From Polytrichum commune (Eukaryota > Streptophyta > Polytrichopsida > Polytrichales > Polytrichaceae), in NCBI GenBank assembly GCA_950295325.1, contig OX485803.1, positions 46,951,554 to 47,015,553 on the forward strand: a stretch of 64,000 nt of DNA. The letters are read 5' to 3'. The notes under the pieces were generated by a model. It had not been told where the DNA came from. It was given only the letters and a program-made list of their open reading frames with translations, and searched no databases. Both the position numbers and the translations under genes were made by a program. This document shows, piece by piece, positions 1 through 64,000 of this stretch (positions are counted from its first letter, which is position 1; each line of letters begins with the position of its first letter).

Positions 1-83
1 TCAAGTAATTGTGTTCACTACGTCAAGTAAAGTTATGTACATTTGGAGTAACGAAATTTCCTTTGATTTAATACAGGTTACAA

Positions 84-1137
84 ATGGAGGGTTCATCAAG
101 GCGCGATGTCTTGGACTTGGAGCTATGGAACATGGAAGAAAAAGAAGCAGACATACGAAGATTGGTAAAGTACCGATGTCCTTGTAGTATGTGTGCAGGG
201 GGAAAGGTATTGTCTAGAGCAACCATACGGAAACATCTTCGTCGATACAAGCGAGATCCCACATTCACGCAATCCATATTGGTAAGAGTTATATTTGCAT
301 TTATTGAATTATGTTGTTTTGGAATCGGGGCACTTTAGTTTTACTACAACTAGTGATGTAAGAACGATTCCACTCGTAATACATGTTTGTTATTACTACA
401 AGTAGTGATGTAATATCACTTCCATTCATAATACAAGTCTCGTATTACTACACGTAGTGATGTCGTAACGCTTATATTCGTAATACAAGTCTGGTATTAC
501 TCCACGTAGTGATGTAATAACGAATCCGTTCGTGTAGGCACAAAGAAGACCTTTTGTTGAAGAAGCAGCTAAGGCGGCTATGGAAGAGTTTTTTAAAGAG
601 ATGACAACCACAACACCTGTACCTGAAAAGAAAATTCACACTAATGAGGAGCTGAAATTGATGAATTGGAGGGTTGACCAATTCGATGGGCAGTGGCGTA
701 ATGGTCCCATACCAAAGTTTAGTACTTTCTTTTTTCATGATAGAAATTGGGAAGTGAAAATTTCTAAGTTTTCGTTCATGGGCTGGGGTTTATTTGCGAT
801 GGATCCCGCAAAAGCAGGCGATATCCTTTTACCATTTGTGGGGCCTCAGTACACCACATCAGAGTACCGGAAAATGAAAACTCTTGTACCCCGCTTCAAA
901 AGCTATGTCTTTAAAGTTGAGGATGACATTTACATCGACGGGAGAGTAGAGAGGGGCAATGTTGTAGGTTTTATTAACAGCTCCATAGGGCGAGAGGAAA
1001 TCGCCAATGTAGTGTGGGAGTATAGTTTGCTTCCAAAGCCTTGGAACAATGACGAATGGGGTTTTGTTATGAGCATTGCATCAAGGGATATAGAAGTAGG
1101 AGAAGAGTTGTTTGCATATTACCCCGTGAATTAAATT
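84..1137 (+). CDS. Transposon-borne protein: transposase-associated zinc motif joined to SET domain
   Basis: Two exons, 84-281 and 538-1137, join in phase 0 across a GT-AG intron (donor TTG|GTAAGAG, acceptor GTGTAG|GCA) to give about 265 codons with no stop. Residues about 25-58 contain CPCxxC followed by a basic HLRRY segment, resembling the cysteine part of the plant transposase-associated domain usually found at the start of TNP2 proteins. Residues about 140-262 read as a SET domain: GWGLFA (148-153), then YIDGRVERGNVVGFINSS (198-215), then RDIEVGEELFAYY (249-261). The family's NHSC motif is replaced by NSSI, so catalytic competence is uncertain, and there are no pre-SET or post-SET cysteines. 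An AG acceptor at 75-76 precedes the ATG with an open frame, so a further upstream exon is possible. SET domains normally methylate protein lysines; a role in transposon chromatin or regulation would be inference. Confidence 0.78.
341..548 (+). repeat. 52-bp tandem repeat (4 units) inside the SET-ORF intron
   Basis: The core TTACTACACGTAGTGATGTA or a close variant begins at 341, 393, 445 and 497, exactly 52 bases apart each time. Each core holds a CACGTAGTG-like near-palindrome. The intervening sequence (TAATACAAGTCTCGTATTA type) is also self-complementary. The array fills most of the intron between 282 and 537, and its last unit runs into the splice acceptor. Similar sequence (CACTACGTCAAGTAA and its reverse) recurs in other introns of the same transposon. 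It may be a protein-binding array or a product of replication slippage; the function is not known. Confidence 0.9.
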
Positions 1138-1756
1138 TGTGTTATTTTTTCTAAAATGTGTTGCTCACGTACTTCATTGCATATTTGAATATCAACTTGC
1201 ATTACTTGACCTAGTGAAGCCCAACTGAATGCAGTTGAAAGGACCAGAAGAGAACATGTGAAACAAACTGACCATCTGGATTTCTCATAACTATACAAGT
1301 TTACTGTGACTACTTATTTCAATGCAATCTTATTGTAGACACACATACCTGATGAAAGTAATAAGGCATGTTGTGTTGGATAGCTTTACTTGATGCAGTA
1401 TTTTGCATTACTCGACACAGTGAACAAGTATTGAGTGAAGTTGAAAGTGCCAGAAGAAATAATGTGAAAGTAATGGTTCCTCCTGGATCTGTCCTAAACA
1501 TACAAGGTTTCTGAATCACGAAATGTAATGGTTTCTTATTCCCAATGCAAATACATGTTCAACACCAGGAGGCTTCCTGTGCTGGATAGTAAGATGTAGC
1601 GTTTTGCATTACTTGTCGTAGTGAATATCAATTTAATGCAAGTGAAAGGACTAGAAGAGAACATGTGCCAAATGTTTAACCCACTAGATTCTTCATGTCT
1701 AACATTGGGTTACTAAGATTAAATGTATTGTTTCTTGTATGTTGATGCACATACAG
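1138..1756 (+). repeat. Spacer or intron with three divergent ~200-bp units
   Basis: Between the SET ORF and the transposase ORF, a unit of roughly 200 bp occurs three times. It is recognised by ATTACTTGACCTAGTGAA at 1201, a variant at 1407 and another at 1608. Each is followed by a conserved stretch resembling GTGAAAGGACCAGAAGAGAA. The third copy leads into the pyrimidine-poor acceptor-like CACATACAG at 1756. I see no convincing promoter, so the stretch may be an intron of one long transcript or a spacer between two genes. Confidence 0.7.
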
Positions 1757-4700
1757 GAGGTCAACAATGACATCTACAATGCTAATCGTGGCACATGTAA
1801 TGCGACACAAGAAGGGGGCTACATGACGGTAGAAGCAAACAATGATACGGGAAGAGATGTAGATGGAGACATATTACCGGAAACAAATACAGAAACAATG
1901 CAAGATAGCAGGGAGGGAGTGGAGGTAGTTCGGATGGTGAACGAGTGTTTCAAGAGGTATGATGGACTGCCCGCACACGCAAACATCACATCACACAATG
2001 AGGGCATTGAGGAAGAAGACGAAGGAAGACAAGAAGACGAGGACGAGATGGCCAACATGGAAGTACCTTTACTTGATGAGAGCAATGAAGGAAATGATGA
2101 TAGTATGGAGGATTTATTGAAAGAAGCGAGAACTCCGCTCTTCAAGGATAACCCCACCAACCGCTTGCAAGCAATCCTAATGCTCCTCAATGTATGCAAC
2201 ATTTTTGGAGTACCAAATGCATGTGTGGACGAGTTGTTGAAGTTGCTTAAACATGATCTACTTCCCAAAGAGAACACTTGCCCTCCTTCACATTACGAGG
2301 CCAAGAAATTGGTGAGGAAGTTAGGTTTAAGCTACAACACTATTCATGCGTGCAAGAATGGCCATTGTTTGTTTAGGAATGAACTGAAGGACGCGAAAGA
2401 GTGTCCCCAATGCAAAGAATCGCGGTATATTCCCGGTAGTGATAGCATTCCAGTGAAAGTGTTGCGACATTTTCCTCTTATACCTCGGTTGCTCCGAATG
2501 TACCGTTGCAAACGTTTGGCCGAGCTTATGACGTGGCATGTGGAGGGAAAAAGCAATGACAACAAAGTGAGATCGGTAGTGGATTCAAAGGCATGGAAAC
2601 ACGTGGACGCAAGGTGGCCGGACTTTGCGAAGGAGCCAAGAAACCTACGTTTGGCACTAGTTTTGGATGGTGTCAATCCATTTTCTAACCAATCTTTAAG
2701 TCATTCAACATGGCCAATGGTATTGTTAAACTACAATTTACCACCATGGCTAGTTACGAAACGGTTTTTTGTGATGTTAACCCTAATCATTCCCGGAAAA
2801 GAAAGTGTGAAAGAGGAGAATATCCATGTGTATTTAGCACCGCTCATAGAGGAGCTTCAAAGGTTGTGGAAAGGGGTGATGACAACAGATGGATCTGTTT
2901 TGGAGAAGGCGAGTTCAAGTGAGGGGAGTATTTATTCCACAAACCCAAATTTCAACCTTCGTGCGATTCTTATGTGGAGCATACATGACTTTCCGGCATA
3001 TGGGTTGCTTGCCGGACAAGTAACGAAGGGGTATAGGGGTTGTCCCCCATGTGGGCCACATGTGTCAACGAGGAGGTCCAAGTCGTTGGGGAAGAATGTT
3101 TACCTCGGTCATCGTCGTTACTTGGCAATGCACCATCCGTATAGACGATTAAAAAATAGTTTTGATGGAAAGGAGGATCACCGAGGTCCCCCGCGGGTAA
3201 TGTTTGCACATGATCATTTGCGGTTTGCAAAACAAAGAGAAGATTGGTTGGCAAGCTCGACCGAAAACAAAGAAGGAGACAAACTGGATCCAATCCACGA
3301 GCATGGAGTGAAGAGAAAGAATGCACTCTTTGCATTACCATATTGGAAGGTACACACTAGCGACTTTTGTTTTACTGTGGGAAGTAATGCTTGTCTATTA
3401 GAAGTAAACACACATTACTATTAGAGGTAATGCATAATGACTGCAGGAAGTAAGGGTTCACTTATAAATGCATTTTCATTAATAATCCAATACTTATTCA
3501 AGTAATGGTATAGTCATATCGGACAACCATTGTTTGAACACTTTGCAACAGTTTATTATATGGCATTTGACAGACATTGTACTTACCCAAATTTTGTGTG
3601 CACCAACAGGGCCTTCTTATACGCAATACGTTGGATGTAATGCACTGCGAGAAGAACATAACAGAAAGTCTTATGAAAACCATATTTGGGGAGAAGGATA
3701 CACTCACAGTTCACATGGATTTACAGGAAGGCAACATACGGCCGTATTTGTGGCCCATACCGGGGAGAAAACCAGGAAGCCTCACTTTACCACAAGCCCC
3801 ATATGTGCTCACAAAGAACGAGAAGGAGGTATTTGTGGATGTTGTGCGGCAATTGAAAACTCCAACCCATTATGTGGGCTAATTGCGGAAAAGAGTGAAC
3901 GTGGATGGGACATTGAAAGGATTGAAATCCCACGATTACCATGTCCTTATGCAACAGATATTGCTCCTTTGTGTACGCACAATCATGAGAAAAGAGGTGC
4001 GTATATGTATAATAAGATTAAGCCGCATATTCAAACGGATATGCGCTAAAACCATCAATCCGTTGGAAATGAATGACTTGAGAGAGGATACGGCCATCAC
4101 CTTGTGCATGCTTGAAAAAGAGTTTCCACCGGCATTTTTTGATGTCATAACGCACCTTGTGGTGCACTTGATTGAGGAATTGGAAATTTGTGGGCCTATA
4201 CATGTCCGTTGGATGTATCCTATGGAAAGGTATTTGAAGACATTGAAGGGTTTTGTTCGCAATCGCAATAGACCCGAAGCTAATATGGCCGAAGGATATG
4301 CCATAGATGAGGCGCTTGGCTTTTGCACGGAGTACATGACGTCATATTCCATTACAAGTCGCAGGGTATGGGACGACAAAGAAGATCCTACAATGAACGA
4401 CGAAATATTGGAAGGTGTTGGGCGACCAAGGATACCTACACCCAAGATACGCGACTGGATCCATGAATTTGTGGTGAATAATGTGGTCCCCTTGGAGTCG
4501 TGGAGAGAGTAAGTTACTTCATGATCAATGTTCCTGGCCGTGACATTATATTCCATGCACAATGATATGTTAGTAGCATGCACATTATAATATCACTAGT
4601 CTTACTAGGCAATAACTATATATAGTAAGCATCTGTGACTACCAAGAGTAAACAAATATGAAAATGACATATATTTATTACTTGACATCGTGATATCTAC

Positions 4701-5661
4701 TTTACTATGTAAAGTAATATTAACAAAACCTTTGGAAATTGAAAGACAACACAATATTGTGTTTTTTTGCAGGCGACACACCGCAAGTATGACACAGCGC
4801 AAATTGGATCGTGGAGAATATCGAAGGAAGAAACGAAATGGCAGGATTGTCTATCTCGAAAATCTCCAAGATGAGCCCTTTCACAATTAGTTCAAGTCCG
4901 AGGTTTCACGTGCAAAAGCGGCGGGAGAGGAAATTGATGAAGATATATTGGTCTTATCTCTTCCACCCTCTAGCCAAGCAACATCTTACCGCTCCATGTA
5001 TGCTTTTGGAAACCATATCCGTGTGCGAAGTGCAGAGGGGACATTGACAACATGCGACTGTGGCGTACACGCCACCTTCTCCCAAAATTGTCGATCAAGT
5101 GTACGTGCTAAGAATATGAAGGCGGCGAACTTGGAGTATGTGGGATGGGTGGAGAAAATATTGGCCGTAGACTATGGTCGATATGAATTGGTTGTGTTAT
5201 ATTGTAATTGGGTGATGGCAAATATGGTTGGGCACAATGCCACCATGAAGCGAGATGAGTATGGGTTTAGCCTAGTGAATTTTGATAGGTTGGTACCATT
5301 ATCAGCCGAATCTTTCACATTTCCACTCCATGTTGAACAAGTTTTCTTTGCAGATGATTTGAACAATCATGGGTGGAAGGTGGTTTTGCGGAAAGAGCCA
5401 AGGGGAGCAAGAGTTGTTTCCAACAAAGACTATATGCCGGACATAGGTTGCCTATCTCTAGGCAACGTTGAAGAACATTGTGGTTTGGTGCCCGCATCTT
5501 TAGAGAATGATGCAACACCAACTGACCCGATATTGGATGAGGTTGTGGTATTAAGCAGCAACGAAGTGGTTATAGCTTTGAACACAAATGAGCACGAATC
5601 TCCATTTGAAGACGAGGATGACTTTGGAATTGAAGAAGATAGAGATGTTCAAATAGATTAA
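1757..5661 (+). pseudogene. CACTA TNP2-type transposase, three exons, two premature stops
   Basis: Proposed exons are 1757-3349, 3610-4508 and 4773-5661, with introns bounded by AAG|GTACAC...CAACAG and AGA|GTAAGT...TTGCAG. The joined length is 1,127 codons including the stop. An acidic N-terminus (about residues 90-125) is followed by the TNP2 transposase core, recognisable from SKAWKHVDARWPDFA, NPFSNQSLSHSTWPMVLLNY, DFPAYGLLAGQVTKG, LGHRRYL, and LDVMHCEKN just after the first junction. DUF4218 follows, with GLKSHDYHVLMQQ and HVRWMYPMERYLKTLKGFVRN. The third exon carries DUF4216 (VDYGRYELVVLYCNWV; about 5150-5410) and an acidic tail. In-frame stops lie at 3880-3882 (TAA) and 4888-4890 (TAG, where a tryptophan codon would fit). 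The start is uncertain: 1739 also offers an in-frame ATG, but an acceptor-like CATACAG sits at 1756. Domain identity is secure and the copy is non-functional as written. Confidence 0.9.
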
Positions 5662-6044
5662 ATTAAATTATGTTGGATATGTAGAAATGCCTCACTTTAT
5701 ATAAATATGTACATTCCATTATGAATTATAAAAAGAGACGCCCATTTTTGGCGAGTATCCATTCTAAATCCTTGAAACATATGACAATCTGACCTGACAA
5801 TCTGTCCAAATCGACCACTTCACTACCCACAGTAATGCACGTCCCATTTGGCGTTCCCAAACACGTTCACACGTGCGTTCCCAACTGAATTGTTGTCCCA
5901 CATCAGCACCATGACTCCTCAAAGTAAACTCGGACATGGAATGAACACCAATGAATTTCGTGCATTCCCCCAATCACTCTTCATAGTAGTAAAAGACATG
6001 TAGTGAAGTGGGTGTTGGAATAAAAGACGTGTTTTGTAGTAGTG
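5662..6044 (+). repeat. CACTA 3' untranslated and subterminal region
   Basis: No coding sequence is visible. The region holds a short inverted repeat around 5741 (CGCCCATTTTTGGCG), repeated CACGT-containing motifs near 5840-5880, and the terminal AAAGAC-type repeats ending in TAGTAGTG at 6044. This matches the subterminal organisation of CACTA elements. Confidence 0.6.
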
Positions 6045-6179
6045 GGCATAGAACATGGTGCATTTCATACATTCCACTCAAACATTTGGGGTTAGCATGT
6101 CATGAACTTATTGACAAAGGTTTACTTATGCTAGGGCCCATGAACTCTACCTTAAAAGGATTGAGTGCATGGATGAAAT

Positions 6180-6990
6180 ATGGATAGTGAGGATAGAATT
6201 TTATTTTTCTTTTGTGGGAGAAAACACAAGTTTAACCTTAACCAAATAGAGGATGGGGAGTGGGCCACGCTAATGTCCAAAATCATTGACCAACGGCGGC
6301 ATCTTTCAGAGGATGACACGGAGGTCACACTCTTTAGCCAATGGATTGGGTTGTTTAAGGATGGGGCACAAGATCCGGATTTTATCATGCAGTTTTCCTT
6401 TGACTTCACTCCTTCATACATGTACCAACACCATCTTACCATGTCCCTGTTTATTAAATGTCTTAGTGAGGGGGAGAAACCCTGTGATGAAGTTGTCACC
6501 TCCTTTCACATGGTTCAAATTATTCGTACTACTAGAAGGCAAAAGAAAACAAGGGATTACCTTCACTTATGGCAAAATGGCCACCCTTGGATAGAACATG
6601 GATTGGTGGAGATGGGTGGAAGGGTTTCGCTTCCTTAACTATGCTATGAAATCTGGCAAAGACTCGGTCATCAACAAAATTACCAAGATGGCTCGGATGA
6701 CGAGCAAATGGCAAAGCTACCTCCCGAGTAACAACATGCTTTATTGGTCACATGTGGGACCCTAACCAATTTGGTAAAGAGGTTGCATTCATGTGGTCCA
6801 TCTGGCACAAGGCGGCCGTTGTCACTGAGTGGTGAGCTCACATTGCACCGGCTTCTATCTCCAAGCAATGTGTCATGTGCCTCCCAAACACGAGTAAGTC
6901 AGTCGAACACAAACTGTGGGATTGCATCCAAGCCTAGAGAGCTTTGCGATGTGTTACCTTTATCATCCATGAACTATGTGGGCTTAAAAC
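6180..6990 (+). pseudogene. Decayed retroelement-like coding sequence ending in a zf-RVT-like motif
   Basis: Protein-like sequence runs through three reading frames. Frame one, from the ATG at 6180, is open for 152 codons (DPDFIMQFSFDF, YQHHLTMSLFIKCL). It passes near 6520 into the frame carrying GKRKQGITFTYGKMATLG and, after a TAG at 6592-6594, NMDWWRWVEGFRFLNYAMK. A third frame from about 6745 carries MWDPNQFGKEVAFMWSIWH, then CVMC and VEHKLWDC, with stops at a likely W or R position. The last part resembles the zf-RVT zinc motif found after plant LINE reverse transcriptases (tryptophans, CxxC, ESxxHxxxxC). The N-terminal portion is not recognised. Several frameshifts and stops make it a pseudogene; it could derive from a LINE or a captured gene. 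Confidence 0.5.
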
Positions 6991-7997
6991 TAGCAACTAT
7001 GGAAGATATCGTTGGAGACAAGCCCTCTTTGGAGAAAAAGATCCTTAAGAAGTTTGTCAAGAAAAGATCCCCTCAAAGTGGGTGTGTTTGCACCGACTCT
7101 CTATTCACTTTGGTGTTGGCTTTTGGCATTCTATATCAAACGGAGGGGAAAGAAAAAGAAAAGGAAAAAAGGATAGTATCATATACATACAATCATCCTT
7201 ACAAAGACGAGTGTTTGTAATCAATAATTATTTATTGATTAATAATAAAACTTAAACCCACAACAAGCCATAATTGAACTCTCACTAAATCTAGACTTCC
7301 CAGCCTGTATCGCCTAGAATCTAGTGTGAGTCACATGAGCGTCCGCAAATAAGGTGAAGTGTTATATTTAACGACCAACACGCCCCAAACATAAACAATG
7401 GATGTAAATGTGCAACGTAAGAAAAAGTACTTGTGAAAAAAAATGGATTTCTAATAAGACGTCATTACGACCGGCTAACTTTGCATAGTAGACCTCACTA
7501 GAATACCAAATGTAGTAGGGTATGCTCCCACACTGGGCTCAATGGAATAACTTTAGTGGAGTCCTATTGACTAATGAGCTACATGCCTTGGAGTGTAGGG
7601 TTTTAGAGATGGAAGCGGGATGCATGTAGTTAGCTAGGCGTAAGCTACAGTTAAGTTATCGGGAGCCTGTCTAGCTAGCTTTATGGAGGGAGCGGGGCTG
7701 CCGAAATGGGATGCATGTCCACCATATTTGGCAACGATATTGGCCATGATTTCGGGGCATTTGACCCACTTTTCTTGTGTTTGGCTATGTGCGGAGCTAA
7801 ACGATTCCACACAACATCATGCTCATTGTAGAGAATTTTAGCAGTAGCCCAGAAGGCACAAACCTCCATGGTCACCCTAATTATTGACGCTTCTTTATTC
7901 CTCTTAATATTGTGATATGGATATATATATCATTGAAACACTACTAAACAAACCCCCCCCCCTTCCACCAAGAGGCCAATCGTAAAACCAAAAAAAC
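6991..7997. other. No gene seen; AT-rich DNA
   Basis: Apart from a purine-rich A/G stretch at 7143-7170 and a C-tract near 7955, I see no coding, RNA or repeat signal. Short open frames here have no recognisable protein sequence. Confidence 0.5.
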
Positions 7998-8045
7998 CAC
8001 TACAAAAACTTGGCCATTGGCTAGTTTGGCTATCGGCCTTTACTT
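7998..8045 (+). repeat. Possible CACTA-type terminus
   Basis: The sequence CACTACAAAAACTTGGCC is followed by overlapping GGC-TA motifs (TTGGCTAGTTTGGC). This resembles a plant CACTA left end with subterminal repeats. No matching right end was found nearby, so it may be an isolated terminus. Confidence 0.35.
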
Positions 8046-8170
8046 CAAACCCAAAAAAAGCTTTACCTCATTGAGTGATTAGGTTGGGTTGGGGTCGGGA
8101 ATCTGTCATGTAAGGTGCGGGGATTATATCTCCAGCATGTGTGTCTACGTAGATCCAACTTGATAAATGA

Positions 8171-8492
8171 CAGTATATGTGATATTTAGTGTCACCGATT
8201 CTAGTTGTCTTGCTCAATAACTAGTTGTGAATTGCGGTATAGTGTCACCAACGCTGATTGTTAACCCAATGTTATTTGTCATTCCTTACCAGGTGATTTC
8301 TCGTCCAAATGTCAATCATGCATGGGAATATTTCATCACAAGTTGTTGACAAGAGAAGGTAGGGTTTTGGCCAATGGATGAACTCTTCCATCATCCATGA
8401 CAATAGTTGTTCTCTTATTCATAAGAAGCGTCATCCGAAAAGTTGCCCTAGTGACACTAAATACCATACGACACTCAATGTCTTATTTAGTG
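8171..8492. mobile_element. TA-flanked MITE, family 'TTTAGTG', copy A
   Basis: The ends read GTGATATTTAGTGTCACC on the left and TGTCTTATTTAGTG on the right, an imperfect inverted pair. The interior matches copy B (9627-10002) closely, including the shared GAAGGTAGGGTTTTGGCCAA block. It has no coding capacity. The left boundary is approximate. Confidence 0.65.
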
Positions 8493-8793
8493 TAGTAGCC
8501 CCAACTCTAGTTGATTGATTTTTGAACAGAACAACTCACTACAGCTCAATAATGTTATGAAATACCAAAAACTCCATTACATTATTCAGTTGCTATGTCA
8601 TATTGTGTGGGTCCATGTATTTGTAAAGGAATGTGTTGGCCAATGATTTGGGATTTCATTTGAGACCTAGATTATATTAATTATGGGTTTGGTGGGGGGA
8701 GGACACTATGAATAGAAAGGGATCATGTACCCAAGTCAAATGATATGTAAAATGTCACATAAATTGAACTAATCCAACATTTTTGACATCCAA

Positions 8794-8885
8794 GGGTCAC
8801 TTCACACATGGACCAAGGACCGTGGCCATGAAATTTTAAAAGCCCTTGAAACTCATCCAAAGGTTGTACACAATGTTCTCTAGCT
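8794..8885. mobile_element. Diverged fragment of the GGGCCACTTCACAC MITE family
   Basis: It begins GGGTCACTTCACACATGG and stays alignable with the left arm of the complete element at 19431-19929 (CGTGGCCATG, AAAGCCC, ATCCAAAGG). No right end was found, so this is a truncated copy. Confidence 0.55.
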
Positions 8886-9626
8886 CTCACATTTGACCCC
8901 TTTCCCATTCCTAGTATCATCTAGTAACTCAGTTGTGGATGAACAACACTGACATTTTGTCAATTGTAGATCTTCCTTTCATTCTACCTAGTACAACCGT
9001 CTGACTTGCCCATGGTATGGATTTTTTTTTAAATCATTTAAACTTCCATTGTGTCAAGAATAAAGCTCTATATTTGGGTATCACTAGCTCCATGCACCAG
9101 GCCCACTAAAACATGCACACTCCACTGAAGAATGTTATGTACTATTGGCAATAAAAATCCAATGTTGCATAGTTATGGGCCCCCAAACTTAGTGTCAAGA
9201 GAAAATGGACTATGTTGAGGGACCCCAACACATTCCTTGGACAATCCAAAATGATAAACCTTAAAGTTATGCAATTTCTCACATTAGACTCATAGTCTAG
9301 GGTTCTTATTTACAGACTTCTTGTGTAACTTCATTGTGAGCAAAAAAGACCATCATGGATAAACATGAGAGATGGAGAAGTAGTCTTATTATGTAATAAA
9401 CAAATATTATACTTTCTGTTATATTTGCACATCAAGTTCATATTGCACAATCATGTGCAAACACCAAGAAATATGTCATGGCATATTTGAGTGGAGTTCC
9501 AAAATCATGTTATCATGGACATGTTTTGCTTTCACATAAACCCCTTATCAAAGTAAGTCAAATCGGGAGATGCCAAAGTGTTATCGAATCGGTTGCACAC
9601 GTTGCTGGAATTAGGGTAGAGTGCTA

Positions 9627-10002
9627 TACTAAATATGATATTTAGTGTCACCAATTCTAATCTTGCTCAATACTCATTGTAATTGTTGTATACTGTCACC
9701 AACACTAAATGTTAACGCAACATTATTTGCCATTCCTTGTAACTTCTGGGGGGGATTATGGATTTACAGTGTTGTATTTACTGCCACTTACCAAGTGATT
9801 TTTCATTTAAATTTCAATCATGCATAGTAATATTTCATCACAAGTTGTTGACATGAGAAGGTAGGGTTTTGGCCAATGGATGAACTCATCCATCATCCAT
9901 GGCAATATTCGATCACTTATTCATAAGAAGTGTCATCCAAAAGGTTACTATCATGACATTAAATAAATACCATATATATGACACTACGTATCATATTTAG
10001 TG
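9627..10002. mobile_element. TA-flanked MITE, family 'TTTAGTG', copy B
   Basis: The termini are TACTAAATATGATATTTAG on the left and the complement of CACTAAATATGATACG on the right. The dinucleotide TA lies immediately outside both ends (9625-9626 and 10003-10004), as expected for a Tc1/mariner-type target duplication. It is 376 bp long, non-coding, and homologous to copy A over most of its length. Confidence 0.75.
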
Positions 10003-10004
10003 TA

Positions 10005-11780
10005 GCTACCACCATCGGTAACTACCCACAATAAGTAACTATGAAAATTGCCTACATCAAATTAGTTCAATTAAACCAATGAGCTAATTTTGTAGGAAGT
10101 CTAATTTCTAAGAAATTTACATTTTCTTTTGTTTCATCATAGTCTCTTTACATCAAGTTTATGACCATAATTACCATTTTGCACAAGAACATATAGATAT
10201 TTGTAAGTGATCAACCTTATATGTGGAAGGAGTTCACCCTAACATATTAACAAAGAAAATGGGTTGACATAAAATTGGAAGGCTGTTCGGAATGTGTCTA
10301 TGCCCTCAACAAAATTTTGGGCCTCAATCCCACACAAAATATGAACTTGTTTGAAATTATGTCCAACTAAGAAAAGTTGGGGTGAGTCAACGGCATTTTG
10401 GAGCTCCTATTGATTTGGTGAAATGTGAACATTGGTCATCCACATCTCAAAGGAAGAGCCCGAACCTCAATTAGTAAATCATATGTATATTTAACCAAAG
10501 GGTTAGCGGTTTTAGCCCTAAAAATTAAAACTTAGCATCATTTTTGAACTCTTTGGGATAAATCTAGATCCCATTTCTTTTAGGAGTGATTGATTGCACA
10601 CAAAATGATTGGTTTGCTTTATGTTTAGGAAAATTGTAATTCATTAGCCACACACAATCAAGGAAGGACCTCAACATTTGCAAGTGCTCCTCCAATCTCT
10701 CCAACATTGGTTTGTCCGGTGTTAAAATCCAAGTCTTTGGTCCTATTTTTGTGGAAATGATCATATTAAATGCTAACCAAAACCATTCTCTACTCAAATT
10801 ACTCCAATACTATTTGTGGTTTACCACCATCAATATGGTTGTTCATATGCCACCGTTAGAGAACTTTAAGACCAGGGTCTAGGGAGAAAGCTTAGGAGGC
10901 ATACACTTTATTAGTAGGGTCCAAGGCCCAACTGATGATACATTGTGATTTGAGGACTAACCTTGCCATCAATCACCACCACAACTATAATAATAAACTA
11001 AAAACATATATGTGGTATTGTGGTGATCAACCACAACCACTTGACCACCTTTAAAGTGTTAACAATGTGCTTTCAATGATGTAGTGAGGTCATCTAGGTT
11101 GCATGTGATTTGTATTGTATTGCAGTAAGGGTACATGGCTCTAGCATATAATAATTTAACTGAGTATGGAGGGTGGGTAGGGTTGGGAATAAGTCAAATA
11201 CTTTTCCGGAATGATGCAGTGGTTATTCACTTACCATCATTGCTATATGAGATTCAGGATGATAAACTCGGGTGAAGCACTGTCACTGAATATTTTAAAT
11301 ATGGAACGGCGGGTAGCAACTAACTAATGTTATGAATGTGGGCACTTTCAACTCCACTTGTGATTTTGACCATTAAATCAACTTGGGATTAGTCTCATCG
11401 TGTTAGCCATTGCAAAGAAGTATGAATATCATTGCAATTTTTATAATCATAGTATAGTGTGAGGCCAAACCACCCACCCTTATGCGGCGTAGTCCGGGTG
11501 GAGGTTTGTGATTCACATGTAGTAATCCTATGCCCTAGTCTTATGAGCTTCTTCCCACCCTCACAATAGTAAAATCAATCACACGCATTTATTTCATAGC
11601 CAGAGACACGACATTGTCAAATGACTTCTAATCTAGCCTTCCCTTCACACCAACTCCCACACTTCACTTCCCAAGTGCTCCTAGCCTACATGCCCAAAAT
11701 TACTATCATCACTAATTAAGTGCTAATCCTACATCAATCCCTAAACCCTTAAGCTACACAATGCCCAAGGGATCCTTGCT
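10005..11780. other. No gene seen; AT-rich intergenic DNA
   Basis: No recognisable protein, RNA or ordered repeat is visible. Open frames are short and lack family motifs. Confidence 0.5.
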
Positions 11781-11787
11781 ACCCCCT

Positions 11788-12112
11788 TTGATGTACCATC
11801 ACCTACTCTAACTAATGAAACCGGTTGGGGGCCCTCAGTCCCCGAATCCAGCCCGTGAAGTTGCGCTGTTCACTTCGATTCCCAGCCCGTCAAATGCCCA
11901 TCACTGGGACCCAGCTGGACCCAACTCGCTACTAGTTACAGCCGCACCCCACCCCGCTGTTGGGACAGCAAGGCTTGATGTACCATCACCTGCTCTAACT
12001 AATGAAACCGGTTTGGGGCCCTCAGTCCCCGAATCCAGCCCGTGAAGTTGCGATGTTCACTTCGATTCCCAGCTCGTCAAATGCCCGTCACTGGGACCCA
12101 GCTGCACCCAGC
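11788..12112 (+). repeat. GC-rich tandem duplication (~190-bp period)
   Basis: A block starting TTGATGTACCATCACCT, followed by CTAATGAAACCGGTT and CAGTCCCCGAATCCAGCCCG, occurs at about 11788 and again at about 11976. The second copy ends near 12112. The two are nearly identical where they overlap and clearly GC-richer than their surroundings. Both contain ACTGGGACCCAGCTG-type inverted motifs. The origin is unknown. Confidence 0.85.
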
Positions 12113-13283
12113 TGAGGTGTGCCATCGCCGAAGTGGCTTGTTCTTGACACTGAGAGTTCCTCTGCTTTGCCGGATTAGAGGCGACCTTGCTGCTACCCTC
12201 AAGTTCGGCATCTGATTCCAGGAATGCCATCCCTGAATTGCCAACAGAAGTTCACATTGATCTTGCAGACCCAGCTCTCAGTCGAATTCCCCTTCCCAGC
12301 TGATGTCCTCTCCTTGTCAATGCTTGTCACTCTCTTGAGCTCAGACACCCTCCTTCCGCATTCAAGCTCCGTGGAGCTCCTCTCCGCCGCGGCCTTCAAC
12401 ATTTTTCTCTTCGCTGTATGGGGGCTCTGCCTCCTCGGCCAGCCGCCTTCACCGTTTTCCTCTCTCAGCTGATGTCCTCAGTGCTAGTTTTTCCCAGCCG
12501 GAAACCGAACCAAGCCCAACCGACCAGTCCCCGATCCCGGAAAAAACTAGGGAACATTTCCTGCCCTCCCTTCTCACAGACACAGCACATGCCCAATTCA
12601 ACCCGGCCACATGCCCAATTCGGTCACCAAAACCCCCGGCCTACAAGTCCACTCAATTCTATCGTGTTAACTATCATTCCTTTAAATGATCTTAACCCGT
12701 AACTAAACTCACACCCAAATCTTCACTCTTAACTCAATATCAAATCAAAAACCAAGCCCACACTATTTTTATGCTTTTTGATTGAATAATGAAATTCAAA
12801 ACCTAAACTTGATAGATACTTAAGGGTTAGGAATAACCGTGGGCACCATTTTGGGCTCACATATAGATGCAAAAGTTCAAAATACAAAACATCTCACTCT
12901 TTGGACGATCGTGTAGGACCTCCCGCATGTGTTCACTACTAAACCTAGAATGGTTAACACATTTTGTGCACACATGCCAATCTCATCGTGACACTTTTTT
13001 TGGGGGGGTGTGTTCATTCTTAACTACAATGTCATTTGTATCCATATAAACATAGACATGTGAATAACACCACATAGCACTAGTAGGAACATGATCCTAG
13101 AATGGCACATCCAACTTAAACATGACCCCAAATGACCAAAGTCGTGATAATCTCCAACCACCATAGACTATAATCAATGGGGATTGGGTCATGTGCTAAT
13201 ACACCTCACGCCACCTGATTGATCATGCCAATGAAGGAAGGCGAAGCTAGCTAGATATTGCCCCCTTCCCACTTGACTTTAGC
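12113..13283. other. GC-rich tail then AT-rich DNA, no confident gene
   Basis: From 12113 to about 12660 base composition stays GC-rich, and both strands have open frames of 60-94 codons. One is a minus-strand frame at 12199-12402 beginning MLKAAAERSSTELE. None is recognised, and no splice-supported gene model is evident. The rest is featureless. Confidence 0.35.
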
Positions 13284-13286
13284 TAA

Positions 13287-13661
13287 GGGCCGGTTTACAC
13301 TACGGTGGAGAAGTCCACCGGTCATGAAAAAAAGGGCGTTTCTCAATTGTGATTGGTCGAAAATGCAACTCTTGACCGGTGGGTGTTTACACTAGGTGAA
13401 GAAAACAATGGTGGTGAACTTTTCTCATGGATGATAAAATGACATGGCCGCCTACATGGCGGCACTTTTTGGAGTTGGGCTTTTCCGGAGGAGGAGTTTC
13501 TTGTCCGGCCTCAAGAGGCCGGAGAAGCCCAACTCCTTAAGAAATATTTTATTGCCTTTAATTCTTCTCCGGCACATCCACCATTTGCCTCATATAACCA
13601 TGTCTTGGCCAAGCATTCTTGACCGACCGGAGGCCTTCTCCACCGTAGTGTAAACCGGCCC
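13287..13661. mobile_element. PIF/Harbinger-type MITE (GGGCCGGTTTACACT)
   Basis: Terminal inverted repeats of at least 26 bp begin GGGCCGGTTTACACTACGG and end with the exact complement. The trinucleotide TAA directly flanks both ends (13284-13286, 13662-13664), the TNA-type target duplication of PIF/Harbinger elements. Length is 375 bp. The interior holds a second inverted pair around GGAGTTGGGCTTTTCCGG / CCGGAGAAGCCCAACTCC. It is non-coding. Confidence 0.88.
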
Positions 13662-13664
13662 TAA

Positions 13665-15559
13665 GACTAAAAGTTGGTTCTAACAACCCGGCCTTCACAC
13701 CATCGACATTATCGAGTGCTGAGCCAAGTTGGCAAATGATGTGGCATGGCTTAAACGTGGAGGTTTCAAGCCTCAAGCACCCACCCTCCCATCGGTACCT
13801 AAACATGAGGCAAGAATATAGGACTTTTAAGAGTGTCGCCTCCCGCCCTTGTGATTGGTTGCTTTTTAGTCTTAGCTATGAGGGCACGAGGAGCTTCATT
13901 AACAAAAACCGATGGTAAGATAGGTGAGTAGTGAAGCATTTGGGGGTGGGACAAAAACCACCCAACATTCATTGCTTGGTAGATAAAATAATGAACATGT
14001 GTGAAAGCTACTTAACTAAAACCTACTTGAAAATCTCCAGAGGATTTTTTTGTAGGTGCATTGGGATGGCTAGATGCCTCCGCTATAACCAAGGGAGCTT
14101 TACCCAATTTTTAGAAAACACTTTTAGTCTTAACTAAAGTCAGGTGGGAAAAAGGCGGGCATATGCCAAGTCCAAAAGGTTATAAAGTGCCACTAAGGTT
14201 ATTGGTTTCATTTATCAACAATGTTGTTGTTGTTGTTGTTGCATATGGGCTGTACGACTGGCGAGTTTGAATTGGTGACGATTCATGAAGTCGTGCGTGC
14301 ACACCCCAGTCAATAGCTTTGCCTGCAAGCCTTTTCTTTTCATTTACAGTTTGATCGGGTGGCCAAATATGATAATGTATTGGGCTGGTTTGAAGCGGAC
14401 ACAAGGCACATGGGTGGAGCTGCAAAGGTGGGGGCACTCTGCCCAAGGCACATGAGATTCCTGAGGGTAATATAAGCCACGCGCAGGGGGACCACTGTAA
14501 CCATAACTTATGCCTTTTCCTAGAATCCAAGCTTCAATCTTAGTTAGTAGGCACCTGCAAGCAATGAACGGGGACAGCCGACCGCTGGTTCACATGAACC
14601 GATCGAGTTTGGAGGAAGAACCAGTTGAAGGTGCTCAAGAGCTTCATCAGCAAGAATTTATGCATCGTTTCAGAGGAACATGTAGAATATGCCTCATCAG
14701 GAAACCCTAACGATCGCAACTTGTAAGCAGTTGGACCTGGAAGCCTTAGGGTTGGGACTGATTAGGCCAGAAATCTCTCCCCCTTACACTGGGCATCTGG
14801 CTTATCATGCTCTTGAAACTCACCTGTCGTGAGGACGCCTAGAATGAGGGGACAGGGTCAAATTCTCATCAACACAGCCACTTTATTAATTAAACTTACG
14901 GGAAGTTCCCAACCACCACACGAACATGAACACCACCTTGTTTTTGGCCGGACTCCAAGCTGGGTTCCAACTGCCGGCCTCCTAGCTGATGATATTCCTT
15001 CATTCCATTCTTGTCTAATTTTGCCCTAAATTATGCGGTCTCGTCAAAAAGCAAACAGTGCTCGCGTTCCAGTGCCATTGGCACCGAGGTACTTAATTAA
15101 CATTGTGGCCAGCCTCATGTACAGTGGTGGGGACGGTTTCTGGGCTCAGTTGGTCGAGACATCCTAGTGTTTCCAAGTCCCCACCAATTGATTACATGTT
15201 GACATCTTTCGGGGCTTTTCTAATACATCGGGGTATATTCTCTCAATTCCTCTAAAACGGTCGGTGATTTTCCTAAAGTCTGGAACTTCAACCGGTTCAT
15301 ATGTAACTAGTGGTTGGTTCTCCCCGTTCATTGCTCATGCAACAATCATTGTTCGTTGTGTGCATGCGCATGGATTTACATTGATTCCCAAAACTGAGTC
15401 AACCAACAAAACAAAAACTTCAAGCCATATCTGGAAGAGTATTGATCTTTCAAAGCTATATTGAGTTACAATGCCGCCTACGGTTCGTCCTCTCATCCAT
15501 GGTTAGTAGCATGGTCTCTTAGGACATTTTCTCTTACAATTGTGAAGGTTTCTTTGCCC
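13665..15559. other. No gene seen; includes (GTT)n near 14222-14241
   Basis: Scattered short open frames have no family motifs. The only clear structure is the GTT microsatellite. A short stretch at 15280-15350 resembles 50615-50690 (ACTAGTGGTTGGTTCTCCCC), so part of this region is dispersed repeat. Confidence 0.5.
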
Positions 15560-16585
15560 ATGAGAGCATTACGAGAGGAGAGGAGGTTGAATGATGTAGC
15601 CTTATTGCAACATGGGCGTAGCACATGTGAAGTATCAAAATTGTTGGATATCTCTCCATGTACATGTTCTAAGATTCATAGAGAGTGCATTTCTCATATG
15701 GAGCCTTCAAGAGGAGGGCGTCCAAGAAGTATTACCCTTTCTCAACGACGAGTGTGTGTACGAGCCATCACAATTGGTGTACTAGATAATGTTGTAGACA
15801 TGAGGAGTGCTTTGGGTGAGCACTTGATTGTGGTAGTGAGGCATGCGCTTCATGAAGCAGGGCTTGGGTCATTAATGAGGAAGAAGAAGAAACAGTTGTT
15901 CACGGGCAAGAATGTATGTTGTAGCTTGGAATTTGTTTGACGTCATCGAGATTGGACTATATCCATGATTGGTGTAGGGTAATTTTTAGTGATGAGACTA
16001 AAATCAATCGATTTCAATCTGATGGTTGTGTTTGGTGTTGGGTGAGGGATGGAGAATCTCAATTACAAACTCATCATGTCTTAGACAATTAAACATGGAG
16101 GTGCTGCAATTCTTGTGTGGGGTTGTATGACTTCATGTGGCATGGGTTACATGTTCAAGATAGAGGGGAAGATGACACGAACTTTGTATCTTGGTAGTCT
16201 TCAAGATGGGGTCATGGAGACAATTGAATAATACCATTTCCACCCTTCTTGTGTCATATTTCAGCATGATAATGATCCTAAACATTATGCAAAATTGGTC
16301 AAGTAGTGGTTGTCAATGCAAAATTTTGATGTACTTACTTGGCCTCCTCAATCACCTGAATTGAATCCACTTGAGCATGTGTAGGCACTTGTGAAACATA
16401 AATCAAAATGAGTATCCAACACAAAGGAATGCTTCAATTATGGGAGTGCGTACAAGCTTCTCTTCATTCCATCACCCTAGAGTAGTGTCAAAAGTTCTAT
16501 CATAACATGCCCAATTACATATCCAAGTTGTTTGAGCTTCTCAATGAGGGTGGACAAAAATTATTGATCTATAGGTAGATGTAGG
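15560..16585 (+). pseudogene. Tc1-type (DD34E) transposase, decayed
   Basis: An N-terminal region from 15560 carries a helix-turn-helix pattern, then GRPRSITLSQRR, then VRHALHEAGL and KKKKQLFTGKN. A frameshift near 15965 leads to DWCRVIFSDETKINRFQSDG, another near 16085 to KHGGAAILVWGCMTSCGMGY, then FQHDNDPKHYAKLVK, WPPQSPELNPLEHV, and a C-terminal FYHNMPNYISKLFE. The catalytic residues are D (15991-15993), D (16268-16270) and E (16373-16375). Exactly 34 codons separate the last two, the DD34E spacing of Tc1 elements. Stops replace expected residues at about 16229, 16304 and 16381. I could not find terminal inverted repeats. The family is secure and the copy is inactive. Confidence 0.88.
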
Positions 16586-16795
16586 TTACAAAACTTCAGT
16601 CAAGGTATATAGTTCTCTTCATATCACTACTTCTGCATGCGTAATTTTGTACTAGTACATGACTTTGGAGTTTATGTGCTAGACTATGACTATTAACTTA
16701 TATAAGTGAAAGTTTGTGTGTTTTTGTTTTTATTTTCCCAACATTGTATGTAAAATTTGATGTAGTGAGCCACTGACTTAGTTTTGAGGGTCAAG

Positions 16796-16890
16796 TGGAG
16801 GATTTGGGCGAACGAACCCATGCACTCGTTCTTTGTTGGATGCCTAAACCCTTAGCCTTCGAACCAATGTACATGTTGGTTCGCCCCAGC
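16796..16890 (-). repeat. Single copy of the ~115-bp hairpin repeat
   Basis: The sequence GGATTTGGGCGAACGAACCC...GGTTCGCCCCAGCCC is the reverse complement of the units tandemly arrayed at 21052-21300. It is itself an inverted repeat (GAACGAACCCATGCACTCG against ATGTTGGTTCGCCC). It abuts the left end of the foldback MITE at 16895. Confidence 0.75.
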
Positions 16891-16894
16891 CCAA

Positions 16895-17234
16895 GTGGAG
16901 GCCACACATGTTCGAAAGCGTTGGTTTCGAAACGGAGTTTGGTAAGCCAAGGTAAAAGAATATCGGCCTTGACATGTGCCCCAGCTTCAAGGAGCTGGGT
17001 TTCTAGGTCGGTCCCTCTTTTATCGGTCAAAACCGTCTGTTTTAAGCCTTGCCAAACCGCCGTCTTGGATTGGAGTTGGAAATGGATGATTCCACCCAAT
17101 AAAAGAGGGACCAACCTCAAAACCCAGCTCCTTGAAATTAGGCACATGCCAAGGCCAACATTCTTTCACCTTGGCTTACCAAACTCCGTTTCAAAACCAA
17201 CCAGTGTATTCAAAAGTGGTGGAGTGGCCTCCCC
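16895..17234. mobile_element. Foldback MITE family 'GGGGAGGCCACAC', copy 1
   Basis: The two halves are inverted copies, about 165 bp each. The left arm reads GTGGAGGCCACACATGTTCG, then GGTTTCGAAACGGAGTTTGG, then GCCTTGACATGTGCC. The right arm reads GGCACATGCCAAGGCC, then CCAAACTCCGTTTCAAAACC, then GGCCTCCCC. This copy shares sequence with copies 2-4 over its whole length. It has no real coding capacity; open frames on both strands simply mirror the palindrome. Confidence 0.88.
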
Positions 17235-18117
17235 GACATCATCATCATCATCAGTGTAGCTAGGGCTCCCCCTTTAAAGTCATCACCCTGTTTTGAACCA
17301 TACTTACCTTCATGATTGCAGTCCTGGACTGATAAATGGCATGGCAGTTATATTATGTCCGTATACTTGGTATATGTACTCCGGCCATTCCTAGTCTCAT
17401 ACTGACCTTAAAATATGCATGCATTGAATCTTCTTCATGACTCCCACAACACACACTTGCCCAACTTGATGATAACAGCAGGCAGCAGTAGTCAATCGTT
17501 GGCACCAACTCGTTTGACCCCCTAACCCTGTAGAATTGAACTTTCTGTGATGCGCTTAATGGAGCATGATACGCCAGATACCATGGCCAAAAGTACTTCT
17601 CCAAGTAGTGTCCATGCAGATTTTTAGCATTATTATATACTTGTTTCTCAGTTGGAAGATAAGGCGATATGTAGCCATGGCCAAGAGTGAGGAGAAATTA
17701 TAGGACTTGCAGGGTCCTGTGTGTCTGCAAGCTGGTTCCAAAGTACAGCACTCCATGCTGGCAATGGGAATAAATTATCATGATAAAGCTCTCAGTAAGT
17801 TAAATTCCGTTGCGACACTTGAATAGATAGATACTCTTCCACTGTTCTCAATATGCAACTTTAATGCGGCCATGAGGGATTCGGATGAGTTAATTTCTAT
17901 ATATCATCGTCGTCACCAACAACCCTAGCTAGCTAGCTAGTAGGAAGAAAAAAAAACCGCGGGTACTTATTTACTTGTAACGCCTCCACATGACAACGTT
18001 TCCGACTGTGTCATGCTTTATGACACGACACGGGAATGTGTGTTGAGTGTCGACGCGGAAAGCAAAGCAATGAGGTAATGTAAAGGTTGGCTACTAATTT
18101 ATTTAGGGTGCAATGGC
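17235..18117. other. No gene seen
   Basis: It contains a short (ATC)n-like stretch at 17237 and a CTAG-type microsatellite near 17925-17940. There is no recognised coding sequence. Confidence 0.5.
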
Positions 18118-18310
18118 TACTAGTTAGGTTCGGCAGCTATTGAATGAGGTTTGGTGGCTTTTGGTTTAGATTCGGCAACCATTGAATGTGGTTCGGTGGC
18201 GATGCTAGAGGTTCGGCAACCATGACATGCCGGTTTGGTGGTTATGGTAGAGGTTCGGCAACTCCCTTTGAGGTTCGGTACCTACTCAATGAGGGTTGGG
18301 TGCCGTGCGA
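18118..18310 (+). repeat. Degenerate ~21/42-bp minisatellite
   Basis: Alternating units AGGTTCGGCAACCATTGAATG and AGGTTTGGTGGCTATGGTAG repeat about nine times with substitutions, giving a dimeric period of about 42 bp. No continuous open frame with a sensible protein repeat is seen. Confidence 0.7.
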
Positions 18311-19427
18311 CGTAGCGACTTGCACGAGGGTTTGGTAACTATGTACTCAAATGGCGAATTTTATCGTCACATATGAAATTGCAAATCCCAACGATGGTCA
18401 TTTCGAGTGTGAATTTGGAGTTGAGATGCAAACTTACATTACAAGATGTCAAAGTAATAGTTCGTTTCTTTTTTGAGTGATCACGTCGACACTCACTCGA
18501 CTATGTTGATTTCTGAACCTAGATTAAAGATTGTGTTTAGTGTCATAAATTGTGTTATTCCAAATAGTAAGTGACACTGAATACAATATTTAGTGCGTTT
18601 TTGAGCACACGCTCTAGTCTCATTCCAATAATGTCATTTCGGTATCTATTCTTATCCCCTAAGTATCCAATAGGTTACGTATGGGTTTCTTCGTGACCCA
18701 AAACATGTACTGTAGTTATAAAACGGTTACATATTAGCTAATTATGTCAATATCATCCTATATAAAACCAACTCCTTCATCAATTGCACCTTTCCAATCG
18801 GTTGAACACACTAATGTCATTGTAGTTTTGGGCTTCAGAGTTATTGGGTGCCCTTTTGTGCAAATACATGCTTAGCATAATGATCATTCATGTGAACTTT
18901 CTTTTATCGCATAAGATAATATACTACAGAGATTTTGAAACACATAAATCAAGCAACGATGATTTTAAAATTGGATGAAGACTCATAGATCTTGTGTGTA
19001 TACTAGGTCCCACATTGAGCCCCTTGGAGGTTTAAGAATTCACTACAAGACTTGCCATGTAGCTCACAAATACATGTGTCTGACTACATTGAGTATTCCA
19101 ACTAGTACGCATTAATATACAGAGTTATGTAGTGCAATAACACCTCAACTTTGACCAACAATTGTTCAATAGGTTATTTGCTCATTATGAAACACAAATA
19201 ACTTTGCTTGATAAAATTCTACATTCTCATCTAATAGTTATAGCATTATGTAACTCTGATTAATTACACGCACTAATTGGGATAATCGGTGTCGAAGTAA
19301 CTATGCAAAGCCCAGTTTAGACAATGCTAAGGTTGACATATTACTTAAGGTGTTGAGCTGGCATAGTGGCATGTTGCTTGGAAGGTACGTGGTGTGTATA
19401 TGAGGAGGCATGGGTCGAGCAACTGGA
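18311..19427. other. No gene seen; isolated TTTAGTG-type motifs near 18534-18600
   Basis: A short stretch has GTGTTTAGTGTCA and TGACACTGAATACAATATTTAGTG within 65 bp. It resembles ends of the TA-flanked MITE family, possibly a collapsed copy. The remainder is AT-rich and unremarkable. Confidence 0.4.
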
Positions 19428-19430
19428 TTA

Positions 19431-19929
19431 GGGCCACTTCACACACGAGCAAAGAATCGTGACCATGGGATTGTGAGAGCCCAAAAGAAAGTATCCAAAG
19501 GCCGTCCCAACACACCTCCAAAATCATGTATTGTGGTCACGGATCCTCAAGTGAAATGTGAAGTCATACGTGACCGGATCCTCAACCAAATGCTATACCA
19601 ATGAATTTCTATTAAGGCAGATCCTCACACATGATAAAATATAATAAATCAACGGTTGTGGGCGTTCAGAGTGCCATGATCTCTCGGTTTTGGTGTTAAG
19701 CCTACCTCCAAGAGGTGGTTTTGAAAATAATCCAAGTGACCATGAAACATGGTCCATTTGATGCCATGTAGGAATCCATGTAAATTTCACATCCATCTTG
19801 CATTCACTTGCTCTGTTGGTCCGTCAAGCGTAGTGTGAAGCAAACTTGGACCGGCTCCGTCTTTTCCACCAATGAGAGTGCTTGACGTGTACTAGTCACA
19901 GGCTCTTAATCTTGTGTGTGAAGTGACCC
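19431..19929. mobile_element. PIF/Harbinger-type MITE (GGGCCACTTCACAC)
   Basis: The left end GGGCCACTTCACACAC pairs with the complement of GTGTGTGAAGTGACCC at the right end. TTA flanks both sides exactly (19428-19430 and 19930-19932). The element is 499 bp and non-coding. A truncated relative lies at 8794. The TTA target duplication and GG-starting termini fit the PIF/Harbinger superfamily; no transposase is encoded. Confidence 0.85.
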
Positions 19930-19932
19930 TTA

Positions 19933-20260
19933 GGGGCGGTTTACACTGTGGACCATGAAGTCGAATCATGGAAGAGGGCCTTTTTCAATGGTCCAACTTC
20001 CATGGTCCAACTTCTTAAAAAAATAGTTTTGAAAGCCTTGGGCCCCTCACTAGGTCTAAATCAAATTTGGACCAAGAAGAATGATCATGCACCAAAAAGT
20101 GAATGTGCCGATTTTTTTAAAATACATGCCCAAAAAAGGGAGTTTTGAAAAAAAATCAAGTTTGACCATTCTCTTGGGCTTCACTTGTCTTCACTTCTTG
20201 TTAAATGTGTCGAAGATGTGGCTTGCAAATCTTCTCACAATAATTATTACAAAAAAACGA
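19933..20260. mobile_element. Left end of a GGGGCGGTTTACACT MITE, directly abutting the previous one
   Basis: GGGGCGGTTTACACTGTGG starts immediately after the TTA at 19930-19932 and resembles the terminus of the 13287-13661 element (GGGCCGGTTTACACT). No complementary right end was found downstream, so the copy seems truncated; the end coordinate is arbitrary. Confidence 0.5.
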
Positions 20261-20322
20261 GTGATTTAATTTGCACATGTTCAATGTAATTTACATTTGA
20301 CATGAACCTTGTGTTGTCACTA

Positions 20323-20631
20323 CACTAAATAGGATATTTAGTGTTTGTTTAAATTTAATGTTGTTACCACTGTACCTTGCTCAACGCTAATTTTCAATTC
20401 TTTGATAATTAGTGTTAGAAGATATGCTAGAATTCTCCTTTTATCATTGTTATTTTTTATTTTTTCATAGCCTTACTAACACTAAATTAAAACATGTAAC
20501 TTCCACGTATTACCTCAATTGATATTTAGTGTTTAAGTATACATTTAATGTTACTTACTTTCACATGGTTATTGATATTCCGTGTATGCATTCATGTTTA
20601 ATGTATCAAACACTAAATATCCTATTTAGTG
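20323..20631. mobile_element. TA-flanked MITE with perfect CACTAAATAGG inverted termini
   Basis: The first 25 bases, starting CACTAAATAGGATATTTAGT, recur perfectly inverted at the right end. TA flanks both sides (20321-20322, 20632-20633). The terminus is itself near-palindromic. Length is 309 bp and it is non-coding. It is related at its ends to the copies at 8171, 9627 and 60811 but has a different interior. Confidence 0.85.
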
Positions 20632-21051
20632 TAGTAAGAAACTATGCGAAAAAGAACCGCAATCATTTTGTCATTGCGGTTCTTTTGACCGCCCTGATCT
20701 ATAGTTGCTACACGACTACAATTTTTTCTTTTTTGTTTTGCAACTGTGTTTTTTTTATAAAAATGGGGCAAGTAATATACCGTTGGAAATAAAATTTCAA
20801 GACCTTTCCAACAATATAGTATAAGCCCCGGAATTCCAAACATTTCAGTTGGTAGACCCAAAAAACAAATTTGCACTCAAATTTTTGAGTTCTAGATGTC
20901 CCACATTGTTCGATGAAACATGTGGGAGCAAGTTTAAGGGGTAGGGCATGGAAGAAATGGTATGTTTCATGGGCTATGATATGATCTAGGCTTGATAATA
21001 CAACAAATGCAATTAAATCACCCTGGTGTGGGGTCTTGGATGAGGTACTCA

Positions 21052-21300
21052 GTTGAGCACCGGGAGGGGCTGGGGCGAACCAACCCGTACACTAGTTCCT
21101 TGGAGGCAAGGGTTTAAGCATCCAACAAGGAACGAGTGTTTGGGTTGCTTTGCCCAAATCCTCAGGTGAGCACTAGGATGGGCTGGGGTGAACCAACCCA
21201 TACACTGGTTCCTTGAAGGCAAGGGTTTAGGCATCCAACAAGGAACAAGTGTATGGGTTGGTTCACCCAAATCCTCAGGTGAGCACCGGGAGGTACTAGG
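21052..21300 (+). repeat. Tandem ~115-bp hairpin repeat, two units plus a partial third
   Basis: Units starting TGAGCACCGGGAGGGGCTGG occur at about 21052 and 21167, with a partial one at about 21282. Each unit contains GAACCAACCCATACACTGG and its inverted partner GTGTATGGGTTGGTTCACCC, so a transcript could fold into adjacent hairpins. One inverted copy is at 16796-16890. Confidence 0.85.
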
Positions 21301-21426
21301 CATGTTCGAATCCTAGCTTTGTAACTAAGCCTCACATTTCTCCACCTCTCCATGTGGACGCCTAGTTAGTTGAGATTGGACAACCTTCCCCTATTTGCAG
21401 AGCAAGGTAAGTTGCTTACCTCATTT

Positions 21427-21955
21427 AGCTTTTACAAATTCACCAACTAGCTTTACCTCGCCTGGGTTTTTGTTACCAAGTGCCTAATGTTGATGTTTAT
21501 CTCATCTAGTCTGGTACATTTTGGTTCGTAGGGCATGTGGTCTATCCCTAGTAGTAGACCGCGCCCACGATGACACCACTTCGACATGGCCAAGGCTACC
21601 CCCGCATGGAATTTGACACATGTTAGATTGGTTCGAATGGTGTCACTGTAGTGTTATTCTAGTGTCCCCTTGACCCACCTTTCCTAGTAGCTTTAACAAA
21701 TTTACCAACTAGGTTTACCTCACCGAGGTTTTTGTTATTAAATGCCTAATGTTGATCGTTACCTCATCTAGTCTTATACCTTTTGGTTAGGAGGGCATGC
21801 AGTCTACCCCTCGTAGTAGACCGCGTCCAGGATGACACCACTTCGACATGGCCAAGGCTACCCCCGCATGGAATCTAACACATGTTAGATTGGTTAAAAT
21901 GGTGTCATCTCAGTGTTGTTGTAATGTTCCCTTGACCCGCATGTCCTAGTAGTGA
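21427..21955 (+). repeat. Tandem duplication, 262-bp period, two copies
   Basis: Two consecutive units start at 21427 and 21689. They share blocks such as TGCCTAATGTTGATG, AGTAGACCGCG and GATGACACCACTTCGACATG, then GGCCAAGGCTACCCCCGCAT. No coding sequence is recognised. Divergence is moderate, so the duplication is not recent. Confidence 0.88.
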
Positions 21956-22309
21956 TAGGAGAATGCCTTGAATGACTTTGAGCGCAAACTTGAGAGCTCC
22001 ATGGCAAACAAGGTTCTGCAATTCTGTTGTGTGTAATTTTGTTGTTACTAAACAAATGTCCGTATTATTATAAGGACATTGGTTTTTAACTGCATGTTTC
22101 TCTTGTGACATGAATACACATACTTTCTGCTGGTACTCACCTTGCATGCGTGTTCTGACCTCATTGCGTGTGATGTATGAAATTATGGGCGCATGTGAGG
22201 CATAATCTTCAAGGGAGCATACAATGTCACTCTTTTCTTGATCCTCCAAACTATTTAAGGTATGTGGGTGTTAAAGTAGCTCCTTTTCTAAAATCTAGTA
22301 CTTGCACTA

Positions 22310-22796
22310 CAGTCCACCCTCTATAAATGTTAGGCTCTGGAGAAAAATTTCTTAACTTTTATAGTGAGTTAACATTATAACAGTTATAAAAGGAGCTTTT
22401 TGAATGCTTAACAAATATAAATTCATTACAATTATGGAGGGAGAGTTTTGCAAAATTATCATATATAAAATATGTATATCAAATCAATCTTTCATTTTTA
22501 TGAAACAAAATAAGAATCAATATAGTCGAGATGAATAATTTGATCACAAAAGTCAAATTTGGTGGTTTTTGCCACTTTGAAAGGTTGTGAGTCAATGTAA
22601 TGGATGTCATCACACAATATTGGATGTATTTCGTAGGTTAACATTTATAAGTGGCAAATTAACAAAGAGGGGAGTAAATTATTGTTAACATTTAACATAG
22701 TTAACATTCTAGTTAGCAATATGAGGGGAATACGATTTTGTTAACAAATACAATGAGTTAACGTTTATAAGTGTAACATTTATCGAGGGTGGACTC
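22310..22796. mobile_element. pogo/Emigrant-type MITE
   Basis: The left terminus CAGTCCACCCTCTATAAATG pairs with GAGTCCACCCTCGATAAATG read from the right end. TA flanks each side (22308-22309, 22797-22798). Subterminal GTTAACATTTATAAG motifs repeat inside both ends. The CAGT...CCTC.ATAA terminus and TA duplication match plant pogo-like (Emigrant/Lemi) elements. It is 487 bp, AT-rich and non-coding. Confidence 0.85.
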
Positions 22797-22798
22797 TA

Positions 22799-23970
22799 AC
22801 ATGATTTGAGTCCCCAAAATCACATTAGGATAGCAATTCTAAGAGGAATTTGAGGCAACAATCTGGTTTTATAGGGGCCCTCAATCTGAGGGCAAAGTAC
22901 ATTTATTGACAATATATCTTCCATGGGTGGTAGACCTAGTAATTGCTTTATGTGGCTCATTCTTTGCCTTATCTGCCCAATCACCTATCCGAGACCATGC
23001 TCAAGTGCTCGCTTAAACAAGTCCCAAGTCACACTTTACTTAGTTTGCTAGGCTTAGGTCCTCGCTGGCCAAACCATGGCCCCGATGAACCGGTTATCTG
23101 ATCCATATGCATGTTATTTACAGATGAAATGGTTGAATTTAAGAAATAATTGGTTGAATTCAACAATTAAAACAAAATACTGCTCATTTTAGAGGAATCT
23201 AAGGAATTTACCTCAAATTAATAATTAAAAACTTTAAGATCACAAGATGTAACTGGTTGGGCTTGGATACGCTAGGATTCTGACCGCTGAAGTGACTCGT
23301 TTTCATAATCGGATCCCTAGATTTGATTGGTATGTGTTTGGTGAGGATCAAAGAGCATACATCACAAAGACACATGTTTAAAAGAGATTGGACTGCATCT
23401 CATTTGAGGTATGAATTGTGGCAATATGAACCAAGGGGTCTTGGTTATAAGGTTTAGCGATGGGCACATCATGGGCAAGTGAGGTGGCCATGTGCCACAA
23501 AGATTGTGATGCACCACATTTAGTTTTTGGCACTGGGGATAGCTTAGTGGATTCACAAAGCGTTGGAGGTAGTTTCCTAGATCCTGCTCATATGATTTTT
23601 GAGCAAGTGGTGACAAGCTGTGTGTGTGTGTTTATTTATTTATTTATTTATTTTTGAGAAACCGACTCTTAAGGATCACTAACTAACCACTTACAGGGCA
23701 AAAATAGGGGTTTGTATAAGAAAATGAGCCACTTAACATCCACATACCTTATGATCTTGTGCTTAGAAATCTGATTTATCTTTGCATGACAAATACGTGG
23801 ATTATTTTTATGCATATATGAGACCCAACTTTTTTCTTTTGACGATACCACTATGATACTTACATTCCCACTTTGATAAGCACAAAGAAATTTTTGTCTA
23901 AGATACATAGTTTTTGGATACTTCTTCTTGACTACTTTTGAATACCTCATTTTCAAACTTCCTCATCATG
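22799..23970. other. No gene seen; (TG)n(TTTA)n microsatellite at 23618-23655
   Basis: AT-rich sequence with no recognised protein. The compound microsatellite is the only clear structure. Confidence 0.5.
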
Positions 23971-25690
23971 GCTTGGGATTCATGTGCCCATGAAAACTCA
24001 TTCATCGCGGATGAAGGGACTCTAGTTAAAACAAGCCCTCTGCAAATTTGAGGGCCAGTTCACTCCAATTGACCTCCACTAGACTATTGCAGGGTCTTTC
24101 ACACTATTTCTAGATGTTGAATTTATTTAAAGTAGTCAATTATAGGCTATAATATGATTCACTATGTTTTCACCTTTGCAGTGGATGAGTTTAAGTAGAC
24201 ACCACAAACTTTTAGCCTATGACCACATGCTTATGCTTTGAGCTCAATACAAACAGCTTACACACGCTTTTAATATGTCTGCTTCACAGTTTGTAACACA
24301 ATTATACACCAGTATAGCTACTACTTAGGATACTGAAATTCTTTGGACAACCACAGTTTTCAATTACACTACGATGCTGTCAATTTGTTTCAAGAGTTGG
24401 CAAAACTGTATGGTCTAACTTGAGCCCCAAATAAGAGGATTTCCTCACCCACCCTCCTGGGATCTCTGTGAATTAGTGCGCCACGGTGATTAGAGTGGCA
24501 ACTTGTGAACTTAGAGAAGGTGACATGGGCGGTATGGTTGCCAGAGAAGGAGGAGAAGGAATTATCACATACGAGTGTACCTGCCATTCATCCAACACAA
24601 AAGCCCTGAAATAGCATGCAACCAAAAGGTTATTATTTTTGGTTTATTTGACAGTGGAATTAGCTCTAAAGGCCTCGCATTACTCTTGTCCGCGTCATAT
24701 GAGATGTGTCAGCCACAAATTTATAGTCGATCATCTTTTTAATGTTGGATGGATTAGAGGTACGCTCGTATGCAATAATTCCCTCTCTCCTTGTCACTTG
24801 GGTGACATATTGTGCAACAACAAGTTTGCCACCTAGTGATTGCTAGAGAAGTTGCAATCACGGGTGGCAATTGGACCACCCATGCCACCTTCTTTGGTTA
24901 CCAACACAGTGATTACAAGGTTGATCGTGTAACAGTGTGGGCCATGTTAATTCACATGTATAGTCTGCTTCAATCATAGCAAACACTAAGTTATCCAGTG
25001 AGTATTCCAGAAGCGACATTGGCAACTTTCTGGTTGTTGGTGCTCTTATAAGTAGAGGTAGGACATACTGAGATTCTCCGAACCCTCTATCAAACGTTGA
25101 GGATCAGTTGTTTGCGTTTTGAAAGTTGGTGGTGGAGCAGTTTGTCACAAGCACATCAACCTGGACATGAAATGATATGGAGTGCCTGCCTCTTCGAAGA
25201 CTCACATGATTCGAGAGAAGGCTTGGGGTTTGTGGCGTCATCCGTTGTGGATGGAGGGATTGCAGTAAAAATAAGTCCCTTGCATATCGAGGGGGTTGAT
25301 TTAATCCAATTAGATTCACTAGACTAATAGGAACCTCGATGCCATCTCCAGGGTCAAGTGGTCTTTTGATGTTATAGGACAGTTTGCTATGTTTTTATTT
25401 TCACAATGGATGACATGACACAGACGCCACAAATCTCTCGCTTTGGGATTCGTGGCGTCTATATAAACTCGTACATTGGGGATGAAGGGGCTCTGGTAAA
25501 ACAAATCCCCTACAAGATTAATGGCCAATTCATTCAAACTAGACTCCGCTAGACTAATTCGGCATCTTTGATGTTGTTTCCAGGATCAAATCATCTAAAA
25601 ATGCTCATCTAGAAATAGTCAATTCCTAATGTAATTCACTGCATTTTCACCTCCGCAATCGATGAGTTTACAGAGACACCACAAATCCCT
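23971..25690 (+). repeat. Three divergent copies of a ~220-bp unit
   Basis: Related blocks lie at 23971-24200, 25225-25436 and 25442-25690. The shared order is GGATGAAGG-CTCT-GTAAAACAA, CCC...GGCCAATTCA, ACTAGACT, then a CAGG-TC block and TTCACTATGTTTTCACC. The last two are directly adjacent. Sequence between the first two copies has no recognised gene. Confidence 0.7.
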
Positions 25691-26539
25691 AACCCGAATC
25701 TCTGGCCATAAACCCTAAACCAGGCTCAGGTAAAAGCTAACCAGAGTATAGTTTCCCACCTCCCAAAGGCCAACAGAATAATATCCGAGTGCTGCTTTTG
25801 AAGAGTTGAATCCGGCCACATGATCCTCACAATTTGGGATTGCAAGCATGCCACGGGCATGGCACAGCGAAAGTGGACGAGTGAGTGGTTCTTCAATATT
25901 TGCTGTGCCGCAACTACCTCAGATCGGATCGGTACGTTTTTCGCAATTCATTATTCAGTAGTATTTCAGCTCAAAAACAGCAAAGGAGCAGTAATGTGTC
26001 CTACAAGTATAGTATATTAAAAGGACCTAAACAGAAGCGTCGCCGTTTAATATGGAAAGGGGAAAAAAAAAACTCCCCAGCACACCTACACATACAGGTG
26101 GACCATGGATCCCCGTCTCGGGAATGCCGCACTCCAAAAGTATGATGATCACACAGATTACGGGGAAGGGGAATATTTGGGTCTCAATCTCTGGTGAATG
26201 CCCCATTACTCAGCCTTATCAACAGGGCTCATGTGGCCGTGGATGCCACCCATTTGCAATGATCCTCCTGATTGTGTTGTCTCCACCACAGTGTACATTA
26301 TCCCCCACACTGTTGTGAACTTTTCCCCTCCCAATAATCCAACTAATTCCCAAGTTTCAAGCATGGACTTCTGCACCCAGGAGTCCGTCGTTTTGTCCCA
26401 GCTCCCAACATACGTTACAGTGTGGGTGAGGCGCTGTTGTTGTTATTACACCAGAATAAGATGCGTAAATTAATAAGGTCTGCGTGCACTACCAACTCGA
26501 CCGCAGACCAGTCTGATGTTTTGGAGTCTGGAAAAGGAA

Positions 26540-26749
26540 AGGCTATTGTGATTTCAAGACAGGCTGCATGAGAGACAAAGACGAACGACCGTATGAAAAA
26601 CGTGGAGGCTTTCTTACTTCTCGTTCAACAGTCGTGAATCGAAAGGCGTATATATGCATGCTCCTCATTCTCTATATGCGAGTTACAGTATGCTTGTACA
26701 AGTTGACAGCATTTCTCCATGAGCTCTTGCACTGAAGTCCTCATGTCAT
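26540..26749 (+). repeat. First member of a dispersed duplicate pair
   Basis: This stretch matches 27680-28270 in short ordered blocks: GAGACAAAGAC, GAGGCTTTC-ACTTCT-GTTCAACAGT, a TATATATG region, and CAGCATTTCTCCATG-GCTC followed by TGAAGTC. The foldback MITE copy 2 begins where the homology ends. Confidence 0.5.
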
Positions 26750-27107
26750 GTAGAGGCCACACATACACATTTGAAAACACCGGTTTAGTTTTGAAACGGA
26801 GATCGGTGGGTCAAGGTACGTAAAAGAATTTTGGCTTCAACATGTGCCTAACCTTGAGGAGCTTGGTCCCTCTATTTTGGGTTTAAAACACCCACTTCCA
26901 ACTCCTATTGGAGATTAGAGTTTTTAGTCTTACAAAATTGTCGTCTTGGATCGGAGTTAACAAGGGATGTTCAGTACCCAATTAAAGAGGGACCAACCTT
27001 GAAACCGAGCTCCCTATGGTTAGGCTCATGTCAAGGCCAAGATTCTTTTACCTTGGTCCATCGATCTCCATTTCAAAACCGGCATTTTCGAACATGTGCG
27101 GCCTCCC
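26750..27107. mobile_element. Foldback MITE family 'GGGGAGGCCACAC', copy 2
   Basis: The left arm begins GTAGAGGCCACACATACAC and the right arm ends TTCGAACATGTGCGGCCTCCC. The internal landmarks TTTTGAAACGGAGATCGG, AGGAGCTTGGTCCCTCT and AGAGGGACCAACCTTGAAAC are in the same order as in the other copies. It is the most diverged of the four and is 358 bp long. Confidence 0.82.
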
Positions 27108-29100
27108 TTGCATAATGAGGAAAAATTGCGATTCTATCAACGACCATTGTAGTAGACGTCCAATGAAGCGAAATTGATTTTAAAGTTTGGGAAGTCAAAC
27201 ACCTTATGGGGCAAAAAAAAGTAAGTTAAGATGGTGTCCAGTCGGCTAATTCCCTAGAGTGCCAAAGTGCAATAACCTTCATGAAATAGATGCTAGCATC
27301 AACTTGATGGTTCACTTGACAAATCCTTCAGACGCAACATGAAGGGGAAAACTCTCACAGTCTTTTGGCTCCTCTGCAGATCAGTTCTTAGTTACGTTGC
27401 CTAGTACCTTCAACAGAGGCTTCAAATCTGTCCAATCTTTCCTTTTCAGATTGTAACAAGAAGGAAGCAGCATAGACAACAGTAGAGAAAGAGGCTGTTA
27501 TGATTTTTCGGAAAAATCTGTCACCAAGATTGTTGGTGATGGGGATTTGACCTATTTCCGTGGTACTGTTGTAGCCAAGAACCACAGTGACTCGAACTGA
27601 TGTGACGTTTGCTGGAATTCTTCAAAGGGGTTGCGTGAGAAGCTTGAGAAGAGCCCAAAAGTGCGAGACATCTTTATGATTCGAGTTCCAGGAGACAAAG
27701 ACAATGAACATACAAATGTTTTGAGGCTTTCCGACTTCTTGTTCAACAGTTGTGAGAACGACGTGATACCATTTTCACCTTTTTGTCATGACATTATTCA
27801 ACTGCATGGTTGTGTTCCATTTTATATTTAGCATCTAACATGGGCCTCCATTATCTTACCTTCATGGGAAGAAACTAACTTAGAAAGTAAGAAGAAACCG
27901 ACTCTGGTACGAATAATGAGTAGTACTAGTTTGAATAGTAAGAATATTATGAATAGTGTCGGTACTTTAAATGATATTTCTATTATTAATAATAATTCCA
28001 AGGGAATAATATTGGAATGAACAACCATTTCTTACGTATAGTGCTAGGAATATAACTCCACCCATTTTTTCAAGTTCAACCTCAATATACGAATAGTAAA
28101 AGAACATTTCAAAATCGTTCGAGGGAATGAACCCGACCCACACGGCTGAATAATGTTATGGTGCCTTTGGGTATATATGTGTGTTCATTTTTCTACATGC
28201 AAAGTTACAAACAAGTTACAAACAGCATCATTTCTCCATGCGCTCCACAGTGAAGTCTCGAGTCACTCTCAAGTTTGACCAGTAGAAGCTTCGAAACTAC
28301 ACACTAGGGCTTTGAAAATGATCTTCTGATTCACCCTGTATGATTCCAAGGGTGACTCATCAGTAACGAATAGACGTTCACCTACCTTAAGTGGCTCTGG
28401 TGTTTCGTATTGAGACACATCGTCATGGGTTGACATTGTTAATTGAAGGTGTACTTTAAAGCAGCAGGTGGGCAGCGGTCGGGGGCATGCAATGCGACCA
28501 TGGTACTGGCAACATCCATTGGAGGCTGGAAACTCAGAGTGCAGGCTCTGCCTGCCAGCCATTGAATGGTGCACTCCTGGGTAACGGTGCAAATTTTCCT
28601 ACTTTGGGGATGTGAAGAGTTTGGCAGTAATTAGTTTATTACACTGTCAGTCGCGTAACTGATGTTAACAGGGACCGACTTTGCACTTTCTTCAGAGATC
28701 CCATTTGTGGTGTTGTTGTTTTGTTGTGTTGTTTCGTTTTGGTTATGGATTGACGAATTAGTTGCGAAGAAGAAAAAAGGAACAACCACCGGAGGGAAAT
28801 CGTGGACTCCCAAGTCATGAAATAGTCCCCAGTGTCGGAACACATTAGGGTTCCAAGTGACCACAAATTGCTCTTATGAGAAATCGAATCTTTGACATGC
28901 TCGTTAGCATCAAAAGGCCATCAAAATGTGAAGGCGAGCAATGGGAGAAGATTTTTATGTAATTCTTTTTTTTTCCTTTTTTTTCTTTTTCTTTTTTATG
29001 ACAAGTAGCGTTGTCATCCTGGATGACTTGGTGCAATTTATGCGTATGTTAAAGTGGGTCAAGAGCACAAGGTCATCCCATTGTCTCCACATGATTCATG
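27108..29100. other. No confident gene; part is duplicate of 26540-26749
   Basis: 27680-28270 holds the second member of the dispersed pair. Minus-strand frames at 28269-28592 and 28631-28864 are open but unrecognised. A pyrimidine-rich tract lies at 28965-28998. I assign no function. Confidence 0.4.
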
Positions 29101-29109
29101 AGAGGCCAC

Positions 29110-29407
29110 TATGAAGGTAAAGCCACGCTTTTACGAGTTGTCAAACAATGTTGGCATCATAATGCTAGGCATGTTGAGCAAGGGGAGATTCAATATACAT
29201 GTGAGCACATGACTCCTCCATCATTAGACTGCAACAAGGGCAACCAATGTTCACCTCCATTGAGATCTTTCCATACTGCTCATTAACAACCATTACATTA
29301 AGATTCACCAACCATAAAATGAATGTTTGGTCTCCTTCCAGACTTAAGCTTGTGCCAAAACCAAACGCCCCTGAGGAGACAAATTGGGAGGAACAATATT
29401 CTATCAC
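29110..29407 (-). pseudogene. zf-RVT-like fragment of a LINE-related protein
   Basis: On the minus strand a frame reads LWLVNLNVMVVNEQYGKIS, then CPCCSLMMEESCAHMY, then ESPLAQHA before a stop at a likely tryptophan. The spacing of W/VNEW-like, CPxC, ES-H and PLAQ-A elements is that of the zf-RVT zinc region of plant non-LTR retroelements. It resembles the fragment at 6745-6950 on the plus strand. Only the fragment survives; no reverse transcriptase is seen beside it. Confidence 0.6.
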
Positions 29408-32400
29408 TTCACATGAATAATCTTAAGACTTGTAATAGTTGAGACTCACCTTTACCAACCCGCAAGAGAAGTTCTTAAAATGAGCAACCTCACAACCTAG
29501 ATCAACCTAGATCACAACCTAGTGTATTCGAGTTCTTGAAACATGTCAACCCCTTCATACACCAACAAGGAAAGGGAGCTTTGCCGGAAGCACGCTTCTT
29601 TGCATGGGCCATAGAGGCCCTAAAGCTTAATTCCAAAATGCAAAGCCCTCTATGCATGATGATGAAAGCCCTTGATTCATAATAACTCCAAATTGAGCCC
29701 TTGATATTCCGGACTCTGCTATAGGTAAAGCTAAAGAATTTCCTCACATCAAGTGGGAGCGTCCAAAACTATATGAACCAAACATTTAGCAAGGTTGTTA
29801 TTGAGAATTTTTCTCTGAAGGTAGATGTACAAAAGGGGCCCCTGAGGTTTAGAGGAAAGTTGACCTTAGATGTGCTAGTTTCATTCAATTTACCTTATTT
29901 CATTCAAATGATGTGTTTTTTAGGGTCATATTATTATGAGTTATATCTTATAAATGAAAATAATGTTCAATGTCTTTCTCCTTGGAAAGTGAAAGTGGAT
30001 TATACATGTAATGAAGGCATGTTTATTTCATGCTTTATATTTTGTATGCAGTGAACGCATTTATCGCATTAAAATGAAAAGGTTAGTATAAATACATGAA
30101 TCCATTTCCTAGTCTATTGTTAGTATGTATACAATTGTTTTTCTCTAGTGTATAGATGGGTGATGCTAGCCCAAACACTTTGGTCTTATTTTTGAAATTA
30201 CACATCACTCAAGCTTTCCTTCAACAAACCATAGCCAAAACATATAAGTTCAATTCACCTACTTTTACATACAAATCAACTATAGATTACAATTATAACT
30301 ACAACAATTAATCTTCAAACTAGAAATAAGGAATCACTCCTTGTTTGTTTGACAAATAAAAGTGTAATGAAGTTGTGCCACTGCAATCACACAAAAAATT
30401 GAGTTGATCGAGTACATTCACTATGGATGAAACTTTAATTTATTGACACCACGGACTATTGATATGAAAATATATCACATATAAATGCTTTAAGTCACAA
30501 TTGGATCTTGACATTCAAGGCAAGTTGAGAACTTAGAAAACCTGGCAAAATTCTTGTATCACACAAAGACAATGGTCGGGGGGGGGGGGGGGCTTCTCTA
30601 AAAAATCTCTAGCCCTTTATACTTTCTCCTTGGTATGTGTAGATTTCAGGGACATCTTCCTTTCTATCAGGCCATGATCTTTCCTAGTATTACGTTTTGA
30701 TATATAAAACAAAATCGCCTTTTTGTACTACTTTGCTTAGAGTTTTCTAGTTCACATAAGGTCTTACTTCCACTTAATTTCAACAAGAACTTAGAATTAT
30801 TATTTTTTTAATATGGCAAGGTCTGTCTAGACAATGGATAGAAATGAAGCAACACACAAATCTATCCTTGTTTTTGCTGCATATGGCTTGGCAAGATTGG
30901 TGACAGCAACCTATCAAAGAATGTGGTCCATGCTTTGAAGAAATGGCGTTGCAATAGATCAAACCATGATATGCGCACAACAATAGACGTGGCGTGGCAT
31001 TCAAGGATGGCATCAGAAATGACTCCTTCAAAGATAGATGTCCAAGTGTCACTATGACATACCACATCAACAAACAACCTCAATATCAAAACATGGTGGT
31101 GGTTCTCACACGGGGAGGTCACTTCATTGTCAAGTTGACACCACGTGCGGACAAAGTTTGCTACCCCTATATTACATGCCATATATAATTTTAAAATTTA
31201 TGATATTTTTTCTACATATACATAACCATTGATAGTATCTTTTGTATACTTTTTTGAAATTTTTAGTCATCTTTATTTTTTTAGTAATTGTTTTAGTTCA
31301 ATTATGTGTCATTCTAGTTAGAAATGGTATGTTTTATGAAAAAAAACATATCATCAAATTTAGTTACCACTTTTAACTATGTCATAGGTACTGTGTATAT
31401 CTACTCATGAAAAAAAATTGATAAAATTTTGACCCATTTTGGTGGTGCAACTTACCAAAAGAAGATTTTTTTTGGCCGCACGTGGTGTTCAACTTGACAA
31501 TGGAATGATCTACCCGTGGGTTCTCACTACCCATAAGGTCAAACACCAAACACACTAGAGATGCCAACTACACAACTACCCACATCTGTAACTGGAGCCT
31601 AGACAATGGGAGCAAATGCCATGGACGAAGAACACAGCTCGCGGACATGTGACAACTAACAACCTCTTAGGGACCCATGCCAACACCCTCCATATGGAGC
31701 ACCTATCACCAAACAAAACAATGTATAAATGCACTCGCCCATACCAGAGGTTGTAAGCGGGTTGTGTGAAGAAGTTGTCCACAACATATACCAAAACCGA
31801 GTTGGAATGATTAGATAAGAAAGTGCAGGGCTTGTAATGAAGTACAAATTGATCTTACCATGCACAACAGATAGAGGCAACAATAGCCACACAATACGCA
31901 AAATCCATACTAGTTCACAAAACAAGATTATAGAATAGAGAAACCTTCGCAGACCTCCATGACCCATCATACCCTAAACCATCCGCAATTTTAAACACTA
32001 TAATTGAAATTCAATAAATTCAGCAAGTAGTTAATATGCATCCCACTACCGACGCACACATCTCACCGCAAAACAACACAAGAAAATATTGATAGCCTTA
32101 CAAACCATCTATGACCCAACTAGAGGATGCTCAAGTAAGGCCATTGGCTAATACTCATTTGTAGCCCACACTCACATCTAGCAACACCAAATCACTTCAC
32201 ACCCATATCCACTGATAGGGGTTCAGAGGTTTCAAACCCAAACCGAGTATATGCTAGAAACCCTAAACACCTATCCAACAAAGAGCTAATGTCCCAATGT
32301 CCATCCTCTCCCAAAATACACTTTAATCGTACTCTTCAACGTTTAGAATAGTTCAGTCATAGGCAAAGGGGTAGTGTTAATGATTATTTGTCACTCAGAT

Positions 32401-34905
32401 AGTGTCTATTCCTTGCAAAAGGTGAATTACTTCTACATCTAAACTGATATTTCTTAAGTGCATGGCCAAGGATGTTTTATGAACAAAGACGTTATTCATC
32501 GTGACTTCCATAAAGAGATGAGAGTTCGTCTTGTTATGGGATGGCAATTGGCGCGATATAGAAAATTCTCACCATGACCACACCACAAGAACGACCTTCA
32601 CATCAAAATGGGGGGACGTAATGACCTAGGATGAAAGGGGCAAACAAACCAATGCACTAGGAATCCCCTAAAACAAATTAACATAATAAGTAGAGGTGTT
32701 TTCGCGATTTGCATTAAGCAAGGTGAAGCAACAAATTATTACAGAAAGATGATAAATTATTGGAAGTCCAAAAAAAAACAAAAAAAAACGGTCATTTACA
32801 CGAAATTGTGCACCAATTGCGGGAGCACATGCGGTACACCCATGTACCTAAGATGAATGACACACTCGTGTTGACATTCAACAAACCCAATACTTTTGGG
32901 TTGGTAATCATAAAACCAATGTGGTGTGTGGTTGTCCTACTCATGGCGCTGAAGATGGGGAATGGAGCAACTTTTGCAAGGAACCATCCATGTAGAAATT
33001 GAATCTATGACCATGGCTCATGATTGGTAAACATATCATCAAGGTGGAAATGATGGGTTTGGTGGAGATGCAAGCATCTACATGACAATGTAGGACTAGC
33101 CCATGAACCAAACACAGTGTAATCAAAAGTGACTCAAATGAACCAAGGAGGGCAAAACAAACTCCAAGGTGAAGGACAATGGGAACTAAATTTTCCGAAG
33201 CACAACCTAGGCAACAAGAAAGTAAACTCACAATAATGTAGCTAGCGAGAGATGGAATGTCGCAAATGAAGCCCATGAGCCATGCGACAAGAATGAGAAG
33301 CACAAAATCTAAAGAAGGCACACCAAAACACATGGGTTCTGAATCAGATGCGTTGAATTTGTCTTGAAAGGAGCCCTACCCAGAATGATCGATCTCACAG
33401 TTGCAAAACAAAATTGATAGTTTACTCAAAAAAATAACATATATCAATTTGAAGATGGATTGAAATAGGAACACACCTTCAAGCAAAGGCTCCTGGGATG
33501 CAAGGACCCAAATTTTGAACTAACACCTCCAAACATAAATAATGTGATGTTCTCCAAGAATTGTGTAAACTACGTTTAGATATGATGTTGTCCTAGCACA
33601 ATCCAAACACATGTACAATTTGCACTGCAAGTGGATGTGGGTTTTGGTAGCATTTCAAGCGGAGCTCTAACTCGGCTTGTGACCAAGTTGCACCCTAATC
33701 TTTGTTTTGCGACCTACCAACGGCAACTAGCAAATTAGTTGTTGTCGGTCAATACCTAGTGGTGTTTGACGGTGTGTCTCTCTACTTATCCCCGCTATGA
33801 CCTACTAGATTTTCCTTGCCACGTGGGCACCATACCAGGGTGGCGAGGGTGGTTGGTGGGCCATGACAGTGCACGGTTGTAGACCACTGGTGGCAGTAGT
33901 ATATTTCAATGCTAAAATAACCAACCACTTAAGTAGATTTTCCTCTTTGTTTGTACTATGCAATAACAAGGTATTCTTGGAACAACATTGTAGAGTTGAA
34001 TAATATTATGGACCCCATTTTCTTGAGATTCCCCTTTCCCATTGGGTTGGGATCTGTATTGGGTAGATGATGGATGATACTTGTTAAATCAATCGATGTG
34101 CAACACTCCAAGTCATGTTTTCTAACCGCTTCATGAAAGGTTTTGCCGGTTTCAAATCTTTATTTTGTAGAATATAATTAATTGAATTTGTGGTTCTCTA
34201 AAGTCAATTCTACTTACTGACACTTGAGACACGTGAAACTACACCCTAAACTAAGTCATATCAACCTTTGTAGTGTCCTTCCTTCTCTAATATCCCAAAA
34301 TCCTAGGGAACATATGTTCTCAATTCAAACCTCACTCCTTCATGTCACATTTCTCTCCCTATATCTTGGGGTTTTGATATTGCTGCAAACTGCAAAAGAA
34401 TTGAACCCACACTCTTGCATTGCACCACATGTCAATTGCCACCTCATTCCATCCCAAATATGTGAATTGTAGTTTGGATGAGGTGCATGGCACAAGATCT
34501 AGATTAGAAATGGTGCAGGACGGCCCATCGTGAGCATTTGTAAGTGTTTAGTGGTGTGTATATTGCAACAAGGCAAGGTAGGGTTTGATTGTGCACAACT
34601 TCTTGCCATGGTGTTTGTCATCATACATTTGTTTGGTAACTCGACTTAGGATAGCTTGCTATATTCCAGAGAGAGAGAGAGAGAGCCTTAGTTGTGTGTA
34701 GAGTGGTAGGAGTTGCAATCTTAGGTTTGGAAAGCTCGCAGTTAGAGAGGTTTGGTTTTTTTCTCCTTTGTTGTAACAATATTGTAGGTAGGATTTGGTT
34801 TCTTCATACGACAATGTGTGTCATCGTACATTCGCATGGTAAATAGGTTAGGTTGTTGCACTTGTTAGGTGAGCATGGTTGCAAGGTGAATTTGAGTGAC
34901 AATGG
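29408..34905. other. AT-rich DNA with no supported gene
   Basis: Short open frames on both strands (for example minus 30862-31182 and 32941-33333, the latter hydrophobic) match no family I recognise. A run of about 15 G lies at 30578-30592 and a GA microsatellite at 34668-34685. The stretch 30000-30160 resembles 56540-56730, including a shared AGTATAAATACATGA box. Confidence 0.45.
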
Positions 34906-34929
34906 GTGTTGTGTGTTGGCTGTTTTAGC

Positions 34930-35400
34930 AATTCTCTAAAACTAAATCAACACATGTCTATTGTGGTGAGGAAGAGGATGGGATTAGAGCTTCACTTAGA
35001 AGTTATAGCTAGCAGATCTCCCACCACACTTGACGCAAACATCGTTCTAGTTGTTGTTGGCAAGACACCTTTCACCAAAGGTCTTGGGCTAGAAGAGTTT
35101 GGTGTTAAGGTTGACAAGTTTGGGCATGTGGAAGCTGATCATCATTTTAAGATCAATATGGATGATGGTATTTATGTCATCAGTGATGTCATTTATGGAC
35201 CTATGCTTGCACACAAAGCAAAGGAGGATGGTGTGGCTTGTGTAGAGTTTCTGGTGGGCAAAGTTGGCCATGTAAACTATGATAATGTACCTGGAGTGGT
35301 CTACACACATCTTGAGGTGGCCAATGTGAAAAATACTCAGGAGCATATATATGAAATCTTGATCAAGCATATCTTAAAAAATTTGAGCTTTGCACATGTG
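34930..35400 (+). pseudogene. Dihydrolipoyl dehydrogenase (E3) fragment
   Basis: A plus-strand frame is clearly part of dihydrolipoamide dehydrogenase, the FAD-dependent E3 subunit of mitochondrial 2-oxo-acid dehydrogenase and glycine cleavage complexes. Recognisable pieces are VVGKTPFTKGLGLEEFGV, VYVISDV-like IYVISDVIYGPMLAHKAKED, GVACVEFLVGKVGHV and VPGVVYTHLEVANV. They correspond to the second NAD/FAD-contacting region and the start of the dimerisation domain. About 130 residues remain of the family's roughly 500. The N-terminal FAD-binding and redox-disulphide part is absent, and the C-terminal active-site histidine region is lost. Normally conserved residues are altered (GDV to SDV, NPEV/HPEV to HLEV). 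It has no intron within the match, so it may be a processed copy, but a truncated duplication is also possible. Confidence 0.85.
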
Positions 35401-35651
35401 TGCATCATTGGGAGATTATCCGTGTCTCATTTATGAAACCATAAATCCTGTCATTACAATAGTGCACTCTGTGTTATCCCACGATGTCACATGGGACACT
35501 GTATTCTCTACTGTCATGCATCCATGTCAACACTGCGGAACTCCGTAATATCACATGCACATTGGTTGCCACGGATGTGATACTACGGAGTTTCGAGTGT
35601 ATTTGCTACCTGTACACCATCCCAGCCTCCAAGCAGCCAGGTAGGAGAGAC

Positions 35652-36200
35652 GAGCACCGAGAAGAGCAGATAACGAGGGCCGCGAGGGAAGAGCACTGAG
35701 AAGAGCAGAGGACGAGGGCCGCGAGGGAAGAGCACCGAGGAGCAGGCGGCCATCAGAGCAGCAAGGCGTCAGCAGCGAAGGAGGAGCCGGGTATCGGAGG
35801 AGAAGGAGAATGGCAGCGAAGGGAGCGGGTATCATGGACAGCTCGAGCGAGGAAAGGGGGACAGATGGCAGCCCAGGGTCGAAGACCGGTGAATGGCCGA
35901 GGAGCCGGGTATCGGAGGAGAAGGAGAATGGCAGCGAAGGGAGCGGGTATCATGGACAGCTCGAGCGAGGAAAGGGGGACAGATGGCAGCCCAGGGTCGA
36001 AGACCGGTGAATGGCCGAGGACCGGCTTACCCGGTTATATAGGGAGCATGGGAGCGCACCAAGGCGGCCCGGGAACGCGGGGAGCGCATGGGAACGCACC
36101 GAGACAGCTCGGGAACGAAGGGAGCGCACCGGGAACGCACCGAGAGCCGGGAGGAGTGAACGACACCGGGAACGTCGTCATCAAGCCGGGAACGGACAAG
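35652..36200 (+). repeat. GC-rich tandem repeats, 39-bp and 118-bp periods
   Basis: Units beginning GAGCACCGAGAAGAGCAG lie at 35652, 35691 and 35730 (39-bp period). Then GAGCCGGGTATCGGAGGAG starts at 35784 and 35902 (118-bp period, nearly identical copies). From 36040 to 36200 shorter GGGAACGCACCGAG-type units follow. The block is strikingly GC-rich against AT-rich surroundings and lies directly upstream of an LTR-like region. Open frames across it are low-complexity R/G/E-rich and not credible proteins. Confidence 0.88.
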
Positions 36201-37200
36201 CAACTAAGTAGGGTAGGATAGTTAGTTGCTAGTGAACACCTAAGCAAGGGTAGATGAAGGACATACCTAAAAGGGATGAAAGTCCTTTTTAGATGAACAT
36301 AAACTATTCCCTTTAAATGAATAGTTGCATTCCGGATGAAGGAGATCCATGGATGGTAACCGTACCGAGAGGCACATCTAGGTTAAGCCAAGAAATCCAA
36401 CGAATGAACTTCACAAGTACATTTTACATTCGGACATTATAACTGCTGTAAATAGATCCGGTCAGCCTAAAATTAGACTGTAACCGGATACAGGGATAAA
36501 ATTAGCCTGAAATGAACATGTGGCATTAGGGGAAGTTAGGACTAACCGCCACATCTAATTAAAGATAGATTTTGAACACTATATAAGAGGCCAAACTTAA
36601 GGCACCTAATACACTTCATTTGAACACGCAAACTCTACATGAGTGTCGGAGCCTCTAGCACTCTCTCAAGCTAGTACATTTAGCCGAGGTTTTCGTGCCC
36701 TAACTCGGAGGGCAATCGAGCTAGCATCGCAATTAGCCGAGGCATTCGAGCCCTAACTCGAAGGGCATTGGAATACTAATACGATTAGCCGAGGCATTTG
36801 AGCCCTAACTCGGAGGGCATTGGAATATTAATGCGAGTAGCCGAGGCATACTTAAGCCCTAACTCGGAGGGCATTGGAGACAATCATGCACAAAGATAGC
36901 TAGCCGAGGCAAATACATACCCTAACTCGGAAGGCATTCTAAAGTGTTAAAATATTTAGCTGAGGTTCTCAAATCCTAACTCGGAGGATATTAGCACATG
37001 TTACTACACTAAGGCAAATTAGTCAAAGCTTCGGATTAAGTTTGCTCCGGTAACTAAGACCTTTGACGAAGGAGAATTTCGAGCCGAAGGACCCGAAGGG
37101 AAATAATTACAGAGAGGAGGAAATCTCATTCGGCGGTACACTCGAGTTAATCCCCGACCTCAAGCCGGCCAAGTAAGATAAATTATTACAGTAAAAGCAC
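36201..37200 (+). mobile_element. LTR-like region with TATA box and six hairpin units
   Basis: A TATA-like CTATATAAGAGG lies at about 36580-36590, followed by a GAGTGTCGGAGCC motif near 36641. Then come six units of 51-63 bp starting at 36681, 36734, 36785, 36838, 36901 and 36957. Each has TTAGCCGAGG and a complementary CCTAACTCGG. The TATA box, downstream leader and the later CTCGAGTTAATCCCCGACC block resemble an LTR (U3-R-U5) of a plant Ty3-type retrotransposon. No second LTR, primer-binding site or polyprotein was found, so a solo LTR or fragment is likely. Boundaries are not defined. Confidence 0.55.
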
Positions 37201-40200
37201 AAGTCACTCATATTTGAGGAAGGTAAGTTGTGGGCTTACCGGCTTACCATCACGTCATACCGGGTATGACTAGATACTAAATTATTACGCGGTGCCAAAT
37301 CCAATTCAAAGGGAATTAGCCTAAGGGGATTTCAAAGCATCTAAGGGGAACACTTGGGGAAATTTAGGCCATGAGTTTAATACCTCATAAATGAGGGTGA
37401 TAGTAATCAAACATCTTTAAGTGGAAATTGGTTTACCATATACATTAGAATCAACAAGGATTCTAATCCCTCAAATATTCCCAAGTGAATTTGGAATGTT
37501 GAAGGACCAAGGATATCATCAACACAATATAATCAAGGTTAAAGAGGCAAGATGATTCTCAAGATTTTCATAATGTTAAAGAATATGTTTTGAACTAGAA
37601 ACTCTTTATGAAGACATTCTCGGAATATTCTTAGAAAGTAATGAAGATTAGATGCATTCGAACCATGAAAGATATTGTTTGCAACATTTAGAGTTTCCCT
37701 TGAAACACTTAACCTCGACATTAGGATTTCGGGGAACATAATCTCGAAAACCTAAGGCACTTTCTCCTTGGAGATTTATAAAAAGGGATCTTCAAATACA
37801 ACATTCCGGAATTGAAGAAATAAGATTATCTTGCGAGATCTTTCAAACCATGAAAGATGCAAGAGCGAATAGATGATTAAGAACTAAGGAAAGTAGTTTC
37901 TTAGAGAGCACTTTAATATTAGATTTCGGGGAACATAAACTTGTAACCTCAGGTCAACGATTCCAAGAGGATTTCAAAAGCGATAAATTAAAAATCACAA
38001 GAATTAGTCAACAAAGAGTTAACGGACACCTTCACAAGTTTTGGAAACTAAGAGAATCTAATTTTGGTGGGAGTAACTTCCATGTAAACCGGTCAGCAGC
38101 GGGTTACACCGTCTAAGTTTGCTGAGGGTTTGAAGGTGACCTCGACACTACCTTACAGATTAAGGACCCTAAAACTAATCTACTCTACACGTTGATGTGC
38201 AGTATAGTGTTAAGGTAAAGTTTGCAATGGACAGATGTCGAGAAGCTAGTGGATACTCTAGGAATGTCAGGAAATTGGTGTTAGTCACTAATGAGGCACT
38301 TTGACGTAGTGTGAAGGAGGGTTGCGACCTGTGCACGACCAAGCTCCAGAGGAATCTTGCACCTGATTGGGAAAAGCTGGGTTTGCTCATTCACTCTTCA
38401 ATGATGGCTGCCTCATGACTTTGGTACTTAAACTTCACCTGAAAGGCTGAATCATCAACGGCATGACAGGTCTGTTATATATGTTGGAACGTGGAGATGT
38501 TGGACTCACTCACCAGGAGTTTCGTATATCTCAAACCACAAGGCCAGCAAACAAACAACTACTGGCATGGGTGGTGTAAGTCAGTATTGTAAACTGCACG
38601 CACCTGACCTGACCTGACCCTGACACCCACCTCAGCCTCAGTGGCAGGCAGCAGGCCCCCCAAAAGTACAATGAAAATGTTAGATAAAATGTTGAAGCAT
38701 ATATAAGCCAGCCCACATGCGAGCAACAAGGATATTTGGATCGGTTCTCGTATTCTCCAACTTTCTACCAACTACATTTACCACAATGCAAACTTGTGTT
38801 GCATTAGCAAATCTATCAACAAAAACCGGAGCGAAATTCGGGCATCCCTTGAGTTACTTATGTCTATCAAAACTGCAAATTTGATGGTTTCTCAATTGAT
38901 TACATAGATCCTCTTGATTATGTTCACTATTGAACGTGAAGTAGTTGATGAATTTTTGAAGACATAGTCCAATCTTTCTTGAACATATGTCTTTATGATG
39001 TGGTTCTTTAATCCTCATCAAACCACATACCGATCAAATATGTAATGTAGAGGGTGCTAAAACCAACACCCCACCCAAAACCAACACCTACAAACGCCTC
39101 CTAATTGCCAACACTCTACTATGTTGAATTGTTCATCACGGTGTAGGAGTGCCCGAGCCCACAGAGTGACGGTTCTAGGTGTCATTAGTGGCGCCACTTC
39201 ATAGCAACCTTCACTACCTCCATGTAGGGTAGGTGATGAGCTCCACTCTATCTCAGGTTGCTTTAAGGTGGATATAGGGTGGCTTGTCAATGTCTATTCT
39301 GGTCATTCTATACAAGGGGGGGGGGCAAGGGGGGTTAGGGTTTTGGGTTTACCAGTTTAGCCGTTGCTCGGTTAATGTCCAATTCATCTACGGGATAGTG
39401 CTTCGGGCTAAAGAGCTTGGTTGCATTGAAAATGGGCAAGTCGTGGAAGCAATCATGGAGTGAATCGATAACCTTCTGCACATACTACCTCCCCAAAGTA
39501 GTGCACTCCTCCAATGAGCCTCCTACATCACACTCGGGCATGGAATCATAGTGCAAAATGTGTTATTGTTGCTGCTACTCCACCACATTCGTTCCCACCC
39601 CAAATAATTATAGGTTGTTTTCCAAACCTCAATCCCAAAACTAACATAGCATATACAACATCCAGTCATACAACTACCCATCTGAACCTCGTTCTAGATT
39701 CCACCCCAAACATGAGAGCCTTGAATTCAAAAACTCTTGGATCTAGTTTCCGATTTTAATCCTTGCATTAGCAGTTGAGAAGTTAGGCATGTGGTAATTC
39801 AACCCCCCTTGCGTGCTTGCCCGTCCGTCCCCTACTAGTGTGAAGTAGATCAAATCGGAAGCCACCGATTCGGCATGTCCAAATGGTAACCAAAACAAAT
39901 CGATCTAACATACTTCTTAGTGTTGAGGTGTTTGGTGATGAAGTGAAGCAAATGGCGGATCTGGTGGAGAGGGGCATCCGAGGGGGGTCTAGGTGGTAGC
40001 GAAGGAGCAAAGGGAGGGGCTCTCAATTCTCCACTCTCTAGGGATGAATGAAATTCAACTATTTTCGTATGAACAATGCTTGACGGGTTGGTTATATTCA
40101 AGACTTCAAATGGCATCTTCACTTTCAATTTGGGATTGCGTTTTGAAGGGTTGTTTTGAGAGAGGTTTATTTTGAAGGACCAAATTACATTTGAAGGGCA

Positions 40201-40549
40201 TTGAAGACTTCAATCAGGAACACTGATGCCAACACACAGAAAAGGAAGAATACCGGCACCAATTATTTATAGCAGGGTTTTCTTTACTGAGCTAAGCTAT
40301 GTGGACAATATGTGCATGCAATACAAAATATCTACTATGAAATTTGCTTGCCTCAGGCCCTCCCTATGTTTCTTTGTCCTACTTCTACCTCCTCTGATGC
40401 ACCTAATATTTGTACACATGAGGCCAATTACCACAAAACTAACTGCAGGTTTGGCATTAAAAACAAAGCCTACTCCAAAACCTTCACACAAGATTCATCC
40501 TTGCTCGCAAACAAACCTTCATTTCGGGCACCTGGAACCTCTTGCTCAT
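37201..40549. other. No gene seen
   Basis: AT-rich DNA, possibly internal remains of the preceding retroelement up to about 38150. A G-tract lies at 39317-39325. The stretch 38915-39025 resembles 49825-49925 (GTTCACTATTGA-CGTGAAGTAGTT), marking a dispersed repeat. Open frames have no recognisable motifs. Confidence 0.45.
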
Positions 40550-40905
40550 GTGGAGGTCACACACGTTCAAAAACATTGGTTTCAAAACACAATTTTGAAA
40601 GCCTAGGTAAAAGAATTCCAGCCTTGACATGCCCCTAACTTCAAGGAGTTTGGTTTCAAGGGTGGCTTCTCTTTTGTTGATTATAAACACTTGTTTTCAA
40701 CTCAAACCCAAGATGGTGGTTTTGCAAGGCTTTAAATCTATTTTTCCGATCATAGTTGAAAATGAACGGTTTTGAGCAAAAGAAAGAGGGACCAACCTTG
40801 AAACCAACTCCTCAAAGTTAGGCACATGTCAAGGCCAAAATTATTTTGCCTTGGCTTACCAAACTCCGTTTTGAACCTGCATTTGTGAACGTGTGTGGCC
40901 TCTCC
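40550..40905. mobile_element. Foldback MITE family 'GGGGAGGCCACAC', copy 3
   Basis: Starts GTGGAGGTCACACACGTTC and ends GAACGTGTGTGGCCTCTCC. The interior has the family landmarks GGTTTCAAAACACAATTTTG, GCCTTGACATG, AGAGGGACCAACCTTGAAAC and TTACCAAACTCCGTTTTG. It is 356 bp long, with inverted arms of about 165 bp around a short centre. Confidence 0.85.
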
Positions 40906-41893
40906 TTCATCAACATGTGTTTTCAGGGATGCACCAACATTGTTTTCCATGCACCACATCCTCGTATTTCTGAAGCCTATGTGGCTCACATCTAGAAAGA
41001 GCAATTGCACATGCTTTTATCTAACTTAACAAAGCACTCGGGAATCGCCAGAGTTTCCCATTCCATACAAAAGCCTCATGGACCACTCCATTGCAATGCC
41101 CACATCTGCACATCCACACATAACCACAACAATCTTGCATTTCCATCGCAACTTGTTGTGGTATAGTGTGTGTACTTCCTTACATTGTCAAACCATGTTA
41201 CCTTCCCTTTTTGTTCCTACTGTTTGGGCACATATGGCAGGGTCCCAACTGTGATAAGGTGTGGCAAAATTATGTCACACATTATCACTTTTTCATAGTC
41301 CTTGACACAACTTTAAATGTTCCTTATACTTTTATTTCAAACTTTACATAGGTTTATAGTCAAGGCTTCAAACAATTATATGTATTTTCATCTCATTTGA
41401 TTGATGATTTGTATTTTTTATTGATAATAATGTCTCAAACACGAGTCCTTATGAATTGGAAGAACTCTATTTTGTCCAATCCTTAGTGATACACCTTATC
41501 ATGGTTGGACCCAACTAAGAATACAAGGTAGTGGACAATATAGTAAGGTTGGACTTCATGAATTAGGATACGAAACCCTAACTCTGCCCTCTCATAGATG
41601 TAAATAATATATGAGTTCACAAGCCATAAAATTTGTCATATTCAACCTTCCCATGCAACCAAGAAGGAGCTTCTTTTCAATGCCCATAGAACATGTTTTA
41701 GGCTCTTTTTTTAAACACAGTAAATATAAATTATGAAAAACATAATATAACAGAGTAGAAAACTTGTTATGGGTCTTCCCTTCCTTTGGGGGTCAAAGGG
41801 TTCAAACATTAATATTGAATTGGAGTGAGGCAAACTAACAAAATCACAAATTTCACTAACGAGCTACAGGTAATTGGGCAATCCCCCTTGGGT
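40906..41893. other. No gene seen
   Basis: AT-rich intergenic DNA with no recognised coding sequence or ordered repeat. Confidence 0.5.
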
Positions 41894-42087
41894 CACTACT
41901 AAAAAAACATGGTTTTAGAAGACACTTCCCATTTGACACAGACAATCATTGTGACATGATCCCAATTACATGTGTCGAGTTCAATTTATAATTGTCATAG
42001 ATTGGATTTGACAAATGTAAATGAGATCATGACGCAATGATCACCCGTGTCAAATGGGAAGTATGTTGTCTCACAATCCTAGTAGTG
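41894..42087. mobile_element. Small CACTA-type MITE
   Basis: Starts CACTACTAAAAAAACATGG and ends TAGTAGTG. Inside, CACTTCCCATTTGACAC pairs with GTGTCAAATGGGAAG and GACATGATC with GATCATGAC, so the element folds nearly end to end. The CACTACTAAAA terminus is typical of plant CACTA elements and close to the terminus of the large element ending at 6044. The flanking triplets are GGT and GCT, so no exact 3-bp duplication is visible. Confidence 0.75.
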
Positions 42088-45000
42088 GCTAGATGGGCAC
42101 AAAACATAAACATGCTAGGGATCCCATGTTATTCTCAACAATTATTTAAATTAGGCATTGGATCCAAGATAATGTACTTCTCTTCCTTCCAGTTGCAAGG
42201 TTCCATGTACTTTGGTTGTAGTCATCAAGTAATAAAGGGAGACCCCCCCCCCCTTCACTTTGTGAACATTTTCTATTGCTTTTTTTGACCTAGTTTCCCA
42301 AATTGCATCAAGGATGGAAGCCATTTGTACCCTCAAGTGTGGATGTTGGTTCATGACACTTATCATGGGGGTATGGTCAAGATTAACTCTTCCAAGTATG
42401 TTGTTAATCCATTTTACACTAGACTAAATATTTAGGGGTCTTTGTATCACACCAAAAAACAACAACTATTGAAATAACAAACAAGTTCTAATGGCTATGA
42501 AAACTCAACAAACAACACTACAAAAAAACATAAGCATGCCACAAGCCTCAAGCAGATAGTTTGCAACCTCCATCAACATAACCTTCAAATAATTTCAATG
42601 TCCACCTTTCAAACCTCTCAATCCAAAAGAAGAGGCAAGGCAACAAAGTTTGATTTGCCCAAACCTAAAATCTCTTTGGAATTCCTAGTAACCAAATAGA
42701 AGGATCCCATATAAACCTTAACTTCAGCCCCAGCCCCAATACATTCCAATACCCTCCTTCCATTGGATACCTAACATTAACCAATCGACATGATCCTAAG
42801 CATGTTGTACTATCTCCCACATGTATCGGTTTTAAGACCTTTCTACTACCTTCAATTACCTAACACCCTTATTTGATATAGAAATTGTAACATATTTTAT
42901 ATAATTTTTTTTCATGCCTTTTGTCTTTATGTTTGTAAGGTGTAGTGGACCCTTTCCTTGTTATCAACATTCATGCATATTCAAGAGATATGTAAAGAGG
43001 GAAGCTACAATTGAGATATTTTTCATTCACATCTGGGATTTGCAAGCATTAGTGGGGGCTTCCCATACATCTGGATCTATATTTCAAATGATAAAGTTCA
43101 GATGCAAATGTCGGGTGAGTGGGCTTGCCCTCATAGCATCTCACCGTTGCCACCACATCTCCTTCCAACACTATTGGAGAGAGAGAGAGAGAGCTGACTT
43201 TTCAAAACTTTTTGCAAAGCTTGAACTTCCTGTTTTCAGAGGCCAAATCCTTCAAAATCTTCCTTATTGCCATACAAGGGTGGGTGGGTGGGAACTTTGA
43301 CATAACTCTTTCTACCACTAATGCATTTCCTTACTGATTTGCACAATATCATTTTTGCATGATGAAGTTGTTTGTCCTCAAGTCTAACACAATATGTTGT
43401 ATAGTATAGACTTGTTGTACCACAACTTATTTTGCTTTGCAAGAGTATATGCCATACTTAGGGTTTCTATCATCTAATTGTATCCTATACCAAACCATTG
43501 TTCTTGACTACCCCATACCTTGCAAGTTTAACCTACTATCCTCATGCTTTTGCCGTAGGGTATGTATACCTCATCTGCTCTATATATGGAGTGCTTACAA
43601 GGGAAACATTCCTAGTAACATCAACCACAAGATATGCATAAAATGTCATAATCCCTATACACCATCGTATTGTAAGTGTGAAGGGCCTGCCTCACATGTG
43701 CCCATGCAACCAACCAACAAACATTTGAGGATTAGTTACGTACACGAGGTAAATAACATCAGGACCCAGTTGTTATCCATGTCACACACCTTTATGTTTC
43801 ATCAAATGCATAGCAATTTTTCAAAATGTAACACTCATTGCAAAATGACAAATGGGTGTTCAAACCTGTTCCTTAGCCATGATTGAGTCACCCCAATTAG
43901 AATACTCCTCTTGGTGATTAGCCCAAGTTTCCTTCACCTTCCTCACGTATCTACCCCTTTGGTGAGTACTCCGAGAGTTACCTCACCTTGCGTTTGTATG
44001 AATGGTAGAAGAGAGGCTCATTTTAGGGTTAAGGGTTTATATTGGAGTTCTTACCTACGGTAAGTTCTTCTAAACCCTATTTTAACCATGAGTTAAAGAT
44101 GTGAGTTACATCAATAACCGTGGTTACATTACCCTATTCCTCCATAACCTTATTACCTTTCTAGTATGGTAAGCATGATCACTTTCCATACATGTATATT
44201 AAGGATGTCATGTGCTTATAGTCGTCTTTTTGTAAAGAGGACTTTTGCTAAGTGAATATTTTGAAGGTTCATATTTATAAAACTTAAAATCATGGTATTG
44301 AACAATAACAAGAGAGAGAGAGAGAGAGAGAGAGAGCATTCCACATCTTCCTCTCCACCAATTACTGTAGATTTGGAAACACCAAAATAAAGAGGATTAT
44401 GTTGTACCAATATAGTGGTTCCTTCAGCCTTGAACCTTCTTGAATTTTACAAAGAGCCTTCTTCATATCACTTCATGCTTTACATTAACTCTACATGGTT
44501 GCTTTTTTGACATTCACACATGCACCTTATTGTCTTGCAAATTTTTTGAGATTAAATATTGTGAATGGAGTGAAGGTACTATAACGGTGCCACTCTAGCC
44601 TTAAGGCCTCTTCATGTAGTAGTAAGTACTTCACAAACCCTAGAATTGCCGCTTTAGAGTAGGAATTGAAAGGGAATGTAGTGGCGACATTGGAGACGCT
44701 CTCATTATGCCATTCTCAACTTAGACAAGGTAATCAAATTCCAATTAAGTGCCCTAGGTTCTATTTATGGCAACATGTCTATATTGTACCTTTCTTGGCT
44801 AGCTTTGGTTCAAGGGTTTTCTATGTCTCTACTTACGTTTTAATCTCCAAATTTGCCTCATGTGGCTCAAGATCTCCTCTCAAGTGTACTAAGTACTTGG
44901 GATTCATTCACTAAGTCCCCAATTTGACATTAACCATTAAAGGACGTAGAAGCTCAATGTACAACATATGTATACAATTTGCTACAATCCACACCAAGTC

Positions 45001-46549
45001 TCTTAAAGTCATTTTCTGGGGAGGCCTTATATAGTACATTATCTTATGCCACTGATACATATAAGTATAGGTATACATATAAACACAACGTATGTACACA
45101 CATTCAAGGGCACATATGTTGTGTTTTTTTAGTTGAATCCTCACTAGCAGTAAGGCATTCAAGAACACGTTCAGAATGAAAGAATGTAGCTCAAATATTT
45201 GTGTTGGAGCATAGAGGGGGCTGATCGGTCCCTCTCAGACACTCCCCAACAACTACTATTGATGTTTGCAAGGATTGTTGCCCATGATAACAAGGTACAT
45301 GTTCACAACGCCTACTGCACGTGAGGGTGAAAACGATGACTTTCACGTACAACTTAAAAACAGAGTGTTTAAGATTGTCTTTTGCAGTTAAGTGTGTGTT
45401 TGCGAGCCCCAACCAACATCGAAATCCAGTCCCACCCTAATTGAAATTCCAGTACCGTATAGATTGCCGATGGGGTCCCGATCCGATCGGGAATAGGCGC
45501 CTCAACTATTTCACCTCGTCGTTTACCCTGCAACTCCATCCGCAGGGTGACGTACTTATTCAACGGCACGGGTAACGGATTTGGAGACCTGTAGTCAAAG
45601 GCAAAGTAGCTAGGCTGACGTACAGGACCACTAGGAGAATCAGGGACACATTTTTACCGTGTACTTCAATTACTTATGTAAATAATTAACTATAGTGGTT
45701 TTTTTTTACCGCAGCCATATCCACCGGCAACTGTATGTGCAGGCAGGCAGTTACTATTCTATCTACATATATAGAGCCCAGCAGCTAGCTAGCTGACATT
45801 GCTGGATGGGTGTGTAAGTAACAAGTACTTACTTACGAGTGCAGTCAAGTGGAGCGAAATTTTTGGTCAGCCTGTGGGGAAAAGTTACCGAGGGTACATG
45901 TACAAAGTTTGACCGAGGGTAAATCTGGGACCAGGTCTAGCAGGTACCATATCTCATCACAAGTGACTGCTCACCATGCTGAGTGGATGGCATTTAAATC
46001 TCGCAAAAGTACTTGGTCAAACGCAAAAGTGCCCTAACTTGGTGTCATCCGAATTCCGGTTATAACTTTCGATGCATACATATATAGATAGATAGGAGCA
46101 CTTTAATTACTAAACCGAGAAGTTCATTAAGATGTATATGTGTACATATGACAGCTGTATGAACCAAAAAAAGAACAATATTCCCAAATAGGGTAGACGA
46201 GATCACGCATGTTGCGTTTTACTTCTTACTTCTTATCCTCGATGTTGAAATAAGTATAAATTTTTGAAGTGGAGAAGATGATGGCACCTAAAACCGTAAG
46301 AGAGGCCCTCGTGATCACACGGTGCACATTCTCAAATCAACATGTACTTATTGTGGGAGATGTCGACGGTGTCGTTGGTTTTGGGTGTTGTCTTGGTTTA
46401 AGGTGCGCCTACCTTAACTTAAAAGGCGTGTTGAAACCTCCATCGTATGGCCTAGCTTACGTCATAGTTTGTACAAGACACCCCCACCTGTGTAAGGTAA
46501 ATGGGTCTTCAATGGTTACTTTGTTTGTTTTTGTTTTGTTTTGTTTTGC
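42088..46549. other. No supported gene; microsatellites
   Basis: GA microsatellites lie at 43170-43192 and 44311-44336. A second CACTA-like motif, CACTACAAAAAAACATAAG, begins at 42516 without a partner. A plus-strand frame at 43437-43886 is open for 149 codons, but its protein is not recognised and codon content looks non-coding. Confidence 0.45.
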
Positions 46550-46574
46550 CTAGGCCACCTTCTCCTAAGACATG

Positions 46575-46760
46575 TCGCACATCATCAGCGCAAGATGGTT
46601 AGCAAATCCACATCGAGGATGTAGCCTCTTTCCTCGTAATTTTTGGATCTCATTTGATTATCTTATTCATTATCAAAGTGAAAATTGTGCTCATTCAATG
46701 GTCGAATAGGTTCCTCGCCCACGTTGATTGTTGAACTTTGAATGGTTACCATGTTTTCAA
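46575..46760 (+). repeat. Dispersed repeat R, copy 1
   Basis: Blocks GGTTAGCAAATCCACATC, TCTTATTCATTATCAAAGTG, AAAATTGTGCTCATTCAATG and GTTGATTGTTGAA recur in order at 49360-49530 (plus) and, inverted, at 52660-52880 and around 59880-60400. It is non-coding; the element class is unknown. Confidence 0.65.
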
Positions 46761-47270
46761 CATATGTCGTTTTGTATGTGTTCTTGGAGTCACACCAAAC
46801 CATGTACCACTTATATAAGGTATCCACCAATTCCCAACTAGTTAAGCAATTTCGTGTCTTGGATCTAAAGAAAAGAAAAATCCCCATGTAGAAAAATAAA
46901 AATAAGAAGCGCTTCATATTTTCAAGAATGTTATTTCATAGTAACCAAATTACTATGAATTTTCTAAGCGGATAGTCTCTATGACTTATACTCGTCATAC
47001 AAGCTATCCTATTTCCGATCACCGATTGGTTACAAGACCAAGAACACTTGATTTCCATGATTGATAATTGTGGCACCTAGATATGCTTGCAATCTAGACC
47101 CACACCACTTATGTTATGTCATGTAAACTATTTTGCGAAGGGCCTGAACTAGATGCCTGGACGTCTCAAAGTATCATGTCCGCTGATTGCCAATATGATT
47201 CCATTCGTCAACATAAGTAACTTCTTCAAAGTGAAAAAATATCTACAATCTAACATCTAGAGTAGCACAT
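46761..47270. other. No gene seen
   Basis: AT-rich DNA with no recognised signal. Confidence 0.45.
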
Positions 47271-47289
47271 TGGGATAGTTTAGTTGATA

Positions 47290-47425
47290 GCCTTGCGTTT
47301 TAGCGTGCAAGGGGAAGATACTGTTGAGTGCACTAATGACAAGTGTCATGTGTTTACATTTTAGTATGCAAGAGGAAGATAATCTTGAGCATACTAATGG
47401 CAAGTGTCATTTGGGTACACCCTAG
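47290..47425 (+). repeat. ~70-bp tandem duplication
   Basis: Two consecutive units share TTTTAG-TGCAAG-GGAAGATA, TTGAG, ACTAATG-CAAGTGTCAT with a handful of substitutions. Confidence 0.75.
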
Positions 47426-47876
47426 TCAACTTGTAGACCATTGTGTAACTTAGGGATGCACCTCATAACACCATTGAACATACTTATGGCAAAAGATTAG
47501 TAAGCACATTTTGAGGTGGCACAAATGATGTAGTCAATAATCATCAATGCAACCTTGCATACACCTCATAACAAGGTAAACAATACTACCGCAGCTTCGA
47601 CATAAAATAATTCTAAAAATAGATGCCGAAAATTTTGGAATATTATTGGCATTTTTTGCCAGATATGAAATTAATTATTTTTCAAAATTGCCGAAAAGTA
47701 AGAAATTTTTACTTCTCACTAGAGTTTTACTTACAATGAAAGCATATGTGAATTTTGAAAGAGAGAAGGTGCTCCTTTTGTAATCAAGCTCACTTACATT
47801 AGTCCACAAATAATATGGGTTAAGAAGTAGCAAGACTCTAGGTGAGGCTTTTCAAATGTGTTGTACACAAATTTTT

Positions 47877-48195
47877 GGAGTCCAATTGAGCATAGAAGAT
47901 GAAGTTTTATAGAATTTTGTCCAACTAACAAAAGTTGAGAAATCAATCCTTCTTCCACCTCCAACAAGTTTTGTGTCAAAATAAGTCTTTATGCAAAAGA
48001 TATGGACAAAACATTGCAGCCGTGTAAAGATCAAAAAATTAAAATGCGTTCATAACAGTTTTTCGGAGCTCATTTGTGCATAGAAGATCAACTTTTTTGG
48101 AATTTTGTTGGTCTAAGAAAAGTTTAGAAATCAAGTAATCTTTCACCTCCAACAAATTTTATGTCATTTGAAGACTCTATGCAAAAGTTATGCGT
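47877..48195 (+). repeat. ~185-bp tandem duplication
   Basis: Ordered shared blocks (GCATAGAAGAT-AA, GGAATTTTGT, AAAAGTT-AGAAATCAA, TTTCACCTCCAACAA, TATGCAAAAG) occur at 47888-48005 and again at 48074-48193. The copies are diverged and non-coding. Confidence 0.75.
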
Positions 48196-50000
48196 GTTAT
48201 AAAAATGAAGTCTAACTCGGTGCTTCACCTCAAAGTTTACATATCCCATATGCATTGTTGAACACAACTCCACTCTACTTGCATAAAGCACAGAGCATTC
48301 TCAACTCTTCACTCACATCTTACTTGTCATTCAATGCAAGAGAGATGTACAAGATATAAGCTTAAATAGAAAATGAATTTAAGTTGAAAATTTAAAATTA
48401 AAAGAGAAAATTGCTGAAAATATGAATATTCTATTTTTAGGTGCCGAACTGACTTTTTGAAATTTAATTAATTATTCGGCTAACATGTGTTGAACCAGCT
48501 ATGAACCTACGGTAGTGCACATGTGACACTAAATACCATATATGGTGTAGTTGTCAACTTACTCACTAACATTTGGCTAAGTTGGATTTCCACCATGACA
48601 TGGCACACATTGATTAGAGAGTGAATTTGTGCTACAAGAAAATAGGTTGACCTAAGCTACAAAAATGGGATGGTGGTTGGAAATGGGTTGGCTACCTTAT
48701 AAGTGTCTAGTTTAGATAAGGATCAAATTAGGCATGTCTATATCACCCCCACCCCCCTCCGCCACTTCCTCCAAAAAAAAAAAAAAAAAAAAAAACAAGA
48801 AAAAAGGTAATATATCCAAATGCGTTGTGATTTTGGTGAAATTCACTATAAAGTAATTACAAGTACCTAGACTTGCTAGATAATGTTCATGGCGTGACAG
48901 ACTGAATTTTCTTGTGTCGGATATTTGACATGACATCGAAGAATGTCACAACAGTGCAGTTGAATTTTTGCATAGAGAGGATCGATTATCTTAAGAGGAA
49001 GTGTTAAATGAGTGTGTGGACCATTGGATCAAAGCATAATAGGCCACCAACACCAAATAGAACCAACATCACATGATTATCATCAGGTTGAATGTTTGTT
49101 AAATTTATCTGGACATAGTTTGATGATGTTTGCTTAGGTTGAACTAGGGCATTGCAAAACTCATAAAGCTTGAAGACAAAAAAAAATTTATAGTAGTCAA
49201 CAGCTTAAGGAAATCATTGAGCATCCCGTTCCAATGTCAAAGATTCAAATGGATCTTCTTGTCACTAACTCGATCGAATAGAGTTAGTAAGGTAGGCGTG
49301 CCTTAGATGGATACTTTTCACTTGTGGGCTTCTTGTAGGATATGAAACATGCAATTAGTGTGGGATGATTAGCAAATCCAAATCATGTTAGTAGTGAGTT
49401 GTCTCATGAGTTTTAGAGTTTATATGAAAATCTTATTCATTATGAAAGTGAAAATTCTCGTGCTCATTAAGTGGTCATTTAAGTCTCCCGCAATCATGTT
49501 GACTATTGCGCCTAGAATGGTCAGGATGTTTTGAGGACGTAGGTCTAGTGATGGTTCTATTGTCATACTCCTTACTTATCTCACAAAGGACCCCTCCACC
49601 TTGACATTTGCCACAGCAAGTGTACATTCTTGGGGATGGGTTTAATTTGGTTTGTTTTTCATGTTCCCTAACTTCTACCTATTACATTCACGCCAAAAAA
49701 AACTTGTTCTACATGAGGAAACCACGATAGAGCATCATCAAAGATTGACATGAATATCAAACCTCATCTAATTCAATTACAGTTATCGGAAGTGCACATT
49801 TGTTGAATCTTTAACGAAATACTTAGGTCGTCTCAAATGCGTTCACTATTGAGTGTGAAGTAGTTAATACTATTTGAAGACGCGATCCCATCTCTTTTAA
49901 CCATGATGTCCGCTCTTGGATTCTCACCTCAGTGTTCGGGGAGGATGTTGGGTATAATCGGTCAAGATCCTAGTGTTTTCCAGACCAACCAGCTACATGT
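48196..50000. other. No gene seen; poly-A tract and dispersed repeats
   Basis: An A-tract of about 22 bases lies at 48774-48795. A lone TTTAGTG-type fragment is at 48525-48556. The stretch 49360-49530 is copy 2 of dispersed repeat R, and 49825-49925 matches 38915-39025. Confidence 0.5.
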
Positions 50001-50003
50001 TGA

Positions 50004-50520
50004 GGGCATCTGTAGTGGATCTAGGTAAAGCTCACTACAAACCAAACCCTATCTTTTGACTGACCTAAAATTAGAAACTGAAATTACCATCATTAGAAGC
50101 ACACCTAAATAAACGTGCGATATTTCTCAAGAAAAAAGAATTGTAAAAATTTGACGTAGGTGAAATCCCTCATTGAAAACACCACATTTTCAAAATTTAG
50201 AGGGAGTGCACCAAATCTTGCTTAAAAATGGAAAGATCCTCCCACACTCCCTCTAAATGTCAAAAATTTGGAGGGAGTGTGGGAGGATCTTTCCATTTTA
50301 AAGCAAGATTTGGTGCACTCCCTCTAAATTTTGAAAATGTGGTGTTTTCAATGAGGGATTTCACCTACGTCAAATTTTTACAATTCTTTTTTCTTGAGAA
50401 ATATCTCACATTTATTTAGGTGTGCTTCTAATGATGGTAAGTTCAGTTTCTAATTTTAGGTCAGTCAAAAGATAGGTTTTGGTTTGCAGTGAGCTTTACC
50501 TAGATCCACTACAAATGCCC
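50004..50520. mobile_element. Near-perfect palindromic PIF/Harbinger-type MITE, 517 bp
   Basis: Two arms of about 255 bp are inverted copies of one another, separated by a loop of only about 6 bases (50259-50264). The terminus is GGGCATCTGTAGTGGATC. TGA lies immediately outside both ends (50001-50003 and 50521-50523), a 3-bp duplication of the TNA type used by PIF/Harbinger elements. Arm differences are few, implying recent formation. It encodes nothing; a transcript would form one very long hairpin and could feed small-RNA production. Confidence 0.92.
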
Positions 50521-50523
50521 TGA

Positions 50524-51640
50524 CATCTTTCAAATTTTCTCTATTCAAATGAGGAAATATTATGTAAATTCCTCCAAGTGGGTTGGTAATATTCCCTACA
50601 ATCTCGAATTTGAACCGGTTATTTCTCAAAGTCAACCGCTCATCTGCAACTAACTAGTGGTTGGTTCTCCCCATTCATTGCCTTACAACCCACCCACACT
50701 TATTGGTGTGGGCCACTAGTGAACAATTCCTACCAACAGGGGCCACTTTTAGAGTTGATTTAGCCAGTGAAAGCCAATGGATGTAACCAATGATGATACT
50801 CACCATTCGCTAGTGGCCCGCTTCAGTAAATGTAGACGGTCTATTACCTAACCACCACACACCTATCCAAAATAGGTGTCTAATGAAGGTAAGTAACCGA
50901 ATAACACTCACATACCCTACACATGAATCACGAGGTCACCAAGCATTTATTTAGCACGTGATGCCATGGAGAATAAAAGGAAAACCACTTGCAAGGGAGC
51001 GGGAGGCTAGGGGAGGTGTTTCATGTCCCAAAGCAGGCCCTTTATTATTAGTATACACGGATGATCGTCGTCGCCGTGTACGAAAAGCCTCCAGTTGCTT
51101 GTCTTCTTGCCCTGTAATTCATAGACCACAAAAAGCTACGTTTGTTTCCAAGCCTACACCTCGAACGACTGGTGTGTCTCCTTGTCCCAAAGTAGAAAGA
51201 CCGCATTCTGAGGAGGCGAGGCCTGCTTGCTACAAAGTCGCACGTGCATGCGGCTTCGAATCATCATCGAAACCTTTGACCTTCGGCCACTCGCATGAAC
51301 TCCGGGCTCTGGAAAAACAAGTCAAGTTGTTATGCATGCTTTTGGGTTTTTTCTTGAAAGACGTTCGTGTGAAGCAAGCGATCGAGGCGAAAGTTTACAA
51401 CAAATTAACTACTGGCCGGGCGCGCAGAAATATCTCGCAAACCATTCCATTCGCGTCGAGGTTAGGTTTCCGAGGAAGGAAGGGAGGAAGCCAGTTATAT
51501 ATATAAGCAGTAACTTAGTGTAGTACGAAGGTGGTGATCGGGTGTGGGTTAGAAACTTTGGAACGGGTCTATAAGAAGAGCATCGTTTGACATTGGGAAG
51601 CTACAGGGCGTATCTCGTCCACCCAACCCAGCCCAGCCCA
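50524..51640 (+). other. No recognised gene; one 182-codon open frame
   Basis: A plus-strand frame at 50958-51506 is open for 182 codons, with basic and serine/proline-rich content in the first two thirds and a more hydrophobic LLCMLLGFFLKDV segment later. Local GC content is higher than in the surroundings. I recognise no domain. It could be an exon, a decayed gene or chance. Confidence 0.3.
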
Positions 51641-51643
51641 TGC

Positions 51644-51730
51644 CAAGGGGGAAGGGAAGGGAAGGGAAGGGAAAGGAAAGGGAAAGGGAGTCGAGGGAGG
51701 GAGGGAGGGAGGGAGGGAGGGAGGGAGGGA
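51644..51730 (+). repeat. Purine-rich microsatellite (GGGAA)n(GGGA)n
   Basis: An uninterrupted G/A-only strand of about 85 bases. Proline/serine- or glycine/arginine-rich frames across it are artefacts of the repeat. Confidence 0.95.
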
Positions 51731-51860
51731 ATGATAGTTTGTATGACAAAGCCCATAAAGTGCGTGAGGGCCCCAATGATGGCCCAACCCAACCCCTAAC
51801 AGAAAGGGATGCATGCACTGGACACTAAAAGATTCGCTTTGGCCTTATGTTTCGCACCAA

Positions 51861-52175
51861 CCTCTGATGAATCACTGCACCCTAGCTAGCTAGCCTCCTC
51901 GGAGACTGGATCCCGTGTTTAAACCAAACCAAACCACTGTTGGTCTGGTACAAGGAAGACGTGCCTAATTCAGTTACTTCTCTTCTTCCTATTCCGCCAC
52001 CGATATTTGAGTAGTTTGTGGTTTGGGGACACCTCTGATGAATCATTCTTGGAGACTGGAATTCAAGGTTTAAGCCAAACCAGTGTTGGTCTGGTATAAG
52101 GTGGACGTGCCTAATTCGGTTACTTCTCTTATTTCGCCACCTATATTTGGGTGGCATGTGGTTTGGTGTGGCTCG
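51861..52175 (+). repeat. Tandem duplication, 171-bp period
   Basis: CCTCTGATGAATCA starts at 51861 and 52032. Both units contain GGAGACTGGA, GTTGGTCTGGTA-AAGG, ACGTGCCTAATTC and TTACTTCTCTT. It is non-coding; the unit end CACCTATATTTGGGTGG resembles 59783. Confidence 0.85.
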
Positions 52176-52937
52176 AAGAATAGATGCCATAAGGCGAAAA
52201 TATGGAAAACAGTGAAAGTAAGCTGATTGGGCCAAAAGCGTGGCTTGAAATTTGTGTAGTATTTTTCATAGATGGAGTAGAGGATATGATGAGGAATGTA
52301 TTCTATGTAAATAATTAGTTCCAGTTTCCCAAAGAGGGAAGTAAGTCAAACCCCCTACTTGTAAAGTATAGTCTCCCTAAAGAAGAATCAAGATATCCTA
52401 CTCTGCATACAGGTGCATATAGATGGTTAACTATGACACCCAAAAGTGATCCCAAGTGGTGTGAAACAAGACCAATTCGGCCAATCGTCGCATCCAATCT
52501 ATCACTGCCTTTTTTCGGGCCACCACTTTTAGAATTAGCCATTTTGGGTCCACACAAGAATCATTCTACTCCTAGTCTAGTGCACCAGTAGTGGTCATTC
52601 CCTATTTCATGGTTTTCTACCTTAAAGACACATGTTAAAAAAATTACAGTGGACCGTGTGCTCAAAATATGATAACCATTTTTGGTTCCATGGTCAACAA
52701 CACTGGGGTAACCTATATGACCATTCAATGAGAACAAGAACTTCACTATAATATTGCATAAGATATTCACATGATCTTCAAGAATCATGAGGAAAGTGCC
52801 TACAACAGAGAGTTGGATTTGCTAACCATCTCATTCTCATTCTCATCTCGTGTTTTGTATCCTAGGAGAAGTGGGCTAGTTGGAAAATAATAAGCATTTA
52901 AGACCCATCTACCTTACATGTGAATGCATGGTATCAA
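52176..52937. repeat. Intergenic DNA with dispersed repeat R, copy 3 (inverted)
   Basis: From about 52640 the sequence matches 59860-59960 and 60330-60400 (ATATGATAACC, CCTATATGACCATT-AATGAG, TATCCTAGGAG-AGTGGG) and, in reverse complement, the R copies at 46575 and 49360. No coding sequence is recognised. Confidence 0.55.
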
Positions 52938-52939
52938 TA

Positions 52940-54108
52940 CAATCTAACCTTGATAATGCCACCCTTGTTAATAGAACACCTCGATATTGTCACCTAAAAG
53001 TTTGAAACCGATTTTCATAGTGTAAAACTCCCTCGTTATTATCCCTATCACCCTTGGTAATGTCACTATTTTTTTTTCCAAAATCCGTAGTGTAAATGTG
53101 ATAATACCAAGTATGGATGGATTGTATGTGATGGTTGGATGGACAGATTGTAGTAGCCGAAAGGGTCATGCGCCGCCCCTGTGATAAATGCAATGCTATT
53201 CTTGGAACTTGATCGTGCACCAACTCAAATGAAGATTTGGGGAAACTGAATGTTGATCTATTTCAAGCTATGCTATGGTGTGTGGCGGCATGGCATGAAT
53301 TAGATGATCAAACCATTAGAAATTGTTGGAGAAAGTCCGTCATATTGCCTACAGAGTGGAATGCAGATATCAACAATTTTGATGAACGTATGAAGTCCAA
53401 AATGGAGGAAGCAACTTTGGAATTGGGCAATCTCATCGCCGCATTGAATTTGGGTTTGGATGTTGAAGGCAAGCCTGTAGAAAAGCTTTGTCCTTTGGAG
53501 TACATAAACATGGAAGGTGAAGATGATTTTGAGGTGGAATATTCTACTGAGGAGCTTATGCAATTAGTGCAAGATGGCGAACATGTTCTTGATTCCATGG
53601 AAGTAGACCCATTGATTGTTGATAGCAGTGATGATGAGTTTAAAGCAATGAAGCTAAGCGATGCACAAAAATATGCTAAAGATGTTTTGAATTTTATGGC
53701 TAGCCAAGGTTCTCAGATTTTCAACACTTTGGAGTTGTTAGGAATGGAAAAAATCCATGACAAACTCAATAGAATTGGTGTTGCACATTTAACATCAACA
53801 AAACAATGTGACATTAGAAGCTTCTTTGTCTCTAGTGAGAGGTCTTACCTGATCTCAATGACACATTATGATGTGCTCTTGTTGTTATTCACAATTATGA
53901 ATTAGATTTTACATTCAAACACATTGAAGTCTCGTATTTGTTATTTTCTTTTTTACATTGTAATTTTATTTTGATTTTGTACCTATTTTTTTGATAATAT
54001 CATATTATGCACAAATCTTCAAAATGTGACATTATCAAATATGTCACACCTTGTTTATATCACACTTTTTGGTGAAACGGATGGTGTGACATTATCAAGG
54101 TTAGACTG
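52940..54108 (+). mobile_element. pogo-like DNA transposon, internally deleted
   Basis: The termini CAATCTAACCTTGATAATGC and, from the right, CAGTCTAACCTTGATAATGT are inverted repeats. Both are flanked by TA (52938-52939, 54109-54110). The CAGT..AACCT..ATAAT form is the pogo-type terminus. Subterminal GTGACATTATCAA motifs repeat inside both ends. The 1,169-bp element keeps only the 3' part of a transposase gene (53237-53905), so it is a deletion derivative of a longer element. Confidence 0.9.
53237..53905 (+). pseudogene. pogo/Tigger-type transposase C-terminal remnant with PIP-box
   Basis: The open frame starts at a TTG, with a stop just upstream at 53210-53212, so the true 5' part is lost. 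KLNVDLFQAMLWCVAAWHEL followed by TIRNCWRKSVILP is the conserved segment that closes the DDE domain of pogo/Tigger/Jerky transposases (family form: A-x-x-W-x-x-V-x-x-x-TIxNCWxKxGI). An acidic linker follows (ELMQLVQDGEHVLDSMEVD, then SSDDE). At 53804-53827 lies QCDIRSFF, an exact Qxx(I/L/M)xxFF PCNA-interacting motif; Drosophila pogo transposase is known to bind PCNA through such a motif. The CENP-B-type DNA-binding domain and all catalytic acidic residues are missing. About 26 extra residues follow the motif before the stop. Confidence 0.85.
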
Positions 54109-54110
54109 TA

Positions 54111-54700
54111 ATCAATTCACTAATGGTAGCAAAGTTGTAACACCAATCAAATATTTGGTGGGCATGTAGAGGTGAAAAAACCTTTGTATACCCCAATTTT
54201 ACTGTGGGTCAGGACCATTCCAAACCATATTGATATTAGGACGACTTTTCCTAGGTATGAAAGTACTTGCATGATATGTAAACTCAAATGGTATCAAAAA
54301 TACAAATTATGTCAAAACACTCTTAGCCTATTGATGTCGAAGAAGTGTGAATTCCTTATTATAGATACCCGAATGGCATTATACAAAGATGATAACAAAG
54401 CAACCCTCGTTCAATCCCTTCAAAATTCCTATTACATAAGTCTAATCCAATTCCCCACCATGTAAAAGAAAGAAAAGAAAACACCAATCAAATTGTCGAC
54501 TAGTGTGAATGTGAGCATATTAGCCTTATACCGATCATGGGTACTCATGATGCAATATGTGATGGTTTGCCTTCCTTTTGGCAGGTGGGCTATGTGCTTA
54601 TATGGTATAGGTAGTGTACTATCTTCAAAAGCTAGTTACCATGTCTCATAGGCTAGGGAAGGGGGGGGGGGTTAGGGGCTTGTCTATTATCTAATATTCT
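54111..54700. other. No gene seen; G-tract at 54661-54671
   Basis: AT-rich DNA between the pogo-like element and the LINE-like remains. Confidence 0.5.
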
Positions 54701-54869
54701 TTTGTTGAGGATTAGGTAAGTGGGTTATTTGATGGCGTTATGGTGTATGTTTTTCATGAGGCTTTTAGTGGTGGATTTGGGGATGTTGATGTTGTTAAAT
54801 TTGTTTATGAAGTGTTCATGTATGGCTTCTCTAACCCCTGAATGTGATGGTTGTGAGGGGGTTAACTCT

Positions 54870-55376
54870 CTAGTTGTTGTCTCTTTGGGTGTCTATCAGT
54901 GGGTTGTATTTGGTGTGTTTGTGTTCTATGGCTTCATCTAGGTATTTGTCATAGCAATATGTAAAGTTTATGAATTGGAGTGTGTGTGCGGGGAGAGGAA
55001 GTATCGGGGTTTGGCTATTGTGAGGGGCTCCAAGTACGCATGGGATATTTGGTCTCAATTTTGCTAGGCAATGGCATGTCGGGTGGGTGCATGTACATCG
55101 GAGGATCCATTGTGGGATTGTGGAGTCTGGGGGTGCATTCGCATGGGTACATGCATTGATTAATGTAAAAAACCAGGTAAATTTGTTGGCTTGTAATGTT
55201 TGAACAATAAGGAGTACAACTTTATTGTGTACATAAATTCTTAGGCCTTCAGAGTGTTGGTTTTCGCATGTGGATAGGAGGTGGGGCCATGTATCTCTAT
55301 CATTTCTGGAGCAAAGTATCCAATTGGGGTTGGGATGGGTAAAGGGCCAGAAGATGTTTATTATGTGGTTGCCCAT
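54870..55376 (-). pseudogene. LINE ORF2 C-terminal region with zinc motif
   Basis: A 168-codon minus-strand frame reads NWILCSRNDRDTWPHLLSTC, ENQHSEGLRIYVHNKVV, then NACTHANAPPDSTIPQWIL and FINFTYCYDKYLDEAIEHKH. The CSxxxDTWPHLLSTCxxxHxxGLRxxxHN pattern is a CCHH-type zinc element, as found at the C-terminus of LINE ORF2 proteins after RNase H. It lies directly downstream of the RNase H remnant on the same strand, which supports the assignment. The upstream part of the protein is missing or frameshifted. Confidence 0.6.
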
Positions 55377-55649
55377 GTATCGAGTGTAGTGGAATTTTAA
55401 GGGTTGGGTAATTTGGGAGTATAATATTCATGAGCTTTTCCAAAAATGATTGGATAGTTTTTGGTTTATTTTGGAAAATTTTCTTGGTGGTGGTGGTTTC
55501 TCATGCTCGGTGTTCATTGTTAATAAATATGTGTAGATTTTGCATGGATCCGTCATGTGTAGTGGTCAGGCACCTTGCTAGCCAATATGGGATAGTTTGG
55601 GTTGTGTGTATGTGTGGGGTGGGAATGGGTTGGTCTTTGTGTACTCCCT

Positions 55650-55735
55650 CGTTTGCTAGGGCGTCTGCTCTTCGTTTCCAATAATACCCATGTGTGCGTG
55701 GACTTTGTGGGTGGATGTTTTGTGGTTAGGCTAAT
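55650..55735 (-). pseudogene. RNase H C-terminal motif
   Basis: Minus-strand frames, with one single-base shift, give HMGIIGNE then ADALANEGVHKDQPIPTP. This is the HxGxxGNExADxLAxxG signature that ends the RNase H domain of non-LTR retrotransposons. Only the end of the domain is seen. Confidence 0.65.
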
Positions 55736-55742
55736 ATTTTTG

Positions 55743-55833
55743 GTGTACAATTGCGGCTGATGCGGGGGTTAGTGGGTGATGCAGGGGTACAAAATTTGGT
55801 GTACAATTGTGGGTGATGCGGGGGTTAGTGGGT
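55743..55833. repeat. Short tandem duplication at the LINE deletion junction
   Basis: TGGTGTACAATTG-GG-TGATGCGGGGGTTAGTGGGTG occurs twice, separated by ATGCAGGGGTACAAAATT, exactly where endonuclease sequence gives way to RNase H sequence. Confidence 0.8.
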
Positions 55834-56080
55834 GGCAATTGTTTCCAATTGATGATGAAGATTTTATCGGGGTCTAGTTGTAGGTGGACTGGATAGTGGT
55901 CGGAGTTTTGGTTGTGATTGATTGATGTTTTGCACAGGAAGTTGGCATAGTTTGGTAGATTGGTGTAAAAACCATCAATGAAACTTGTGGAAGTGTAGTT
56001 GGGGCCTCCTTGTCTTAATATAATTTCTTGGTTGCTTTTGACATGTAGTCCTAAACTGTCCTAAATTGTTTGTGTATTGA
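55830..56080 (-). pseudogene. LINE APE-type endonuclease, C-terminal part
   Basis: The minus-strand frame gives LHVKSNQEIILRQGGPNYTS, SFIDGFYTNLP and HNQNSDHYPVHLQL. The SDHYPV segment is the SDH.P motif that closes the apurinic endonuclease-like domain of LINE ORF2, where the histidine is catalytic. The N-terminal catalytic region is not clearly readable upstream. Confidence 0.65.
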
Positions 56081-57195
56081 GCCCATTCATGGTCATTATG
56101 GGTGGGTGTTGCAGTGACTTCATTTGTTGTTCACCTTTTGGGTAGGATATCTCTGTTACATTTGCCGATTAGGATGATTTGGTGGTGTTCCAAGGGATGA
56201 TGTGAATGTTGTAATTTTGATGAGTTGTAATGGTGTTATGAGGAGTGAAAATATCTATGATGACGAGAGTGAAGAGGAGGCAATTAGGAGAAGAGGTTGG
56301 AAGTTGTTTAGTTGGGGTTGATTTTAGGTGGTATTTGTGGGCATGGGGGGTGGACTTTTCATACTAGGTATAAACTAACGTGAGTGTAAGAAGGGGTGTT
56401 ATTTGAGGCTATTCGAGCACTCATGGGCTCCCTTCAATTTTGCTCTCTAGATTGTGGCCAAGTTATTGTGCTTTTGTCTTTGTTTTCTTAATGCAATTAT
56501 TAGGTTACATGCAATGGATGAAAAATGTTTAATAACTTTTTCATTAGAAAGTAAAATAAAAAATTAATGTAATAAATGCTTGTTTATTTTGAGATTTATA
56601 ATTTGAATATGTAATGGAGACATTTATCACGTTAAATCAAAAAACTTAGTATAAATACATGAGTCCATTTTCTAGCATGCCATTAGTACATATATATTTC
56701 GTTTTTCTCCGTAAACTTCTTGTATATAGGGGGTTTAATTTCATAGTGATCCATGGACATCATTTAGGTTTTCAATGAAGAGTCCATCCCTTGGGTTTGT
56801 GGGGGGTGAAGTGTGGAGTGTGGTGAGGGTGTTGGTGTGACTTAACCAAATGCATTGTCGGAGAATTGTTATAATCCAAATGAGCATTTTGAACTCTTTG
56901 TTGATATATAAATATAGCAAGCACATGATAAGTATGAAATGCCATTGATGGTATATTGATAATTTTTAGGTAAGGTTTGGTGGTTTTATTGCTTTGGTGT
57001 GTTTGAGGTGGATATTCTTGTTTATTTGTATGTACTTAGAGTGAGTAAAGAGGGTTCATGAGAGAAGTTTATGCTCTTTATTGATAATAATAAGAAATGC
57101 CATGCATATTATAAGTACTAGAATGCCTTGATGATATTCTAAGCGAGAACTATCCATTAAATTTGTTGTAGCCTTGGTGAATGTTATTGTAAAAG

Positions 57196-57236
57196 CGGGG
57201 AGGGGGGAGGGGGGAGGGGGGAGGGGGGAGGGGGGG
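57196..57236 (+). repeat. G-rich (GGGGGGA)n tract, G-quadruplex candidate
   Basis: Five or more runs of at least four G are separated by single A residues on the plus strand, enough for several stacked G-tetrads. On the minus strand it encodes only an artefactual proline/serine run. Confidence 0.9.
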
Positions 57237-57369
57237 ACTTGAAGTTGGAGAGTGGGGACCGGTGGTATGCATGGAGGTGGACATGCAATATAGGGGGATG
57301 ATATGATGTGCTTCGGGGGCAAGTGCGGTTAGGTGGTGGATGATCCTTGCATTCTTTGATTTGACATTT

Positions 57370-58400
57370 GAAATTATTGCACCATGAATTCTTGGATATT
57401 TATGGATGGGGCCTTGAGTGTGTAGGTAGCCATCTTCACTCGGTAGTCATTGTTGATGTTGATGTTGGTCACCATGGCGGCAAACTTACCTTTGATCTTT
57501 TCTGCCCATTCTTGCATTGCTCTATCAAAATTCTTCATGATGACCGTCGGACGTGCAACTGCAACGTTGTTCATGGCTTGAATTTTTTGAGCAATTGCTT
57601 CTTAGGTTGGCGTTTGGGCGAGGCGGATGATGGTCTTGTTTGGCTATGATCCGTTGATTTTCCCTTGGTGAGGTATAAAATCAAATTTTCTTCCAAGGAT
57701 GTATGCAAACTTGTTCAACCATTGGGTGTAAACTACAATGTTGAAGCATTGGATGTGGCACCATCTAGGTTGCCCAAAGCTTACACCTGCAACGTTGTCC
57801 TCGCCAAATAGCTTCTCGATGGTCTTGACAATGGACAATTTAGATTCTTGTGGGGGGAGGTTACTGGCGACTAGGGTGGTGCTTATGTGGACTTCAGTCA
57901 GGTGGCTAGTTTTTGCAATTGTGCAAACCCTAACCTTGAGTTTTTTTTTTTTGTAGTTGTAAATTAGGTTGCTCTCTAAATTGGCGTCTTCCTTGGTGGC
58001 CAATGTGAGGAATGCAAAGTCCTCCAACTCCAACGTTGTGAGCGTCCAAAATTTGTGTTGATGTCCATTGTAGTGTCTATCAAAGACAATGGATTTGAAG
58101 ATGCTATGTGCGGGTAAGTGGCATAGTATCTCTCCTTTGAAGTGGAGGCGAAGGTTTCTTGCCATGGTGGTGAGCTCAGTTTTTTTTCTTCAACTTTACC
58201 AATTGTGTGTTCTCCATTGTCTATCTCCATCACGTAGGCCTTATCTTCTCTCAATAGTGCCTTGTCATCCTTGTGTGGGTACCGGAGGTGAAGTTTAAGG
58301 AAATATGCCCGATTCTTGGTGATGGTGTTCAGTCCTACATCAATTAGGGTTGAGTATACCGTTCCTAGAGTTGTTTTCATCTTTTGAAGCCACTCCATGC
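57370..58400 (-). pseudogene. LINE ORF1-like (gag-like) protein, frameshifted
   Basis: One minus-strand frame begins at 58398 (MEWLQKMKTTLGTVYST, then KLHLRYPHKDDKALLREDK). It gives way near a T-run at about 58178-58186 to a second frame open from 58165 to 57644 (LRLHFKGEILCHLPAHSIF, HQHKFWTLTTLELEDFAFL). A third piece at 57574-57374 contains AMQEWAEKIKGKFAAM. The two halves fit as one protein broken by a homopolymer frameshift. No named domain is recognised; the ORF1 call rests on position and strand relative to the endonuclease and RNase H remains. Confidence 0.45.
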
Positions 58401-59829
58401 ATGCTCCTTTTGCTTCTCATCAATCAATGTTCTTGAATTTGGTGTCAAAGCAGATATAGTCACGTGGAAGCTATCGGAGAGGCCGGTTTCTTGGTTCACC
58501 TTCTCTTGTCTTGGAAATTGAATAATGGAGATGGTGTCTCGGGACCACATCTGGACGTTCACTTGGGTAGAGTTTCTGTGGTGTTATTGGAAACATGCTC
58601 ATTGGTGTTCGGAATTCATCAATTTTGGTAAATGGTCAATGAGGTATTCTTCATTGGTGATTTTTTATTTTTATTTTTTAATAATAATAATAATAATAAA
58701 TTTGCCTTTGTGTGTTGCTAGAGCCTCATGGATTGGGTATGCAAGCCACATTTGGGTGACCAATTTGATGCTCGGGAATGAGACGTTGTGTGGAGTGTGA
58801 CTTTGTGAGCCTTCGACCGTGCAAAGGTTGATTGGAGTTGATGACTTAGTGTGGTCTACATAATCTAAATTCCTCCTTTGGCATTGTGGGTTACGTTTGT
58901 GTCCTCCTTCTTTGGGCTCTTGTAGGGTAGAGTTGGTGGAGTGGGAGCCCCAATTGGACGATGTTTGGCACGTTGGCAACATGAAGTGTGTTGGTGGCAC
59001 GATACACATGGCAATTGGAGATTTAAAGGGAATTATACCCGTGCTTTGGAGATACATCTTCAAATTCAATGTCGAAATCTTCATCATGCCTCATAGTGAG
59101 GTTTGACTATTTAAAGGATTTTGTTTGGTGGCTCATTGCTTTGTCATGGCTTCATTGTTTGTGTTGTTGGCTTATGGCTGCTACCTTTTATTTTGATGTA
59201 TGTTGGGTGTTGGTGTTGCTAGGTCTCCTATTGGAATTTTCTCCTCTACTGAGTGGCGCTTTGCTAGTGTGGGTTTTTTGGTCGCTGCAAGCTCCATTCG
59301 ACTATGGCCCCCTCTTGTTACTTCTCTCGTGGCTTTGGATGGTTGTTGCTCCTATATGGGCCTCCATGGCGATTGTGTTTGGGCTTGGTGATGCAGTAAG
59401 ATGATGATTAGGAGGCTTGGGCTCCTATCTAAAGTAGCTAGGTGTTTGGTTGTGGATTTGCGCGGTTGTGCCAAGAATTGACTAAGGATTGAGAGGTTTC
59501 GCAGTTGTGTGTGCATAGTTGTGTGTGCATAGTTGTGTGAGCCAGTGGGAATTTGCCCGATTCGGGAGTGGTATTTAAGAGAGCTAATGGGCATGTGAGA
59601 CTCGGGTTGGGTGGATGTTACATGGAATTGGGAGGTGCATAAGTGTTTGGTGTTTGATTTTGGTCGATTACGCTTTTGTGTTGATCTTGTCAATGTTGTT
59701 GTTGTTCATGAATTTGCATACTAGAGTAGGTAGGTGAACGTGCTTGCATTTTTAATTGTTTGAAGACCAATCTCTTAAATAGCCACCTATATTTCAGTGG
59801 TGTGTGGTTAAAGTGTGACTCCAAAAATG

Positions 59830-60400
59830 AATATTAAAAAGACATGCTCTTAAAAGAGATCGGTCTATGTGCTCAAACTATGATAACCTTTCTAGTCTCC
59901 AAAGTCAACATAATTGACGGTACCTATATGACCATTTAATGAGCACAAGAATCTTCACTTTGACAGGGGAATATAAGGTAGCGGGGCACATTCCCGCTCG
60001 GGTCCTTAAACTGCTCACTAGACCTATCCAAACAAGAGGTACATTATAGCTTCCAACCTCAAATTTCTATGTAATCATGGTGTACATTTTTGGGGTGAGT
60101 GGTTTTGGGTACCCCTATGAGTTCTCCTTCCAAAATTCATAACTAATTCAATATTAATCCAAAAGTAATTATTCCAATTGGTCCAATTTCCAATGTACTT
60201 TGCACATCTTCCAAGATTGATTCCCCCTTAATAACTCCCCAATGAACATGCCAATCTGAAATTCGAGCGGGAATGTGCCCCGCTACCTTATGTTCCTAGA
60301 AGCTCCAAAAAGTACAAGGAAAGTTGCTATGTCCTTGATTTGGACTTGGTAACCATCTCTTGCTCATCATGTGTTTCATATCCTAGGAGTAGTGGGTTAG
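59830..60400 (-). repeat. Dispersed repeat R, copy 4, interrupted by a MITE
   Basis: Homology to 52640-52880 runs up to about 59965 (CCTATATGACCATTTAATGAG) and resumes after about 60297 (GGAAAGTTGC, then TATCCTAGGAGTAGTGGG). The element at 59968-60295 sits between. Confidence 0.65.
59968..60295. mobile_element. MITE with GGAATATAAGGTAGCGGGGC termini
   Basis: Terminal inverted repeats of about 32 bp (left GGAATATAAGGTAGCGGGGC, right the complement of GGAACATAAGGTAGCGGGGC) continue through CACATTCCCGCTCG on both sides. The 328-bp element is non-coding. A target duplication is not evident, so the superfamily is unassigned. Its insertion splits copy 4 of repeat R. Confidence 0.82.
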
Positions 60401-60810
60401 TCATAAAAGTAAACACATCATAAAAGTGTCATAAACCCACCAAAAAAATATCATTTCGAGAAAGTTTTGAGCATCGGATGAATGCTCAGGAAGAAAGCTC
60501 AAAATATGCCCTCCCGCACTACCACCCTTCACCTTTCTGCTGGAATACCCGTGAATTGGAATGATCTACGGTTCATTTATTTTGTGGTCATTCCTAACTC
60601 CAATACCTTCACATCCATACGTTTGAATGTGAATTTCATTTAATCTCTAAACTTGCAGAAATCCAACCAGTGATTCCTTTGCAAATGGCTCAATTTTGGG
60701 ACTGTTTACACTTGAGCCTTTAGGGGTTAAGACCCATGTACCTTAACCCGACATACAAGCCATAAGGTGGTGCCTTCATTCCTTTAACACTCATGTACAC
60801 AAAAACATTG
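60401..60810. other. No gene seen
   Basis: AT-rich intergenic DNA without recognised signals. Confidence 0.5.
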
Positions 60811-61428
60811 CACTAAACTTTGAATTTAGTGTCACCGTTCCCAGTATTTGTCTTGCTCAATACTAATTGTGAACCACCCATGTATACGATTTTGTCTAAT
60901 AAGTGTGGATTATCATTCAGAGCTTCATGTTGCTAGAATTTTTTTATCAACATTCTTTTGTACCAACTAAGTTATATCATATTCTTTGGTGTGTATACTA
61001 ACTTATGTTAAGTGGGTACAATATGATACTCCCAATAATTTGTTATAGCAATGAGTAAGTCCAAGCGGTAACCCACACTAATAAGACAAATTAGTGTAGT
61101 GTCGCCAAAACTAAAGGTATTCCTAGCATTATCTGCCATTTCTTGTAAAATGATTTGAGCTCATAGATTTACAATGTTAAAAATATTGTCACTTACTAAC
61201 TAAGTGATTGCTCATCCAAGATTCAATCACCCATGACATTAGTTCATAACATAAATGTTAGGATATAATATATACCAAATTTTGTTCCAAAAAATGGCAT
61301 TTGGATGAAGTGAGAGTAAGTTGGGATGACCATACTTGTAAACTGATTGAAGGAGTGTCATTAGAAAAGTTACCACAGTGACATAAGATACCTTATGACA
61401 TTAAATACAATGTTTGGTATACTACCTT
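60811..61428. mobile_element. TA-flanked MITE family 'TTTAGTG', long copy C
   Basis: Starts CACTAAACTTTGAATTTAGT and continues GTCACCGTTCC, CTTGCTCAATACTAATTGTG like copies A and B. It ends near GACATTAAATACAATGTTTGGTA. It is about 618 bp, longer than A or B by extra sequence near 60890-61080. The ends are mutated and TA flanks are not exact. Confidence 0.6.
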
Positions 61429-62400
61429 GATACTTCGTAGCCTTCCATGGATTATCGGTCTAGAATATTGTTGGTCTTATTAGAAAACGAACGAATAATC
61501 AACGTTGGGCAATCTGATGTGAATTTGAGCTTCTTGGTCCTTACCTGCTAAAAAATTTCTCTTGTTGTAGGTGGGGTTTACTGCCTACCTTGCGGTGGGT
61601 GGGTTCTTGGCTTCCTACATACTTAGCTAATTTATTCCACCAAGTAGAGAGAAGATTTCACATCGGGAATCGAACCGCAAACCACTCCATTTGGAAATAG
61701 GTACCTCTCCACTATCACCTGGTAGTTTAGGGTCATCTTGGACTCTTGTTGCAAATACGTGGCTAGTCCAGATATGAAGTGGACCTAGCAATCTCATATT
61801 TTCACATACTTGTCCAAGTTCAGCTATGAGAATTACCTAGAGTGTTAAGGGTTCCAGTTTACAATACAAGTAAAAACATGCCCCCTTTAGGTTTGTGGCT
61901 CATTCATCCCAATCTAATTTATTAGACTAGATGGAGGTTAATCAATGATGAATATGATTTTAAGGAACATTTTTGGACTCTACAATAATGATTACCATTG
62001 TGCATCCACCCCTTTCTAGGTACTATAAAACTCTCCGCAAATGTTAATCAGTGTTGTGTATGTGTCACATATTGATACCATTAGGTCTATGAAATATGGT
62101 AACACCGACTAGGTCACCAAAAGCAATTTGTTTCCCTTGATATTGTTCACACAATGGTAATTGAAATTACTTATATTTCTGGGGGTCTGTGTACCATGCG
62201 ATGACCTCAAAAGTCATGTCAAATCACACATGTTGTAGTAATATGGTATATATGGGCCCAAGTATGAGTTTGTTACAAAATATTCTTCAACCTTATGATG
62301 GCAATTGGGTATCACTCTTTTCATGACATCCTAAGTCTTAACACCAATCGAGAATCATCTCATGTGTCATTGCACCACACTTAAGTGAGACAATGCTTTT
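61429..62400. other. No gene seen
   Basis: AT-rich intergenic DNA; no credible coding frame. Confidence 0.5.
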
Positions 62401-62409
62401 TCACACGAC

Positions 62410-63090
62410 CACTATGTTGATGGCTAGATACCCTCCTCTCTTTCTTCTTCTTCTTTGAATTGGTAATAGCAAAGCGAGATTCTTCCTTTGCTTGTCTCAA
62501 ACTTTAAACCCATTATTGACTCTGTTTGGGAATTGTTAGAGGTACATTGAGGAAATAGCATGTGTAAAAGCTTGGTATCTATCTTGTAATTCTTAATACT
62601 AGTTGGGTATGTTCTCACAATCCCATTTTACAATACCTAGGTACGTCCCTATTATCCCACATGACATTGGTATCAACGGCTAGCTACCCTCCCTGCTTGT
62701 GTAATAGCAAAACGAAACAAAATCTTCGCTTGTCACATAATACCTTTAATCCATGGGTGACTTGGTTTGGTAATTTTTGGAGTACACCGGAGAAATAGCA
62801 CTTTGTGACAAGTGGTATCAATTATTGTGACAATTTGGTATTCATTTTTGCAAGATATTGTGATTCTAGTGCTACCAATCATATATAGAAAATCTTGCAT
62901 ATCATTGGACCGAATATGGGCGACACCCTATTTGTGTTCACAACACTGGTGTTAACGGAAATAATGGCTACGCTCTTTTACTTGAGCGAAACGAATTCCT
63001 TGCTTGTCATGAACTTTTTAACCCACTGTTGGGTCAGGTTTGGTAATTGTTGGAGGTACACTAAGAAAGTAGCTTGTGCGGGTTGTTGAA
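62410..63090 (+). repeat. Threefold divergent tandem repeat, ~250-285-bp spacing
   Basis: The ordered blocks GATGGCTAGATACCCTC, AATAGCAAAGCGA, TTGCTTGTC, AACCCATTATTGACT, GTTTGG-AATTGTTAGAGGTACA and GAAATAGCATGTG appear at about 62415-62565, 62668-62812 and 62945-63085 with substitutions. It is non-coding. Confidence 0.8.
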
Positions 63091-63228
63091 CATTGGACCC
63101 GGGCAAAACAACCAACCCACTATAGACACACAAAACTTAACCTTACTTGGACATGTAAGTTCCACCCTTTAAGTTAGCCATCTACTCATGCAAATACAAC
63201 GCATGGGGGTGAGCAACGGACTAGGGTT

Positions 63229-63247
63229 TGTTGGGGGGGGGGGGGGG
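63229..63247 (+). repeat. G-tract of about 18 bases
   Basis: A mononucleotide run, one of several G or C runs in the window; assembly or sequencing length is uncertain at such sites. Confidence 0.9.
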
Positions 63248-63362
63248 TTGTCGTAGTACAAGACCCATTATACCTACTGTGGCAAGTTACAAGACTCCAT
63301 ATGTTTCTTGTAAGGTCATGGCTTATTAGGTTATAGCTTATTCATCCCCGAGGTAGACTCAT

Positions 63363-63735
63363 GGGGAGGCCACACACATCCGAAAACGTTGGTTTCGAAA
63401 CGGAGTTTGGCATGCCAAGGTAATTAAGGTAAGAGAATGTTGGCCTTGACATGTGCCTAATTTTGAGGAGCTTGGTTTCAAGCTTGGTCCCTCTTTAATT
63501 GGGTAGAATCCTCCATTTCTAAACTCCGTCCCAGGGTGGCGGTTTCGCAAGGCCTAAAACCCTCATTTATGATTGGAGACGGACATCTTTCACCAAAAAA
63601 AGAGGGACCAACCTCGAAACCCAGCTCCTCAAAGTTAGGCCCATGTGAAGGCCGGAGAACTTTTACCCTGGGCTGGCTTCCTGAACTCGCTCCATTTGAA
63701 ACTGACGTTTTCGAACGTGTGTGGCCGGCCTCCCC
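63363..63735. mobile_element. Foldback MITE family 'GGGGAGGCCACAC', copy 4
   Basis: Left end GGGGAGGCCACACACATCCG and right end CGTGTGTGGCCGGCCTCCCC, with an extra GGCC in the right arm. The landmarks GGTTTCGAAACGGAGTTTGG, GCCTTGACATGTGCC, AGAGGGACCAACCTCGAAAC and AGTTAGGCCCATGTGAAGGC are the best preserved of the four copies. Length is 373 bp. Open frames on both strands (for example 63536-63883) are by-products of the palindrome. Confidence 0.88.
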
Positions 63736-64000
63736 TACCTACAAGGACAAGGGCGACCCTGATATTTTGATTGAAAGTGCAGGCCCCCCCGCAGACTTTG
63801 GCCTGGCCTGGACTACTGAGCCAGTTCCTTATTTGAAGATGAGCACACGGCCACACGTACAGGACACACCTTTCTTTGTATGACTTATTATTATTATTTT
63901 GTATACACAGATTATTAATTATCTACTCGATTGGAACTATTAGCTGTGACAAGGGAGGGAGTTCTTCTTCAAAGCCCATGTAGCCTAGCCCAGCCCAGCC
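63736..64000. other. No gene seen
   Basis: Short AT-rich tail with an ATT microsatellite near 63888; nothing recognised. Confidence 0.4.

Follow-up and report, generated by a model that had tools for sequence, protein, structure and literature searches.

Does a plant transposon carry a SET-domain gene of its own, and how would such a gene relate to the transposase? The question arises from the window, the whole 64,000-nucleotide stretch of DNA analysed, in which the first-pass annotation had described a two-exon gene combining a transposase-associated zinc motif with a SET domain. Both exons stand as it described them, the first ending at a GT and the second preceded by TAG.

84–281, plus strand: exon 1, 66 codons, with a Transpos_assoc-like zinc motif (YxCPCxxC...TIRxHLR)
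282–537, plus strand: intron 1, 256 bp, GTAAGA...TAG
538–1134, plus strand: SET exon (exon 2), 198 codons and a TAA stop

Exon 1 contains YRCPCSMCAGGKVLSRATIRKHLRR and ends in phase 0 at a GTAAGA donor; the in-frame TAG immediately 5' of the SET exon is part of the acceptor. Profile searching bore out the SET assignment. The window SET exon matched Pfam SET (PF00856) at 43.8 bits (E 3.7e-11, cut-off 22.4) over positions 1–104 of the 105 in the profile, and all 18 aligned copies, taken out of the 62 fetched loci compared below, matched it at E 0.1 or better. Weak Ntox17 matches in 2 of the 18 copies (best E 0.0009) and one PRDM2_PR match were taken as noise. Exon 1 of the window scored 16.9 bits against Transpos_assoc, below the 27.7 cut-off, and its zinc motif resembles transposase N-termini that pass this cut-off in related elements; the presence of a transposase-associated motif and SET in one two-exon gene is upheld on that resemblance. 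A U-box reading of exon 1 (Pfam, 25.4 bits, cut-off 21.4) was rejected as spurious, since the N-termini of TNP2 ORFs align with this exon.

Downstream of the SET exon, on the same strand, lies a TNP2-type transposase, followed by the end of a transposon. The features of this element are as follows.

1757–3349, plus strand: TNP2 exon with Transposase_21; phase-0 acceptor CACATACAG/GAG (slash, junction) by inspection, 3' boundary by eye
3610–4508, plus strand: TNP2 exon with DUF4218; premature stop at 3880–3882, boundaries by eye
4773–5661, plus strand: last TNP2 exon with DUF4216; premature stop at 4888–4890, boundaries by eye
6021–6044, no strand assigned: 3' terminal inverted repeat, reading CACTACTACAAAACACGTCTTTTA on the minus strand
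6045–6047, no strand assigned: target site duplication GGC, with a second GGC directly before the 5' repeat
L004:2–2437 and C1 about 46932983–46933399, minus strand: third gene, on the opposite strand, by ORF similarity

Pfam matches in the window TNP2 were to Transposase_21 (E 7.3e-68), DUF4218 (E 5.6e-36) and DUF4216 (E 1.2e-07). The 5' terminal repeat is at C1:46929529, outside the window and 22 kb upstream of its start. The element is complete at 28,069 bp, with terminal repeats matching at 24 of 24 bases and GGC on both flanks; its 3' end was set where the match between two 98%-identical copies breaks off. Both the window element and two subfamily D copies have terminal inverted repeats beginning CACTA; in the two D copies these are exact over 24 bp. 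One D copy is complete at 15,498 bp, with the target site duplication TCC, and its sister copy has CTC. By its CACTA terminal repeats, 3-bp target site duplication and TNP2-type transposase, the window element is a CACTA (En/Spm) transposon. A PIF/Harbinger transposase was not matched, the scanned ORFs matching only Transposase_21, DUF4218 and DUF4216 among transposase families. The first-pass annotation was thus correct in placing the SET ORF inside the element and upstream of TNP2 in the same orientation, and in counting two stops in the neighbouring transposase. Those stops are absent from a close copy on C2, and therefore represent decay of the window copy.

Minus-strand ORFs occur in both complete elements, and one is similar between them (39.6% over 139 columns); no minus-strand ORF of the window and subfamily D elements had a Pfam match over cut-off. 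This third gene is possibly the counterpart of TNPA. The window element, which upstream of the window covers C1:46929529–46951553, measures 28 kb against 15.5 kb in subfamily D, and the 5' part of the three close copies shows large insertion/deletion differences.

The pairing of SET and TNP2 is repeated through the genome. This genome, of 408 Mb with seven large contigs, has only 28 NAC-domain exon matches, fitting about 14 genes, a number that suggests a non-flowering land plant. The SET exon had at least 150 scored matches (214 candidates), giving 137 loci once neighbours were merged, and the TNP2 search gave 150 scored matches among 643 candidates. At least 73 of the 137 SET loci have a scored TNP2 match 1.3–3.2 kb downstream on the same strand, against a chance expectation of 0.155 on average (maximum 2 in 200 position shuffles); other copies with SET beside TNP2, a check set beforehand, are therefore plentiful. 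The count is a lower bound, two loci (L018 and L021) being scored as unpaired yet holding TNP2 in their fetched DNA. No TNP2 among the 150 scored matches lay in any other arrangement within 6 kb of any of the 137 SET loci. Among the same TNP2 matches, 77 had no SET match upstream. A distant decayed group of loci (L062–L068) has SET sequences 28–40% identical, with an exon-1 match in 5 of 7, pointing to older waves of the same family. Of 15 pattern matches in viral contigs, none was a relative.

We compared the splicing signals around the SET exon in 62 loci, 57 of them further fetched and 5 being copies from longer stretches. In 53 of the 62 the match to exon 1 extends to the junction, and GT is kept there in 48 of these 53. 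The five in which it is not kept are L039, which has stops in its SET exon, and L063, L065, L066 and L067, all of decayed group F. A phase-0 AG was found by script in 50 of the 53; in L026, L050 and L067 the chosen AG was off the conserved place. Exons and introns diverged differently between subfamilies A and C: identity was 85% in exon 1, 82% in the SET exon and 78.5% in TNP2, versus 66% in intron 1 and 45% in intron 2, and the exons aligned free of gaps while the introns had many. Where the conserved acceptor was identified, intron 1 is 88–117 bp long in copies of subfamilies B to E. In the window copy it is expanded (256 bp, against 88 bp in subfamily B), and about four repeat units whose core resembles ACTACACGTAGTGATGT can be made out in it by eye.

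An ORF of at least 190 codons was present in the SET exon of 45 of the 62 fetched loci. Nei–Gojobori dN/dS was calculated from such ORFs only, a choice that lowers the ratio, and the paired SET and TNP2 comparison used 22 of the 24 loci holding both exons, L023 and L030 being dropped for broken SET ORFs. SET dN/dS across copies, a comparison proposed by the first-pass annotation, came to 0.17–0.34 between subfamilies A, B and C and between E1 and E1b. Ratios for SET and TNP2 were 0.17 and 0.18 for A–C (8 pairs), 0.18 and 0.17 for B–C (20 pairs), 0.34 and 0.29 for A–B (10 pairs), and 0.25 and 0.16 for E1–E1b (3 pairs); deeper comparisons between subfamilies were mostly saturated at synonymous sites. 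The SET exon is under purifying selection between subfamilies, about as strong as that on the transposase.

Constraint was weaker among recent copies, as expected for decaying copies. Within subfamilies the SET and TNP2 ratios were 0.20 and 0.29 in C, 0.31 and 0.27 in D, 0.47 and 0.38 in B, and 0.78 and 0.61 in E1. With all 45 SET ORFs the values were 0.21 in C, 0.40 in D, 0.56 in B and 0.81 in E1, with one pair up to 1.3, and the SET differences among three subfamily A copies were all replacements (dS 0). Premature stops interrupt the SET exon in 2 of the 24 loci holding both (L023 and L030), and the first 0.9–1.1 kb of TNP2 also in 2 of 24 (L012 and L028); the two stops of the window lie further 3'. 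An open SET ORF next to an interrupted transposase had been read as a possible sign of separate selection. That idea is unsupported, because SET and TNP2 dN/dS run in parallel and, within the stretches compared, SET and TNP2 have stops about equally seldom.

Where exon 1 belongs is indicated by elements lacking SET. From the 77 TNP2 loci lacking a SET match we took 14 and compared the window exon 1 with them by tblastn. It matched 10 of the 14, with no match in L073, L074, L075 and L081. Four SET-less loci (L070, L071, L072 and L076) have an exon 1 that is 59–63% identical to that of the window and has a phase-0 GT; in the first three, at least one phase-0 AG precedes TNP2, with no SET between. 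In L078, L080 and L082, which are among the loci over the Transpos_assoc cut-off, the zinc motif and TNP2 form one ORF. Because SET-less relatives have a similar exon 1 along with TNP2, or both in one ORF, exon 1 is most simply read as the transposase's own N-terminal Transpos_assoc exon, with the SET exon lying in the intron behind it. The free-standing zinc-SET fusion first envisaged gives way to this reading, since L070–L072, L078, L080 and L082 make exon 1 look like the first exon of the transposase.

Mapped onto a 38-row TNP2 tree, the SET label requires four changes, against a mean of 11.7 when shuffled. Two of them come from L074 and L075, both placed inside SET-bearing groups; in L075 the final 24 SET residues survive, and the 2.9 kb fetched for L074 showed no SET. 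The remaining changes arise where SET-bearing L031 groups with SET-less L070–L073 and L076 (100/98), so that a single gain of SET needs a later loss. A second gain, or exchange between elements, would also account for this placement. We prefer one gain with later losses as the probable history, because the SET proteins of L031 and the window are 46% identical and have the intron position in common. A recent host donor of SET was sought and rejected: with the element SET profile, none of 17 host SET stretches, picked by eye among genome SET matches outside the element list, exceeded 19.6 bits, although they are exon pieces and score low partly for that reason too. These stretches are no closer than the solved chains named below.

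The junction of exon 1 to TNP2 is predicted from genomic splice signals and rests on inspection. Several phase-0 AGs are available per TNP2 exon, such AGs being common, and the acceptor was picked among them by inspection, on the strength of alignment across copies and of a stop found at the acceptor in two loci. A phase-0 AG occurs at a matching place within each of subfamilies A, B, C, D and E1; in L031 no TNP2 acceptor could be placed. The two loci with the stop, L019 and L020, have an in-frame TAG exactly at the acceptor, and therefore readthrough from upstream cannot make TNP2 protein there. The alternative is that TNP2 is translated from an internal Met rather than spliced from exon 1.

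We think it a shade likelier to be right than wrong that the locus is a CACTA gene with two products, zinc-SET and TNP2, in which the first intron of the transposase contains the SET exon and the SET product acts on the element's own chromatin. One promoter and one zinc-motif exon would serve two alternative products. Joined to the TNP2 exons, exon 1 would give the transposase, as the splice signals suggest; joined to the SET exon, with its own stop, it would give a 264-residue zinc-SET protein. The exon 1 domain, presumably common to both products, would bring SET to the element's own DNA, and there the SET domain would methylate nearby histones, or the transposase complex, keeping the element expressible or accessible. 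That both junctions are used, that exon 1 binds DNA, that the SET domain methylates and that the effect runs against silencing are all inferred. Splicing in these two ways would resemble the arrangement in maize Spm, and by analogy zinc-SET may act as an accessory protein, directed to the element through the N-terminus of the transposase. The most specific version, a self-targeted and cis-preferential writer in which a shared DNA-binding exon is spliced to either transposase or SET and an activating histone mark is written, we put forward as a tentative possibility.

Palindrome-like repeats in the window are candidates for the sites such a protein might bind.

14–30, 445–461, 497–513, 1202–1218, 1408–1424 and 1609–1625, no strand assigned: palindrome-like repeats near TTACTTGACGTAGTGAA, up to 3 mismatches, candidate binding sites

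Allowing up to 3 mismatches, the window holds 8 such repeats against 0.11 expected, and the window element holds 11, mostly around exon 1 and the introns, against 0 in 59 kb outside it; the motif was picked by eye from the element itself, which makes these counts post hoc. No copy of the palindrome lies in the stretch surrounding a subfamily D element. Subfamily D has a different one, AGTCATATGACT, with 8 copies of the 12-mer, counted without a control. We treat the palindromic repeats as candidate sites and no more.

Methylation by the SET product presupposes a catalytic domain, and the residues bear on this in both directions. G82, G84, N141, I146 and N147 are invariant in all 45 SET ORFs, and Y195 is present in 44, with one gap; we take the GxG to be the cofactor motif, the Asn to be that of the NHS motif, and Tyr 195 to be the catalytic Tyr. 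The His of NHS is replaced, by Ser in 44 of the 45 ORFs and by Asn in one. In the 18 aligned copies the ORFs end 3–8 residues after Tyr195 (three in the window), with no Cys and no post-SET region. The NHS His and post-SET cysteines are features of the SUV39, SET1 and SET2 classes, and both are absent from the ORFs just described. Methyltransferase activity is uncertain because of the His-to-Ser replacement and the missing post-SET region. Both features favour a non-catalytic SET, in which catalysis has been lost or weakened and the domain serves as a binding or decoy module, competing with host SET enzymes or tethering a host complex; PR-like SET variants with altered NHS motifs exist as a precedent. 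Yet 44–45 of the 45 ORFs retain GxG, Asn 147, Asn 157 and the last Tyr, across subfamilies down to 42% identity with the window protein, a conservation needless for a pure binding module. We judge this alternative unlikely, if still a serious one.

By profile, the closest solved chains were ASH1L (E 7e-06), SET1, MLL and EZH2, with NSD and SETD2 also found; these are mostly histone enzymes, and the matches are too weak for the SET class to be assigned from them. AlphaFold2 models of the SET protein had a pLDDT of 44 with the 18 copies and 49 with the 37 long ORFs that remained of 45 once duplicates were removed. Foldseek with the latter model gave nothing at E 0.001 or better, and the best 50 of 62 matches contained no SET chain, a result that we treat as uninformative. 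The SET fold rests on sequence profiles because the pLDDT was low and Foldseek returned no SET fold.

The same relatives bear, weakly, on a reading in which the SET protein methylates not histones but the transposase or the host transposition machinery, and so tunes the frequency of transposition. Being mostly histone enzymes, they argue against it. In its favour, the exon 1 presumed common to both could place the SET protein and the transposase in the same complex, and the constraints on SET and TNP2 are parallel. We consider this reading improbable.

Splicing of the SET exon into the transposase, giving a single zinc-SET-TNP2 protein, is compatible with the order and phase of the exons, and a GT shortly precedes the SET stop in some subfamilies. 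The SET exon nevertheless ends in a stop in all 7 loci compared, and subfamily D and L031 lack the GT at the corresponding position. We rejected the fusion protein on this failure of the donor to be conserved, and regard it as very improbable. Finally, CACTA elements often carry gene fragments, but the capture of a host SET fragment merely amplified with the transposon is scarcely credible in the face of purifying selection similar to that on TNP2, dN/dS not near 1 between subfamilies, long open frames in 45 of 62 loci, mostly conserved splice sites and the lack of a recent donor among the 17 host SET stretches.

We return to the two-product gene acting on its own chromatin. Histone methylation is something that transposons usually undergo. 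The large plant transposon family described here appears to keep a histone-methyltransferase-type domain of its own across several diverged subfamilies, wired into the transposase gene in such a way that transposase and SET could share one targeting domain. A SET exon that looks as if selection has kept it intact points to a transposon equipped with a chromatin-modifying protein of its own. If the SET domain is active, the element would be a compact natural chromatin editor and would let one ask directly whether histone marks help transposons evade silencing. It would also illustrate how a transposon gains a function through an exon inserted into a transposase intron.

SET-bearing DNA transposons are already known. 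A SET domain within a CACTA element, inside the transposase gene, appears new: it was not found in the literature searched, which lay mostly outside subscription papers and Repbase Reports. To our knowledge, neither TNPA of maize nor VANC of the VANDAL elements has a SET domain.

HarbingerS and SET-bearing MuDR transposons are known from Phytophthora (Kojima and Jurka, Repbase Reports 2014, cited in a passage of PMC12730594). Like these, the element described here is a DNA transposon encoding a SET histone-methyltransferase-type protein besides its transposase; unlike them, as that passage presents them, it has a CACTA transposase, a plant host, and a SET exon inside the transposase gene after its first exon. 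The fungal transposons that bear TET/JBP include EnSpm and Plavaka (a passage of PMC12730594). Some of them are likewise CACTA-type and took up a chromatin- or DNA-modifying enzyme, but in their case, by that account, the enzyme is a dioxygenase acting on DNA, in fungi. VANC of the VANDAL elements is a sequence-specific anti-silencing protein of a plant transposon (passages of PMC10398659 and PMC12730594), and VANDAL belongs to the MuDR superfamily (PMC12730594) rather than to CACTA.

Maize En/Spm is a CACTA transposon, as the window element is. Passages of PMC1636069 and PMC10398659 describe tnpA and tnpD as products of one transcription unit by alternative splicing, and TNPA as reactivating the methylated Spm promoter. 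By those passages the Spm unit yields a TNP2-type and an accessory protein; the corresponding arrangement is here predicted from genomic splice signals. Unlike in maize, a separate minus-strand gene may here take the place of TNPA.
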